From: Sneathia sanguinegens
Lineage (GTDB): Bacteria; Fusobacteriota; Fusobacteriia; Fusobacteriales; Leptotrichiaceae
NCBI RefSeq assembly: GCF_001517935.1
Contig: NZ_LOQF01000010.1
Span: 1 to 62,735, forward strand
Direction: 5' to 3'
Length of the DNA stretch: 62,735 bases
Below the pieces are notes generated by a model. The model was not told where the DNA came from, ran no database searches, and saw only the letters and a list, made by a program, of their open reading frames with translations. The translations under genes and the position numbers were made by a program. Shown piece after piece: positions 1 to 62,735 of this stretch (position 1 is its first letter; each line of letters begins with the position of its first letter).

Positions 1-11
1 ATCATATAATT

Positions 12-53
12 AAAAAAAAAAAAAAAAAACTACATATCTTAATCGATATGTAG
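12..53 (-). terminator. Rho-independent terminator after the DUF4198 gene
   Basis: A perfect 9-bp stem (arms 30-38 and 45-53, 6-nt loop) is followed on the minus strand by an unbroken run of 18 T (plus-strand A at 12-29). It lies 16 bases beyond the stop codon of the gene ending at 69, so it ends that transcript. Confidence 0.9.
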
Positions 54-68
54 CAATTTTAAAATTTT

Positions 69-878
69 CTATTTTTGAGCTTCTATCCATAATACTGCAT
101 CATGAGAAACTTCTTTTCCATCTAATGTTTTTTCTCCACCTGCACCTAAAGCTGCAAATCCCCATTGTCCTTCTTTAGTTGGTACAAATGAAAACATTCC
201 ATTCTTATCAGCTCTTATAACAGCTTCTGCATGATTTGTCTTAGGTTTACCTACAAACATTCCATCTTTGACATCATAATTTCTAAATTCTACTTCTATA
301 TCTGCATTAGCAACTGGATTTCCATCACCATCTACTACTTGTCCTACAAATACTTGACCTTTCCATATTTGTGAAGGATTAATATATGGTATTATTTCAG
401 GTTCACCCTTAGGCATTTGTTTTTCATGCCAATCTTCACCTTGTATATCTCCTTTTTGTAAATATACTTTAGTTGCTTGTTTAATATATATATCTTCATT
501 TGCTTCATAATAAGGTGCTGGAACAAATAAAACAGCCCAAGTTCCTGATCTTAATCCATCAGCAAAAGTAAAATCGTATTTATATGATAAAGCTTTGTTA
601 TCTTTTTTACCAAATTGAGATTTTATAAGCTTATTTTTTGCATCTATAAGCTTATCTCCCTTTTTCAACATAAATACTTCTACTGGTTTTATATTTCCAT
701 GTATATCTCTACCTATATTCATAGTATGCCCATTAGTTGCAGGATGTGTAAATACAATATCGAAGCTTACTTTTTTGACCTTAGTATCTACATCTAAATT
801 AGGTGTATTAATCATTTGAAAATGTGAAAATGATAATGTACTAAGTAATGCTACAACAGAAAAAAATACTTTTTTCAT
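69..878 (-). CDS. DUF4198 family periplasmic protein, probable metal-uptake component
   Basis: The 269-residue product has a cleavable signal peptide (residues 1 to about 18), and the mature protein would begin at or next to a histidine (HFQMI). That N-terminal His, a central HPATNGH segment and a C-terminal Ig-like or carboxypeptidase-regulatory-like part (VVDGDGNPVANADIEV) fit the DUF4198 family, which is often linked to nickel or cobalt uptake. The start is set at 878 because the GGAGGT ribosome site overlaps the alternative ATG at 893. The gene has its own promoter (902-930) and terminator (12-53), so it looks monocistronic. A palindrome like that of the metal ABC operon sits just upstream (937-953). 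The family call is from sequence pattern; the metal is not known, and no ECF or ABC nickel transporter is adjacent. Confidence 0.75.
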   Translation of the reverse strand: MKKVFFSVVALLSTLSFSHFQMINTPNLDVDTKVKKVSFDIVFTHPATNGHTMNIGRDIHGNIKPVEVFMLKKGDKLIDAKNKLIKSQFGKKDNKALSYKYDFTFADGLRSGTWAVLFVPAPYYEANEDIYIKQATKVYLQKGDIQGEDWHEKQMPKGEPEIIPYINPSQIWKGQVFVGQVVDGDGNPVANADIEVEFRNYDVKDGMFVGKPKTNHAEAVIRADKNGMFSFVPTKEGQWGFAALGAGGEKTLDGKEVSHDAVLWIEAQK

Positions 879-901
879 TTCTAATACCTCCATTTAGGTA
901 T

Positions 902-930
902 ATTATCTACCTTTTGTCAGTAAAAGTCAA
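902..930 (-). promoter_or_regulatory. Sigma-70-type promoter of the DUF4198 gene
   Basis: The minus strand reads TTGACT (925-930), a 17-bp spacer, then GATAAT (902-907). The distance to the GGAGGT site and the start at 878 is normal for a short 5' leader. Confidence 0.75.
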
Positions 931-936
931 TAATTT

Positions 937-953
937 ATTTTGCCTATCAAAGT
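937..953 (-). promoter_or_regulatory. Candidate metal-regulator operator (imperfect palindrome)
   Basis: The minus strand reads ACTTTGATAGGCAAAAT. It matches the perfect palindrome ACTTTGACAGTCAAAGT upstream of the metal ABC operon (59847-59863) at 14 of 17 positions. It lies 6 bp upstream of the -35 box of the DUF4198 promoter. Operator function is inferred from the match and from both genes being metal-related. Confidence 0.45.
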
Positions 954-974
954 ATTTTTCAAAAATATACTATT

Positions 975-2168
975 CTATTTTCCTAATATTTTTTTAACAT
1001 CCAAAGCAATCATTAATTCTTCATTTGTTCTCATTCTATATACCTTAACTTTTGATTTCTTATTTGAAATTAATAAATCTTCATCTGTTCTTATATCATT
1101 AATATCTAAATCTAATTCAACTCCTAATACTTTTAATCTTTCACAAATAGCTGCCCTTGTTTCAGGAGAATTTTCTCCTATACCTGCAGTAAATATTAGG
1201 GCATCTAAGCCTCCTAATTCTACATAATATGCTCCAATATAACTTGCTATTCTACTGCAAAATATATCAAGTGCCAATTTTGCTCTATCTTCTCCATTTT
1301 GTATACCTTCTAGAATATCTCTATTATCTGATTTACCATATAAACCTAACATTCCACAATTTTTATTAAGATAATTCAAGACTTGTTCTATATTCATATT
1401 TTTAACTTTTGCAAGATATTCAATTATAGAAGGATCTAAATCTCCACTTCTAGTTCCCATAGGTATTCCTGCTAAAGGAGTAAATCCCATTGTAGTATCA
1501 AATGATTTTCCATCTTTAACGGCTGTAATAGAGGCTCCATTTCCTAAGTGGCATACTATAACTCTACTTAATTTAGGATCAATTTTTTCCAATTCATTAA
1601 CTATATATCTAACTGAAGTCCCATGAAAGCCATATTTTCTTATTTGATACTTTTCATAATCTTCATATTGTAATGCATACATATATTTTTCTTTTTCAAG
1701 ACTTTGATGAAAAGCTGTATCAAATACAGCAATATTCTTCTTAGTTGGCATAAGTTCCATACATACCTTTATTCCTTGAATATTTGCTGGATTATGTAAA
1801 GGAGCTAAAAGAGATACACTTTCTATTTTACTTAAGACTTCTTCTGTTACTATCTTAGATTCTTTGAAATATTCTCCACCATGTACCACTCTATGCCCTA
1901 TAGCATCAATTTCATCATAAGTTTTTAAAACACCTATTCTTTCATCTGTGACTAATTCTAAAACTTTTTCTATAGCTTTCTTATGATTTACAAAATTAGC
2001 TTCTATATTTTTATCCTTTAAATCTTTAATTAAATTTTTAACTGTATATACTGAATTTTCTTGCCCTATCCTCTCACATAATCCCTTCATTAAAGTTTTT
2101 CTACTTTCTGTATCTATTATTTGAAATTTAATTGATGAGCTTCCACTATTTAAAACAAATATTTTCAT
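975..2168 (-). CDS. ackA: Acetate kinase
   Basis: The product is a full-length cytosolic acetate kinase of 397 residues (MKIFVLNSGSSSIKF start). It interconverts acetyl phosphate plus ADP with acetate plus ATP, the main substrate-level ATP step of fermenters. Family blocks are visible in order: the N-terminal phosphate-binding NSGSSS, GHRVVHGG, AVFDTAFHQ, YGFHGTS, CHLGNGAS, DTTMGFTPLAG and the C-terminal FTAGIGENS. The start at 2168 is chosen because GGAGGG lies within the alternative ATG at 2180. The ATG overlaps the TGA of the preceding secreted-protein gene as ATGA, so the two are probably translationally coupled. No phosphotransacetylase gene is adjacent, unlike the common pta-ackA arrangement. 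Confidence 0.97.
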   Translation of the reverse strand: MKIFVLNSGSSSIKFQIIDTESRKTLMKGLCERIGQENSVYTVKNLIKDLKDKNIEANFVNHKKAIEKVLELVTDERIGVLKTYDEIDAIGHRVVHGGEYFKESKIVTEEVLSKIESVSLLAPLHNPANIQGIKVCMELMPTKKNIAVFDTAFHQSLEKEKYMYALQYEDYEKYQIRKYGFHGTSVRYIVNELEKIDPKLSRVIVCHLGNGASITAVKDGKSFDTTMGFTPLAGIPMGTRSGDLDPSIIEYLAKVKNMNIEQVLNYLNKNCGMLGLYGKSDNRDILEGIQNGEDRAKLALDIFCSRIASYIGAYYVELGGLDALIFTAGIGENSPETRAAICERLKVLGVELDLDINDIRTDEDLLISNKKSKVKVYRMRTNEELMIALDVKKILGK

Positions 2169-2971
2169 TTTTCCCTCCATGTTTTTATAAATTCAAAATC
2201 TCTTTTTTTGCTGTCTTCATTTATTAGTTTGATATCTTTTTCATTAATTAATTTATTTACTATCCTATCTACCCTATAAAAAAATTTATTTCCAAATTCT
2301 ACATCCATACTCTTTAAAACATAACAAGTTTCTTCTAGTGAAACCATTATCTTAAATATCATTCTTTTATCTTGTGTTTGCAATAAATCAACATATTTTT
2401 CAGTAAAACTTAAAAAATTATCCATATTTTCAACTTCATTATTAGATTTGTCATATGCTTTCGTTAAATATTGAACAAACATATTGAGTAGTATATGATA
2501 ATTTTTATCTTTATTCATTCCATATTTCAATATTTCATCATAATTATTTGTTAGCCTTTTATAAATATATGTGTATTTATCTATCCCTTTGTATATCTTT
2601 TTCAAGTCATTAATATACCCTTTTTCTATACAAATCTCTATAAGAAGCGATTCATTAAACAATTTGTTATCATTCACTTGATTAAATATATCTATAATTT
2701 CTTTTATGTTATATAATTTAGGACTATTGAGGTTATATAATCTTTCAAAAAAGCTTGAAATACTAGGAAAAGATTTAATTATATTTTCTTTTTCTTGTTC
2801 TCTTTCTTTTTTATTCAATAAATCTGCATTCAAATAAAAACCAAAAGTTCTTTCATTAACATTATCAGTTTTTAATATCTCTTGTTTGTATTCCTGTCCA
2901 CTATTAAATCTTTGATATAAAGATGAAAAGCTAATTGTGGATAAAAAAATCATTAAAAATATCTTTTTCAT
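2165..2971 (-). CDS. Secreted protein of unknown function
   Basis: The predicted product of 268 residues begins with a classical signal peptide (MKKIFLMIFLSTISFSS), followed by a helical, lysine- and asparagine-rich body with no motif I recognise. It carries no lipobox and no repeats, so it is probably periplasmic. The start at 2971 has GGAGGT seven bases upstream and is preferred over the ATGs at 2983-2986. An extended -10 promoter lies at 2991-2999. The stop overlaps the ackA start (ATGA), an unexpected pairing of an export substrate with a central-metabolism enzyme. The gene may belong functionally with the adhesin cassette upstream or simply be the first gene of the ackA operon. Confidence 0.7.
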   Translation of the reverse strand: MKKIFLMIFLSTISFSSLYQRFNSGQEYKQEILKTDNVNERTFGFYLNADLLNKKEREQEKENIIKSFPSISSFFERLYNLNSPKLYNIKEIIDIFNQVNDNKLFNESLLIEICIEKGYINDLKKIYKGIDKYTYIYKRLTNNYDEILKYGMNKDKNYHILLNMFVQYLTKAYDKSNNEVENMDNFLSFTEKYVDLLQTQDKRMIFKIMVSLEETCYVLKSMDVEFGNKFFYRVDRIVNKLINEKDIKLINEDSKKRDFEFIKTWREK

Positions 2972-2990
2972 AATTACCTCCATCATCTTA

Positions 2991-2999
2991 ATTATACCA
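2991..2999 (-). promoter_or_regulatory. Extended -10 promoter for the secreted-protein/ackA operon
   Basis: The minus strand reads TGG directly followed by TATAAT (2991-2996), an extended -10 element. No good -35 is seen; that position overlaps the adhesin terminator (3014-3031). It is suitably placed for the start at 2971. Confidence 0.6.
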
Positions 3000-3013
3000 T
3001 AAATACAAAAAAA

Positions 3014-3031
3014 CAGAGATAGTTATCTCTG
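3014..3031 (-). terminator. Rho-independent terminator after the adhesin gene
   Basis: CAGAGATA and TATCTCTG form an 8-bp inverted repeat with only two bases between. It lies 9 bases past the adhesin stop at 3041 and is followed on the minus strand by seven T. It separates the adhesin cassette from the downstream secreted-protein/ackA operon. Confidence 0.85.
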
Positions 3032-3040
3032 CTTTTTATC

Positions 3041-6000
3041 TTATTTTTTGATTAATTTCATAAGTTCTTGAATTTGCTTTTCAAGTATATCAGTTTTTTC
3101 TGCTTTTTTCTTAAGAATATTAATTTCATTTTCTTGCATTTTTAATTTTTCTTCAAGTTCACTAATTTTCTTTCCTTTTTCAGGATATTTATCAGTCTTA
3201 AATTCACCAAGCATTACTCCTAAACCTGCTCCTAATGCTATATTTCCTTTTGTATTTACCGAACCACTTACTCTATATGATACCATTCTATTTTCACTAA
3301 CTCCACTGAAACCTACTGCTAAGGCGTTTGCTCCTCCATAATATCCATATGCTGCTGATATATTAGTCTTGTATTTTGCGTTTGAATTTGCTTGCAATAA
3401 GTTTGCCATAGCTACTGCATTCGCTACTCCTCCTAATGCTAAATCAGATTTCTTATTTGCTCCAACTACAGTATTAGATATATTACTTACCTTTTCATCA
3501 ACTTCAGTTTTATTATAGTAATTTTTTAGATGTTCATTTACTTGTTTATCTGTTACTAATTTATTATTAGGTTTAGATATATCTGAATCTTTAGATAATT
3601 TATTAATTAAGTTAGTTTCTCCCTTTGCTGTTAAATTATCTGCATCTACATTTAACTTCTTAGTCATATCTTGTTTTAGAGTAGTAATATCGTTAGTGTT
3701 TGTGTCTACCTTAGTTGTTAATGAATTAATGTTATTTGTATTACTTTCAACTTTAGTTTTTAAATCTCCAATATTAGTATTAATATCACCTAATTTAGTA
3801 GTAAACATATTGTTTATTGAATTATTATTAGTTAAATCAAGATCATTTTCTAAGTTAGTTTTATTAAATGATAATGTGTAGTTAAATTTATTATCTTTCT
3901 TAACACCAATATATTTATCACCTGTTATTGATAAATCAGCTTTATCTAACTTACCATCTAATTTAGTATTGATATTAGTTATACTATTATCTATATCACC
4001 TAATTTATTCTTAATATTAGTAATATCTTGTGTTGTATTCTTAAGACCATTTACTGTTGTTTGTAAGTTCTTAATATCATTAGTATTTGTTGTAACTTGA
4101 TTATTAAGAGTAGTATATTTATTATCTAATTCTGTAATATTTTGTGTGTTACTAGATATACTCTTATTTAATTCTTTCTTAACTTCATAAACTTTTCCAC
4201 CTGTAACAAGTTTAGTATCACCTTCTTTAACTTCACCAGTTCCTAATCTATTAGTTAAAGTATTTTCACCTTCTTTAGTTAAGTTGTTTGCATCTATATC
4301 TAATTTACCTTTTAATGCTTCACTTACCTTAGTATCTGTAACTAATCTATTAGTTGGTGTAGATAAATTTGATTCATTACTTAATTTTTCTGTTAATTTA
4401 ACTAATGATGCAGTATCTAGATTAGTCCCATCTTTATCTAATTTATTAGATAAATCTAGTGTAGATTTATTAGTTAATTCTTGCTTAATTGTATTAACAT
4501 AATTGTATATATCTCCACCTTTAACTAATCCTGTATTATCTTTAGTTATAGTACCATTACCAAGTTTAGCTTGCCATACATTTAAATCAATATTTTCTAA
4601 ATTAGTTCCATCAAGTAGTGCATATTTATTAAATCGTTCAGTTAATTTAGTGTTCTTAGTTAAATCAAGATCACTAGCTAATTTATCTTTATCAAATACT
4701 AGGCTATAATGATTACGTTTAATTGTACCCTTATTTACTGTGATGTAATCATCACCTGTAACATCTACATCGTCACTACTTAATTTATTACTTACTTTAT
4801 TGTTAATATCGTTTATTTCATCAGTTATATATTTTTTAACTGTCCCCCCTGTAACAAGGTTTGTATTATTATCTGTAATAGTACCTGTTCCGAGTGCATT
4901 AGTTAAAGCAGTTTTACCTGTTTCACTTAAATTATCTGCATCTACATTTAATTTTTTGGTTAAATCTGTGTTAGACTTATTTGATAAATCTTGTTTAATG
5001 TTATTAACAATATTATCAACATAATTGAATACAGTATCACCTTTAACAAGTTTAGTTTCACCTTTGGCAACACTACCATTACCTAATTTAGCTTGCCAAC
5101 TAGTTATATCTGTATCATTTAAATTATTTGCATTTTTATCTGCCTTATCGTCTAATTTAGCTTTTAGATAAGTGTTATTAGTTATATCTGTACTGTTAAC
5201 AAGTTGTTGTAATTTATTTTCATCAAATGCTACTTTATACTTTGTCTTAACATTATCTATATTTGTTACAGTGATATATTTACCATCACCTTTAACATCA
5301 ACATCTTCTGTATTTAACTTTTTATCTAGTTTTGTATTGATAGTACTTGTATTATTTTCTATTTTACTATCTACATATGTTTTAACTACTCCACCTTTAA
5401 CTAATCCAGTGTCACCATCATTCATAGCACCATTACCTAATTTAGCTTGCCAATCCTTAACATCTTTATCTTCTAAATTAGTTGCATCCTTATTAGCTTT
5501 TTTAGCTAACTCTGTATTAATATTAGTTATTGTAGTATTTTTTGATAAATCAAAATTATTTGAGTTTATTAAATTTTGTAAATTATCTTTATTAAATGAT
5601 AATGTATATACCCCTTTAGCACTACCCTTAGTTGCTGTAATATAGTCATCACCTGTAATAGTTATATCAGATAATTTATCATTTAAATCTGTACTTAATT
5701 GGTCAACTCTTGTATTTATTGGTTTTATAGCAGCACTTACAGTTCCTCCTGTAACTAATCCTTTATTATTATCTTCAACTTTACCTGTACCTAATGTTGA
5801 TTGCCACTTAGTTAAATTATCCCCTGTTACATTACCTGCATCTAAATTAGCTTTCTTATCTAACATATCTTGTATTGATTTATTGTTACTAAAGTCAGAC
5901 CCACTAACAGTAGTTTTTAATTGTGTTTCATCAAATGATACTGTATATTTTTTACCTGTACTACTTACATTAATATATTTATTATCTCCAGTAACATCTA

Positions 6001-9000
6001 TATCATCTTTATTTAATTTTTTATCTATATCGTTATTTATATTTTTAATAACTTTATTATTACTAAAGTCATATGAATTTAAATGATTATTTAAGATATC
6101 TTCATTTAAAGCTAATGTATAGTTTGAATTACTTACTTTAGTTGCTTTAATATACTTATCTCCAGTAATAGTTATATCAGATAATTTACTACTTAAGTTT
6201 GTGTTTATTATGTCCAATTTATCTTTTATTTGACTATCCACATATGTTTTAACTACTCCACCTGTTACTAATCCTGTATTACCATCATCTATAGTACCAT
6301 CACCCAATACAGTTTGCCACTTAGTTAAATTGTCACCGTTTACATTACTTGCATCTAAATCTGCTTTTTTATCTAGTTCAGTCTTTAAAGAAGTGTTATT
6401 AGTTATATCTGTATTATTAACAAGTTGCTTTAAAGTATCTTCGTTAAATTTTAATTCATAGTGATTAGGTTTATCTTTTTCACTTGTTACTTCGATATAT
6501 TCATCACCTGTAACTTTTACATCGTCACTATTTAATTTATCTTTTAGTTTATCATCTACATATGTTTTAACTACTCCACCTTTAACTAGGTTATTATTAT
6601 TATCTTCAATTTTACCTATTCCTAATTTGGTAGTTAAAGTAGTTACTCCTTGGTCACTTAAATTATCAGCATTTACATTTAATTTCTTAGCTAAATCTTC
6701 GGTAGATTTATTAGATAATTCTTGTTTAATATTATTAACAAACTTATATACTACTCCACCTGTAACTAGCCCTTTATTATTATCAGCTACAACTCCATTA
6801 CCTAATTTAGATTGCCAAGTATCCAAATTAAATTCGTTATTATTTAAATTTGTTCCATCAAGCAATGCATATTTATCAAATTTTTCATTTAATTTACTAT
6901 TATTAGATAAATTAATTTCTTTACCTATTTTATCTTTATCAAATACTAATGTATAATGATTAGGTTTAGTTACATCCGTATTTACAGTGATATAATCATC
7001 ACCTGTAACTTTTACATCTGCACTACTTAATTTACTATTTAATCTAGTATTAATCTCGTTAATTTCATCAGTTACATATTTTTTTACAACTCCACCTGTA
7101 ACTAGGTTTGTATTACTATCTGCAATAACACCAGTTCCTAATTGTTCAGTTAATTTATTTTTCCCTTTTTCACTTATATTATCTGCATCTACATTTAATT
7201 TTTTAGCTATTTCTGCTTTATTTATATTAATAGAACTTGTATTATTTGTTACTGTACTTTCCAATGTTTTGAACTGTTGCATATTTACTGCATCACTATC
7301 TTCAGTTCCCTTTGCAAGTCCTGTTATTTTTTTAGAATTTAATTTTAAGCTACCTTCATTATCTACTTCAAATTTTACGACTGTATCTATTTTATTTTTA
7401 TTATTAGTTGGATCTTGTATTTTCTTATTAAGACTAATTCCATCTTTAGTAATGCTAACTCTATTCTCTGCCGATTTACCTATTGTTATTTCTTCGAAGA
7501 TTGGCTTACTTTTCATACCTATAAGGATTTGTTTTTTACCATCTTTTATTCTATAGTATGTTGAAAGATTTTCTGTTTCATAATAAGGGTCTGAATCAGT
7601 ATGTGCTTTAGTTTCTTTATTATAATTCCAATGATCTTCTGCTTTTATTTCTATTTCTTCACCTAATTTAACTTTAATATCATTTTTTTCTGCACCTCTT
7701 GTGTCACCAATAAATGTAATTTCTTTATTTCCTAGTTTTGTTAATTCTGATTTATCAGCTTTTTCATCTATTTTATTTATTTTATTTTTTAAATTTTGAT
7801 TTAAACCTAAAGTATACTTAACTCCAACTTTATTTTTAGCATCCATAATATCAGTTAATGTTACTGATATATCGTCACCATTTGAAGAATCTATTTGTTT
7901 AACATAATCTTTTAATTGATCTCCTACTACAACATCTCCAGAGTCTTTTCCTATTCTACCTGGTGCTACCTTTCCAAGTTTTTTCTTATTAAATTCAAAT
8001 GCTTCAGAATTTTTTGAAATTACAAAGTTTCCAACTTCACCAATCTGTACTTTATCAAATTTAGGCTTATTTTTAAATGCAACTATTACTTCATAATCAT
8101 TTCCATTCTTTTCAATGTATGTTCTTACATTGTCTGTTGCATATGTAGTATCATATGTTTTACCTTTATTTTTTCCTTCTGCTCCTTTAAAGATAATTTT
8201 TTTAGGAAATGCAAGTTCAACAGATTTATTTTCAGTACCTTTATCATTTTCTCTATACTCATCTGCTTGTATAGTGAATTTTGTTCTAGCTTCTAATTGC
8301 TTTCCAGTTACTGCATCTGTTGATGAAGTACTAATATCACCATCTGCTAATCCTGTTAACTTCTTATTATTTAAAGTTAAATTATTGTTATTAACACTTA
8401 AATTAACACTAGAATCATTCCCTAATTTAATTTTAGTAAATCTTGGTACATCTTTCATACCTATCACTATTCTTTGAGTATCACCAATTTTTGATACATG
8501 TGTTTGTATATTTTCTACAGTATGTTTATTATCTCCTTGACCCCAAGTTTCCATATCAGTACTATTTTGTTTTTTTGCTGTTGCTCCTTTTATATCTATA
8601 TTTTTAACTAATTCAAATGTTACATTAGAACCAGTATCTCCTGTAAATATGATATTCCCAACTTTTTTTAATTGTTTAACAGTAACTGCATCAGAATCAG
8701 CTGACCCGTCAGCTACACCTGTTATTCTTCTTTTAACATTTGTACCACCTACAGCAAATGTTTTTCCACCACTATTTTGATCTTTAGTTAAATACGCTTC
8801 AGTTGTACTTGAATTTGCTTCTGAACCATCACCTATTGCTACTGAATACTCGTTATTTGCTTTTGCCTCATGTCCTATTGCTACACTTCTTACACCTAAT
8901 GCTTTTGCTCTATCTCCTATTGCAACAGCTTTATTCTTTGATTCTGAATCTCCTCCTATAGCTACTGAAAAAGAATCACCTTTTGCATTCTTACCTATGG

Positions 9001-11089
9001 CTACTGCTTGTTCTTTAGTTGCATCTGCAAAAGCACCTATTGCTATTGCATCTTTTCCAGTTGTTAATTTATTATAGAAATTAGATTTTTCAAAAGATTT
9101 TTTTTCTTCAGTACTTAAAATTGATTTTAAGTTTTCATCTTTAATTAATTCATCTTTCTTTTTATCAATTTCTGTCAAAATTTTTGTTGCAGCTTCACTA
9201 CTCTTATTAATCTCAGCCTCAAAATTTTTAAAACTTTCGTCTTTATTTTTTATATAATTATATTTTGCATCTTTTAAAAGATTTTCTATTTCTTTTTCTA
9301 CTTCACCATTAATAGTTTCATGATTTTTTTCTTTTCTAACTTTCATTTCTAAAAGCTTAGCTTTAAGTTGTATATATTCTTTATAGTTCCCCATTCTAAT
9401 AGCAAGGTCTTGCATTTTTTTACCTTCACCATCAGCTGTTGTTTTATCTACAGACACAAAATTAACCATAGAACTATCATAACCAGATAAATTAACAGCA
9501 CTCAATTTATCTTCAACACTTTTTAATTGTGAAACATTTACAGCATCTGTATCTCTGTAACCTGCTGCAACATTAGTTATTCTACGTTCTTGTCCTATAC
9601 TACCTACTGATATTACACCGACATTTGTTGATGATGGTAATGAAATTGCACCCTTAGGAACATAACCTTTTTTATTAAACCAATCCTGTTGGTAATCAGT
9701 CATAGATTTATTACCTAATGCTAATGAATTTTCTAAATAAGCCTTTGCCCCTATACCTATAGCCATTGAATTATTGGCTTTTGAAATAGATTCAGTACCT
9801 ATTGCCATAGAGTTATCTCCTTTGGCATAAGATATTACACCTAAAGCAAGTGAATTTTTACCTTCTGATAGTGACAAAGACCCTATTGTCATTGAATTAT
9901 TACCAATAGAATATGCATTACTTCCTAATGATATTCCATAATTTCCCATACTTTTTAATTTTTTTATATCTTTATTATTCAATGTAAATTTTGTGTCACC
10001 AGTTTCAATATATTCAGGATTATATTTTTCAATTGAATTTTTTTTATCATCGATACTACTATTTCCAGTAAATATTTTTTGTAAATCAGATATATTTTTT
10101 ATTTCTGCATTAGAAGCAACCTTATTTCCAATAGCTAGTGAACCTATACCTACTGCTTTTGCCCTATACCCATATGACATTGATCCTTCATTTGTTGATT
10201 CATTTTCATTACCTAAAGCTAATGAATGTGCACTAAATACTCTTGCTTTTTCACCAACGGCTAATCCTTGAGCAGCACCTTCATCTACAAATGCATACCT
10301 TCCTATTGCAGTAGATCCATTTGCTAAAGCAAAAGATAAAACTCCCATTGCAATTGATTGATCTGCTGCAGCTACAGATCTTGACCCTATAGCTATTGCT
10401 GAAGTCCCCCCTGCATATGTTGGAGAATATTGTTTAGAATCTATATATGCACTATCAAACTCATTTTGTTTTTTAACACCTTCATTAACTATTCCTTTAT
10501 ATATTCTTCTAATTGTTTCTTCTGGTAAATGATCTGTTCCTCCAATATCATCATTCCCTATTGCAATTGATGATTTTCCTAAAGCATAAATATCACTTCC
10601 GATTGCAACCGCTTGACCAGATGCAGCTGTTTTTGATCCAATCGAAACCCCTTGATCTCCTTTTATTTTAGATTGCAACCCTATACTTACTGATTCTCTA
10701 AAAGCTGTAGTAGCTTCATGTCCTATTGCTATTGCTTCCTCAGCAGCAGCTTCAGCACTATAACCTACTGCTACTGAAGACCCACCACTTGCTTTTGCTA
10801 AATAACCTACTGCTACTGAACCTTCAGCCACATCATTTATGCCTACAGTATTACCACTTTCTGAATTGGGATTTAATGCTACTGTTTTATTTTTTTGACT
10901 AGGTATTGCTTGAGCAGACGGTTTAGTTGATGCTGATATTTTACCCTTATCAATCATTATTACATTTCCATTAACAATACTATTACTCATCATAAATAAC
11001 ACTATCAAACTTGTCGTTATCTTTACTTTCTTTTTTAGGCTTCTTTTTAAATATCTTTTCATTTCTTCAACATTTATTACATTCTTCAT
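3041..11089 (-). CDS. Giant YadA-like trimeric autotransporter adhesin
   Basis: This 2682-residue surface protein should trimerise and display a fibre for adhesion (type Vc secretion). In order: an extended signal region (1 to about 42, basic stretch then hydrophobic core); a first head of YadA-type repeats (xxVAIGxxA pattern, about 80-490); a neck (RRITNVAAGYRDTDAV, about 502-525); a long charged helical insert (about 545-665); a second short head (about 677-770) with a neck near 785; three further neck-like motifs and FTGD/FIGD beta modules; a stalk of related modules (about 1300-2400) with ten LVTGG/LVKGG-like and eight TGDxYI-like motifs; coiled coil; the YadA anchor barrel (about 2545-2630, SDLALGGVANAVAMANLL); and a C-terminal coiled coil (about 2640-2682) beyond the barrel. 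The start overlaps the previous stop as ATGA. No frameshift or stop interrupts the frame. Confidence 0.95.
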   Translation of the reverse strand: MKNVINVEEMKRYLKRSLKKKVKITTSLIVLFMMSNSIVNGNVIMIDKGKISASTKPSAQAIPSQKNKTVALNPNSESGNTVGINDVAEGSVAVGYLAKASGGSSVAVGYSAEAAAEEAIAIGHEATTAFRESVSIGLQSKIKGDQGVSIGSKTAASGQAVAIGSDIYALGKSSIAIGNDDIGGTDHLPEETIRRIYKGIVNEGVKKQNEFDSAYIDSKQYSPTYAGGTSAIAIGSRSVAAADQSIAMGVLSFALANGSTAIGRYAFVDEGAAQGLAVGEKARVFSAHSLALGNENESTNEGSMSYGYRAKAVGIGSLAIGNKVASNAEIKNISDLQKIFTGNSSIDDKKNSIEKYNPEYIETGDTKFTLNNKDIKKLKSMGNYGISLGSNAYSIGNNSMTIGSLSLSEGKNSLALGVISYAKGDNSMAIGTESISKANNSMAIGIGAKAYLENSLALGNKSMTDYQQDWFNKKGYVPKGAISLPSSTNVGVISVGSIGQERRITNVAAGYRDTDAVNVSQLKSVEDKLSAVNLSGYDSSMVNFVSVDKTTADGEGKKMQDLAIRMGNYKEYIQLKAKLLEMKVRKEKNHETINGEVEKEIENLLKDAKYNYIKNKDESFKNFEAEINKSSEAATKILTEIDKKKDELIKDENLKSILSTEEKKSFEKSNFYNKLTTGKDAIAIGAFADATKEQAVAIGKNAKGDSFSVAIGGDSESKNKAVAIGDRAKALGVRSVAIGHEAKANNEYSVAIGDGSEANSSTTEAYLTKDQNSGGKTFAVGGTNVKRRITGVADGSADSDAVTVKQLKKVGNIIFTGDTGSNVTFELVKNIDIKGATAKKQNSTDMETWGQGDNKHTVENIQTHVSKIGDTQRIVIGMKDVPRFTKIKLGNDSSVNLSVNNNNLTLNNKKLTGLADGDISTSSTDAVTGKQLEARTKFTIQADEYRENDKGTENKSVELAFPKKIIFKGAEGKNKGKTYDTTYATDNVRTYIEKNGNDYEVIVAFKNKPKFDKVQIGEVGNFVISKNSEAFEFNKKKLGKVAPGRIGKDSGDVVVGDQLKDYVKQIDSSNGDDISVTLTDIMDAKNKVGVKYTLGLNQNLKNKINKIDEKADKSELTKLGNKEITFIGDTRGAEKNDIKVKLGEEIEIKAEDHWNYNKETKAHTDSDPYYETENLSTYYRIKDGKKQILIGMKSKPIFEEITIGKSAENRVSITKDGISLNKKIQDPTNNKNKIDTVVKFEVDNEGSLKLNSKKITGLAKGTEDSDAVNMQQFKTLESTVTNNTSSININKAEIAKKLNVDADNISEKGKNKLTEQLGTGVIADSNTNLVTGGVVKKYVTDEINEINTRLNSKLSSADVKVTGDDYITVNTDVTKPNHYTLVFDKDKIGKEINLSNNSKLNEKFDKYALLDGTNLNNNEFNLDTWQSKLGNGVVADNNKGLVTGGVVYKFVNNIKQELSNKSTEDLAKKLNVNADNLSDQGVTTLTTKLGIGKIEDNNNNLVKGGVVKTYVDDKLKDKLNSDDVKVTGDEYIEVTSEKDKPNHYELKFNEDTLKQLVNNTDITNNTSLKTELDKKADLDASNVNGDNLTKWQTVLGDGTIDDGNTGLVTGGVVKTYVDSQIKDKLDIINTNLSSKLSDITITGDKYIKATKVSNSNYTLALNEDILNNHLNSYDFSNNKVIKNINNDIDKKLNKDDIDVTGDNKYINVSSTGKKYTVSFDETQLKTTVSGSDFSNNKSIQDMLDKKANLDAGNVTGDNLTKWQSTLGTGKVEDNNKGLVTGGTVSAAIKPINTRVDQLSTDLNDKLSDITITGDDYITATKGSAKGVYTLSFNKDNLQNLINSNNFDLSKNTTITNINTELAKKANKDATNLEDKDVKDWQAKLGNGAMNDGDTGLVKGGVVKTYVDSKIENNTSTINTKLDKKLNTEDVDVKGDGKYITVTNIDNVKTKYKVAFDENKLQQLVNSTDITNNTYLKAKLDDKADKNANNLNDTDITSWQAKLGNGSVAKGETKLVKGDTVFNYVDNIVNNIKQDLSNKSNTDLTKKLNVDADNLSETGKTALTNALGTGTITDNNTNLVTGGTVKKYITDEINDINNKVSNKLSSDDVDVTGDDYITVNKGTIKRNHYSLVFDKDKLASDLDLTKNTKLTERFNKYALLDGTNLENIDLNVWQAKLGNGTITKDNTGLVKGGDIYNYVNTIKQELTNKSTLDLSNKLDKDGTNLDTASLVKLTEKLSNESNLSTPTNRLVTDTKVSEALKGKLDIDANNLTKEGENTLTNRLGTGEVKEGDTKLVTGGKVYEVKKELNKSISSNTQNITELDNKYTTLNNQVTTNTNDIKNLQTTVNGLKNTTQDITNIKNKLGDIDNSITNINTKLDGKLDKADLSITGDKYIGVKKDNKFNYTLSFNKTNLENDLDLTNNNSINNMFTTKLGDINTNIGDLKTKVESNTNNINSLTTKVDTNTNDITTLKQDMTKKLNVDADNLTAKGETNLINKLSKDSDISKPNNKLVTDKQVNEHLKNYYNKTEVDEKVSNISNTVVGANKKSDLALGGVANAVAMANLLQANSNAKYKTNISAAYGYYGGANALAVGFSGVSENRMVSYRVSGSVNTKGNIALGAGLGVMLGEFKTDKYPEKGKKISELEEKLKMQENEINILKKKAEKTDILEKQIQELMKLIKK

Positions 11090-11661
11090 TTATTAATCAC
11101 TCCTAAATAGTCATACTTTGTTATTTTCTTATATTGTCTATAAAACTTATATTTAAAATAGTCCTGAAAATATAGTGAATTGTCTTCAGTGTCTGTTATA
11201 AATCTATCTGTTTCTTCATCATCTAATGATAGTGTTATAATTTTTATATTTTTCGCGAATTTATCCTCTTTTAATTCTTTTATGCTTCTATTTATTAATT
11301 TATCATTCTTTTCTTTTAGTAAAAATATTAATATTTCCTTACCAAGCTTACTTAATTTATCCTTATTTTTTTCTAATATACTTACATCTGGTAAAATTAC
11401 CAAAAACTCATCAGATACCTCTTTATTTATTTTTGATTCTGCTAAAAAATAGTCTGCAAATTTAAAATCTACTGCTTGTAAGTCTGTATGTTTAATACTT
11501 TCTATTTCCTTTGTATATTCTACAAATTTATCCAAATTATTTGCTAAAGTAATATTAGTCATTAGAACTAATAATGAAATTAAAAGCTTTTTAGTAGTAA
11601 AAATATTAAAATTTCGTTTAATTTTATATAATAGTTGTGATAATATTACTATATTTTCCAT
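11086..11661 (-). CDS. Small secreted protein coupled to the adhesin gene, function unknown
   Basis: The 191-residue product (start MENIVILSQLLYK) has a basic N-terminus and a hydrophobic export segment (KKLLISLLVLMTNITLA), so it is predicted to be periplasmic; no lipobox is seen. The remainder is a charged alpha/beta protein I do not recognise. Two in-frame ATGs upstream (11712, 11688) exist, but 11661 has AGGAGG six bases away, and the upstream ones fall at or near the predicted transcription start. The stop overlaps the adhesin start (ATGA), so translation is probably coupled. By analogy with small periplasmic partners of other trimeric autotransporters (SadB, TpgA) it might assist adhesin export, but no homology to those is visible. 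Confidence 0.65.
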   Translation of the reverse strand: MENIVILSQLLYKIKRNFNIFTTKKLLISLLVLMTNITLANNLDKFVEYTKEIESIKHTDLQAVDFKFADYFLAESKINKEVSDEFLVILPDVSILEKNKDKLSKLGKEILIFLLKEKNDKLINRSIKELKEDKFAKNIKIITLSLDDEETDRFITDTEDNSLYFQDYFKYKFYRQYKKITKYDYLGVINK

Positions 11662-11714
11662 TTTTTTCCTCCTTATTTTAATTTTTTTCATGTTTCCTAA
11701 AAAAACACACATCT

Positions 11715-11743
11715 TTTATAGTAACACCCCCCCCCCGCATAAA
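11715..11743 (-). promoter_or_regulatory. Candidate phase-variable promoter of the adhesin operon
   Basis: The minus strand reads TTTATG (-35-like, 11738-11743), then exactly 17 bp that contain the ten-G run, then TATAAA (-10, 11715-11720). A better -35 match, TTGATT (11743-11748), would give a 22-bp spacer at this tract length. Predicted transcription starts near 11707, leaving a leader of about 46 nt before the AGGAGG/ATG at 11661. Loss or gain of G residues would change the spacer. Confidence 0.6.
11727..11736. repeat. Homopolymeric C10/G10 tract
   Basis: Ten consecutive C on the plus strand (G on the coding strand of the adhesin operon). It is conspicuous in such AT-rich sequence, the only run of this kind I saw, and sits within the candidate promoter of a surface adhesin. 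Confidence 0.95.
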
Positions 11744-11863
11744 ATCAACTTTATTTTACACATATATTTACCTATTATTTAACTCAATAAAAAAAGTATA
11801 AATACCTATTGATTTATACTTGTTTTCTTTTATGTTTCTTTTTTAACCCAAAAGTTTATTATA

Positions 11864-11896
11864 CAAAAAAAGAGACTACCATCTCTAGTAATCTCT
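11864..11896 (-). terminator. Rho-independent terminator after enolase
   Basis: A 10-bp stem with two G-U pairs (arms 11871-11880 and 11887-11896, 6-nt loop) is followed on the minus strand by seven T. It lies 10 bases past the enolase stop. Confidence 0.9.
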
Positions 11897-11905
11897 AATT
11901 TTCTA

Positions 11906-13264
<1,359 letters not shown>

Positions 13265-13279
<15 letters not shown>

Positions 13280-15004
13280 TACTTCTAATTTTCTTGCAAA
13301 TTCATCTAATGCACTATTTACTACAGTTCCACCCAAAATATCTAATCCTGCATCTTTTAAAATATCTAATGGATATTTTGAACAACCTGCTTTCAAATAA
13401 TTAATATATTTATCTACTGCTTCTTGACCACCATTTATTATGCTATTTGCAAAATATACAGCACAACTAAAGCCAGTTGCATATTGATAAACATAGAAAT
13501 CATAGTAAAAATGTGGTATTCTAGCCCATTCGTAAGAAATTTTATCATCTGTATTTACATTAGGACCATAATATTTTTCATTAATTTCTTTATATAACTT
13601 ACATAATCTATTTGCAGTTAAAGGTTTTCCTTGTGCATCCAATTTATATATTTCATTTTCAAATTCAGCAAATTGAGTTTGTCTAAAGACTGTACCCCTA
13701 TAGCCATCCAAATGATTATTCAATATATATATTAATGCTTCCTTATTATCCTTATATTTTTCTAACAAATAGTGTGTTAGTAAATTTTCATTAGTTGTTG
13801 AAGCAATTTCTGCTAAGAATAACACATATGATGAATAAAAATAGTTTTGAGCATGTCTTGAATAATATGAATGTACGCTATGCCCTATTTCATGTGCCAA
13901 TGTATATAAAGAATCCAAATTATTTTTCCAACTCATTAATATATATGGTTTTGTTTTATATCCTCCACTTGAATATGCTCCTCCAACCTTATTATCATTA
14001 ACTGTAAAGTCTATCCAATGTTCATCAAAACACTTATGTAATATTTTTTCATAATCTTTACCTAGTGGTTTTAAAGCTTCAAATATTATTTCTTTTGCTT
14101 CTTCTATAGTGTAGCTAATTTCAAAATTTTTCGCTGTTGAAACATAGATATCATACATTTCAAGTTTTGATAAACCTAAAATATTTTTTCTATATTCCAT
14201 ATATTTATGTAACAAAGGAAGTTTAGAATTAATAGTATTTACTAAATTATCATAAACTCTTTCGTCTATAAAATTTTCTGATAGTGAAGCTTGTCTTGCT
14301 GAAGCATATTTTCTAAGTTTTGCATCCAAATTATATACTTTAACATTAGTTGCTAGTATATTTGCATATGTATTAATATATTGCTTATATCCTTCATATA
14401 GATTTGTGTAAGCTTTTTTTCTTTTTTCTCTGTCTTTTGATTCTAAAAATACTGTAAAATTAGTATTATTTAATTTTTCACCATCAACATCAGCAAAAGT
14501 AATATCTGTTTCATTAAGTGCTGTAAAAATATTATCAGGTGCATCCATAATTTCTGAAAAACTTGCAATTATTCTTTCTTCTTTTTCACTCAAAGTATGT
14601 TCTGCCTTTGAAAATATTTTCTCAAAAATATGCTTATATTCCTTCAAGTCTTCATCTTTTAAATATTCTTCAATTTTATCTCTATTTTCTATATATTCAG
14701 TTATGACATAAGAAGAATTTTGTCTATATTTTGCAAGAAGTTTTTGTATTTTTGAGAACATATCTTGATATTTTTCTTGGCTTGTATCTACATCCCGATT
14801 TAAATGTGCATACATGTATAAATTTTCAACAAAAATATCTATATCTTCTTCTTCCTTAAGATGTTCTTTAAAGGTTTTTTTACTTTCTGTTAATCTACCT
14901 TCATATTTTTTCACTTCATCTACTAACAAAAGTCCCTTTTCATAATTCTTTTGCCACTCTTCATCATTTTTAAATATATATGTTAGGTCCCATTTTTCTT
15001 CCAT
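13265..15004 (-). CDS. pepF: Oligoendopeptidase F (M3 family zinc peptidase)
   Basis: The 579-residue cytosolic metallopeptidase belongs to family M3. It begins MEEKWDLTYIF, typical of PepF/M3B enzymes, and carries the zinc motif HEIGH at about residues 371-375 (catalytic Glu 372), followed by SVHSYYSR. A downstream Glu-containing helix (FLAEIASTTNENLL) supplies the third ligand region. It degrades short peptides, likely for peptide nutrition or turnover. The start at 15004 is set by GGAG five bases upstream; the alternative GTG at 15010 overlaps that site. It is the last gene of the run that begins at gyrB, with a 2-bp gap to the lipoprotein gene. Confidence 0.95.
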
Positions 15005-15006
15005 AA

Positions 15007-15498
15007 TCACTCCATAATCAACAAGATGCCCCTATTATTAACCATCTTGATATCCTTAATTTTATATTTTGTTCCAAAGTCTTGTATTTGTGCATAAGTT
15101 AAGCCATTTAATACCAAATCTATTAAAAGTTTTTTTACTTTTTCGTCGGCAATAAGGCCCTTTTCTGCAGTAAAATCTACTACATTAGGATTTTTTAAAT
15201 ATAGTTTATTATCCTTAATTTCTAAATCATAATTAATCAATATTTTACCCTTGCTTTCAGCAACTGTTCCTCCTAAAATAGCATAATTATATTCTAAGTC
15301 TGAATAAATTTTACCATTTCTAACTCTTGTATCTAAGTTTTTTATATTTGCCCTAGCTAGAATATAGTTTTGTGATATATTCATTTTTTTGCTAACATAT
15401 GAATTTATTTCCCTATTAGATATTAAAATATCTTTTGAAATAAGGGAACATGAGCATAAAGTTAACATTGTTACTATTCCAATTAATATTTTTTTCAT
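15007..15498 (-). CDS. Putative lipoprotein, DUF1439/YceB-like
   Basis: The 163-residue product starts MKKILIGIVTMLTLCSCS, a signal peptide with a plausible lipoprotein cysteine at residue 16 or 18. The mature part (ISNREINSYVSKKM followed by alternating beta segments) resembles the YceB/DUF1439 lipoproteins of unknown function, thought to sit in the periplasm on a lipid anchor. The start at 15498 has AAGGTGG upstream; longer versions would overlap the pheT reading frame. It lies between pheT and pepF with gaps of 13 and 2 bases, so it is cotranscribed with them. The family call is tentative; the lipoprotein call is firmer. Confidence 0.65.
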   Translation of the reverse strand: MKKILIGIVTMLTLCSCSLISKDILISNREINSYVSKKMNISQNYILARANIKNLDTRVRNGKIYSDLEYNYAILGGTVAESKGKILINYDLEIKDNKLYLKNPNVVDFTAEKGLIADEKVKKLLIDLVLNGLTYAQIQDFGTKYKIKDIKMVNNRGILLIME

Positions 15499-15511
15499 AA
15501 TTCCCACCTTT

Positions 15512-17863
15512 TTAATTTCTAATGCTTGCAGAATAATCTTTTGTAATTTTATCAATTACCTTATTTACAACTTCATTAATTTCTTTTTCTTCTAAAGTTT
15601 TTTGTGGATCTGACATATATAACTTAATTGCAAAACTCTTATAGCCTTTTTCTATAATTCCACCCTTATATATATCAAATAATTCTATTTTATTTACTAT
15701 TTTACTACTCTTTTCTATAGCTTTTAAAATTTCCCCTATTTGTACATCTTCCTTAACAACAAAGGCTAAATCTCTTGTCACTAATTGATATTTACTCAAG
15801 CTTTTATATTTGAAATTAGATTTCATATATTTGCTCATTTCATCAAGATTCAATTCACAATAAATTGTTGACTTATTTTCCAAATCAAAATTTTCTTCTA
15901 AATCTGGATGTATTTGTCCAAATGTTCCAAGTAAAGTATTTCCTACATAAATATCTGCAGCTCTACCTAAATGATATGCTTCATTTGTTGTTCTATATAA
16001 GCTATATGATTTTATATTAAGCTTTGCAAAAAGTTCTTCTACTATACCTTTCATATCATAAAAATCATATTGTCTTTCATTATTAAATATATCCTTACTT
16101 AAAGTACCTGATAATACAATACCTATTTTTGTAATTTCTTTATCCTTTAAGAAAGTTTTAGCAACTTCAAAGAAATTAACATTTTGAACACTTCTATTGA
16201 AATTATCTGAAGCATTTTTTAACAAGCTATACATAAATGTAGGTCTCATAATAGCAAAATCTTCAGTTATTGGATTAGAAATTTCTATTAAATCTTCTTC
16301 CTTACTCTTTATCTTAGCAAAGGCTGTTTTTGGTATAAAGCTATAATTTATTACTTCTTTCAACCCTAAATTAGCTAGGATAAGTTTTACTGTACAATTT
16401 AATTTTGTATTATCTATTATTAAATCCTTCTTTATTTCAAGATCTGGCAAAATATTTTCTATATTATCAAAGCCATACATTCTAATTACTTCTTCGTAAT
16501 AGTCTTGAGCAGTTAATAGGTCTGATCTAAAACATGGTGGTGTTAAAAGTAAGTCAGAACCATTATCTTCTACCTTAATTTCCAACTTTTTAAATATATC
16601 TAATACTTTATTTTTTTCAACTCTTTTACCTATAAATTTATATAGTTTTTCTAAATTAAGCAAAGTATCAGGTAAAATAGGTTTAAATTTATATTCTTCA
16701 ACAAAGCCCTTTTGTAAATCTCCGCCAATAAATTGAGCTAATCTTTTTGATACTTTATCCAAAGAAATTGTATCTACCCATCTTTCAAATCTATATGAAG
16801 CTTCAGTAAATATTGCATGTCTTCTTGAACTTCTTCTAACCATTATATTATCAAAATGAGCTGTTTCTATTAAAATATTTTTTGTATTTTCATCAACACA
16901 AGTATCTAAACCACCTATAACCCCAGCTAAGGCTACAGCCTTTCCATTTGAAGCTACAACTATATCTTCTGTTGTTAATTTAATTTTTTTATCATCCAAT
17001 GTTACAAATTCTTCATCAGCAAAAGCCCTTCTTACTTCTACTTCCTTACCTAATTTATCAAGATCATAGATATGATTAGGTTGTCCCATTTCAAACATTA
17101 CATAATTTGATATATCTACAATATTATTGACACTTTTAACTCCTATTGCTTCTAATCTATCTTTTAACCATTTTGGACTTTCTTCAACTTTTATGTTTTT
17201 TATAACCCTTGCTAAATATCTATTTGACAATTTTTCATCTTGAATTTTTACAGAAAAATCTATATTTTCACCTTTTTCTTCTATCTTTATTTCAGGCTTT
17301 TTTAAAGGTTGATTGTAATAAGCACTTAATTCTCTTGCTATACCTATATATGATAAGCAATCTGGTCTATTAGGTGTTATTTCTAATTCAAAAACTGTAT
17401 CTCCTTTATCATAATAATCACTCAAAGCTACACCTAATTTTGTATCTTGAGGTAAAATTATTATTCCATCTGCTTCATTTCCTAAACCTAGTTCTTTTTT
17501 TGAACATAGCATTCCTTGAGATAATATTCCCCTTATTTTACTTTTTTTGATTATAAAGTCTGGAGCTAATTGAGTTCCTATTTTTGCAAGGCATACTACA
17601 TCGCCTAATTTATGATTAGGTGCTCCACAAATAATTTGTAATATTTCAGATCCAGTATCAACCTTACACAAAGTCAAATGATCTGAATCTTCGACCTTTG
17701 AATATTCAACTATTTTTGCAGTAACTACTGTTTTTAAATAAGAAAATTTTGTTTCTATTTTTTCAACTTCTTGTCCTATCATAGTTAGAGCATTTTCAAG
17801 TTCAGATATTTCCTTATCCTTTATATCTATATATTCATTTAACCACTTTAATGAAATTAACAT
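15512..17863 (-). CDS. pheT: Phenylalanine-tRNA ligase beta subunit
   Basis: At 783 residues this is a typical full-length bacterial PheT. With PheS it forms the alpha2-beta2 enzyme that charges tRNA-Phe. Domains visible in order: the N-terminal EMAP/tRNA-binding fold (about 40-150, VVTAKIVEYSKVEDSDHLTLC), the B3/B4 editing region (about 210-370), the B5 domain (about 400-480), the catalytic-like domain, and the C-terminal FDX-ACB anticodon-binding domain ending LEEKEINEVVNKVIDKI. It follows pheS by 11 bases. No T-box leader was found ahead of the pair, which lies inside a longer operon. Confidence 0.97.
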   Translation of the reverse strand: MLISLKWLNEYIDIKDKEISELENALTMIGQEVEKIETKFSYLKTVVTAKIVEYSKVEDSDHLTLCKVDTGSEILQIICGAPNHKLGDVVCLAKIGTQLAPDFIIKKSKIRGILSQGMLCSKKELGLGNEADGIIILPQDTKLGVALSDYYDKGDTVFELEITPNRPDCLSYIGIARELSAYYNQPLKKPEIKIEEKGENIDFSVKIQDEKLSNRYLARVIKNIKVEESPKWLKDRLEAIGVKSVNNIVDISNYVMFEMGQPNHIYDLDKLGKEVEVRRAFADEEFVTLDDKKIKLTTEDIVVASNGKAVALAGVIGGLDTCVDENTKNILIETAHFDNIMVRRSSRRHAIFTEASYRFERWVDTISLDKVSKRLAQFIGGDLQKGFVEEYKFKPILPDTLLNLEKLYKFIGKRVEKNKVLDIFKKLEIKVEDNGSDLLLTPPCFRSDLLTAQDYYEEVIRMYGFDNIENILPDLEIKKDLIIDNTKLNCTVKLILANLGLKEVINYSFIPKTAFAKIKSKEEDLIEISNPITEDFAIMRPTFMYSLLKNASDNFNRSVQNVNFFEVAKTFLKDKEITKIGIVLSGTLSKDIFNNERQYDFYDMKGIVEELFAKLNIKSYSLYRTTNEAYHLGRAADIYVGNTLLGTFGQIHPDLEENFDLENKSTIYCELNLDEMSKYMKSNFKYKSLSKYQLVTRDLAFVVKEDVQIGEILKAIEKSSKIVNKIELFDIYKGGIIEKGYKSFAIKLYMSDPQKTLEEKEINEVVNKVIDKITKDYSASIRN

Positions 17864-17874
17864 TTTCTATCCTC

Positions 17875-18891
17875 CTAAAATTGTTCCAAAAATCTAACAT
17901 CATTTTCAAAAAATGCTCTCAAATCATCTATACCATGTTTAAGCATTGTAACTCTTTCAAGACCAATTCCAAAGGCAAAACCTTGATATTTTGTACTATC
18001 AATACCCCCAGCTTCTAAAACTTTAGCATTTACCATTCCACTACCTAATATTTCAAGCCAACCAGTATTTTTACATACTCTGCAACCTTCTCCATGACAT
18101 ACTCCGCATTCAACATCCATTTCGGCACTTGGTTCTGTAAATGGAAAGAAATGTGGTCTAAATCTTACCTTTCTTTCTTGTCCAAATATTCTTTTAACAA
18201 TCAATTCAAGCATTGCTTTAAAATTGGCAAATGAAATATTTTCTCCAACCATAAGTCCTTCTACTTGATGAAACATTGGTGTATGCGAAACATCATAATC
18301 TGGTCTATAAACTTTTCCCATAGAAATCATTCTAAATGGTGGTTTATGTTCCATCATATATCTGATTTGCATTGGTGAAGTTTGAGTTCTAAGTACTATT
18401 TCATCAGTGATATAGAAAGTATCTGTTTTTTCTCTTGATGGATGTGTCTTAGGAATATTCAAAGCATCAAAATTATACTTTACTAATTCTATTTCAGGTC
18501 CATCTACTATATCAAAACCCATTTCAGAAACTATTTCTTTTATTTGAAAAATTGTTTTTGTTATTGGATGTAAACTACCATGAACTTGCTTTCTTCCAGG
18601 TAGGCTAATATCTATTTTTTCCTTTTCAATTCTTTCTTTTTTAATATTGTTTTTTATTTCTGAAAATTTTTCATCTATTTTTTCTTGTAAAATATTCTTT
18701 GTTTCATTCACAAATTTACCTATTTGTTTTCTTTCTTCTGCCTTAAGATTAACCATTTCTTTTAAAAGTTGACTAAACTCACTTTTTTTACCTAGGGCTT
18801 TTATCTTAATTTCATTTAATTGTCCTAAATCTTTTACAGGTTTTAGCCCTTCTAAAATTTGTTCTTTAATTCTTGTAATCTTTTCTTTCAT
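17875..18891 (-). CDS. pheS: Phenylalanine-tRNA ligase alpha subunit
   Basis: The 338-residue catalytic subunit carries an N-terminal coiled-coil tRNA-binding arm (about 1-90), then the class II synthetase core. Motif 2 is seen as GKVYRPDYDVSHTPMFHQVEG, preceded by TQTSPMQIRYM, and motif 3 as GFAFGIGLERVTMLKHG near the end. A CxxC-GEGC-xxC segment before TGWLEILGSG is a common PheS feature. It follows an uncharacterised membrane-protein gene by 16 bases and precedes pheT. No oddity was found. Confidence 0.97.
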   Translation of the reverse strand: MKEKITRIKEQILEGLKPVKDLGQLNEIKIKALGKKSEFSQLLKEMVNLKAEERKQIGKFVNETKNILQEKIDEKFSEIKNNIKKERIEKEKIDISLPGRKQVHGSLHPITKTIFQIKEIVSEMGFDIVDGPEIELVKYNFDALNIPKTHPSREKTDTFYITDEIVLRTQTSPMQIRYMMEHKPPFRMISMGKVYRPDYDVSHTPMFHQVEGLMVGENISFANFKAMLELIVKRIFGQERKVRFRPHFFPFTEPSAEMDVECGVCHGEGCRVCKNTGWLEILGSGMVNAKVLEAGGIDSTKYQGFAFGIGLERVTMLKHGIDDLRAFFENDVRFLEQF

Positions 18892-18907
18892 TTCAATAAC
18901 CCTTTCA

Positions 18908-20260
18908 CTAATATTTTATCAAGCTATTATGTTCTATAATTTGTTTTACAACTTCTTTATTTTCAATATAGACAACTGCATTATCATTATTCATTCCTGT
19001 ATATGCTATAGCCTTATGTTTTGAATTAACAAAAATATTACCTAAATATATTACCTGATAAGCCTTATCTTTTGTAATATTAAAATCTGCTTTTAATTTA
19101 AGCGGTATTCTATCTCCTTCTATCTTTGATATTACATAGATTTCTATATTATTCTTTTTATCCTTTGCAGAATAAATACCTGATATTTCATCCTGTTCCT
19201 TAATATTTTCATTTATATATTTCGTATCATATTTTTTCATTAATTTATAGATAGATTTTTTGTCTAAATCTTTTAAATTTTGTAAAAGCTCAGGTTTTTC
19301 TTTATTTTCAACATAGAAGTTAAGTTTTCTAATATTTAAATTCAATTCATTTGCGACTTCTACATTGTATGAAACAGAAACTTTCATTTCTTTATTAGTT
19401 TCTATTGTTTTATCTTTTTTATCTATATCAAATGCAAGTCCTTTTTCTAAAAATGTTATTAAATGTGGATCCAAATACTTTTCTTCAATTTTTTTATAAT
19501 TTACATATGATACTGGTATTATCTTATTATTATCATCTATATCATAAGAAAGAATATAGTATTCTGATGGATCAATATTATTCGCTAAGATCATTACTCT
19601 ATATCTTGCAAATGCTAATCCGATAAATATTACAAATGTTACTATACAAAAAGTAATATTTAATTTAGGATTATAGACTTCATCTGTTTTTTGAAACATT
19701 TCATATAGATATGTAGCTATTGCTAATAAGCTTAAAAATAAGGATATTACGAATGTTACTAATATTATATATCTTGTATCTTTTATATTTTGCATTTTTT
19801 GTAATAAATATAGAATTTTTGATAAATCTTGAGTGTAAATTCTTTCATTTATACTTTTAATTGCATAAAAAATATCTTTTGTTAAATATATTAAAAAGCA
19901 AGAAAAAATAATAGAACCTAGCATAACCATATAAATATACTTTGCTAATTTTTTATATTCTCTTCTAGCTAGTCTTATAATCAAGAAAATAGCTATAACT
20001 ATAACAGATAAAAGTATAAAAATTCGATAAATTTCTACTAATTTTTGTAGTGCTTTTAAATCATTTTCTTCTTTAACTAAATTTTTAACCAAATCAACAA
20101 AGGCAGATGATAGATTCAAATTTTGCTTCATTTTACTAAAAATTGAAAAAGATTTAAAAAATACCAAAGCTCCTATCAAAAAATTAAAACTCATTAACCA
20201 TATTATTATTGTTTCAAAAACTTTAACTGATAATTTTATTTTTAATTTATTTTCTTGCAT
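18908..20260 (-). CDS. Uncharacterised five-helix membrane protein
   Basis: I do not recognise this 450-residue protein. It has five predicted membrane segments at about 15-37, 77-96, 106-126, 163-186 and 201-219, then a soluble C-terminal half of about 230 residues. Helices 1 and 2 are separated by a charged 40-residue loop. With the N-terminus in the cytosol, an odd number of helices puts the C-terminal half outside the inner membrane. That half is beta-rich and ends in short strands (IYVISKIEGD, AYQVIYLGNIFV). It sits between a USP-like gene and pheS with gaps of 3 and 16 bases. The start has GGGGTGAG at a good distance. Confidence 0.75.
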   Translation of the reverse strand: MQENKLKIKLSVKVFETIIIWLMSFNFLIGALVFFKSFSIFSKMKQNLNLSSAFVDLVKNLVKEENDLKALQKLVEIYRIFILLSVIVIAIFLIIRLARREYKKLAKYIYMVMLGSIIFSCFLIYLTKDIFYAIKSINERIYTQDLSKILYLLQKMQNIKDTRYIILVTFVISLFLSLLAIATYLYEMFQKTDEVYNPKLNITFCIVTFVIFIGLAFARYRVMILANNIDPSEYYILSYDIDDNNKIIPVSYVNYKKIEEKYLDPHLITFLEKGLAFDIDKKDKTIETNKEMKVSVSYNVEVANELNLNIRKLNFYVENKEKPELLQNLKDLDKKSIYKLMKKYDTKYINENIKEQDEISGIYSAKDKKNNIEIYVISKIEGDRIPLKLKADFNITKDKAYQVIYLGNIFVNSKHKAIAYTGMNNDNAVVYIENKEVVKQIIEHNSLIKY

Positions 20261-20263
20261 ATC

Positions 20264-21025
20264 TCACCCCATAAAAATTGGAATATCTGTATTTTCAATA
20301 ATTCTCATTCCCATTTGACCTGTTAATCTTTCAAATAAGATAGTATATCTTAATTCTCCCATAACAACCAAATCATATTTTGGTACATATTTCATTATTG
20401 TTTCATATGTATCATCACTTTTTTCATCAATTACATTACAGACATTTCCAAATCTTTCTGTTAATCTATTTTGTTCTGTTACATTAACTCTCAAAACATC
20501 AATTTGTTGTTCTGAAAACAAATGGAAAAAGGCAAATATTGCTTTATTTACCTTATATCCTCCATCATTTAACATTAAAATCTTATCTAAAGAATATTCT
20601 TTTTTATCACCTAAAATTATTAAAGGTTTATAATGATCCTTTAAAAGATTTTTCATGGCTACTGTCAATTCTTCAGATTTTACAACAACCAAAGCATCAT
20701 AAGCCTTCATTTCTTCAAGTATAACTTCATGTGTATCGCCTTCTTTACTATATACCTTATCAAAATACTTATATGCTTCTTTTTTTATTTTTTCATATAT
20801 ACTATTTTCTATATTTTTATATTCCTCAACAAGCATTGAAGTTGGTGATTGAATACCATAAGAGTTTATATTATTAAATATGACTTCATATTTCATAATA
20901 TCCTTAACATATAGGGCTATTGCATCTACATCTTTCAATTTTTCTCTAACAACTTTAGCAAACTTACTTGCCTTTTCCATTTCATCTTCATTAGTAAGTA
21001 AAAATAGAAATCTTTTTTTAGTCAT
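20264..21025 (-). CDS. Universal-stress-protein-like protein
   Basis: The 253-residue protein looks like two USP/HUP-type alpha/beta halves: [20 protein letters not shown] with [12 protein letters not shown], then [19 protein letters not shown] with [11 protein letters not shown] and a terminal DIPIFMG, much like the end of a UspA domain. The ATP-binding GxxG(S/T) signature is not clear, so nucleotide binding is uncertain. The start at 21025 lies inside the end of gyrA (8-base overlap) and uses AGGGAG upstream; the ATG at 21034 would abut that site. It is cotranscribed with gyrA. The family is inferred from fold-like patterns only. Confidence 0.6.
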
Positions 21026-23522
21026 TATTTTCATCTCCCTCTGGAACTAAGGCTACAGAAATAACTATGTCTCCTTTTTTAGGTTTCATTATTCTTACAC
21101 CAGAAGTAGCTCTACTTATTTTTGAAATTTGTTTTATTGGTGTTCTAATTAAAACTCCTTCTTTTGTAATTAACATAATTTCTTTAACAGTTTCATCAAC
21201 TAAAATTGAAGACACAACATCTCCTGTTTTCGGTGCTAATTTGAAATTTCTATTTCCTTTTCCACCTCTTTTTTGTATGCTATATTCTTCCAAGTCAGTT
21301 CTCTTACCAAAACCTTCACTTGTAATTGTTAAAACTTGCTTATTTTCTTTATTACTTATTACACTAGCACTGGCAACATAATCTGTTTCTTCTTTGAATC
21401 TAATACATTTAACTCCACTTGCACTACGACCCATAGTTCTAACATCACTTGCTTTAAATCTTATTGCTTGTCCTTTTATAGTTGCAACGAAAATTTCACT
21501 TTCTTCTTCACATAAGTCTGCAAATACAAGCTCATCATCTTCTCTTAATGTTATTGCCCTTATTCCTCTCTTATTTATATTTTTGAATAAAGGTGCAGAC
21601 ATTTTCTTAGCTATACCCTTCTTAGTTACAATAAAAATTTGTGAATTTTCGTTAGCACCAGCAGTATTTAAAATACCACTTACATTTTCTCCATCTTCAA
21701 GATTAATTATATTACTTATTAATCTACCTCTTGCTTGTTTACTTGCTTCTGGTATTTCATACACTTTTATACTATATGCTTTACCTTTATCAGTGAAGAT
21801 TAATAATTTATCCAATGTTTTAACTGTATATATTGCACTTACTTCATCATCTTCTACAGTATTAATAGAATTAACTCCTATTCCTCCTCTTCTTTGTGAT
21901 TTGTAAGCATCAGTTGAAATTCTTTTTACATAACCCTTATTTGTTATAGTAACAACAACATCTTCTTCTTTTATTAAATCTTCTAATTCAATTTCATTTC
22001 TCTTATTTTGTATTTCAGTTCTTCTTTTGTCTCCATAATTAGTCTTAAGTTCTATAACTTCTTGTCTAATTATTTCGTACTTTCTTTCAGAACTATTCAA
22101 AATAGCCTCCAACTCTTCAATAAGTGCTAATAATTCACTATATTCTTGTTCTATCTTATCTCTTTCAAGTCCAGTTAATCTTTGCAATCTCATATCTAGT
22201 ATAGCCTTTGCTTGTATTTCACTGAATCCAAAAGCTTCTATTAATTTATCCTTTGCAATATTAGCATCTTTTGATGCTTTTATTAATTTAATAATTTCAT
22301 CTATACTATCTAGTGCTATTCTGAAACCTTCTAAGATATGTGCTCTTCTTTTTGCCTTATCTAAATCAAACTTGGTTCTTCTTTCAACTACAGTATATCT
22401 GTGTTCTAGATACTTAGTTAATATTTGTTTCAAATTAAGTACCCTTGGAATATTATTAACCAAGGCTAACATAATTACTCCAAAAGTAGTTTGTAAATCT
22501 GTGTATTTATATAGCATATTAAGTATAAGTTCTGGTTCTTCATTTTTCTTAACATCTATTACTACTCTTATACCTTGTTTATTTGATTCATCTCGAATAT
22601 CTGTTATTCCAACTATCTTTTTTTGTCTATATAATTCAGCTATTTTTTCAACTAATTTTGCCTTATTAACTTGATAAGGTATTTCACTAATAACTATACT
22701 TGATTTACCAGATGCACTATTAACTATGTCAACCTTACCAGCTACTTGCACCTTACCTCTACCTGTTCTATAAGCATCATAAATACCTTGCTTACCATTA
22801 ATAATTCCACCAGTTGGAAAATCAGGTCCTTTAATATGCTCTATTAATTCATCAACACTAATATCTCTATTATCAATTAAAGCTACTATACCATCACAAA
22901 CTTCTGCTAAATTATGTGGAGGTATATTAGTTGCCATCCCTACAGCTATTCCTGTTGTCCCATTGATTAATAGATTAGGTAATTTTGCTGGTAAAACTAT
23001 AGGTTCATCTAAGGTTTCATCAAAATTCTTTCTAAAATCTATTGTATTCTTATTTATATCCAAAAGCATTTCATTAGCAATTTTTGCCATTCTTGCTTCA
23101 GTATATCTCATTGCTGCTGCAGAATCTCCATCTATAGAACCAAAATTTCCATGTCCATCAACTAGCATATATCTACTATTAAAATCTTGTGCCATTCTAA
23201 CCATTGTATTATATACAGCTGTATCACCATGTGGGTGATACTTACCTAAAACTTCCCCAACTATTCTAGCTGATTTCTTATAGGCTGTATTGTATGTCAT
23301 TCCCATATCATTCATTGCAAATAGGACTCTTCTATGTACAGGTTTTAGTCCATCTCTTACATCAGGCAAAGCTCTTGATACTATAACACTCATAGAATAA
23401 TCTAAATATGATGACTTTATTTCATCTTCAATGAATACTGGTACTTCTTGTTCTTTTTTACTAGTATCCATAACTTCATTTACTCTATTATTTTCATCAT
23501 TCTCATTAAATTTATCTGACAT
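21018..23522 (-). CDS. gyrA: DNA gyrase subunit A
   Basis: The 834-residue protein is the cleaving subunit of DNA gyrase. The breakage-reunion domain contains the active-site tyrosine in [10 protein letters not shown], and the C-terminal beta-pinwheel carries a GyrA-box QKRGGKG (with QRRGGIG earlier), which favours gyrase over topoisomerase IV, as does the adjacent gyrB. The quinolone-determining segment reads [11 protein letters not shown], so the positions equivalent to E. coli Ser83 and Asp87 are Thr101 and Asn105. It follows gyrB by 9 bases and overlaps the USP-like gene. The N-terminus has a roughly 30-residue acidic extension before [16 protein letters not shown]. Confidence 0.96.
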
Positions 23523-23531
23523 TACCTTCTC

Positions 23532-25466
23532 CTAAATATCTAAATTCTTTACATGCATAGCATGTTCTTCTATAAATTGTCTTCTTGGTTCTACCTTATC
23601 TCCCATTAAAATACTAAACATTTTATCTGCATAACCTGCATTTTCTAAGGTAACCTTTAATAAAGTTCTATTTTCAGGATCCATAGTTGTTTCCCAAAGT
23701 TGTTCTGGATTCATTTCTCCTAATCCTTTATATCTTTGTATAGTATATTTTTTACTTTCTTCTTCTAATACCACTGTTGTTTTTTTCAATTCATCATCTG
23801 AATAAGCATATTTTATTTTCTTTCCAACCTGTATTTTATATAAAGGTGGTTGAGCTATAAAAATATGACCAGCATTGATTAATTCTCTTAAATATCTAAA
23901 GAAAAATGTCAACATTAAAGTTCTAATATGAGCTCCATCAACATCAGCATCGGTCATTATTATTATTTTTCCATATCTAAGTTTGGAAATATCAAAATTA
24001 TCTCCAATATTTGTACCAAAGGCAGTTATCATTGCTTTAATTTCATTATTTTCCAACATTTTATGTAGTACAGCCTTTTCAACATTAAGTATTTTACCTC
24101 TAAGTGGTAATATTGCCTGTGTTTTTCTATCTCTTCCTTGCTTTGCACTACCTCCAGCTGAATCTCCTTCGACTATATAAATTTCACATTCTTCACTTTT
24201 TTTAGAAGAACAATCTGCTAATTTACCTGGTAAAGACCCTATTTCTAAAGGATTTTTTCTCAAAATGTTATTTCTTGCATTTTTAGCTGCTTCTCTTGCT
24301 TTTTTAGATAAAAGCATTTTTTCTATCATAGCAGTTGCATCCTTAGGATGATCTTCTAAATAAAGTTTCAATTTATTATTTACAACACTTGATACTGAAG
24401 ATTGTGCTTCACTACTTCCCAATTTTGATTTTGTTTGACTTTCAAATTGAGGTTCAGGGAATTTTATATTTATTACACAAACTAAACCTTCTCTAACATC
24501 TGTACCTTGTAAATTTTCATCTTTTTTTTCTTTTAACAAGTTCAATTGTCTTGCAACATCATTAATAGTTCTTGTTAAAGCTGTTCTAAAGCCTTGAACA
24601 TGAGTTCCACCATCATAAGTATTTATATTATTTACAAAAGAGTATTCAACCACAGCTTGGCTATCTTTGTTATATGTCATAGCTATTTCTACTTCAACTA
24701 GCTTATTTCCACTAATTTTTGTAGTATCTTTCATGTAAATAGTTGGAATTATCATCTTATCTGCGTCTACTAATTCTGCTACAAAATCCTTTATTCCACC
24801 TTCAAAATGAAAAACTTCTTCTCTCTTATTTTCTTCATCTCTTTCATCTGTTAAAATAATTTTCAAACCTGTATTAAGATATGCTAATTCTTTTAATCTT
24901 TCTTTTAAAGTATTATATTCAAAAATTACTTCTTCAAATATTTCTTCATCTGGTCTGAATCTAATTACTGTACCATGTTCATTTTTTTTAGCAACTCCTA
25001 TTTGTTCACAACCAGATGTAGGTTTACCCTTTGAAAAAGTTTGTCTAACAATTTTGCCGTCTCTTGTAACAGTGGCAATTAATTCTGTTGATAAGGCATT
25101 AACTACAGAAACACCAACACCATGCAAACCACCTGAATATGTATAATTCTTATCATTAAACTTTCCTCCAGCATGCAATATTGTCATTACAACTTCTAAT
25201 GTAGGTCTCCCTGTTTTATGCATATCTATAGGTATTCCTCTACCATTATCTTGTACTTCAATATAGTTATCAGGCAACATTCTAACTTTTATAGTGTCGC
25301 AATATCCTGCCAATGCTTCGTCTATACTATTATCTACTGTTTCCCAAACTAAATGATGTAGTCCTCTTGATGATGTTGTACCTATGTACATTCCCGGTCT
25401 TTTTCTAACGGCTTCTAAACCTTCAAGAACCGTAATATCATCTGAACCATAATTTCTATTTTCCAT
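23532..25466 (-). CDS. gyrB: DNA gyrase subunit B
   Basis: The 644-residue ATPase subunit of gyrase shows the GHKL ATP-binding blocks (DNSIDEALAGYC, NGRGIPIDMH, YSGGLHGVGVSVVNALS), the transducer domain with the switch lysine region (QTKSKLGSSE), and the TOPRIM domain with EGDSAGGSAKQGRDR and the metal-binding DADVDGAHIR. It ends in the usual QFIEEHAMHVKNLDI. It is the first gene of a long minus-strand run and has a promoter at 25496-25524, divergent from the nitroreductase gene. The AGGAG site before ATG is well placed. Confidence 0.97.
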   Translation of the reverse strand: MENRNYGSDDITVLEGLEAVRKRPGMYIGTTSSRGLHHLVWETVDNSIDEALAGYCDTIKVRMLPDNYIEVQDNGRGIPIDMHKTGRPTLEVVMTILHAGGKFNDKNYTYSGGLHGVGVSVVNALSTELIATVTRDGKIVRQTFSKGKPTSGCEQIGVAKKNEHGTVIRFRPDEEIFEEVIFEYNTLKERLKELAYLNTGLKIILTDERDEENKREEVFHFEGGIKDFVAELVDADKMIIPTIYMKDTTKISGNKLVEVEIAMTYNKDSQAVVEYSFVNNINTYDGGTHVQGFRTALTRTINDVARQLNLLKEKKDENLQGTDVREGLVCVINIKFPEPQFESQTKSKLGSSEAQSSVSSVVNNKLKLYLEDHPKDATAMIEKMLLSKKAREAAKNARNNILRKNPLEIGSLPGKLADCSSKKSEECEIYIVEGDSAGGSAKQGRDRKTQAILPLRGKILNVEKAVLHKMLENNEIKAMITAFGTNIGDNFDISKLRYGKIIIMTDADVDGAHIRTLMLTFFFRYLRELINAGHIFIAQPPLYKIQVGKKIKYAYSDDELKKTTVVLEEESKKYTIQRYKGLGEMNPEQLWETTMDPENRTLLKVTLENAGYADKMFSILMGDKVEPRRQFIEEHAMHVKNLDI

Positions 25467-25495
25467 ATATTTCTCCTAGCTTGTTTTATAGGATT

Positions 25496-25524
25496 ATTAT
25501 ATCATTTTTCAGCTTTTTTTTCTA
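25496..25524 (-). promoter_or_regulatory. gyrB operon promoter
   Basis: The minus strand reads TAGAAA (25519-25524), 17 bp, then TATAAT (25496-25501) preceded by TGA (extended -10). The YitT promoter at 50375-50403 has the same boxes and spacing. Confidence 0.75.
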
Positions 25525-25532
25525 GCATTTCG

Positions 25533-25541
25533 TGCTATACT
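25533..25541 (+). promoter_or_regulatory. Extended -10 of the nitroreductase gene
   Basis: TGC followed by TATACT (25536-25541) is an extended -10. It overlaps the right arm of a small inverted repeat (TAGCA at 25523-25527, TGCTA at 25533-25537), which might be a regulator site between the divergent gyrB and nitroreductase promoters. No clear -35 is seen. Confidence 0.5.
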
Positions 25542-25559
25542 AGAACTGAGGTGATATTA

Positions 25560-26057
25560 ATGAAAGAAATATTTGACAGAAGAAGTATACGAACTTTTAA
25601 AGATAAAAAAGTTGAAGATGAAATTATAAAGGAACTCTTAAGAGGTGCAATAGCTGCTCCTTCAGCTCACAAAAAAGAACCTAGAATGTTTTATGTGATA
25701 GAAAATAAAGAAATCTTGAAGCAATTTTTTCTAAAACATCCTTATGGTAAAGCATTTGAAACTGCACCTTTAGCTATTCTTGTTTGTGGAGATAAAGATA
25801 AAGATCCTAACTTAACTTTCCTTATTCAAGATTGTGCAGCATCTTTGGAAAATATAGCTATTATGGCAACACATTATAATCTTGGTACTGTTTGGATGGG
25901 TGTACTAGATAATGACAATGCTGAAGTTATAACAAAAGAAATTTTAAACTTACCTAATAACATGATACCTATTTCTATAATGGCAATTGGATATAAGGCA
26001 GAAGAAAGAAGACCCCATATTTCCTACAAGGAAGAAATGGTAACATGGGTAAAATAA
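25560..26057 (+). CDS. Nitroreductase family protein
   Basis: The 165-residue protein is a small FMN-dependent nitroreductase: the N-terminal FDRRSIRTFKDKKV and AAPSAHKKEP blocks contact FMN, and NLGTVWMGVLDN with the final MIPISIMAIGYKAEE match the family's C-terminal part. Such enzymes reduce nitro groups, quinones or flavins with NAD(P)H; the physiological substrate cannot be read from sequence. The start at 25560 is chosen because GAGGTG lies directly upstream and overlaps the alternative GTG at 25551. It is transcribed divergently from gyrB and stands alone ahead of a tRNA cluster. Confidence 0.9.
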   Translation: MKEIFDRRSIRTFKDKKVEDEIIKELLRGAIAAPSAHKKEPRMFYVIENKEILKQFFLKHPYGKAFETAPLAILVCGDKDKDPNLTFLIQDCAASLENIAIMATHYNLGTVWMGVLDNDNAEVITKEILNLPNNMIPISIMAIGYKAEERRPHISYKEEMVTWVK

Positions 26058-26086
26058 ATTTTTTTTAATTTTTTTTTAAAAAATTG

Positions 26087-26115
26087 TTGACAAACTTTTT
26101 CTTTTTTGCTAATAT
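26087..26115 (+). promoter_or_regulatory. Promoter of the tRNA/ybaB cluster
   Basis: TTGACA (26087-26092), 17 bp, then TAATAT (26110-26115) preceded by TGC. A short hairpin (TTGTTC at 26121-26126 with GAACAA at 26132-26137) follows in the leader before tRNA-Glu. Confidence 0.8.
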
Positions 26116-26142
26116 ATATCTTGTTCAAAGCGAACAAGGTTT

Positions 26143-26217
26143 GGGGCCTTCGTCTAGTGGTTAGGACATCGGGTTTTCATCCCGGCAACAGGAGTTCGAT
26201 TCTCCTAGGCCCTACCA
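26143..26217 (+). tRNA. tRNA-Glu (TTC)
   Basis: A 75-nt cloverleaf with encoded CCA. The acceptor pairs GGGGCCT with AGGCCCT (one G-U), and the anticodon loop TTTTCAT gives TTC. It is the first gene of the cluster. Confidence 0.97.
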
Positions 26218-26228
26218 AACAATTTAAT

Positions 26229-26304
26229 GGTCGCATAGCTCAGTTGGGAGAGCACCTGCCTTACAAGCAGGGGGTCATTGGTTCGAGCCCAATTGTGACC
26301 ACCA
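26229..26304 (+). tRNA. tRNA-Val (TAC)
   Basis: A 76-nt cloverleaf with encoded CCA. Acceptor GGTCGCA pairs with TGTGACC, and the anticodon loop CTTACAA gives TAC. Confidence 0.97.
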
Positions 26305-26308
26305 ATAC

Positions 26309-26385
26309 GGAGGTGTAGCTCAGTTGGTTAGAGTGCTTGCCTGTCACGCAAGATGTCGCGAGTTCAAGTCTCGTCACTTCCGCCA
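26309..26385 (+). tRNA. tRNA-Asp (GTC)
   Basis: A 77-nt cloverleaf with encoded CCA. Acceptor GGAGGTG pairs with CACTTCC, and the anticodon loop CTGTCAC gives GTC. Confidence 0.97.
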
Positions 26386-26394
26386 TTAAATAAT

Positions 26395-26470
<76 letters not shown>

Positions 26471-26472
26471 TT

Positions 26473-26557
26473 GGCGAGATACCCGAGTGGTCAAAGGGAG
26501 CAGACTGTAAATCTGCCGGCTCAGCCTTCGAAGGTTCGAATCCTTCTCTCGCCACCA
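26473..26557 (+). tRNA. tRNA-Tyr (GTA)
   Basis: An 85-nt class II tRNA with a long variable arm and encoded CCA. Acceptor GGCGAGA pairs with TCTCGCC, and the anticodon loop CTGTAAA gives GTA. Only two bases separate it from tRNA-Thr. Confidence 0.97.
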
Positions 26558-26578
26558 TCTTTTTTTTATGGAGGAGTT

Positions 26579-26932
26579 ATGGTTAGAAAGATTAAAACTT
26601 CTAATTCTTCTACTAATCAAGTAGATATAATTAAAAGAGCTAAACAAATGCAAGAAGCTATGCTTAATATACAAGAAGGTTTGAAAGATAAAATAATTGA
26701 ACATTCTGTTGCTGGTGGACAAATAGTTGTTAAAGCTAATGGACAAAAAGAATTAGTTGATATTAAAATTAATAATGATATTATAGAAGAAGCTGTATCA
26801 CAAAAAGATACATCTGAACTTGAAAATTTAATTTTAACTGCTGTTAAAGAAGTTACTGCAAAAGCTGATGCTTTAGCAGAATCTGAAATGGAAACAGTTA
26901 CAGGTGGTCTTAAGATCCCTGGATTATTTTAA
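26579..26932 (+). CDS. ybaB: YbaB/EbfC family nucleoid-associated protein
   Basis: The 117-residue protein has the YbaB/EbfC pattern: a helical N-terminal region (IKRAKQMQEAMLNIQEGL), the central VAGGQIVVKANGQKELVDIKIN beta hairpin, and a C-terminal helix ending in TGGLKIPGLF, close to the family's usual end. These dimers bind DNA and shape the nucleoid. In many bacteria the gene lies next to dnaX and recR; here it lies between tRNA-Tyr and tRNA-Gln with no promoter in between. The ATG at 26579 has GGAGGAG a few bases upstream. An in-frame extension back into the tRNA region has no ribosome site and is rejected. Confidence 0.9.
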   Translation: MVRKIKTSNSSTNQVDIIKRAKQMQEAMLNIQEGLKDKIIEHSVAGGQIVVKANGQKELVDIKINNDIIEEAVSQKDTSELENLILTAVKEVTAKADALAESEMETVTGGLKIPGLF

Positions 26933-26938
26933 CTTTGT

Positions 26939-27013
26939 TGGGCTGTAGCCAAGCGGTAAGGCAGTGGACTTTGACTCCACCATGCGTTGGTTCGAATCCA
27001 GCCAGCCCAACCA
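26939..27013 (+). tRNA. tRNA-Gln (TTG)
   Basis: A 75-nt cloverleaf with encoded CCA. Acceptor TGGGCTG pairs with CAGCCCA, as usual for tRNA-Gln, and the anticodon loop CTTTGAC gives TTG. It begins 6 bases after the ybaB stop. Confidence 0.97.
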
Positions 27014-27054
27014 TAAATAGTTTTTTATTTTTTTATTGTATAATTTTATTCTTA

Positions 27055-27089
27055 AACTCTTTACGATTGATTTCGTGAAGAGTTTTTTT
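27055..27089 (+). terminator. Rho-independent terminator of the tRNA/ybaB cluster
   Basis: An 11-bp stem with one G-U (arms 27055-27065 and 27074-27084, 8-nt loop) runs directly into a T tract ending at 27089. Confidence 0.93.
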
Positions 27090-27097
27090 CTATATTG

Positions 27098-27126
27098 TTG
27101 ACTTTATAGCTTTTTCAAGGTAGAAT
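27098..27126 (+). promoter_or_regulatory. Promoter of the phosphatase/phosphoesterase operon
   Basis: TTGACT (27098-27103), 17 bp, then TAGAAT (27121-27126), with AGGAGG at 27141-27146 before the ATG at 27157. Confidence 0.85.
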
Positions 27127-27156
27127 TTTACTAACAAATTAGGAGGTTTTTATTTC

Positions 27157-27879
27157 ATGAAAAAGACATTAATTATCAGTTGCTTAGCAATAGCTAGTTT
27201 AACTTTCGCTAAGGGACCAAAAGTTCCTTATACTAATCAAGGTTTCTATACTACTGAAAATGTTCAAAAAGCAGTTCATTTTGTTTCAGTTGAAGATATT
27301 GAAAAAAGTTTAGAAGGACAAGGTCCTATTAATGTTAGCTTTGATATAGATGATACTTTAGTTCATTCTAGTGCTTACTTTAGATTTGGACAAGACTATT
27401 ATCAAACTGATCCAAAAAATCCTGTAAGTTATTTATATAACCAAAAATTCTGGGATTTTGTTGCTGAAATGGGAGATAAATTCTCTATACCTAAAGCTTC
27501 TGCACAAGCATTAATTAATATGCATTTAAAAAGAGGAGATAAAATTTTCTTTATTACTGGAAGAACAAAACACTCTAAAGATCAAAATTATACATCAACT
27601 ATAACTTCTAAAACTTTACAAAGATTCTTCCACATGCCTTATGAAGTATATATTGAATATACTGCAGATAAACCAACTGGTGGTTACAAATATGATAAAT
27701 CATTCTACATGAAGAAACACAATGTTTCATTACATTATGGAGATTCAGATGATGATATTCTTGCTGCAAGAGAACTTGGTATAAGAGGAATAAGAGTTCA
27801 AAGAGCTCCTAACTCTACTAACCCTCAAAAATTAAATGGTGGTTACGGTGAAGAAGTATTAATCAATTCTGCATGGTGA
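27157..27879 (+). CDS. aphA: Class B acid phosphatase (AphA type, HAD superfamily)
   Basis: The 240-residue secreted phosphatase has a signal peptide (1 to about 18), the class B catalytic motif FDIDDTLVHSS (nucleophile Asp63, second Asp65), the conserved ITGRTK motif, and the C-terminal GDSDDDILAA motif (about 195-203) that binds magnesium. Class B enzymes are periplasmic and remove phosphate from nucleotides and other small monoesters, so the cell can take up nucleosides. Its own promoter and AGGAGG site suggest strong expression. The next gene encodes a second secreted phosphate-ester enzyme five bases downstream, so the pair probably acts in one scavenging route. Confidence 0.93.
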   Translation: MKKTLIISCLAIASLTFAKGPKVPYTNQGFYTTENVQKAVHFVSVEDIEKSLEGQGPINVSFDIDDTLVHSSAYFRFGQDYYQTDPKNPVSYLYNQKFWDFVAEMGDKFSIPKASAQALINMHLKRGDKIFFITGRTKHSKDQNYTSTITSKTLQRFFHMPYEVYIEYTADKPTGGYKYDKSFYMKKHNVSLHYGDSDDDILAARELGIRGIRVQRAPNSTNPQKLNGGYGEEVLINSAW

Positions 27880-27884
27880 TAATT

Positions 27885-28535
27885 ATGAAAAAAATTATAT
27901 CAACTTTATTTATTTTACTTTCTACTCATGTATTTGCGAATGTAAATTACAATGTATTTGTTAAAATGGATAACAAGGCTACAGAAGTTGTAGAAGATAT
28001 ATCAAAAAATTTAAATAAACATAATATAACTAGCTTATATGATGAAAAATATCAAATACATGTTACTCTTTATTTGAGCGAATATAAGAAGGATGCATTT
28101 GAAAAAATTAAAGATGTTGTAGACGATGTCGCTACAAATGCTAAACCTATAGAATTACAATTCTATAATATTAGAAAGACACCTGGTAATTGGTTAATGT
28201 TAGATGCTAAAAAAGCTTATGATATTCAAGCTTTAGCTGATGAAGTTACAGCTAGACTTTTACCTCTAAGAGCTACTGATGCACAAGTTCCAAATTGGGC
28301 AAAATCAATGCCAGCAAAGGTTAGATCATTTAAAACTTATGGTTCACCTAATGTATTTTCAAACTTTGATCCACATGTTACTTTACTTACACCAAAAAAA
28401 GCAGAAGATATCTTAGCCTTCCAAAAAGAATATAATTTCAAACCTTTCACTTCTAAAATTACTGGTATCGGTATAGCAGAAGTTGACGACTTAGGTCAAG
28501 CAAAAGATATTTTATATTTTAAAGAAATTAAATAA
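27885..28535 (+). CDS. Secreted 2H phosphoesterase superfamily protein
   Basis: The 216-residue product has a signal peptide (1 to about 18) and two HxTL motifs, HVTLYL at His59-Thr61 and HVTLLTP at His164-Thr166, the catalytic signature of the 2H superfamily (LigT, cyclic phosphodiesterases, RNA 2',5'-ligase fold). Known members hydrolyse 2',3'-cyclic or 1'',2''-cyclic nucleotide phosphates. Most are cytosolic; this one appears exported. It follows aphA by five bases and uses a weak GGTGA site; the ATG at 27873 inside aphA has none. The inferred job is opening cyclic nucleotides outside the inner membrane so that AphA can dephosphorylate them. The exact substrate is unknown. Confidence 0.8.
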   Translation: MKKIISTLFILLSTHVFANVNYNVFVKMDNKATEVVEDISKNLNKHNITSLYDEKYQIHVTLYLSEYKKDAFEKIKDVVDDVATNAKPIELQFYNIRKTPGNWLMLDAKKAYDIQALADEVTARLLPLRATDAQVPNWAKSMPAKVRSFKTYGSPNVFSNFDPHVTLLTPKKAEDILAFQKEYNFKPFTSKITGIGIAEVDDLGQAKDILYFKEIK

Positions 28536-28540
28536 ATAAA

Positions 28541-28560
28541 TGGCGAGAGCAATCTCGCCA
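28541..28560. terminator. Bidirectional terminator between convergent operons
   Basis: A perfect 8-bp GC-rich stem (TGGCGAGA with TCTCGCCA) has a GCAA tetraloop on the plus strand. T-rich flanks on both sides serve the phosphoesterase operon (plus) and clpB (minus). Confidence 0.85.
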
Positions 28561-28568
28561 TTATTTTA

Positions 28569-31061
28569 CTATTTAACTTCATATTTTAACTTATCATTTA
28601 CACAACTAATTTTAATTTCACTATTATTTGGTACTTTTCCTTCTAATAAAAGTTTTGATAAATCTGTTTCGATATATCTTTGTATAAATCTTCTAATTGG
28701 TCTTGCACCATATTCTTTATCATATGCCTTAGAAACAATGTATTCTATAGCACTTTCATCTGCTTTTATAGTTATGAATTTATCAACTAACAAATCATTT
28801 ACTTCTTTCAATTCATTTTCTACTATCTTAGAAATAGAGTGTTTATCCAAGCTATTAAATACTGTTATTTCATCTACCCTATTCAAAAATTCAGGTTTGA
28901 AATATGTTTTTAAATTTTCTTCTTTCAAATTAGATGTCATTATTATAATAGTATTCTTAAAGCTTACTACCTTACCTTTATTATCAGTCAATCTACCATC
29001 ATCTAATACTTGTAAAAGTAAATTAAATACTTCTGGGTGTGCTTTTTCTATTTCATCAAATAGAATTACTGAATATGGTTTTCTTCTAACAGCTTCTGTT
29101 AATTGTCCACCTTCTTCATATCCAACATAACCTGGTGCTGCACCTATTAATCTTGATGTACTGAATTTATCCATATATTCACTCATATCTATTCTTATCA
29201 TATTATTTTCATCATCAAACAAATTGTATGCCAATGTTTTGGCTAAATATGTTTTACCTACACCAGTAGGTCCTAAAAATATGAATGATCCTATAGGTCT
29301 ATTAGGATCTTTCAATCCAGCTCTTGATCTTAAAATTGTTTCATAAACTTTTTTAACTGTTTCATCTTGACCTATAACTCTTTCTTCTATCTTCTTATCA
29401 AGATTCAATAATTTTTCTTTTTCGCCTTCAACTAATTTACTTATTGGTATATGTGTCCAAGCAGCTATAACTCCAGCTATTTCATCTTCTGTTATTTTTT
29501 GATTAACCATCTTTTGCTCATTTTTATTCTTCATTGCTTCTAATTGAGCTTCTAATTGAGGAATTATTTGATATTTTATTTGTCCTGCTTTTTCATAATC
29601 AATATTTCTATTACTATATTCTTCAAAATCTAACTTAGCTTTTTCAAGTTTACCTTGTAATTTCTTAATTTCTTCAACTGTATTCTTTTCTTTTTCCCAT
29701 TGAGCTAACATTTCTTTTTGTTTTTCTTTTTTATTAGATAAATCCTTTTCCAAATCAGTAAGTCTTTTCTTACTTGCTTCATCTTCTTCTTTCTTTAAAG
29801 CTTGTCTTTCAATTTCTAATTGAGTAACTTGTCTTGTTAATTCATCTAATTCTGTTGGCATAGAATTTATTTCAGTTTTTAATTTTGCACAAGCTTCATC
29901 AAGTAAATCTATTGCCTTATCAGGCAAATATCTATCTGTTATATATCTATCACTCAATTTTGCTGCAGCAACTAAGGCATTATCTGTTATTCTAATTCCA
30001 TGGAATTGTTCAAACTTTTCTTTAAGTCCTCTTAAAATTGAAATTGTTTCTTCTACATTTGGTTCATTTACCAAAACTGGTTGAAATCTTCTTTCTAATG
30101 CTGCATCTTTTTCAATATATTTTCTATATTCATCCAAGGTTGTAGCACCTATAACTTTTATTTCTCCCCTTGCTAACATTGGCTTCAACAAATTAGAAGC
30201 ATCCATGCTTCCTTCACTTGAACCAGCACCTACTATATTATGCACTTCATCTATAAATAGGATAATATCACCATGACTTTTTTCCAAAGTATCAATAACA
30301 GCCTTTAATCTTTCTTCAAATTCACCTCTGTACTTAGCACCAGAAATTAATGAACCCATATCAAGTGAAAATACTTTTTTATCTTTCAATGATTCAGGTA
30401 CATCACCCTTTACTATTCTCCAAGCAATACCTTCTACTATAGCTGTTTTACCTACACCAGGTTCACCAATTAATACCGGATTATTTTTATTTCTTCTTGA
30501 TAATATTTGCACTGCCCTTCTTATTTCTTCATCACGACCTATTATTGGGTCTATTTTTCCTTTTCTAACTAAATCTACTAAATCTTTACCATATTTTTCT
30601 AAAACTTCATAAGTTTCTTCAGGATTTTCAGACATAACTTTTTGACCTCCCCTAATTTTTTCTAAAATTGTCATAAATTTTCTTTTATCTATACCTAACT
30701 CTTTTAATATGTTGGTGTTATCCATACATGACAAGAATAAATGTTCCACACTAACATATTTATCACCCATTCTATTCATATATCTATCAGCGTCTACTAT
30801 GACTCTTGATAAATCATTACTAACACCTAAGTTTCCTCCATTAACTTTTGGAAATTTATCTATTCTTTTTTGTAATTCTCTTTGTATTTCACTTACACTA
30901 TATCCTGCTCTTTCTAATATATTAGGTATCAACCCTTGTGGTTGACCAACTAATGCAAGTAATAAATGTTCTACCTTATATTCTCCATTTGAACACTTTT
31001 TAGCAAAATTTTGCCCTTCAGATAAGGCTAATGTTGCTTTTTCTGTATATTTATTTTCCAT
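28569..31061 (-). CDS. clpB: ATP-dependent chaperone ClpB
   Basis: The 830-residue disaggregase has all expected parts: Clp N domain (about 1-145), first AAA+ module (Walker A GEPGVGKT, Walker B LFIDEVHN), the ClpB-specific coiled-coil middle domain (about 390-510, which separates it from ClpA and ClpC), the second AAA+ module ([24 protein letters not shown] pore loop) and the C-terminal D2-small domain. With DnaK it rescues aggregated proteins. A CIRCE-like operator lies in the leader, so it is likely repressed by HrcA. The start at 31061 is favoured because AAGGGG abuts the ATG at 31070. Confidence 0.97.
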
Positions 31062-31081
31062 ATTTCCCATCCCCTTTTAAG

Positions 31082-31108
31082 TTAGCACTCAACTTATTTA
31101 TCTGCTAA
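31082..31108 (-). promoter_or_regulatory. CIRCE-like operator (HrcA site) of clpB
   Basis: TTAGCACTC, nine bases, then ATCTGCTAA. The left half is a perfect CIRCE arm; the right half matches at 6 of 9. A further TTAGCA at 31119-31124 makes a third half-site. It lies between the predicted transcription start and the clpB ATG. Confidence 0.85.
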
Positions 31109-31115
31109 CAATTGT

Positions 31116-31144
31116 ATATTAGCACCTTTTTTTTGTTTTGTCAA
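31116..31144 (-). promoter_or_regulatory. clpB promoter
   Basis: The minus strand reads TTGACA (31139-31144), 17 bp, then TAATAT (31116-31121). The spacing is ideal, the -35 is perfect, and the CIRCE element is immediately downstream. Confidence 0.75.
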
Positions 31145-31203
31145 ATAAAAAAATAGTATTAATAATATTTTTTCAAATATACATTTAATACTATTTCACA
31201 CCT

Positions 31204-31370
31204 TTATTTTACTGATATATCATATCCCAATTTAAGACCAAAGGTTAATAAAGCATTTTTCGATAATATGCCACCTTTAACTCCCAAATTGCAACCCACT
31301 CTCATTTGTTTATATTTTATACATCCACCTAAATCTGCAAATTCAATTACATAAGGCTTAATAGATTTTT
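31204..31370 (-). pseudogene. Remnant of a third outer-membrane barrel gene
   Basis: The minus strand encodes an open stretch ending in GLKLGYDISVK and a TAA at 31204. It aligns with the C-terminal ends of the two intact barrel proteins downstream ([12 protein letters not shown] and [12 protein letters not shown]), and the preceding part (EFADLGGCIKYK ... NLGVKGG) aligns with their ADLGAGLNYK ... LGVKGP segment. There is no start codon, signal peptide or N-terminal half; a GAGGAG sequence near 31381 may be the old ribosome site, which suggests a large internal deletion. The 400-bp space between clpB and the barrel gene holds this remnant plus the clpB control region. Confidence 0.8.
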
Positions 31371-31433
31371 TTATATTTTATTCTCCTCTTTTATATTTAT
31401 TAACAAATAATATGCTTTTCTTATTAAAATGTC

Positions 31434-31457
31434 AAAAAAAGACTGCCTAAGCAGTCT
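31434..31457 (-). terminator. Rho-independent terminator of the barrel gene
   Basis: AGACTGC and GCAGTCT form the stem of a tight hairpin followed on the minus strand by seven T, 13 bases past the stop at 31470. Confidence 0.92.
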
Positions 31458-31469
31458 AAACTAATTTAA

Positions 31470-32126
31470 CTAGAATCTAACTGGTATATCGTATCCTACT
31501 TTAACACCAAATGTAAATTCTGGTAAGCATAATTTTTTAGGGTCAGTATCTGATGATGAAGCAGGTTTTTCTTTAGCGATAGGTCCTTTAACTCCTAAAA
31601 CTAATCCAGCTTTAACATTCTTGTAGTTTAACCCTGCACCTAAGTCAGCCATTGCAGATAATTCAACCTTATCGTTTGAAAATGGAACACAGAATTCATG
31701 ATTCTTAACTACTGAATAAGTAGCTCCTAATCCTAATCTAGCTTGTGCATAAGCTTTTAAATCATGTTTAATAGCATAATTAACTTCAGTTAAACCATAA
31801 GCATAAGTTGATCCAAAGATTTTTTTATCAGTTGTGTTAACTAATAGGATGTCTTGTTTAAGTCCTCCACCAGCTTCAACGCTTAATTTGTCTAATAATT
31901 TTGCTTTTTCAACCTTTGTTCTAGCTTCAACTGATAAACCAACAGTTGGTGTTACATAGAAGTTCTTTGGGTCTTTATCATCAACTTTAACTTCTTTCAC
32001 AAATGTATTATAATCATTAGGTCTTAACATTCCACTAGCTTCAACATTAGGTGTGATTGTAACTACTCTATCAGCTGCAAATCCAACTGATGTAACTGCA
32101 AATATTGCTAATAATAATTTTTTCAT
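31470..32126 (-). CDS. Small outer-membrane beta-barrel protein (copy 1)
   Basis: The 218-residue product has a signal peptide (1 to about 17, MKKLLLAIFAVTSVGFAA) and then alternating amphipathic strands with Gly/aromatic pattern (AYGLTEVNYAIKHDLKAYAQ, RLGLGATYSV, ADLGAGLNYKN), ending [12 protein letters not shown] with a terminal Phe typical of outer-membrane barrels. Length fits an 8- to 10-strand barrel. A cysteine pair (near LCLP and EFCVP) might form a loop disulfide. It is a paralogue of the next gene upstream but has its own perfect consensus promoter and terminator, so it is probably highly expressed. The exact family and ligand are not known; the start at 32126 is set by AAGGAG. Confidence 0.75.
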   Translation of the reverse strand: MKKLLLAIFAVTSVGFAADRVVTITPNVEASGMLRPNDYNTFVKEVKVDDKDPKNFYVTPTVGLSVEARTKVEKAKLLDKLSVEAGGGLKQDILLVNTTDKKIFGSTYAYGLTEVNYAIKHDLKAYAQARLGLGATYSVVKNHEFCVPFSNDKVELSAMADLGAGLNYKNVKAGLVLGVKGPIAKEKPASSSDTDPKKLCLPEFTFGVKVGYDIPVRF

Positions 32127-32149
32127 AATATTCATCTCCTTTTGCTAGA

Positions 32150-32178
32150 ATTATATAACTTCCGCTCATTTTTGTCAA
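32150..32178 (-). promoter_or_regulatory. Perfect consensus promoter of barrel copy 1
   Basis: The minus strand reads TTGACA (32173-32178), 17 bp, TATAAT (32150-32155): a match at all twelve consensus positions with ideal spacing. Confidence 0.93.
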
Positions 32179-32192
32179 TACTTTTATTTTTC

Positions 32193-32208
32193 GTAAACTT
32201 TAGTTTAC
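32193..32208. promoter_or_regulatory. Palindrome upstream of the barrel promoter, possible operator
   Basis: GTAAACTTTAGTTTAC has two perfect 7-bp arms with two bases between. It lies 14 bp upstream of the -35 box of the consensus promoter, and no U tract follows it. It may be a regulator site; no known binding consensus is assigned. Confidence 0.45.
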
Positions 32209-32221
32209 AGAATATAAAATA

Positions 32222-32241
32222 AAAGGCACATATGTGCCTTT
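32222..32241 (-). terminator. Terminator at the end of the V-ATPase operon
   Basis: A perfect 20-bp palindrome (AAAGGCACAT and its complement) lies three bases past the stop of barrel copy 2 and is followed by a T-rich stretch on the minus strand. Confidence 0.8.
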
Positions 32242-32244
32242 CAT

Positions 32245-32805
32245 CTAATGAATAACGGGTATATCATATCCAACTTTTACTCCCGCTGAAAAATTGGGTC
32301 TTTCATATTCATGATTATTATTCATACCTATAGGTCCTCTTGCACCTATTGTAGTTCCAACTCTAAAATTTCTATATTCCAAACCTAGACCTAAATCTCC
32401 CATTATTGCTAAACTAACTTTTGAACTACTATATTCTGTACCTAGACCTAATCTTACTTGTGAATACACATTTATATTAGGTTTAACTTCATAATTAAAT
32501 TCTGTTAGTCCATATGCAAAGGTTTGTCCATATGGTATTCTTTTTTCATGTACTTCTACATTTTGTGCAAGACCTGCACCAAGTTCTATATCCATTTTAT
32601 CAAATATCTTATTCTTATTAACCTTTGACTTCAAATCTAAAGAAAGTCCTATACATGGTACCAATTCTTTTTCATTAACTAAGCCTTTTTCGTTAATTTT
32701 AGATGCAATTCTAGCTCCAACTTCAACATTAGGTGTAATAGTAAGATTTTTTGAAAAACTTACTGCTGTCAATATACTTGTAATTAATAGTATTTTTTTA
32801 ATCAA
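32245..32805 (-). CDS. Small outer-membrane beta-barrel protein (copy 2), TTG start
   Basis: The 186-residue paralogue of copy 1 shares the pattern [52 protein letters not shown] and [10 protein letters not shown], after a signal peptide ([17 protein letters not shown]). It ends in His rather than Phe, which is less typical for a barrel. The start is TTG at 32805 with GCGGGG upstream, and it overlaps the stop of the V-ATPase subunit D gene (TTGA), so translation is coupled to that gene. It is the last gene of the operon, before the hairpin at 32222-32241. Why a surface barrel should be tied to a V-ATPase is not obvious. Confidence 0.75.
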
Positions 32806-33431
32806 TGTATCCCCGCTTTCATTAATCTAATTGTACTTGCTCTATCATTTTCATCTAATTTCATTCGTATAAACTTTATTGTTTCCTCTAATTGAGGTAT
32901 AGTCATATACTCAAGAGCATTAACTCTTCTTCTTGTTTTTTCAATTTCATCTGCCATTAATTGACAAGCTTTTTCTAATTCAGCCAATCTAATTAATTCA
33001 GGCATTATACCATTTAATTCATATACCGCATCATCTAATTCTGCTGATGTGCTTGCATAAGAATATGGATATATATCGCTTAAATCTGGATTACTCAAAT
33101 TTTCATCAAGTGATAAAACTGGTATTCTAACACTCATTACATTCTTTTTTGCAACATCTATTTTAAATTCCATTTTAGGCATATATACTGCTTCTTCAAA
33201 AGCTTCATTTGACATTATTGCCCTTGCTAAAAGAAAGTTTTTCAATGCTCCTTCTACCTTTTTTTCTGTATTCATTCTTGCCTTTTTATTTTTCTTTATC
33301 ATATCAATGAAAATTCTCATAAGTTCATCCTGCTTATCCTTTAGTAATTTATGACCTTTTTTAGCAGTAACCAGTTTAATTTTAAGCCGACTTAATTCCA
33401 TTCTTGTTGGATTAACATTTAGCTTTGCCAT
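32802..33431 (-). CDS. atpD: V-type ATP synthase subunit D (central stalk)
   Basis: The 209-residue coiled-coil central-rotor subunit has the family start [28 protein letters not shown] and the C-terminal long helix ([21 protein letters not shown], with the usual RRVNALEY block). Together with F it turns inside the A3B3 head and drives the K-ring. The gene follows subunit B by 3 bases and overlaps the TTG start of a barrel gene. Confidence 0.97.
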
Positions 33432-33434
33432 AAA

Positions 33435-34814
33435 CTAATCCTCCTTTTTATCAAGGTATTTTTCAAGATAAGCATCTCTTATTCTCTTCAATTCTGTTCT
33501 AGGTAAGATTCTCAATAATTCCCAACCTAAATTCAAAGTTTCTTCTATTGTTCTATTAGTTGTAAAACTTTGACCTACATATTCTTCTTCAAATCTTTCA
33601 GCAAATTTAGCAAATAGTTTATCTGTATCTGATAGGGCTGATTCCCCTAATATTACTGCTAATTCTTTTGCTTCTTTACCTGTTGCATATGCAGCAAATA
33701 GTTGGTTCATTGTATCTGCATGATCTTCCCTTGTTTTTCCTTTACCTATTCCTTTATCCTTCAATCTTGACAATGAAGGCAATACATCTATAGGTGGCAT
33801 AATATTCTTCTTATATAGTTCCCTACTTAATATTATTTGTCCTTCAGTAATATATCCTGTCAAATCTGGTATTGGGTGTGTTTTATCATCTTCTGGCATT
33901 GTTAGTATAGGAATTTGAGTTATAGATCCTTTTCTTCCTTTTATACGCCCTGCTCTTTCATAAAGTGTTGACAAATCTGTATATAGATATCCCGGATATC
34001 CTCTTCTACCTGGAACTTCTTTTCTTGCTGCTGATATTTCTCTTAAGGCTTCACAATAGTTTGTCAAGTCTGTTATTATTGTTAAAACATGCATTCCTTT
34101 TTCAAATGCAAGATATTCAGCACAAGTCAAAGCCATTCTTGGTGTTGCAATACGTTCTACTGCTGGGTCATTAGCCAAATTAATGAATAAAACAGCTCTA
34201 TCTATAGATCCAGTTTTTTTGAAATCTTCAATAAAGAATTCTGCTTCTTCATATGTAATACCTACTGCTGCAAAGACAACGGCAAATTTTTCTCCACTTC
34301 CTAAAACTTTAGCTTGTCTAGCTATTTGAGCTGCAAGTTCTGAATGTGGTAATCCACTTCCTGAGAATATAGGCAATTTTTGTCCTCTAACTAGAGTATT
34401 CAATCCGTCTATTGCAGATATACCTGTTTGTATAAATTCAGAAGGGTAATCTCTTGAAACAGGATTAATAGCCATACCATTAATATCCAATTTCTTTTCT
34501 GGAATTATCTTTGGTCCACCATCCATTTCATTTCCTAAACCATTAAATACTCTTCCTATCATATCTTCTGAAACTCTCAATGTTAATGGTTTTGCTAAGA
34601 ATCTAACCTTTGATTCCTTCATATTTATTCCAGCTGCTGATTCGAATAATTGAACAACTGCTTTATCTCCATCAATTTCAAGAACTTTTCCCATTCTAAT
34701 TTCGCCAGTTTGAGTTTCTATTTCTACTAATTCTTCGTATTTTACACCTTCAACACCAGTAACAGTCATCAAAGGACCAACAATTTCTTTAATTGTTTGA
34801 TATTCTTTTATCAT
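33435..34814 (-). CDS. atpB: V-type ATP synthase subunit B (non-catalytic)
   Basis: The 459-residue non-catalytic head subunit of V1. In place of a Walker A it has [16 protein letters not shown], the standard V-type B signature, followed by [17 protein letters not shown]. The segment [23 protein letters not shown] lies at the nucleotide interface with subunit A. It starts 4 bases inside the end of the subunit A gene (ATGA overlap). Confidence 0.98.
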
Positions 34815-36571
34815 AATACTTCCTCCTTAACTGCACTAACTAATTTATCTATTTCTTTAGGGATAAGATCTATGATTTCATCAATTTTATCTACATCTTT
34901 TTCATCTATATATTTTGCTCTTGCAATTCTTTCTCTAATAGGTAATTCCAAAATATTTCCTAAATATACTCCTGAAGATAAGGCTTTTACTGCTGAATTA
35001 TAGTATGAAAGCACCATAGTCAACATCTTATCTTGCTTATGTAATGATGTAAATGTGTCTTGTTCATGGAAGGCATTTTGTTGTAAGAAATCTTCTCTTA
35101 TACTCTTTGCTGCTTCTAATTTCAATTGATCTTCTGGTGATAATGTATCTTTACCAACCAATCTTACTATTTCTTGAAGATTTGATTCTTCTTGTAATAG
35201 TTTCATAGCTTGTTTTCTTCTCTTTGAAAAATCACTAGATACATTTTCATCCATCCATTCATCTACCTTTGTTTGATATAGTGAATATGAATTTAACCAA
35301 TTTATAGCTGGGAAGTGTCTTCTATATGCCAATGTAGAATCTAGTCCCCAGAATACCTTAACTATTCTAAGAGTTGCTTGTGATACTGGTTCTGATATAT
35401 CTCCACCTGGAGGTGAAACAGCACCTATAACTGTCAATGCTCCTATTCTATCTCCTTCACCAAAGCAAACTACCTTACCAGCTCTTTCATAAAATTCTGC
35501 TGCTCTTGATGACAAATATGCTGGATATCCTTCATCCCCTGGCATTTCTTCAAGACGACCTGACATTTCTCTTAAAGCTTCTGCCCATCTTGATGTAGAA
35601 TCTGCCATTATTGAAACTGAATATCCCATATCTCTATAATATTCCCCTATTGTAATTCCAGTATATATTGAAGCTTCTCTGGCTGCAACGGGCATATTAG
35701 ATGTATTTGCAATAAGGACTGTTCTTTTCATTAGTGATTGCCCAGTCTTAGGATCTATTATTTCTGGGAATTCCATCAAAACATCTGTCATTTCATTTCC
35801 ACGTTCACCACAACCAATATATACAACTATTTGTGCATCTCCCCATTTTGCAAATTGGTGTTGTACAACTGTTTTACCTGATCCAAATGGTCCTGGAACA
35901 CAAGCAGTTCCACCTTTAGTAACTGGGAAGAAAGTATCTATTACTCTTTGTCCAGTTATTAATGGTTCTGTAGGATTAATTTTCTTTTTATATCTTCTTC
36001 CACGACGAACAGGCCATTTTTGTAGCATTGTTATATCTTTACCAGAGATTTTTGCAACTGTTTCTAATATTGTATAATCTCCTTCATTAATATCTTCAAC
36101 TGTTCCTTCAATTCCATATGGAACCATAATTTTATGTTCAACTACTTCAGTTTCATGTACTATTCCTAAAATATCTCCTGTAGAAACCTTATCTCCAACT
36201 TTCTTTTTAGGTATAAAGTGCCATTTCTTTTCTCTATTCAATGGTTTAACATCTACACCTTTTTCCAAGAAATCTCCAACTTCAGCTCTTATCATATCCA
36301 AAGGTCTTTGTATACCATCGAACATATTTTCAAGTAAACCTGGTCCTAATTCAACACTCAAGGGTTCTCCAGTAGATATTACAGGTTCTCCTGGTCCTAT
36401 TCCAGCTGTTTCTTCATAAACCTGTATAGAGGCTCTATCTCCCCTCATTTCTATTATTTCACCTATAAGTTTCTTTTCTCCAACTTTAACAACATCATAG
36501 ACATTTGCTTCATCCATGTTTTCTGCTACAACTAGAGGCCCTGAAACTTTTACAATTTTACCAACTTTCAA
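34811..36571 (-). CDS. atpA: V-type ATP synthase subunit A (catalytic)
   Basis: The 586-residue catalytic subunit carries the Walker A motif [17 protein letters not shown], the V-type-specific non-homologous insertion (about 110-200, including [18 protein letters not shown]), the [11 protein letters not shown] block and [27 protein letters not shown]. Three copies alternate with B to hydrolyse or make ATP. It follows the subunit F gene by 10 bases. Confidence 0.98.
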
Positions 36572-36581
36572 AGTTCTCCTC

Positions 36582-36911
36582 CTATAATATATTTGTACCT
36601 ATTGCTTTTTCAATATTTTCATCTATCTTACTCATACCTATATTAAGACTTCCACGATTACTTGGAATTAAAGTTATCATAGGTAGAGTTTGTGCTTTAT
36701 ATCTATCTATTACCTTTTTAGAATATTTTGCATATTCTTCGGTTATAAAGATTATTCCATATTCTTTTGCAACTAAATGTTCTAGTACCTTTTTTATTCT
36801 ATTAGTTAATTCTTCAGTATCACTAATAAAGTCTATCGGATAAACATCAACACCTAATACCTTAAAAGAAATTATAGAATCTTTATCACCAACTACTGCT
36901 AATTTATACAT
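36582..36911 (-). CDS. atpF: V-type ATP synthase subunit F (central stalk)
   Basis: The 109-residue protein has the short Rossmann-like fold of V/A-type subunit F ([44 protein letters not shown]). It binds subunit D in the rotor. Its start overlaps the end of the subunit C gene by 8 bases. Confidence 0.95.
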
Positions 36912-37812
36912 AAATTTCCCTCATTCTTTCTTTGATTATATTATTAGGTATCTTATTAATCTTAGCTGTTATTATTAATCTTAATGCCTTTATTTCATAT
37001 TCTTTTGCTAATATATATGTTATGATAGGTTCTATACCATAATTTACATTCTTATATTCTTTCATTAAATTAACAAGCATATTTTCTAATTCTTTTTCTA
37101 TACTTGATATTTTTTTTGTTTTAGAATATGCAGACCATAATTTTTTATTATCAAAATATTTTTCTAAAGTTTGAATATAGTTTGAATCACCTTCATAAAT
37201 TCTAAGTAATTCTTCATCATCTATTATACAAGCTTCAGCATATTTATATGATCTTTTTTGATTTTTTAGTCTCAAAAAAGTCAATAAATTATATGATTTT
37301 ATTGCTAAATTATAGTATTTATCTAATATTTCTAAGCCAACTTTTGAACATAATTTTTTTAATCTTGAAAAATATAGTCTATCTAAAAGTATAACTGCAC
37401 TTTGAACATCCTTATTTTTTTCATATTCCTTTAGTGCTTCCATATAGTCAGCCATATATTCTTCATCAATTTCTTGATTTTTTCCTTCTTTGATATAGCT
37501 TTTCAATTTCATTTTTAAATTTTGATAGATATATCTAAGTTGTAAAATAGTAACACAATCTTGTGCATCCTTAGCTAATTCTCTTGAAAATGCATAAACT
37601 TTTTCTAGTTCTTTCGCTAAAATATCTTCAAAATCATGTTCTGAATTTGTATTTATCATTGCCTTACTATATGCTGTTTCAGATAAAATTTTATATATTT
37701 CTGAAATATTTTCACTTTCTATCATTCTATTCAATTTAGACTTAGATAATAATTTCTTTTCTTGGACTTTAACTATAGCTGCTGTTTGAACATATTCCAT
37801 TCTATTTATCAT
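36904..37812 (-). CDS. atpC: V-type ATP synthase subunit C (rotor-top socket)
   Basis: The 302-residue helical protein matches bacterial V-type subunit C (NtpC, eukaryotic subunit d), which sits on the membrane ring and receives the D/F stalk. It begins MEYVQTAAIVKVQEKKLLSKSKLNRMIES and ends [34 protein letters not shown]; that ending is a strong family hallmark. It follows subunit E by 9 bases. Confidence 0.93.
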   Translation of the reverse strand: MINRMEYVQTAAIVKVQEKKLLSKSKLNRMIESENISEIYKILSETAYSKAMINTNSEHDFEDILAKELEKVYAFSRELAKDAQDCVTILQLRYIYQNLKMKLKSYIKEGKNQEIDEEYMADYMEALKEYEKNKDVQSAVILLDRLYFSRLKKLCSKVGLEILDKYYNLAIKSYNLLTFLRLKNQKRSYKYAEACIIDDEELLRIYEGDSNYIQTLEKYFDNKKLWSAYSKTKKISSIEKELENMLVNLMKEYKNVNYGIEPIITYILAKEYEIKALRLIITAKINKIPNNIIKERMREIYV

Positions 37813-37821
37813 CTATGCCTC

Positions 37822-38364
37822 CTAGAAAAATATTTTTTCTTGAATTTTAGCTTCAATTTCATCTTTTTTATGTTCAATTAAAGCTTCTAAAGTATAATTT
37901 TCATAAATACCATTTTTTTCTATTAAAAATCCTGTCTTTATTTTAGAACTTAAAACATATTCTCTTCCTAAATCTATTCCTTCATAAGTGCTTGGTATTA
38001 TTAACTTTTCATTAGCTTCTAATACTCTAGTTCCTAATGATTTATTTATGTATGCTTTCATTTCATCAGATGAAAGATTTTTAATTTTTTTATCTAATTC
38101 CTCAAAAATATATGCTATTGCTTCTTGTTTTGCTTGAAGTATAATATTTCTATATTTTAAAGCTGTAGCTGATTTTATTCTTTCCAATTCAGTTTTTTCT
38201 TTAACTTCATATTCTTTTTCTAAATTTTTAATAGCATTTTGAGCTTTGTTATCAGACTTAATTAAAATATCATCATATTGTTTTTTAGCATCATTGAGAA
38301 TTAATTTAGCTTTTTCATTAGCTTCATCTACTATTTTAGCTACTATTACTTCTAAATTTTCCAT
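37822..38364 (-). CDS. atpE: V-type ATP synthase subunit E (peripheral stalk)
   Basis: The 180-residue protein has a long N-terminal charged coiled coil (about 1-100, KIVDEANEKAKLILNDAKKQ) and a small C-terminal alpha/beta domain, the layout of V/A-type subunit E. With subunit H/G it forms the stator that holds the A3B3 head. The gene lies between K and C as in most bacterial V-ATPase operons. Confidence 0.92.
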   Translation of the reverse strand: MENLEVIVAKIVDEANEKAKLILNDAKKQYDDILIKSDNKAQNAIKNLEKEYEVKEKTELERIKSATALKYRNIILQAKQEAIAYIFEELDKKIKNLSSDEMKAYINKSLGTRVLEANEKLIIPSTYEGIDLGREYVLSSKIKTGFLIEKNGIYENYTLEALIEHKKDEIEAKIQEKIFF

Positions 38365-38380
38365 TTCTCTCCTCCGCTTC

Positions 38381-40775
<2,395 letters not shown>

Positions 40776-40784
40776 ATTAACACC

Positions 40785-41093
40785 TTACTTCAATAGGTCA
40801 GATAAAATTGCTTTCACAACTTCATTCCCATTTTCCTTAACATTTACCAATATTTCATTTGCTTTGCTCGTAGCATCTTGTATTTCTATACTTAATTCGT
40901 CCCTTAAATTTTTAGTACTAGAAGCTAATTTATCTCCCAATTCCTTTTTCTTACTCTCAATTTTTTCTGAATATATTAACTGAGCTTTATTGGTTGCTTC
41001 ATTAAGTATATCTTTTACCTTTTTGCTCGCATCAAGTACAATCTTTGCTGCTTGGTCTTCAGCTACCTTAATTTTGTCTAAGGCCTCCTTCAT
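40785..41093 (-). CDS. atpH: V-type ATP synthase subunit H/G (peripheral stalk)
   Basis: The 102-residue protein is almost entirely a charged coiled coil (ALDKIKVAEDQAAKIVLDASKKVKDI), the size and type of the bacterial V-type subunit that pairs with E (NtpF or AhaH; subunit G in other schemes). It is the first V-ATPase gene and starts 2 bases after the asd stop, which ties the ATPase genes to the aspartate-pathway genes in one transcript. Confidence 0.85.
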   Translation of the reverse strand: MKEALDKIKVAEDQAAKIVLDASKKVKDILNEATNKAQLIYSEKIESKKKELGDKLASSTKNLRDELSIEIQDATSKANEILVNVKENGNEVVKAILSDLLK

Positions 41094-41095
41094 AC

Positions 41096-42076
41096 CTACT
41101 CCTCCTTTTTCTTCAGAATTTCTTGTGCAATTTGTACAGCATTTGTTGCTGCCCCTTTTCTGATATTATCAGCTACTATCCACATATTAAGACCATACTC
41201 AACCGAAGAATCTCTTCTAATACGACCTACATAAGTTTCATCTTTACCTTCAACATATATAGGCATAGGATATTTACCTACTTCTACTATTACTCCTTCA
41301 GTATTTTTAAGTCCTTCTATTACATCTTCCAATTTAAAGTCCTTTTCTAATTCAACATTGACACTAACTCCATGTGAATATCTTACGGGTACTCTTACGC
41401 AAGTTGCTGTAACTTTCAAATTTGGAAGTTCTAATATCTTTCTTGATTCATCTATCATTTTTTGTTCTTCCTTTGTGTAACCTGAATCTAAAAATTTATC
41501 TATATATGGAATTAAATTAAAGGCTATTTTATCATCAAACTTTTGGCTAGGTAAACCTTGTAAATTATTTTCCAAATCTTCAAGTCCTTTCTTACCTGCA
41601 CCAGATACAGATTGATATGTAGAATATACTACTCTTTTTAAACCATAAGCATCTCTTAAAAATTTCAATGCTGGCATAACAGTTATAGTTGAACAATTAG
41701 GATTTGCTATAATTCCTTTTTCAGGTATTCTATTTTTATTTACTTCAGGAACTATTAGCTCTTTATCTTTATCCATTCTAAAACAACTACTATTATCAAT
41801 AACTATTGCTCCTTTTTTCACAAATTTAGGTGCAAAAACTCTTGATGTATCTGCTCCTGCTGAAAATAGAGCTATATCTATATCATTTGCTATATTTTCA
41901 TCAGTTAATTCAATTATTGTATATTCAGTATTATTATACAACATTTTTTTACCTTTTGATCTTTTTGAAGCGTAAAGGTATAGTTTATTTATTGGAAAAT
42001 TTCTCTCTTCTAAAACCTTTAACATTGTTCTTCCAACTAGACCCGTTGCTCCAACTACTGCTACATTTAACTTCAT
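41096..42076 (-). CDS. asd: Aspartate-semialdehyde dehydrogenase
   Basis: The 326-residue NADPH enzyme reduces aspartyl phosphate to aspartate semialdehyde. It shows the Rossmann motif AVVGATGLVGRTML, the active-site cysteine Cys128 in IIANPNCSTI, the SGAGKKGLEDLENN block, and the conserved RVPVRYSHGVSVNVE segment. It follows dapF (one-base overlap) and precedes the V-ATPase genes. With lysC, dapA and dapF it supplies the route from aspartate toward diaminopimelate. Confidence 0.97.
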   Translation of the reverse strand: MKLNVAVVGATGLVGRTMLKVLEERNFPINKLYLYASKRSKGKKMLYNNTEYTIIELTDENIANDIDIALFSAGADTSRVFAPKFVKKGAIVIDNSSCFRMDKDKELIVPEVNKNRIPEKGIIANPNCSTITVMPALKFLRDAYGLKRVVYSTYQSVSGAGKKGLEDLENNLQGLPSQKFDDKIAFNLIPYIDKFLDSGYTKEEQKMIDESRKILELPNLKVTATCVRVPVRYSHGVSVNVELEKDFKLEDVIEGLKNTEGVIVEVGKYPMPIYVEGKDETYVGRIRRDSSVEYGLNMWIVADNIRKGAATNAVQIAQEILKKKEE

Positions 42077-42807
42077 TATATTTCTCCTTCAAAAACTTTT
42101 TTTGCATCTCCTAACATATATATATCATCTTTTGAAATTGTTATTTCTAATACTCCGCCTAATAATTGTACCCTAACTTTTGGTTCAACCAAATTTTTTA
42201 AATTTGCTAAATATGCACTTGCACAAGCTCCTGTTCCACAAGCCAAAGTTATTCCAACACCTCTTTCATAGGTATACATTTGTATATTTTTTCTATCTTT
42301 TATATTTATCATATTTACATTAGTTCCCTTTGGAAATAGGTCTTTTCTATTTGACAAATCTTTTGCAATAATTTCTAATTCTTTAAGACTTTTATCAGCA
42401 ATTATTACACAATGTTCAGTTCCAGTATTTATACTATTTAATTTTAAATCTTTATAAGAATATTCTAAAAAATCTATCTTAGCCTTGCCCATATATACTT
42501 TATACTTATCATCAATTTTTTCTATTTCTTTGATTCCAGCTAAAGTATATATTTTGGTATAGGGTATTTTCTTTGAATATAGATAAGCTGCATAACAACG
42601 AATACCATTACCACACATCTTAGCACGACTACCATCTGCGTTAAAAAATTTCATATATGGCAAACCATCTTTATATGTATGAATAATTAAACCATCTGCT
42701 CCTATTCCAAAATGTCTATCACACAGCTCTTTTACTCTTTTTTCATCTATATCTTCATCTAATATTATGAAATCATTACCCAAGCCTTGATACTTTTCAA
42801 ATTTCAT
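42076..42807 (-). CDS. dapF: Diaminopimelate epimerase
   Basis: The 243-residue enzyme interconverts LL- and meso-diaminopimelate. Both catalytic cysteines are visible: Cys65 in AKMCGNGIRC and the second near residue 190 in LACGTGACAS. The N-terminal YQGLGNDFIILD and IGADGLI blocks are standard. It is slightly short compared with the usual 270-280 residues but has all motifs. It overlaps dapA by 4 bases and asd by 1. Its presence implies that meso-DAP (or a related diamino acid) is made; dapB and the acyl branch are not in this window. Confidence 0.96.
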   Translation of the reverse strand: MKFEKYQGLGNDFIILDEDIDEKRVKELCDRHFGIGADGLIIHTYKDGLPYMKFFNADGSRAKMCGNGIRCYAAYLYSKKIPYTKIYTLAGIKEIEKIDDKYKVYMGKAKIDFLEYSYKDLKLNSINTGTEHCVIIADKSLKELEIIAKDLSNRKDLFPKGTNVNMINIKDRKNIQMYTYERGVGITLACGTGACASAYLANLKNLVEPKVRVQLLGGVLEITISKDDIYMLGDAKKVFEGEI

Positions 42808-43670
42808 AAAAGTCCTTTCAACTTAAATAAATTCTTTAGTTTTTCTCTTGTTTTTGGTTCTGCACTAACCAAAGGAAGTCTAACTCTATTACTTGCAAGC
42901 CCTAAAATATCCATTGCTTCTTTAACTGTTACAGGATTTCCTTCTATGAATAAATTTCTACTTATATCATATAGATATTCATGCATTGCTTCCTTTTCTT
43001 CACCTTGTAAATTATAGAATTCTGAAACTTTTTTAGGTAAAATATTTGCTATAACTGATATTACCCCTCTGCAACCTACTGCACTCATAGGCATAATTAA
43101 ATGATCTTCTCCTGACAAAATATTGAAATTTTTTCTGCATAATTTTCTAATTTCTATCATTTGTTCTAGGCTACCACTAGCTTCTTTAACACCAACTATA
43201 TTAGGTATATGTGATAATTTTTCTATAGTTTCAGGTAATACATTAGATCCTGTTCTACCTGGAACATTATATATTATTAATGGTATATCCACAGCACTAC
43301 TTATTGCTTCATAATGAGCTTGTATTCCTCTTTGAGTTGGTTTATTATAGTAAGGACAAGTTGATAATACTGCATCAGCTCCCAATTCTTTACAAATTTT
43401 TGTCAATTCTATAGCTTTTTTAGTAGAATTAGCTCCTGCACCTGCTATAACTTGAACTCTTTTAGCAACCTTATCCACTACAGTTTTTATAACCTTCTTA
43501 TATTCTTCTTCACTTAATGTTGGTGTTTCCCCTGTAGTTCCACAAACGACTATACCAGAAATTCCATTTTCGACTTGGAATTCAACTAAATCTTCTAATT
43601 TTTCATAATCTACAGCATAATCTTCTTTAAATGGTGTAATTAATGCTGTATATGCTCCCTTAAATTCCAT
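42804..43670 (-). CDS. dapA: 4-hydroxy-tetrahydrodipicolinate synthase
   Basis: The 288-residue TIM-barrel aldolase condenses pyruvate with aspartate semialdehyde. Catalytic residues are in place: Thr45-Thr46 in CGTTGETPTL, Tyr134 in IIYNVPGRTG, and the Schiff-base Lys162 in VGVKEASGS. Neighbours lysC, dapF and asd favour this over the related neuraminate lyase. It starts 4 bases after the lysC stop. Confidence 0.97.
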   Translation of the reverse strand: MEFKGAYTALITPFKEDYAVDYEKLEDLVEFQVENGISGIVVCGTTGETPTLSEEEYKKVIKTVVDKVAKRVQVIAGAGANSTKKAIELTKICKELGADAVLSTCPYYNKPTQRGIQAHYEAISSAVDIPLIIYNVPGRTGSNVLPETIEKLSHIPNIVGVKEASGSLEQMIEIRKLCRKNFNILSGEDHLIMPMSAVGCRGVISVIANILPKKVSEFYNLQGEEKEAMHEYLYDISRNLFIEGNPVTVKEAMDILGLASNRVRLPLVSAEPKTREKLKNLFKLKGLL

Positions 43671-43674
43671 TATT

Positions 43675-44874
43675 TTATCCCCCTATTTTAAATTTTTGTG
43701 CAAGTAATTCTGCAACTTTCGTTGCTATATTTTCATTAACTATTAATGATATGCTAATTTCAGAAGTAGATATTTGATGGAAACTCAAATTATTATCCAT
43801 CAATATTTCAAATATCTTTGCTACTACACTACCATGTGTCATAATTCCTATTCCAACCAATGAAACCTTAGCAACATTTTTATTAATTAATACCTTAACA
43901 TCAGTTCCCATTTTTAAAGAAGAAAATAACTTATTTAATAAATTTTCATCTGTTCTTGCTGTTGTAAAAGCAATACTTCCATTTTCAGATATTACATCAT
44001 TTTGGCTTATTATATCTATATTTATTCCAAGTTCACTAACTTTTTTAAATATAGGCTCAAGATTTCTAGCATAAGTCGCTATACCATCTATTGTAACCAT
44101 CAAAGTATTTGAATTTACAGAAATACCAGTTATTTCTTGCTCTTCCATCTTACACTCCTTAACTATATTTGTTCCATTTTTTTCACCTAAGCTTTTTCCT
44201 ACATAAATAGGTACAGAATACTTATACCCCAATTCTATAGCTCTAGGTTCCATAACTCCTGCCCCAAGATAAGCAAGCTCCATCATTTCATTATATTGTA
44301 TAGTTTTTATCTTAGTTGCTTTTTCATAAATTCTAGGATCTATTCTATAGATACCATCAACATCTGTATAAATTTCACACTTACACTTCAAGGCTGCTGC
44401 CAAGGCTACTGCTGTTGTATCAGAACCTCCTCTACCTAAAGTAGTAACATCTCCCATACTATTTATACCTTGAAAACCTGCAACTACAACTATCTTCCCC
44501 TCTGAAAGTAATTTATCTATTTTATTTGTATTTATTGTTTCTATTATATTTTTAGTATGCACACCTTTTGTAATTATTGGAATTTGTTCTCCAGTTAATG
44601 ATATACTAGGAACTCCTATATTATTCAAAGCTATAGCTAAAAGAGCTATCGTTTGATTTTCACCTATAGACATTAATCTATCTAACTCTCGCAAATTAGG
44701 ATTTGTTGTAATTTCATGAGCCTTTGCTATCAAAGCATTTGTAGTTTTTCCCATAGCGGATACTACTACCACTATTTTTTCTCCACTTTCATAGATTTTT
44801 TTCAAATGCTTTGCAATATTTTCTATTTTTTCTATAGTTGCTACAGAAGAGCCTCCATATTTGTGAACTACCAT
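43675..44874 (-). CDS. lysC: Aspartate kinase
   Basis: The 399-residue kinase phosphorylates aspartate, the first step toward lysine/DAP, threonine and methionine. The amino-acid kinase domain (KYGGSSVATIEKI; VVVVSAMGKTTNALI; LGRGGSDTTAVALAAAL; TDVDGIYRIDPR) is followed by two ACT domains (about 265-399) ending in STSEISISLIVNE, which normally allow feedback control by lysine or threonine. The ribosome site AAGG precedes the ATG. No lysine riboswitch is seen; the gene is inside a long operon. Confidence 0.97.
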   Translation of the reverse strand: MVVHKYGGSSVATIEKIENIAKHLKKIYESGEKIVVVVSAMGKTTNALIAKAHEITTNPNLRELDRLMSIGENQTIALLAIALNNIGVPSISLTGEQIPIITKGVHTKNIIETINTNKIDKLLSEGKIVVVAGFQGINSMGDVTTLGRGGSDTTAVALAAALKCKCEIYTDVDGIYRIDPRIYEKATKIKTIQYNEMMELAYLGAGVMEPRAIELGYKYSVPIYVGKSLGEKNGTNIVKECKMEEQEITGISVNSNTLMVTIDGIATYARNLEPIFKKVSELGINIDIISQNDVISENGSIAFTTARTDENLLNKLFSSLKMGTDVKVLINKNVAKVSLVGIGIMTHGSVVAKIFEILMDNNLSFHQISTSEISISLIVNENIATKVAELLAQKFKIGG

Positions 44875-44877
44875 ATC

Positions 44878-46296
44878 TTACCTTTCTATATCTGCTTCTA
44901 CTTCTATACTCTTAGTTAATTTTATTGGCAATGAACTAAATGACTTATCCATATTTTTTATTTCTTTTATACTTGTAATTTGATAAGCTTTAAAGTTTTT
45001 TAATTTTTCTATAGCATTTTCTAAAGCTTTAATATATATATCCTTGTCATCTATTTCATAATATACACTTATATTATCCAAGTTCATTTTACCTAATTCA
45101 ATAAATATTTCATTTAATTTTTCCATATCTTTAACCTTAGCAGTTAAAATATGTGATAAAAACATTTTTTCCTTGTTATTTCTTATATTTTTAATACTTT
45201 GATTATTTATCACCAAATTAACTCCATTTGCCTTGAATTCTTTTATTATATTTTCTGCCTTTTTAACTGCCTTATCTCTTGTATTAGCTTCCACCTTCAA
45301 TTTGTCTATATTGGTTAATAAATATCTTATATTTTTTATTTCAGTTGGTTTTAATTCTAGTGTGGTTATTTGTTCTATTTCATCTGAGTATGACTTATAG
45401 TATTCATAACTTTTTGTTTTAAAACCATATGCTTTTAATTTTTCAACTAAATTATCATCATTAACTTCTACTGTAATATTTGCATTACTAGCATCAACAT
45501 ATTCACTAGCATGTCCATATACTTTTATTTTACCATTTAATTTTTTATATGAATTATTTTTCAAAATATATTCTACTTTTGAATTTACTATAGTGTTTTT
45601 ATTTGGAACTTGTATATTACTATCCATTGCTTTGTAATACATTGGGAAAATATTTCCAATATTTTCATTATTCAATTCACTTAAAACAAAATTTTTGTCA
45701 TCAAAGCTATATTTCAATAAATCTGATATTTTTTTTGCCTTTTCTTTTGTATTATAAAGGATATCATTATATGGAACATTACCATTATCATATAAATATT
45801 CCGGATTATTTATATCTAATTTATACTTTTTACAAAGATCAATAATCTCATTTATTTCCTTTAAATTTTTAACTTTAATTAGATAATTCTTATACACCTT
45901 AGGTTCATTTGAATAAATTTTTTCCATATTAAAACTTACTAATTTAATATTTTTTAATTTTTCTACTTCCTTTAGCATCTTTTCTATAACTTCTTTTTTT
46001 GTATTAGCTTTAGTTTCAAAAAGCATATCGTATTTTTTGTTAAAAACCACACTTAGCTTATATCCTTCTACTTTTTTTTCATAAATATTTGAAAAATTTA
46101 GAAATTTAAAATCTGTAGAATATTTTTCCAAGTTTTTTGAAAAATTAGATATATCTTCTTCTTTTTTATTAGATATTTTTATCAAAGCTTCTTTAGGCTT
46201 TTCATTAATATTCGCATCTTGAAATAGGGTTAATTTTATTTCATTTGAAAATGTCAAAAATTGTACTAAACTCACTAAAAATAGCATTTTTTTCAT
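44878..46296 (-). CDS. Exported protein with two SIMPL-like (DUF541) halves
   Basis: The 472-residue product has a signal peptide (1 to about 17) and looks like a doubled SIMPL/DUF541 protein. The second half begins LNGKIKVYGHASEYVDASNANITVEV, close to the family's opening beta strands, and each half holds long helices with lysine-rich KAxKKAE segments. SIMPL proteins form periplasmic or surface assemblies of poorly known role. It overlaps the AtpZ-like gene upstream by 4 bases and precedes lysC by 3. The family call rests on pattern only. Confidence 0.55.
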   Translation of the reverse strand: MKKMLFLVSLVQFLTFSNEIKLTLFQDANINEKPKEALIKISNKKEEDISNFSKNLEKYSTDFKFLNFSNIYEKKVEGYKLSVVFNKKYDMLFETKANTKKEVIEKMLKEVEKLKNIKLVSFNMEKIYSNEPKVYKNYLIKVKNLKEINEIIDLCKKYKLDINNPEYLYDNGNVPYNDILYNTKEKAKKISDLLKYSFDDKNFVLSELNNENIGNIFPMYYKAMDSNIQVPNKNTIVNSKVEYILKNNSYKKLNGKIKVYGHASEYVDASNANITVEVNDDNLVEKLKAYGFKTKSYEYYKSYSDEIEQITTLELKPTEIKNIRYLLTNIDKLKVEANTRDKAVKKAENIIKEFKANGVNLVINNQSIKNIRNNKEKMFLSHILTAKVKDMEKLNEIFIELGKMNLDNISVYYEIDDKDIYIKALENAIEKLKNFKAYQITSIKEIKNMDKSFSSLPIKLTKSIEVEADIER

Positions 46297-46637
46297 TTTT
46301 TATGCCCTCCAATTTCTTTAAATAAAGACCAATAACCAGTCAAAATACCTAAAACAATCAAAACAATCAATAATACTGGTTTACTTTTTAAAAAATAGTA
46401 TTTAACCAAGATATAGTATATTGTTAATAATAAGATGCAGGGTGCTGTTAAAGTATAAATAAAACCTGTTGCTGTAGTAAAATATTTTGTAAATTTACTA
46501 ATTTTTATTTTTTTCTTTTCATGACCATCTTCATCAAAATTCTTTTCATCCTTTGGTAAAAAACTAATACTCTCAACTAAGTCTGAATATTCTGAATCAT
46601 TTAACTTTTTTAAATCGTCATCTAATTTTTTTTTCAT
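46293..46637 (-). CDS. AtpZ/AtpI-like small membrane protein
   Basis: The 114-residue protein has a charged cytosolic N-terminal half (about 1-50) and two membrane helices (about 53-78 and 85-105), ending PVLLIVLIVLGILTGYWSLFKEIGG. That second helix resembles AtpZ/AtpI, small hairpin proteins found with F-type ATP synthases. Here it lies in the same operon as a V-type ATPase but separated by the aspartate-pathway genes. The similarity is suggestive, not certain; it could be an unrelated two-helix protein. Confidence 0.5.
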   Translation of the reverse strand: MKKKLDDDLKKLNDSEYSDLVESISFLPKDEKNFDEDGHEKKKIKISKFTKYFTTATGFIYTLTAPCILLLTIYYILVKYYFLKSKPVLLIVLIVLGILTGYWSLFKEIGGHKK

Positions 46638-47329
46638 ATTTCTCTTTTCTTTGCAATTACAAAAATTCTTGCTTCTCCATATTTTGAATTCTTTGCCACA
46701 TCATATAGAATATATGAATTATTATTTAAAACTTCTATAATTTCTTCCATTTCATAAATATATTTCGTATAATGTTCTACATATTTTTTATATAGTTCTC
46801 CTTGTTTTATAAATAAATCTATATCTATATTATGAATATTCTTCTTTTTCTTTTCATGTCTCCATATTGCTGTATAATTTTCTTCTTCGTCTATGAACAA
46901 ATCATTTTCAAAAATTTCGTCAAATATTTCTTCACTAACTATATCAAAAATTAAAATTCCATTATTATCTTGCATTTGAGAACAATGTTTAATAAAAGAA
47001 GAAAAATCTTTTAAATAATTAACAGTATCAAAATTACACATTATATACTTGAATTTTTTATCTAATTTATTTTTTTGTATATCTACGCAAAAATATGGAA
47101 TTTGACTAGCTTTTTTTCTTGCTACTTCAAGCATAGACTTAGATATATCTAAACCTATTATATCAAAACCATCTTCATAAAATAGCTTAGTTAAGCTAGC
47201 CGTTCCACAACCTATATCTAATATATTTCCTTTTTTTATATATTTTCTTAAAAATTTATACCATGAATTATAGTCTACATCTTTTGTAAATTCATCATAT
47301 ATTCTTGCAAAATCGTCATGCATTAGCAT
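46634..47329 (-). CDS. SAM-dependent methyltransferase
   Basis: The 231-residue protein is a class I methyltransferase of the small-molecule type: motif I is NILDIGCGTASLTKLFYEDG, motif II IIGLDISKSMLEVARKK, and the later FKYIMCNFDTVNYL and LIFDIVSEE blocks complete the core. The substrate is unknown. Two starts are possible (ATG at 47329 or at 47323); the gene overlaps the glmM stop by a few bases either way. It is cotranscribed with glmM. Confidence 0.9.
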   Translation of the reverse strand: MLMHDDFARIYDEFTKDVDYNSWYKFLRKYIKKGNILDIGCGTASLTKLFYEDGFDIIGLDISKSMLEVARKKASQIPYFCVDIQKNKLDKKFKYIMCNFDTVNYLKDFSSFIKHCSQMQDNNGILIFDIVSEEIFDEIFENDLFIDEEENYTAIWRHEKKKKNIHNIDIDLFIKQGELYKKYVEHYTKYIYEMEEIIEVLNNNSYILYDVAKNSKYGEARIFVIAKKREI

Positions 47330-48687
47330 AACTCATTTCTAACTACATCACTTAATTCTTTTACATACTTATCAACTAATTTTTGTTCTTTAGCTTCAAC
47401 CATTACTCTTATCAATGATTCAGTTCCTGATGGTCTAACTAAAATTCTTCCAACTCCAGTTAATTCTTCGCTAGCCTTCTTTATTGCATTGATTATTACT
47501 TCATTTTCATGCCATGTTAGCTTCTTTTCTTTTGCAACTTGTATATTTTCCATTTTTTGAGGCCATAATGTTATTTTTTCTACTAATTCGCTTAATTTTT
47601 TCTTTGATTCTATTACAGCTTGAACTAATTGTATTGATGATAAAATTCCGTCCCCTGTTGTATTATGGTCAAGCATTATTATATGTCCAGATTGTTCTCC
47701 ACCTAAGTTTAGTGATTGTTGTTGCATTTTTTCTAGTACATATCTGTCGCCTACATTTGATCTTACTAATCTTATTCCTTTTTTATGTAAATATTTTTCA
47801 AAGCCCATATTACTTAGTACTGTTGTTACTACAGTGTTTGAATTAAGTAATCCACGTTTTTTAAGATTCATTGCAATTATTGCTATTGTTAAATCTCCAT
47901 CTATTATATTACCTTTTTCATCAACAGCTATTAATCTATCTGCATCACCATCATATGCAAGACCTATATTAGCTTTGTATAATTTAACCATTTCTTGTAA
48001 TAGTTGTGGATGTGTTGAACCACAGTTAACATTAATATTCTTCCCATTTGGAATATTATTAATAACTATTACATCTGCTCCCAAGCCTTGGAAAACCTTT
48101 GCTGCCACACGGTATGCTGCTCCATTTGCTGTATCTATAACTATCTTAAAGCCATTGAATTTTATATGTGCTGTACTTCTTAAAAATCTTCTATACATCT
48201 TCATATCGTCTTCAACGAAGATAAATCTACCTAATCTTTCTGCTGGAACTAGATTTTGCATCATTAATTCTTTATTATCCATATATCCTTCTAATTCTTC
48301 TTCTATTTCATCTGGTAATTTGAATCCATCACTACTGAATATTTTTATACCATTATCTTTTATAGGATTATGTGAAGCTGATATCATAACACCTGCATCA
48401 ACACCTTTTACTCTTGTTAAATAGCTTATCCCTGGTGTAGGTAAAACTCCAACGAAGTCAATATTTACTCCAATTGCAGTAAGTCCTGCTGAAAATGCAG
48501 ATCTTATCATATATCCTGATATTCTTGTATCTGTTCCTAATACTATTTTAGGTTTAACATCCTTATTCTTATTATTCTTGTTTAAATAATATCCTAATGC
48601 TAGTCCCAATCTTGTAACAAGTTCTATATTCAAATCTTTATTTGCTTCTCCTCTAATACCATCTGTACCGAAATATTTTCTACTCAT
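47323..48687 (-). CDS. glmM: Phosphoglucosamine mutase
   Basis: The 454-residue enzyme converts glucosamine-6-phosphate to glucosamine-1-phosphate for peptidoglycan and lipopolysaccharide precursors. The start MSRKYFGTDGIRGEAN is diagnostic for GlmM. The phosphoserine loop is ISASHNPIKDNGIKIF (active Ser105), the metal loop DGDADR, the sugar loop GGEQSGHI, and the phosphate loop RPSGTESLIRVMVEA. It overlaps the XRE regulator gene by 4 bases. Confidence 0.97.
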   Translation of the reverse strand: MSRKYFGTDGIRGEANKDLNIELVTRLGLALGYYLNKNNKNKDVKPKIVLGTDTRISGYMIRSAFSAGLTAIGVNIDFVGVLPTPGISYLTRVKGVDAGVMISASHNPIKDNGIKIFSSDGFKLPDEIEEELEGYMDNKELMMQNLVPAERLGRFIFVEDDMKMYRRFLRSTAHIKFNGFKIVIDTANGAAYRVAAKVFQGLGADVIVINNIPNGKNINVNCGSTHPQLLQEMVKLYKANIGLAYDGDADRLIAVDEKGNIIDGDLTIAIIAMNLKKRGLLNSNTVVTTVLSNMGFEKYLHKKGIRLVRSNVGDRYVLEKMQQQSLNLGGEQSGHIIMLDHNTTGDGILSSIQLVQAVIESKKKLSELVEKITLWPQKMENIQVAKEKKLTWHENEVIINAIKKASEELTGVGRILVRPSGTESLIRVMVEAKEQKLVDKYVKELSDVVRNELC

Positions 48688-49253
48688 TTTTTTACCCTCC
48701 TAATGATATATTCTAATATATATTCTATAGATATTTCTTTAACTATTTTTATTTCATCACTTTCTAAAATATAGCTATCATTTACCTGTTTTACTTTATA
48801 TAGCTTATCAGCTATTAAACAATAGCTATTATTTAAATTTTCATTTGTATATTTTTTAAAAGCTAAAATATCACCTTTAACAAAATCAAAAATATCAAAG
48901 TCAATATTAACAAAAAGGCTTAAATTGGTTAATGTATTAAATAAATTTCCTCCTCTAGAGTAAATTTTTTCACTACCATCACTTTTTAAGCCCTCCTTAG
49001 TTAATATTTTTTTTATTAGCTCATAGTTTTTAGCTTTTAAGCGTTCTTTTTCATAAGCTTTTAATTGTTCTCTGTCTTCACCTTCTATACCAAGTGAAAT
49101 AATCAATTTATTTAAAAGATTTTTAGAAGCTTTTCTTTTATCATTCATAATATTGCTCAGATATTGTGGACTTATTCCCAAAAGCTTAGCTAAATCATCT
49201 CTTTTTATTTTTTTCTTTATATATTTTTTTAAAATATTACCTGTAGTTTGCAT
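48684..49253 (-). CDS. XRE-family regulator with a C-terminal S24-like domain
   Basis: The 189-residue protein opens with a helix-turn-helix (about 13-45: IKRDDLAKLLGISPQYLSNIMNDKRKAS). The C-terminal half (FDIFDFVKGDILAFKKYTNENLNNSYC...YKVKQVNDSYILESD) has the strand order of the LexA/CI S24 fold, but I see no clear Ser-Lys protease pair. It overlaps glmM and shares a TAATG junction with the DUF1858 gene, so it is cotranscribed with cell-envelope genes and may sense an envelope or cytosolic signal. Its targets are unknown. Confidence 0.75.
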   Translation of the reverse strand: MQTTGNILKKYIKKKIKRDDLAKLLGISPQYLSNIMNDKRKASKNLLNKLIISLGIEGEDREQLKAYEKERLKAKNYELIKKILTKEGLKSDGSEKIYSRGGNLFNTLTNLSLFVNIDFDIFDFVKGDILAFKKYTNENLNNSYCLIADKLYKVKQVNDSYILESDEIKIVKEISIEYILEYIIRRVKK

Positions 49254-49480
49254 TAATAATCAAGTTCTCCATTTTCCTGCATTTCTATTAGCATATTTAT
49301 TTCATCTATAACTATATCTGGATCTAAACCATGTACAGCTATACCTTCATATACTGTTTCCATTTCAGAAATGAAACAACCTGTGCAACCTAGTCCATAT
49401 CTCATCAATACTTCTGTTATTATGGGATATTTTTCGACAGCTTCTAATATACTCATATCACCTGTAACTCTTTTTTCCAT
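49253..49480 (-). CDS. DUF1858 domain protein
   Basis: The 75-residue protein is a stand-alone DUF1858/hybrid-cluster-associated redox disulfide domain: TGDMSILEAVEKYPIITEVL, then GLGCTGCFISEMETVYEGIAVHGLD with the paired CxxC cysteines. Such domains are thought to have redox or metal roles, often in anaerobes. It lies 9 bases after the YitT gene and shares a TAATG junction with the XRE gene. Confidence 0.9.
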   Translation of the reverse strand: MEKRVTGDMSILEAVEKYPIITEVLMRYGLGCTGCFISEMETVYEGIAVHGLDPDIVIDEINMLIEMQENGELDY

Positions 49481-49489
49481 AAAAACCTC

Positions 49490-50344
49490 CTATATTGGAT
49501 CAAGATGGAATTTACCATAAAAATCTTCTGTCTTATATATATTTATAATAGCATTGGAATCTATTCGATTTATAATATCAACAACTTTTCTAACATCACT
49601 ACTAGATACCACTGCATAAAGTATACCATATTCTTTCTTTGAATAACCACCTTCTCCTCTTGCTTTTGTAATTCCATGATGAATTACTTTCATATATTCT
49701 TGAATTATTTCATCAGGACATGCTGTTATAACCTGTATAGTAACTCTTACATACCTAGTATAAAATTTATTCACTGTATAAGTCGTTACAAATTGAAAAA
49801 TTAATGAATAGCCCGCCTTATCCCAGCCAAATAAGAAACCTAATGCTAATAAAAGAATAGCATTAAATGCAAAAATATATTCCCAAATAGTTTTACTTAT
49901 CTTATTTGCAACATACAATGCAATAAAATCTGTTCCACCAGTTGAACCACCAGCTCTTAATGCCATAACTAATTGTAACCCATAAATAAAGGCTCCAACA
50001 GTTACATTAAGTATTACTGAAGTAAATATTGGTTTGAAATTAAATATTACTAGGAATATTGAAGCTAGTACTATTTGTAACAAAGACATAAGCGTAAATT
50101 TTTTACTAATAGACTTCGCACACACCAATGCAACTGGCAAATTAAGGACTATTAAGAATACCGAAATTGATATATTAACATGTACTATATTCAACCCCAT
50201 ATGTAATAATAGTGCTAAACCAGTAAACCCCATGGCTATTAAACCTGAAGACTTCATCATTGATTGTATAACAAAACATTGAATAAATGCCGATCCAACA
50301 ATTAACAAGATGTTTTTAATAAGCTTCGTTGTACAAATTTTCAT
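49490..50344 (-). CDS. YitT family membrane protein
   Basis: The 284-residue protein has about five membrane helices (residues 10-200) with the family blocks AMGFTGLALLLHMG and LRAGGSTGGTDFIALYVANK, and a C-terminal cytosolic DUF2179-type domain (RVTIQVITACPDEIIQEYMKVIHHGITKARGEGGYSKKE). YitT proteins are widespread, of unsettled transport function. It is the first gene of the 18-kb run and has a promoter at 50375-50403. The AAGGA site lies eight bases before the ATG. Confidence 0.9.
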   Translation of the reverse strand: MKICTTKLIKNILLIVGSAFIQCFVIQSMMKSSGLIAMGFTGLALLLHMGLNIVHVNISISVFLIVLNLPVALVCAKSISKKFTLMSLLQIVLASIFLVIFNFKPIFTSVILNVTVGAFIYGLQLVMALRAGGSTGGTDFIALYVANKISKTIWEYIFAFNAILLLALGFLFGWDKAGYSLIFQFVTTYTVNKFYTRYVRVTIQVITACPDEIIQEYMKVIHHGITKARGEGGYSKKEYGILYAVVSSSDVRKVVDIINRIDSNAIINIYKTEDFYGKFHLDPI

Positions 50345-50374
50345 TAAATCATTCCTTCTTTTATTATTAATATA

Positions 50375-50403
50375 ATTATATCATTTTTAAGTCTTTTTTT
50401 CTA
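50375..50403 (-). promoter_or_regulatory. Promoter of the YitT-to-V-ATPase operon
   Basis: The minus strand reads TAGAAA (50398-50403), 17 bp, then TATAAT (50375-50380) preceded by TGA (extended -10). It is the only clear promoter I found for the 18-kb run; internal promoters cannot be excluded. Confidence 0.75.
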
Positions 50404-50546
50404 TAATTAGGCTATTTACATTCAAATTATTCTTTTTAAAAATTTAATGTATAATATTGTGTTTTATCTCTAAATCTTTACACACAAACATACCTCGCCG
50501 AATTTATATTTTAATTATATCATACTTTTATTTTTTTCTTAACAGT

Positions 50547-50571
50547 AAAAAAAAACGCCATTCGGCGTTTT
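50547..50571 (-). terminator. Rho-independent terminator after gltX
   Basis: An 8-bp stem (AAAACGCC at 50552-50559, GGCGTTTT at 50564-50571) with a 4-nt loop runs into nine T on the minus strand. It overlaps the gltX stop region by design. The rest of 50404-50546 is AT-rich with no gene seen. Confidence 0.92.
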
Positions 50572-50572
50572 C

Positions 50573-52054
50573 TTAAAATTGATTTATTCTATCTAAACAT
50601 CTTTTCTTACCTATTATAGAAATTACTGTATATAAGTCTGCACCTCTTGATTTTCCTGTCAATACCGCTCTTAATGGCATTAATACTGCTGATGGTCCTT
50701 CTTGTAATTCATCTTGTAATTCTTGTAATATGTTTTTTGCTTCTTCTTCTGATATTTCTTCATTATATTTTTCTAATTTTTGTTTGAACAAGTCAATTGC
50801 TTTCTTACCAACTTCAGAATTAAGTGCATCAAGTATTCTTGTTACTGATTTTCTTTCTTTTTTATTCATTCCTTCTTCAATTTTAGGTAAATCAAATTTA
50901 TCAATGAAGTAAATATCACTTAATTTTGCTAGCTCTTTTAAAGTATGTGCTCCTTCTCTTATTATTTCAACTATTCTTTCAAATTTTTCTTCCTTTAATC
51001 CTGAAAGATCATATAGTTTTTCATAAAAAGGTCTTGCAAGTTCAGCCAATTCTTTTACTGGTTTCAATCTCATATGATGATTATTAACCCATGCTAATTT
51101 AACTAAGTCAAATACTGGTCCACCCAAAGAAATTCTATCAAAAGTAAATTCTTTTACCATTTCATCCAAGGTAAATATTTCTTTTTCACCTTCCATGCTC
51201 CATCCCATTAATGCTAAGAAGTTTAACATTCCTTCTTTTAAATACCCTTCTTCTCTATAATAGTTCAATGACACTGGATTCTTTCTCTTTGAGATCTTAG
51301 TTTTATCTGCATTTCTAAGAAGAGGCATATGATACCAATTAGGTTCTTGCCATCCAAATGCTTTATACAATTGTACATGCTTAGGTGTTGAAGCTATCCA
51401 TTCTTCTGCTCTAATTACATCTGTTATTCCCATCAAATGATCATCTACAATATTTGCTAAGTGATATGTAGGGAATCCGTCTGATTTTAATAGCACTTGA
51501 TCATCAATACCACTATTATCAAATGCAATATCTCCTCTTAACTTATCCTTTACTATTGTTTGACCATCATATGGCATCTTTAATCTTATTGTATACGGTA
51601 TATTTTTCTTTTTTAAGTCTTCTACTTCTTCTTTTGTTAATTTTCTACAATGTCCATCATACCCTGGTGCTTGATGCATTGCTTCTTGTCTTTCTCTTAA
51701 AGCTTTTAATCTTTCTTGAGTACAAAAACAGTAATATGCTTCTCCTTTTTCAACTAATTGTTCTGCATATTTAGCATACATTCCCATTCTTTCAGATTGT
51801 CTATATGGACCACAAGGCCCTCCTACATCTGGCCCTTCCTCATAATTTAGACCTAGCCATTTCATTGCATCAAATATTTGTTGTTCAGATGTTTCTGAAT
51901 ATCTTGTTCTATCTGTGTCTTCTATACGGAGTATGAATTTACCTCCATTATGTTTTGCAAATGCGTAATTGAATAATCCAATATACGCTGTACCTACATG
52001 TGGATCTCCTGTTGGTGAGGGAGCTATTCTTACTTTAACTTTTCTATCTTCCAT
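50573..52054 (-). CDS. gltX: Glutamate-tRNA ligase
   Basis: The 493-residue class I synthetase charges tRNA-Glu (possibly also tRNA-Gln if an amidotransferase exists; none is seen here). The HIGH-type motif is PSPTGDPHVGTAYIGL, the KMSKS-type motif is TKISKRKNP, and there is a CxC...C-like zinc region (YYCFC...GHC). The start at 52054 is preferred: AAGGAG lies upstream, whereas the ATG at 52078 lies at the predicted transcription start. It has its own promoter and terminator. Confidence 0.96.
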   Translation of the reverse strand: MEDRKVKVRIAPSPTGDPHVGTAYIGLFNYAFAKHNGGKFILRIEDTDRTRYSETSEQQIFDAMKWLGLNYEEGPDVGGPCGPYRQSERMGMYAKYAEQLVEKGEAYYCFCTQERLKALRERQEAMHQAPGYDGHCRKLTKEEVEDLKKKNIPYTIRLKMPYDGQTIVKDKLRGDIAFDNSGIDDQVLLKSDGFPTYHLANIVDDHLMGITDVIRAEEWIASTPKHVQLYKAFGWQEPNWYHMPLLRNADKTKISKRKNPVSLNYYREEGYLKEGMLNFLALMGWSMEGEKEIFTLDEMVKEFTFDRISLGGPVFDLVKLAWVNNHHMRLKPVKELAELARPFYEKLYDLSGLKEEKFERIVEIIREGAHTLKELAKLSDIYFIDKFDLPKIEEGMNKKERKSVTRILDALNSEVGKKAIDLFKQKLEKYNEEISEEEAKNILQELQDELQEGPSAVLMPLRAVLTGKSRGADLYTVISIIGKKRCLDRINQF

Positions 52055-52087
52055 TAAATTAGGTTCTCCTTTTTTCATATATGTTTT

Positions 52088-52116
52088 ATGATAACATTAA
52101 TATTTTTACTTGTCAA
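52088..52116 (-). promoter_or_regulatory. gltX promoter
   Basis: The minus strand reads TTGACA (52111-52116), 17 bp, then TATCAT (52088-52093). The -35 overlaps the stop codon of the AAA_14 ATPase gene. It places transcription start near 52081. Confidence 0.8.
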
Positions 52117-53324
52117 TTTATGCTTCTTTCACACAAAAACTGTATAATGTTTAAATGTATAATCCCATTTTGGCTAAAATTTATTTTATCCATTGATAAT
52201 ACATATTTTGGATAGTTATCTTCAACTTTTTGATATACACCAAATTCTCTATTTCTAGTTTCTTCTGTTTCTAGTAAATATGAGACTTGATAATATTCTT
52301 TTTTATCTCCTTTTACTGCTATGAAGTCAATCTCTTTGTCATTGACTCTACCTATATTGACCTTATACCCTCTTGATAAAAGCTCTATATATACAATGTT
52401 TTCTAATATTCTTTCAATATTTTTTTCATTTGAAAATCCTTTTGCGTATCTTAATCCATGATCTGTGATAAAGTATTTTTCATCTACACTTAAAATTTTT
52501 TTGCCTACAACATCATATCTTGGTACTTTTTTTATAATATACGCACTTTTTGCATATTCTAAATAGTTTAATATTGTATCAACAGAAATATTTCTATTTT
52601 CATTTTTCAAAAATTTTTGTATGCTTCTTGAAGAAAATGTTTGCCCTATATTCTCAAATACATAAGTTAAAATACGATTAAACATATCAACATCTCTTAC
52701 CTTATTGTATTCAATAACATCCTTTACTATTACAGTATTATACAAATCTTGTAGATATTTAGCACATGAATTTTCATCTAAATCAAAATACTTAAGAAAT
52801 GGTATACCACCTATATTTATATATTTTTTAAATAGTTCTTCATAAACTAAATTTTTATCTGAATAAAGTTTTAAAAATTCTCTAAAATTAAATGGCTGTA
52901 TCTCAATTTGTATATATCTTCCTGATAACAAAGTAGAAATTTTAGATGACATCAAACTTGAATTTGAACCAGTAATATATATATCATAATTCTCATCAAC
53001 TCTTAGTGCATTTATGACTCTTTCCCAATTTTTAACTAATTGTATTTCATCAAAGAACATATATACCTTATTTTTTTTATCTTTTAGTAAAGGGTTTAAA
53101 TACTCTACCAGTTCTATATCTGTTTTAATTTTCAATAATTCCAATGTTTCAAAGTTAAGATATATTTTATTACTCTCGTCAATATCTTTCAAAATTTTTT
53201 GTGATATTATCTTAAGAAACGTAGATTTTCCTACACGTCTCATTCCTGTTATAACTTTTATTACAGGCTTATTAATAAAGGGCTTTATTTTATCAATATA
53301 TTCTTTTCTTTCAACAAAATCCAT
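52113..53324 (-). CDS. AAA_14/DUF4143 family ATPase
   Basis: The 403-residue protein has an N-terminal P-loop (VITGMRRVGKSTFL), Walker B in YMFFDEIQLVKNW, a sensor-like YITGSNSSLMSSKISTLLSGRY segment, a winged-helix middle part (FLKNENRNISVDTILNYLEYA), and a C-terminal DUF4143 nuclease-like region (VYIELLSRGYKVNIGRVNDKEIDFIAVKGDKKEYYQV, with an E...D/E-x-D pattern). This very widespread family has no settled function; defence, toxin-antitoxin and housekeeping roles have been proposed. It has its own promoter with a pair of 13-bp direct repeats and no partner gene, and is likely a mobile accessory gene. Confidence 0.9.
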   Translation of the reverse strand: MDFVERKEYIDKIKPFINKPVIKVITGMRRVGKSTFLKIISQKILKDIDESNKIYLNFETLELLKIKTDIELVEYLNPLLKDKKNKVYMFFDEIQLVKNWERVINALRVDENYDIYITGSNSSLMSSKISTLLSGRYIQIEIQPFNFREFLKLYSDKNLVYEELFKKYINIGGIPFLKYFDLDENSCAKYLQDLYNTVIVKDVIEYNKVRDVDMFNRILTYVFENIGQTFSSRSIQKFLKNENRNISVDTILNYLEYAKSAYIIKKVPRYDVVGKKILSVDEKYFITDHGLRYAKGFSNEKNIERILENIVYIELLSRGYKVNIGRVNDKEIDFIAVKGDKKEYYQVSYLLETEETRNREFGVYQKVEDNYPKYVLSMDKINFSQNGIIHLNIIQFLCERSIN

Positions 53325-53336
53325 AGCACCACCTCA

Positions 53337-53389
53337 TGTAGATTATACTATGGATTTTTATGTATTTCAACATCTTTGTAGACTATACT
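53337..53389 (-). promoter_or_regulatory. Promoter and direct repeats of the AAA_14 ATPase gene
   Basis: The minus strand reads TTGAAA, 17 bp, TATAAT (53343-53348). Two 13-bp direct repeats, plus-strand TGTAGATTATACT (53337-53349) and TGTAGACTATACT (53377-53389), differ at one base and lie exactly 40 bp apart. The first covers the -10 box. They may be binding sites for a regulator. Confidence 0.6.
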
Positions 53390-53401
53390 CGACAAATTAC
53401 T

Positions 53402-54949
53402 TTAATGTGTGTCTATAAATCTCTTGATTTCTTCCTTGTATTCTTTTGCTTTTTCTTCACCTATTGCATAAATATATACCTTTAATTTAGGTTCTGTTCC
53501 TGATGGTCTAATTAAAATTCTTGTTTTATCAGGATAGTCAAATTGTAGTACATTTGATTTTGGTAAATTAGTGTTATCATTTAAGTAGTCTATCTTCTTA
53601 ATATCTAACTTTCTAAATTCTTCCATAATCTTTTTAATTTGTTCTTTTCCTTTTTCGCCTTCAATAGTAAGATTTATTCTTTTTTCCCTGTAATTTCCAT
53701 ATTTATTTTGTATATTTTTTAATTGTTCTATTAAATTACTTCCATTTTTCTTGTAATATGCTGCCATTTCAGCAACCATCATAGTAGCACTAACTCCATC
53801 TTTATCTCTTGTTGTTGTTCCATAAAGAAAGCCAAAGCTTTCTTCAAAACCAAACAAGTAGTCTTCTTCACTATTCTTTATTATCTCACCTATATACTTA
53901 AATCCTGTCAAAGTCTTTTTAACCCGTATACCCTTAACATTCTCTACCATAGGTGTAGATACTATTGTAGTGGCAACGACATTTCTTTTTGATGTATCTC
54001 TTGTTTTTAGGATATAGTCTAGGACTAACATCCCTATTTCATTACCTGTTAAATATATATATTCACCCTTATTTGGGATAACAACACCTATCCTATCAGA
54101 ATCTGGATCATTACCTATAATTATATCGGTATTATTATCCACATATTTGATAGCTTCATCAAAAGCTTCCTTATACTCTGGATTTGGACTTTTTACAGTA
54201 GGAAAGTTCCCATCTGGTTTAAATTGTGTATCAACTATTTTAACTGTATATCCCATTTCTTTTAATATTTTTGTTACAGGTATACCTGCTGTACCATGTA
54301 GTGGTGTATATACAATATTTACATTACCTTGCTTTATGCTTAATTTCTTTATATCCTCGATAAATGCTTCATCTATATTTTTATCTAATACTTCAACTAA
54401 TTCAGTATTTTCATATTTTATATCTTTTAATTCTACCTTATTTATTTCATCTATTATTTCATTTACATAAGGCGGAACAACTTGACCTCCGTCTTCTAAA
54501 TATACCTTATACCCATTATACTCCTTAGTATTATGGCTAGCAGTTATTGCTATACCCGCCTTTGTTTTTAATTTTATAATAGCATAAGTCATTTCTGGAG
54601 TACTTCTAACACCATCATAAATATATACTTTTATTCCATTAGAAGACAAAACTTTTGCTGTTTCATTTTGAAATAATTCCGAATTAATTCTACAATCTCT
54701 TGCTATTACAACAGATATATCAGTGTTATATCTTTTTTTTAAATAATTTGCTAGACCTTGACTTGCTCTTCTTATTATATATTTATTAAGTTTATTAGTA
54801 CCAAGCCCCATTTTTGCCCTTATTCCTCCAGTACCAAAACTAATATATTTGCAAAAATTTTCTTCTAATTCTTCTTTAGACATTTTTAAAATAGTCTTTT
54901 TGTCATCTTCATCTATATATTCACTTTCAAGCCATTTTTTATATAGCAT
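53402..54949 (-). CDS. Phosphohexomutase (phosphoglucomutase/phosphomannomutase type)
   Basis: The 515-residue enzyme belongs to the alpha-D-phosphohexomutase family, PgcA-like by length. Motifs: FGTGGIRAKMGLGTNKLN start loop, phosphoserine loop ITASHNTKEYNGYKVY (active Ser138), metal loop GNDPDSDRIGV, sugar loop FGFEESFGFLYG, and phosphate loop RPSGTEPKLKVYI. It probably interconverts glucose 1- and 6-phosphate, or the mannose forms. It is clearly distinct from glmM at 47.3-48.7 kb. It overlaps the preceding flavoprotein gene by 11 bases and is last in its operon. Confidence 0.93.
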   Translation of the reverse strand: MLYKKWLESEYIDEDDKKTILKMSKEELEENFCKYISFGTGGIRAKMGLGTNKLNKYIIRRASQGLANYLKKRYNTDISVVIARDCRINSELFQNETAKVLSSNGIKVYIYDGVRSTPEMTYAIIKLKTKAGIAITASHNTKEYNGYKVYLEDGGQVVPPYVNEIIDEINKVELKDIKYENTELVEVLDKNIDEAFIEDIKKLSIKQGNVNIVYTPLHGTAGIPVTKILKEMGYTVKIVDTQFKPDGNFPTVKSPNPEYKEAFDEAIKYVDNNTDIIIGNDPDSDRIGVVIPNKGEYIYLTGNEIGMLVLDYILKTRDTSKRNVVATTIVSTPMVENVKGIRVKKTLTGFKYIGEIIKNSEEDYLFGFEESFGFLYGTTTRDKDGVSATMMVAEMAAYYKKNGSNLIEQLKNIQNKYGNYREKRINLTIEGEKGKEQIKKIMEEFRKLDIKKIDYLNDNTNLPKSNVLQFDYPDKTRILIRPSGTEPKLKVYIYAIGEEKAKEYKEEIKRFIDTH

Positions 54950-56525
54950 TTTTTATATCCTCCATAACTTTTTCTGCACATTTTATTCCATCTACTGCTG
55001 CTGTCATTATACCGCCTGCATAACCAGCACCTTCTCCACAAGGTATTAATCCTTTTATGTTACAATTAAAACTATCTTTATCTCTATTAATTCTAACTGG
55101 AGATGAACTTCTACTTTCTACACCAGTTAAAATAGCTCCTTTTTTTGAAAAATTATTAATTTTTTTATTTAATTGCACCAAACCTTCTTTTAAGCTTTCA
55201 TTTAATATAGGTGGTAAAATACCATTAAGGTCTGTTAGTGTATAACCTATGCTATAGCTAGGCTTTACATCTAATAACTTTGTTGTCTTAATTCCTTTAA
55301 TATAATCTGTAGCTAATTGAACAGGTGCTTTATATTTTCCTCCACCTAATTCAAAGGCTTTTTTTTCTATTTTTCTTTGAAATTCAATACCTGACATAAC
55401 ATCTTCTTCTAAATCACTCGGTTCAACATTAACCAAAACTGCTGAATTAGCATTTTCTAAATTTCTTTTATTATAGCTCATTCCATTTATCGCAAGGTAG
55501 CCTTGTTCACTAGAAGCAGGTACTACCACACCTCCAGGGCACATACAAAAAGTGAAAACTCCTCTTTTTTGTTTTGTTCTTACATTTATCTTATATTCTG
55601 CAGGTGGTAATAACTTTGAATAATTTTTTCCATATTGACACTCATTTATATATTCTTGCTTATGTTCTATTCTAAAACCTACTGCAAAAGTTTTTTTTGT
55701 TAAATTAATTCCTCTATTTTTTAACATGTATAGTGTATCTCTTGCACTATGACCTATAGCTAAAATACAATATTCTGTTTGTAAATTATATACACCCTCA
55801 GGGGCTTCCACTACAAGTTCTTTTAAAGCTTCATTTTCGTATTTTATATCCACTAATTTATTAAGAAATCTGTACTCTCCACCCATTTTTTCTATTTGTT
55901 TTCTTATTTTTTTTACAACATTTACCAAAATATCCGTACCTATGTGGGGTTTAGCTATATATGATATTGCTTCATCTGCACCAGCACTTATCAATTCATC
56001 TATAACTATCTTATTTCTATTATTATTACTATTAGTCGTTAATTTACCATCTGAAAAAGTTCCAGCTCCACCTTCACCAAATTGCACATTAGAAATTTCA
56101 TTTAACTCTCCAGTTTTAAAAAAATGATACACTGTTTCTACCCTTTCATCAACAGCTTCTCCTCTTTCAAGTATAATTGGCTTAAGTCCTGCTTTTGCGA
56201 GTATCAAAGCTGCAAAAAGTCCTCCAGGTCCACTACCTACAACTACTGGTCTATTAACCTTAGCCCCTTTCAAATTAGGAATTTCATATTTTAACTCTTC
56301 TATTTTCTTTATTGTATTATCATCTATATATTTTTCTTCATTTTCTATTTCTATATCTACAGAATATACATAATATATATTAGGTTTTTTTCTTGCATCT
56401 ACAGCTCTATTAGCTATTTTAAATTGCTTGATTTCTACACGAGAATTTAATTTTTCATATATCTTTTTTTTCAAATCTTCTTCCGTATGTTCTATATTTA
56501 CCTTCAATCCCGTTATTCTTATCAT
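54939..56525 (-). CDS. FAD-dependent dehydrogenase (COG2509-like)
   Basis: The 528-residue flavoprotein has a roughly 80-residue N-terminal domain before the dinucleotide-binding motif (VVVGSGPGGLFAALILAKAG), then GGAGTFSDGKL, a central ILAIGHSARDTLYML motif, and a C-terminal GEGAGYAGGIMTAAVDGIKCAEKV motif. This arrangement is the uncharacterised FAD-dependent dehydrogenase family. Substrate unknown. It overlaps the next flavoprotein gene by 4 bases (ATGA). Confidence 0.88.
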   Translation of the reverse strand: MIRITGLKVNIEHTEEDLKKKIYEKLNSRVEIKQFKIANRAVDARKKPNIYYVYSVDIEIENEEKYIDDNTIKKIEELKYEIPNLKGAKVNRPVVVGSGPGGLFAALILAKAGLKPIILERGEAVDERVETVYHFFKTGELNEISNVQFGEGGAGTFSDGKLTTNSNNNRNKIVIDELISAGADEAISYIAKPHIGTDILVNVVKKIRKQIEKMGGEYRFLNKLVDIKYENEALKELVVEAPEGVYNLQTEYCILAIGHSARDTLYMLKNRGINLTKKTFAVGFRIEHKQEYINECQYGKNYSKLLPPAEYKINVRTKQKRGVFTFCMCPGGVVVPASSEQGYLAINGMSYNKRNLENANSAVLVNVEPSDLEEDVMSGIEFQRKIEKKAFELGGGKYKAPVQLATDYIKGIKTTKLLDVKPSYSIGYTLTDLNGILPPILNESLKEGLVQLNKKINNFSKKGAILTGVESRSSSPVRINRDKDSFNCNIKGLIPCGEGAGYAGGIMTAAVDGIKCAEKVMEDIKNAI

Positions 56526-57724
56526 ATTTCACCCCCTACTAACAGTCCTGTTGCAAAAGCAAATTGTAGATTATATCCACCACATTCTCCATATATATCC
56601 ATTATTTCTCCTACAAAGTATAGACCCTTTACTAATTTAGATTCTAAGGTAATTTCATTTATATACTTTGTATTTATTCCTCCTGCTGTAACCTGTGCTT
56701 GTTTAAAGCCCATAGTATCGTTAGCTTTTATTTTATACTTTTTAAGTAAATTTGCTAATTTATTTATTGTTTTATCATCTATTTCTTTTATACTTAAATT
56801 TAATTTATCTATTCCTGCTTTTTTTAATAAAAACATACCTAATTTTTTAGGTAAAAAACCATTTAAAAACTCTGTTGCTTCCAATTTATTTAATATTTTT
56901 TTTCTTTTATACAAATATTGCACTAACTCAAATTCTTCCATTTCAGGAACAAAATCTACAGAATATACTAAGTTAAACATATATTTTGGCAAAAGATATG
57001 ATAAATTAAATATTGTAGGCCCTGAAATTCCATATGGAGTAAATAGTAACTCTCCTTTTTCTTTTCTTATACATTCATTCATATATTCTGCACTAACAAC
57101 TGCGTCAACCTTTATTCCTTCCAACCCTTTTACATATTCTTTTTCAGTTTTAAGCTGTACCAAAATAGGTGTAAGTTCTGTTAAGCTATGTCCAAATTTC
57201 TTCGCTAGATTATATCCACTTCCATCTGAACCTAAATTTTGATAACTATAACCCCCCGTAGCTAAAACAAGCTTTTTTGAATAATATTTATTATTAACAC
57301 AAAATAGCTCTCCATTTTTCTCAATTTTATCAATTATATACTCTAATTTTGTTTCTATCTTTAGTTCATCTAACTTTAATCTTAAGCTATCCACTATAGA
57401 AGAGGCTTGCAAAGATCTAGGATAAGTCTTACCTTTATTTTCAGTATATGGACAAATACCTAAATTTTCAAAAAAATTTATTACTTTTGAACTTCCATAA
57501 TTATTTAATAAATTCTTAATTAATTTTTCATTTATACCTGTATATTTCGTATAATCTGCGTTCAAATTTGTAAAATTACATCTCCCATTTCCTGTTACTA
57601 AAACTTTTTTTAATATTCTATCCTTATGTTCTAATAACAAAATTTTCTTTTTTCTACTTCCTGCTTCTATAGCACAAACAACACCAGCTGCTCCTGCTCC
57701 TATTATTATACAATCAAAAACCAT
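56522..57724 (-). CDS. NAD(P)/FAD-dependent oxidoreductase (HI0933/BaiN-like)
   Basis: The 400-residue flavoprotein begins MVFDCIIIGAGAAGVVCAIEAG (FAD-binding), followed by LVTGNGRCNFTN, the LATGGYSYQNLGSDGSGY motif and the C-terminal GLYFVGEIMDIYGECGGYNLQFAFATG, all typical of HI0933-like proteins. The family is widespread and mostly unassigned; some members act on steroid-like substrates. The start at 57724 has AAGGA upstream, while the in-frame extension to 57820 runs back over queH. Its start lies inside the queH end. Confidence 0.92.
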   Translation of the reverse strand: MVFDCIIIGAGAAGVVCAIEAGSRKKKILLLEHKDRILKKVLVTGNGRCNFTNLNADYTKYTGINEKLIKNLLNNYGSSKVINFFENLGICPYTENKGKTYPRSLQASSIVDSLRLKLDELKIETKLEYIIDKIEKNGELFCVNNKYYSKKLVLATGGYSYQNLGSDGSGYNLAKKFGHSLTELTPILVQLKTEKEYVKGLEGIKVDAVVSAEYMNECIRKEKGELLFTPYGISGPTIFNLSYLLPKYMFNLVYSVDFVPEMEEFELVQYLYKRKKILNKLEATEFLNGFLPKKLGMFLLKKAGIDKLNLSIKEIDDKTINKLANLLKKYKIKANDTMGFKQAQVTAGGINTKYINEITLESKLVKGLYFVGEIMDIYGECGGYNLQFAFATGLLVGGEI

Positions 57725-58415
57725 GTTCTTTTCCTTCTTCAATCGCTGCCTTAAATTTTTCTCTGTCTGCTGCATAAATACAGCCACAATAGCACTGTCT
57801 ATATACATCATATAGTTCACATAATTCTATAGATCTTTTATAGCCATTATTTTTTTTAAAATCTGAGGGCAAATATTTTGTTGCATATATTCCCTGTATA
57901 TGAAAGCCTATTTTATTAATCAATTGTGAATTTTTCATTGGACTTAATGTTAAAGCTGACCCAAAATAGTCATAACCTAATTCTACAGCTTTTTTTGCAA
58001 CTATATCTAATCTATATGCAAAGCAAGCACTGCAACGAAGTCCACCTTCTTTTTCTTTTTCAAGACCTTTCATTAATTTATAGAATTCCAAAGGTTTGTA
58101 TTCATCCTCTATATATTTAACATTATTTCCAGTTTCTCTATTAAAATTTTCTATAAATTTTCTTTGTTCACTACTTCTTTTTCTATATTCATATTCAGGA
58201 TGTATATTAGAATTTGCAAATAGAATCGTAATATCTGCATATTCACACATAAATTCAAGTGTATATGTACTACAAGGTGCACAACAACTGTGAAGTATAA
58301 CTTTAGGTTTTGTATCATGTTTTTTCCATTGTTTTATAACCTCTAGCAACATCTTATGAAAATTAATATTTTCATTAGGTCTTGCTGAATTCAATAATTC
58401 TATCGCATCAAACAT
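57714..58415 (-). CDS. queH: Epoxyqueuosine reductase QueH
   Basis: The 233-residue enzyme catalyses the last step of queuosine formation in tRNA, as a non-homologous replacement of QueG. The signature adjacent cysteines are in LHSCCAPCSTYTLEF (Cys44, Cys45, Cys48), with further cysteines in GGLRCSACFAYRL and YRQCYCGCIYA that bind the iron-sulfur cluster and metal. Targets include tRNA-Tyr and tRNA-Asp, both encoded in this window. The gene opens a four-gene operon with two flavoproteins and a phosphohexomutase; whether these share a pathway is unknown. Confidence 0.95.
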   Translation of the reverse strand: MFDAIELLNSARPNENINFHKMLLEVIKQWKKHDTKPKVILHSCCAPCSTYTLEFMCEYADITILFANSNIHPEYEYRKRSSEQRKFIENFNRETGNNVKYIEDEYKPLEFYKLMKGLEKEKEGGLRCSACFAYRLDIVAKKAVELGYDYFGSALTLSPMKNSQLINKIGFHIQGIYATKYLPSDFKKNNGYKRSIELCELYDVYRQCYCGCIYAADREKFKAAIEEGKEHGF

Positions 58416-58436
58416 ATTTCCTCCTTACTTGTCATT

Positions 58437-58442
58437 ATTATA
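58437..58442 (-). promoter_or_regulatory. -10 element of the queH operon
   Basis: The minus strand has TATAAT here. The -35 position falls inside the terminator hairpin of the upstream TPR gene and is weak. AAGGAGG follows before the queH ATG. Confidence 0.55.
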
Positions 58443-58453
58443 CTATTTTTAGC

Positions 58454-58482
58454 AAAAAAAATGTACCACTAAGGTACATTTT
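58454..58482 (-). terminator. Rho-independent terminator after the TPR gene
   Basis: A perfect 10-bp stem (arms 58458-58467 and 58473-58482, 5-nt loop) runs into eight T on the minus strand, 16 bases past the stop at 58498. Confidence 0.92.
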
Positions 58483-58497
58483 TCATATTATTTTTCT

Positions 58498-59631
58498 TTA
58501 TTTTGTTTTAGCAGATTCTTTTATTAACATTTCAATTTCTTGTACTAATTTATCTGCACCTTCTATTTTCTTATTAGAAGCTTCTTTGGCTACCTTTAGT
58601 GCTGAATCTAATTTCCCCATTTTTCCTAAAGTTATTGCCATTATTAATTCTGCTCCTTTTTCTTTTCCAGCAATTGCCATTTTTGCATATTTTTCTGCAT
58701 CATTTAAATCATTGATAGTTAATAGATATTGAGCTACACCATAATATCCTTGTTTTGCTTTTATAATATTAGCATATTTTGCTTCATCTTTTGCATCTTT
58801 AGATAAAATTGCTAAAGTAAATAGATTTTTTACATTAGGTTCTATTTGTTTATTTAATTCATAAGCCTTTAAGAAATATTTTTTAGCCTTTGCTAGTTCA
58901 TTTACATTTGTATAAATTACACCTATTCTTGCATATAGCATATCTTCTTTTGGATTTATTTTTATTGCTTTTTCAAAATAGCTATTTGCTTTTTTAGCAT
59001 TTTTCTTTTCTAATAGATTATATTCAGCTAATATTAAATTAGTTTCTGATGCTATAACAGGTACTTTTGAATTTAAAGTTTTACTCAAATGTAACATAGC
59101 TTCAGTTTCATTTCCTTTTTTAAGGTACAATTTCCCTAATGTTATTTCAAAAGCATTTTTAAAATCTTCTCCTTTTGCTTCTACCCTTTTATTTAATGTA
59201 GCTAATTTTTCTGTTTCATTTGTGCTTTTATAGTCAAATGCTAAATTAACCATAACATCAATTTGGTCACCAACTCTTGCATCAAGCATTTCTAAATATT
59301 CAATTTTTTCTTTTAATGTCTTTGCATGATCTGCTAATAGAATATTTGCATTAATTGCATATTGACTTTTTGATGTTTTATCTTCACAAGCTTTCTTCAA
59401 ATACATTACTGCTTCTTCTTCACTCTTTGAACCAGATGTTGCTAAAAAATAATTAATATATTCATATTCAACATTTTCACCTTTTGCATTTTTTGATTCT
59501 TTTAAAATTTTAATTGCTTCTTCATTCTTTCCTTTTTTAAATAACTCATTAGCCTTATTTATATCTTCTTTTGGACCTGCTAATGCTACTAAACTTGCTA
59601 TCATTGCTGACATTGCTAGTATCTTTTTCAT
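58498..59631 (-). CDS. Secreted tetratricopeptide-repeat protein
   Basis: The 377-residue product has a signal peptide (1 to about 18, MKKILAMSAMIASLVALA) and a body made of TPR-like helical pairs (for example AKKANSYFEKAIKINPKEDMLYARIGVIYTN and ELAKAKKYFLKAYELNKQIEP). Such repeats bind other proteins; in the periplasm they often assist envelope or export complexes. No partner can be named from context, as it stands alone with its own strong promoter (59685-59713) and terminator. A GAGGGGG site precedes the ATG. Confidence 0.85.
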   Translation of the reverse strand: MKKILAMSAMIASLVALAGPKEDINKANELFKKGKNEEAIKILKESKNAKGENVEYEYINYFLATSGSKSEEEAVMYLKKACEDKTSKSQYAINANILLADHAKTLKEKIEYLEMLDARVGDQIDVMVNLAFDYKSTNETEKLATLNKRVEAKGEDFKNAFEITLGKLYLKKGNETEAMLHLSKTLNSKVPVIASETNLILAEYNLLEKKNAKKANSYFEKAIKINPKEDMLYARIGVIYTNVNELAKAKKYFLKAYELNKQIEPNVKNLFTLAILSKDAKDEAKYANIIKAKQGYYGVAQYLLTINDLNDAEKYAKMAIAGKEKGAELIMAITLGKMGKLDSALKVAKEASNKKIEGADKLVQEIEMLIKESAKTK

Positions 59632-59684
59632 AAATTTCCCCCTCTATATAACTATAAGTATTACATGTTCTTTTTCTTTTGTAA

Positions 59685-59713
59685 ATTATACTATATTTAT
59701 TTTTTTTTGTCTA
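59685..59713 (-). promoter_or_regulatory. Promoter of the TPR gene
   Basis: The minus strand reads TAGACA (59708-59713), 17 bp, then TATAAT (59685-59690). The remaining 59714-59846 is AT-rich; it holds two exact copies of TTCAGTTCAA (59731-59740, 59798-59807) and no gene that I can see. Confidence 0.75.
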
Positions 59714-59846
59714 TTTTTTCTATTATTTTTTTCAGTTCAAAAGCTTTTTTAAACCTTTCTTGTCGATAATATATACCCTAAACTATATTTCAGCAAATTC
59801 AGTTCAATATATTTGTTGTTTGTATACTAATAAAATTAATAATTTT

Positions 59847-59863
59847 ACTTTGACAGTCAAAGT
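59847..59863. promoter_or_regulatory. Perfect 17-bp palindrome, candidate operator of the metal ABC operon
   Basis: ACTTTGACAGTCAAAGT has two perfect 8-bp arms around a central A. It lies about 40 bp before the operon's first ATG, contains TTGACA (59850-59855), and is matched at 14 of 17 positions by 937-953. A DtxR/MntR-, Fur- or Zur-type repressor site is likely by position; the regulator itself is not in the window. Confidence 0.65.
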
Positions 59864-59902
59864 ATTTTATTCTTGAAAATTTATTCCTAAAGTGTTAAAA
59901 TT

Positions 59903-60502
59903 ATGTCAAGAATGGTGGTGATTGCGATAAAACAAGAATTAGTAAAGCCTGCTAGTCCAAAAAAAGAAACAATATTTGTTTCCATAACCATAATCATCTT
60001 AGCTATCATTGCAGGACTTTTATTATATTTTACAAATCCTAAAACTTATACAAAAGAAATTTCAAGTTCACAAATTTCTAGTATAAATTTAAACAATGAA
60101 GAAATCTCAATATTCTCGAATTTAGGTCTTTTTGCTCAAGATTATGAAATGTTAAAAAAAGACAATAAAGACTTAAGTCCTAAAATATTGGATGAAGAAT
60201 TATTTTACACGCCTTTTACAAAAGACGCCTCGTGGGAAAGCACTGGAAAACATAAGTGGACCATGTTTACACACGATAATTTTGTTTATTATGTTGGAAT
60301 TAGTTCCGACAAAAAGGTTGCTGGAGATTTCTTTTTAATAATTAATACAAAAGATTTTAGTTATAAGATTAGATATTCTAAAGACTTTAAAGAATATAAA
60401 GAAAATATGAATAAAGAAACCTTAGCACACTCTATTAATCAACTTAAAGAAGTTGTTGCTTACACTGGCGACGACTTATCAAAGGAAGCGAAAGGAAATT
60501 AA
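59903..60502 (+). CDS. DUF6162-like single-pass membrane protein of a metal ABC operon
   Basis: The 199-residue product has one membrane helix near the N-terminus (about residues 24-43) after a short basic stretch (KPASPKKET), leaving about 155 residues outside the inner membrane. The layout and its place as first gene of a zinc/manganese ABC operon resemble DUF6162 proteins. The start is uncertain: ATGs at 59903 and 59912 lack a ribosome site, while GGTGGTG sits just after the second. The stop is followed after one base by the binding-protein ATG. Function is unknown; metal delivery or transporter assembly is possible. Confidence 0.65.
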   Translation: MSRMVVIAIKQELVKPASPKKETIFVSITIIILAIIAGLLLYFTNPKTYTKEISSSQISSINLNNEEISIFSNLGLFAQDYEMLKKDNKDLSPKILDEELFYTPFTKDASWESTGKHKWTMFTHDNFVYYVGISSDKKVAGDFFLIINTKDFSYKIRYSKDFKEYKENMNKETLAHSINQLKEVVAYTGDDLSKEAKGN

Positions 60503-60503
60503 A

Positions 60504-61397
60504 ATGAAAAATAAGATTTTTGTTATTTTAACAATGTTTTTATGTTCAATATTCAACTTTGCTAAACCAAAGGTTGGTATCACTTTGTTACCATATTATA
60601 GTTATGTAAAAAATGTAGTTAGAGATAAAATGGATGTAGTTCCTGTAATACCTGCTAATGTTGATGTACATTCATACCATCCAACTACAGATGACATGAA
60701 AAAATTAACTAATCTTGATTATATTGTAATAAATGGAATAGGTCATGATGAATTTGTTAAACCTATGATAAATGCAGCAAGAAAGAATAATAAAAAATTA
60801 AAGGTTATTAATGCTGATGCACAAACTTCTGTAATGAATGTTGCTGGTCAAAAAAGAGGAAGAGCTAGAAATCCTCATACCTTTATATCAATAACTCAAA
60901 GCATACAACAAATAAACTATATTGCTAAAAGATTAGGAGAATTAGATCCTAAAAATAGAGCTTTCTATGCTTCAAATGCTAGACAATATACTAACAAATT
61001 GAGAAATATTAAAATCCAAGAATTAAGAAAAGTTCGTGGACTTAACTTATCTAATATAAAAGTTGCAACTACTCATGCAGGTTATGACTACTTATTAAAT
61101 GAATTTGGTTTAACAGTTAGCCTTGTTATAGAACCACAACATGCACAAGCACCTAATGCAAGTGATTTAAAATATGCAATAGATAAAATAAAAAGAAATA
61201 AAATAGCTGTCTTATTCGATGAAGAAGGTGGAAATCCTAGAAACGCAATTACTTTACACAAAGCCACTGGTATAAAGATAGCACACTTATCACACATGAC
61301 TAGAGGTAACTATACAGCTGATGCCTTTGAAAGATTTATAAGACATGACTTGTCAAATGTTGCCACTACTTTAAAGAGTCTAGCGAAAGGTAAATAA
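60504..61397 (+). CDS. Zinc/manganese-type ABC transporter substrate-binding protein
   Basis: The 297-residue cluster A-I binding protein has a signal peptide (1 to about 20) and the expected metal ligands: His59 (VHSYHPTTDD), His125 (ARNPHTFIS), His191 (ATTHAGYDYLL) and an acidic residue near 239-241 (LFDEEGG). The long His-rich loop seen in many zinc-specific ZnuA proteins is absent, so manganese or iron remain possible. The start at 60504 uses AAAGGAA upstream; an in-frame extension into the previous gene is not used. The stop overlaps the ATPase start (TAATG). Confidence 0.92.
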   Translation: MKNKIFVILTMFLCSIFNFAKPKVGITLLPYYSYVKNVVRDKMDVVPVIPANVDVHSYHPTTDDMKKLTNLDYIVINGIGHDEFVKPMINAARKNNKKLKVINADAQTSVMNVAGQKRGRARNPHTFISITQSIQQINYIAKRLGELDPKNRAFYASNARQYTNKLRNIKIQELRKVRGLNLSNIKVATTHAGYDYLLNEFGLTVSLVIEPQHAQAPNASDLKYAIDKIKRNKIAVLFDEEGGNPRNAITLHKATGIKIAHLSHMTRGNYTADAFERFIRHDLSNVATTLKSLAKGK

Positions 61398-62089
61398 TGG
61401 TTAAAGGAATACAAATAGATATTAAAAATTTATCACTTAATTTAGGTAATACTTCCATCTTGGAAGATATCAATTTAAGAATAGAAAAAGGCAAAATTAA
61501 TTGTTTGATTGGTCCTAATGGTGGTGGAAAGACTTCTCTTATCCGTTGTATTTTAGGTCAAGTACCATATGATGGGCAAATTGTACTTAGTTATGAAGAT
61601 AATAATAAAATAGGGTATGTACCTCAATTTTTAGAATTTGAAAGAAATTCACCTATTACAGTAGAGGACTTTTTAATGCTTTGCTATCAAACAAGTCCAG
61701 CATTCTTAGGGGTTTGTAGAAAGAATAGAAAATATTTTAATGAAATTTTAGAAGAAGTCGGTTTAACTGAAAAAAGAAAAAGATTACTAGGTAATTTATC
61801 TGGTGGAGAATTACAAAGACTTTTACTTGCTCAAGCTATCAATCCTAGACCTAATCTTTTAATTTTAGATGAACCTTTTTCTGGTATTGATACCGTTGGT
61901 GAACAATATTTCATGAATGTTATTTCAAAATTAAAAAATGAAGGTGTTACAATATTATGGATACACCATAATATAAAGCAAGTCCGTAAAATGGCTGATG
62001 TTGTAACTTGTATAAAGAAAAAAGTTTGCTTCAGTGGAGAACCTGAAAAAGAATTGACTGATGATAAATTACTTGATATTTATGTCTAA
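61397..62089 (+). CDS. Metal ABC transporter ATP-binding protein
   Basis: The 230-residue ATPase shows Walker A GPNGGGKT (about 39-46), Q-loop YVPQFLEF, signature LSGGELQRL, Walker B LLILDEPFSGID and the switch histidine in ILWIHHNI. It powers import of the metal delivered by the binding protein. Its start overlaps the preceding stop by one base; the permease begins 14 bases after its stop. Confidence 0.95.
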   Translation: MVKGIQIDIKNLSLNLGNTSILEDINLRIEKGKINCLIGPNGGGKTSLIRCILGQVPYDGQIVLSYEDNNKIGYVPQFLEFERNSPITVEDFLMLCYQTSPAFLGVCRKNRKYFNEILEEVGLTEKRKRLLGNLSGGELQRLLLAQAINPRPNLLILDEPFSGIDTVGEQYFMNVISKLKNEGVTILWIHHNIKQVRKMADVVTCIKKKVCFSGEPEKELTDDKLLDIYV

Positions 62090-62103
62090 AGGAGAAGAAA
62101 AAA

Positions 62104-62735
62104 ATGTTAGATGCAATTAGAAACTTTTTTATGCACCTCGCAGAAATAGGAGTTTTGCCAGATTATTTTAAATATGCTTTCGTAATTAATTCCCTATTAT
62201 CTGCTCTATTTATAGGTCCAATTTTAGGTGGTTTGGGTACTATGGTTGTAACTAAGAGAATGGCTTTCTTCTCTGAATCTATAGGTCATGCTGCACTAAC
62301 AGGAATTGCCCTAGGTGTTTTATTAGGTGAGCCTTATGACTCTCCATATATTATGCTCTTTACATATTGCATAATTTTTGCTTTATTAATTAATTTTACA
62401 AGAAATAGAACAAAAATGTCTTCCGACACTCTTATTGGAATCTTTTTATCTATTTCTATAGCACTAGGTGGAACATTAATAATTTTTGTTTCTTCTAAAG
62501 TAAATTCACATATGTTAGAAAGTGTTTTATTTGGTTCAATTTTAACAGTATCTGATAGAGATATTATAGTTCTATTTTTCTCAACTATACTTTTAATTTT
62601 AATTGTTATACCAAATTTCAACAAAATGCTTTTATCAAGCTTCAATACTAATTTAGCAATAGTTAAAGGAGTTCGTGTAAAATTTTTGGAATATATGTTT
62701 ATCTTGCTAATTACTTTAGTTACAGTTTCATCAAT
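62104..62735 (+). CDS. Metal ABC transporter permease (partial, runs off the window)
   Basis: An open frame starts at ATG 62104, with AAGGAG seven to twelve bases upstream, and continues past the window end, giving the first 210 residues. It encodes an ABC-3 family permease: VINSLLSALFIGPILGGLG, then VVTKRMAFFSESIGHAALTGIALG (a conserved cytosolic loop of this family), and further hydrophobic helices. About 60-80 residues should be missing at the C-terminus. It completes the binding protein-ATPase-permease operon. Confidence 0.93.
   Translation, partial: MLDAIRNFFMHLAEIGVLPDYFKYAFVINSLLSALFIGPILGGLGTMVVTKRMAFFSESIGHAALTGIALGVLLGEPYDSPYIMLFTYCIIFALLINFTRNRTKMSSDTLIGIFLSISIALGGTLIIFVSSKVNSHMLESVLFGSILTVSDRDIIVLFFSTILLILIVIPNFNKMLLSSFNTNLAIVKGVRVKFLEYMFILLITLVTVSS

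Follow-up and report, generated by a model that had tools for sequence, protein, structure and literature searches.

Gene content of the locus

The window, by which we mean the whole analysed stretch of 62,735 nucleotides, carries an operon of two genes on its minus strand, with a terminator upstream of it:

11086-11712, minus strand: gene of a small secreted-looking protein, first of the operon (208 amino acids as listed, 191 from the start at 11661)
11659-11675, minus strand: approximate Shine-Dalgarno sequence and likely true start ATG of the small gene, assigned from the sequence
3041-11089, minus strand: gene of a 2682-residue trimeric autotransporter adhesin (TAA), second of the operon, with Pfam YadA head, stalk and anchor
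11871-11896, minus strand: intrinsic terminator after the enolase gene (one found versus none in shuffles)

The two genes overlap by four nucleotides (ATGA), and the second encodes everything that defines a TAA, namely YadA head repeats, a coiled stalk and a C-terminal YadA anchor (YadA_head 7e-33, YadA_stalk 5e-33, YadA_anchor 4e-5, all above the curated cut-offs). The preliminary description had placed a G tract directly in front of a small gene coupled to this adhesin gene, which is indeed the arrangement found. The small gene contains three in-frame ATGs, of which the one at 11659-11661 is preceded by AAGGAGG. The start at 11661 is likely better than the listed start at 11712, because the latter falls approximately at the expected transcription start while the former has a good Shine-Dalgarno sequence. 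The enolase gene, named from its sequence, is located upstream of the operon at 11906-13216, and the predicted terminator behind it isolates the operon from upstream transcription.

The product of the small gene has no match in Pfam or NCBIfam, no relatives were found in the genome-contig collection, and its structure prediction (pLDDT 51) was too poor for a structure search. Sequence matches in the PDB to Toll-like receptor 3 (E-values of 0.006 and above) were judged to be chance similarities of leucine-rich sequence. A paralog of the small gene is present on another contig of the same genome, G000 (C18, L089, 121-795), where a TAA gene follows directly (788 onward) and no poly-G tract is found. 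Judging from its gene neighbourhood, the small gene apparently recurs as a partner of TAAs.

The G tract and the predicted promoter

The region upstream of the operon contains the following elements:

11727-11736, minus strand: tract of ten consecutive G (G10), putative slippage site in the promoter spacer
11743-11748, minus strand: -35 hexamer TTGATT (revised assignment, from the MAFFT alignment with the ortholog in G001 and from TTGAnn at equal offset in other promoters)
11724-11726, minus strand: TGT of an extended -10 element (TGn), between tract and -10, kept in the ortholog
11718-11723, minus strand: -10 hexamer TACTAT (revised assignment), separated from TTGATT by 19 bp and aligned with TAAAAT of the ortholog
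11779-11783, minus strand: GTTAA box, some 35 bp before the -35 hexamer, common to nine other Sneathia poly-G promoters and to poly-T promoters

The window has a GC content of 28%, and every run of G or C apart from the G10 tract comprises at most six residues. The three overlapping G8 matches in the tract compare with a mean of 0.07 in 100 dinucleotide shuffles, none of which reached three. The ten G had been reported correctly, as had the uniqueness of the run within the window, but the tract is not unique in the genome, which holds five tracts of at least nine G. An A18 run at the start of the window (12-29) was considered as a second switch and dismissed; read on the minus strand, it comes after a hairpin, as in a terminator.

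The operon has been kept in the sister species G001, which we take to be S. vaginalis (amnii). There the small gene is 70% identical over 168 residues and again overlaps the TAA gene by four bases. The intergenic DNA of G001 has diverged in the MAFFT alignment save for TGTAAAATAAAGTTGATTTT, the G tract, which is a G9 there, and TGTTA. The TTGATT hexamer sits within a 20-nt block that is identical in the two species. A match of the conserved 20-mer to a viral contig was taken as chance, there being no tract beside it. The extended -10 element reads TGT-TACTAT in the window and TGT-TAAAAT in G001, the spacer being 19 bp in the former and 18 bp in the latter. With TTGATT, tract and TGTTA all retained in G001, we favour TTGATT-19 bp-TACTAT as the predicted promoter, which is likely one or two G above its optimum. 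TACTAT is a weak -10 hexamer (four of six positions match), and the true -10 is ambiguous; the overlapping TATAAA (11715-11720) matches at five. The counterpart of the giant adhesin gene in G001 (L181, C1:824699-833030) stops after 2017 amino acids and is followed by an overlapping frame of 768 amino acids; it is possibly frameshifted, through biology or through sequencing error.

Poly-G promoters in the Leptotrichiaceae

The five tracts of at least nine G in the 1.29-Mb genome compare with about 0.2 expected per genome from base composition, and all five are located before secreted or TAA-type genes, one of which is now a truncated remnant. At locus L087 (G000:C19:1170-1178) the poly-G promoter precedes a truncated gene of 46 codons, whose counterpart in G001 (L079) encodes 268 amino acids. 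In G000 and G001, tracts of this length occupy the coding strand and in most cases are 25-75 nt upstream of the gene start, with TAnnnT 0-3 nt after the tract and TTGnnn or a close variant 6-9 nt before it. An exception is L070 (G001:C1:576604-576612), where a G9 tract lies within an open frame of 690 codons and phase variation might possibly be translational, through frameshifts, instead of being exerted at a promoter. At L085 (G000:C15:8900-8907) a G8 tract is found a few bases ahead of an ATG, at the place expected of a ribosome-binding site.

The design TTGAnn-(6-9 nt)-G8-14-TAnnnT recurs in the sister species and in further Leptotrichiaceae, above all Streptobacillus. Twelve Leptotrichiaceae genomes contributed 137 tracts of at least eight G. 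At 97 of these, both hexamers are in register with at least five of six positions matching, compared with a mean of 2.4 and a maximum of 10 for shuffled flanks. The 3' end of the tract adjoins the -10 hexamer in 81 of 94 strict cases, in which spacer lengths span 15-22 bp, most often 18-19, and are thus not fixed at 17. The pattern TTGAMA-N5-10-G8-TATAMT has 35 matches, found in seven of 98 Fusobacteriota genomes, and the reversed pattern has none. YadA_head and YadA_stalk domains (E≤0.01) were detected in 32 and 24, respectively, of the 109 proteins downstream of tracts, and these counts are minima because many proteins are incomplete at the ends of the loci. Many of the other downstream proteins start, as judged by eye, with signal-peptide-like sequences, and a few are products of metabolic genes. 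Judged by its architecture, the tract in the window is one of a family-wide set of similar predicted promoters in front of surface proteins.

The GTTAA box and poly-T promoters

The GTTAA box begins 34-36 bp before the -35 hexamer in ten of 17 Sneathia poly-G promoters, including that of the window, and in shuffles no 5-mer was common to more than five promoters at one place. Leaving out near-duplicates, the box is present in seven of 14 promoters versus at most five in shuffles. A second class of tract has the same box in front of it:

Poly-T class: G001 loci L337, L339, L341, L343, L345, L351, L353, L357, L358, L359, L361 and L363; G000 contig C17 (L350)

In G001, 12 of the 19 tracts of at least 13 T have GTTAA 31-36 nt before them (35 nt in most cases) and TAAAAT or TACAAT 3-5 nt after them. 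These boxed tracts (T13-T20) start where a -35 would be expected and precede adhesins and paralogs that resemble outer-membrane proteins. Among paralogous poly-T promoters whose flanks are very similar, tract length varies from T13 to T19. As a tentative proposal, which we regard as somewhat less than an even chance, Sneathia might have a dedicated phase-variable surface regulon, in which the GTTAA box stands at a fixed distance of about 35 bp before the -35 of a promoter with a poly-G spacer or before a poly-T tract replacing the -35. The choice among dozens of adhesins and outer-membrane proteins in each cell would then fall jointly to a putative regulator common to these promoters and to the random length of the tracts.

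Tract-length differences and the proposed mechanism

Of nine locus pairs whose flanks are similar (at most 20 differences in 100 nt), seven differ in tract length, these being differences between related loci or species with one genome per species. Examples are G9/G11 with four flank differences and G11/G10 with five. Two of the seven differing pairs involve non-promoter tracts, and one of these two consists of two tracts of a single locus. Draft assemblies can misstate the length of homopolymers, and Newbler (454-type) reads underlie the reference assembly of S. amnii (PMC3535699). The spread of the spacers over 15-22 bp would fit populations caught in different states.

We consider it likely that the window contains a slippage-prone (contingency) tract in the spacer of the operon's only evident promoter and that the operon is subject to promoter-spacing phase variation. 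We favour this reading because the architecture is recurrent, the ortholog has kept the -35 and the tract, and tract lengths differ between relatives with similar flanks. Recurrence in the family and conservation in the ortholog also support the earlier view that the tract belongs to the promoter spacer of an operon for a surface adhesin. Replication slippage would add or remove G in the tract, and every G would shift the distance between -35 and -10, now 19 bp, and hence the binding of RNA polymerase. Transcription would be graded: highest near G8, where the spacer is 17 bp, of intermediate strength at G9, and weak from G10 upwards. Since G10 results in 19 bp with the conserved elements, an ON length of about G8-G9 is expected. 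A single tract would set both genes of the operon, and the family-wide promoter set together would lead to combinatorial variation of the cell surface, whose proteins are probably switched up or down through random changes in the length of G runs.

The preliminary description had instead built the promoter from TTTATG (11738-11743) and TATAAA (11715-11720), so that G10 would be the ON state with the ideal spacing of 17 bp, and had regarded TTGATT as a competing -35 needing about five fewer G. The string is present at this spacing and TATAAA is the closer match to a -10 hexamer, but neither hexamer is kept in that arrangement in G001, and in the other promoters of the family the tract is preceded, at about 6-9 nt, by TTGAnn. 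TTGATT is the conserved element and with TACTAT would need only two fewer G. That G10 marks the ON state of a TTTATG promoter therefore has a very slight probability. It could also be imagined that the tract does not switch at all, being either a stable spacer with which the promoter simply stays weak or the product of an accidental mutation. The genes for MutS and MutL are present and would limit slippage, and their presence also dismisses the idea that a mismatch-repair defect drives tract variation. However, a stable or accidental tract is hard to reconcile with the positional specificity over about 95 promoters, the preference for surface genes, the length differences between close relatives, and the rarity of such G runs by chance at 28% GC, and is very unlikely.

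In another scenario, the tract would alter the distance between a putative GTTAA-bound regulator and the core promoter, and the effect of a length change would depend on the regulator, as in Neisseria nadA or opc. The position of the box in the ten Sneathia poly-G promoters is consistent with this, as is its presence before poly-T tracts that have no recognisable -35, and the distance from GTTAA to the -10 is alike in both classes. Against it, the box is missing at that place in the other seven of the 17 Sneathia poly-G promoters, and it is not enriched there in Streptobacillus, whose near-consensus -35 and -10 hexamers need no activator. We regard a regulator-dependent effect as rather unlikely and prefer promoter spacing as the mechanism.

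Comparison with known systems and wider occurrence

Sneathia is fastidious and has been connected with bacterial vaginosis and with preterm birth; Streptobacillus is associated with rat-bite fever. The product of uspA1 in Moraxella catarrhalis is a trimeric autotransporter. The length of the upstream G tract of this adhesin gene grades its mRNA and changes it up to 21-fold, with low mRNA at G8-10 and high mRNA at G11-12 in strain 195ME (PMC7302503). This resembles the present operon, but uspA1 is a single locus and its tract is described only as lying upstream of the ORF (PMC7302503). In porA of Neisseria meningitidis, a poly-G tract between -35 and -10 sets the spacing by its length and a surface protein is encoded downstream (PMC7864442). 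The window is alike in having the tract between the predicted hexamers and a YadA-type adhesin downstream. The differences are the other phylum, the many promoters per genome, mostly of adhesins, and the spacer, which is apparently 19 instead of 17 bp. Neisseria nadA is also a phase-variable adhesin gene under a promoter repeat (PMC2791445). However, the nadA repeat is upstream of the core promoter, where it alters the spacing of distal elements and repressor sites, whereas the tract here lies inside the core spacer. The poly-C tract of Neisseria opc covers the -35 (PMC7864442) and resembles the poly-T class of Sneathia, not the promoter in the window. In Treponema pallidum, the outer-membrane gene tprL has a promoter-associated poly-G tract as well, but this overlaps the -10, and a porA-like spacing mechanism is therefore excluded (PMC7864442).

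A literature search, with subscription papers outside its scope, retrieved no paper that connects phase variation with Streptobacillus moniliformis and none that connects homopolymeric tracts with Streptobacillus. Two Sneathia genome papers (PMC3535699 and PMC13393775, the latter a comparison of 12 genomes) list adhesins and say nothing of phase variation, homopolymers, or promoters. Thus, this is a lineage for which we found no published report of such promoters. The window has a real, probably phase-variable promoter of a mechanistic kind that is already known, but the lineage is new and such promoters are unusually numerous in it. Taken over the whole genome, the poly-G and poly-T promoters would predict which surface proteins vary, and would explain how a bacterium with a 1.3-Mb genome could vary its surface.

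The pattern TTGACA-N5-9-G9-TATAAT was found in at least 120 stretches of a collection of 84,980 species, while less than one would be expected by chance (an estimate for uniform composition). The matches listed are mostly from gut Clostridia and Bacilli, and in addition from Treponema, Helicobacter, Saccharibacteria, and Streptobacillus. Among these listed matches, a gene starts within 250 nt downstream at 110 of 124 sites, versus 50 in the other direction, and the commonest downstream domains are BspA-type LRR and InlB-like repeats, which are surface types, as well as ABC transporters. Since the architecture is found in Streptobacillus and also, among others, in Treponema and many gut Firmicutes, poly-G switching in promoter spacers seems to be far commoner than the few textbook cases. 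The spacers among the matches listed (L216-L335) are bimodal, with lengths of 15-16 and 18 bp and few at 17, within the 14-18 bp that the pattern allowed.
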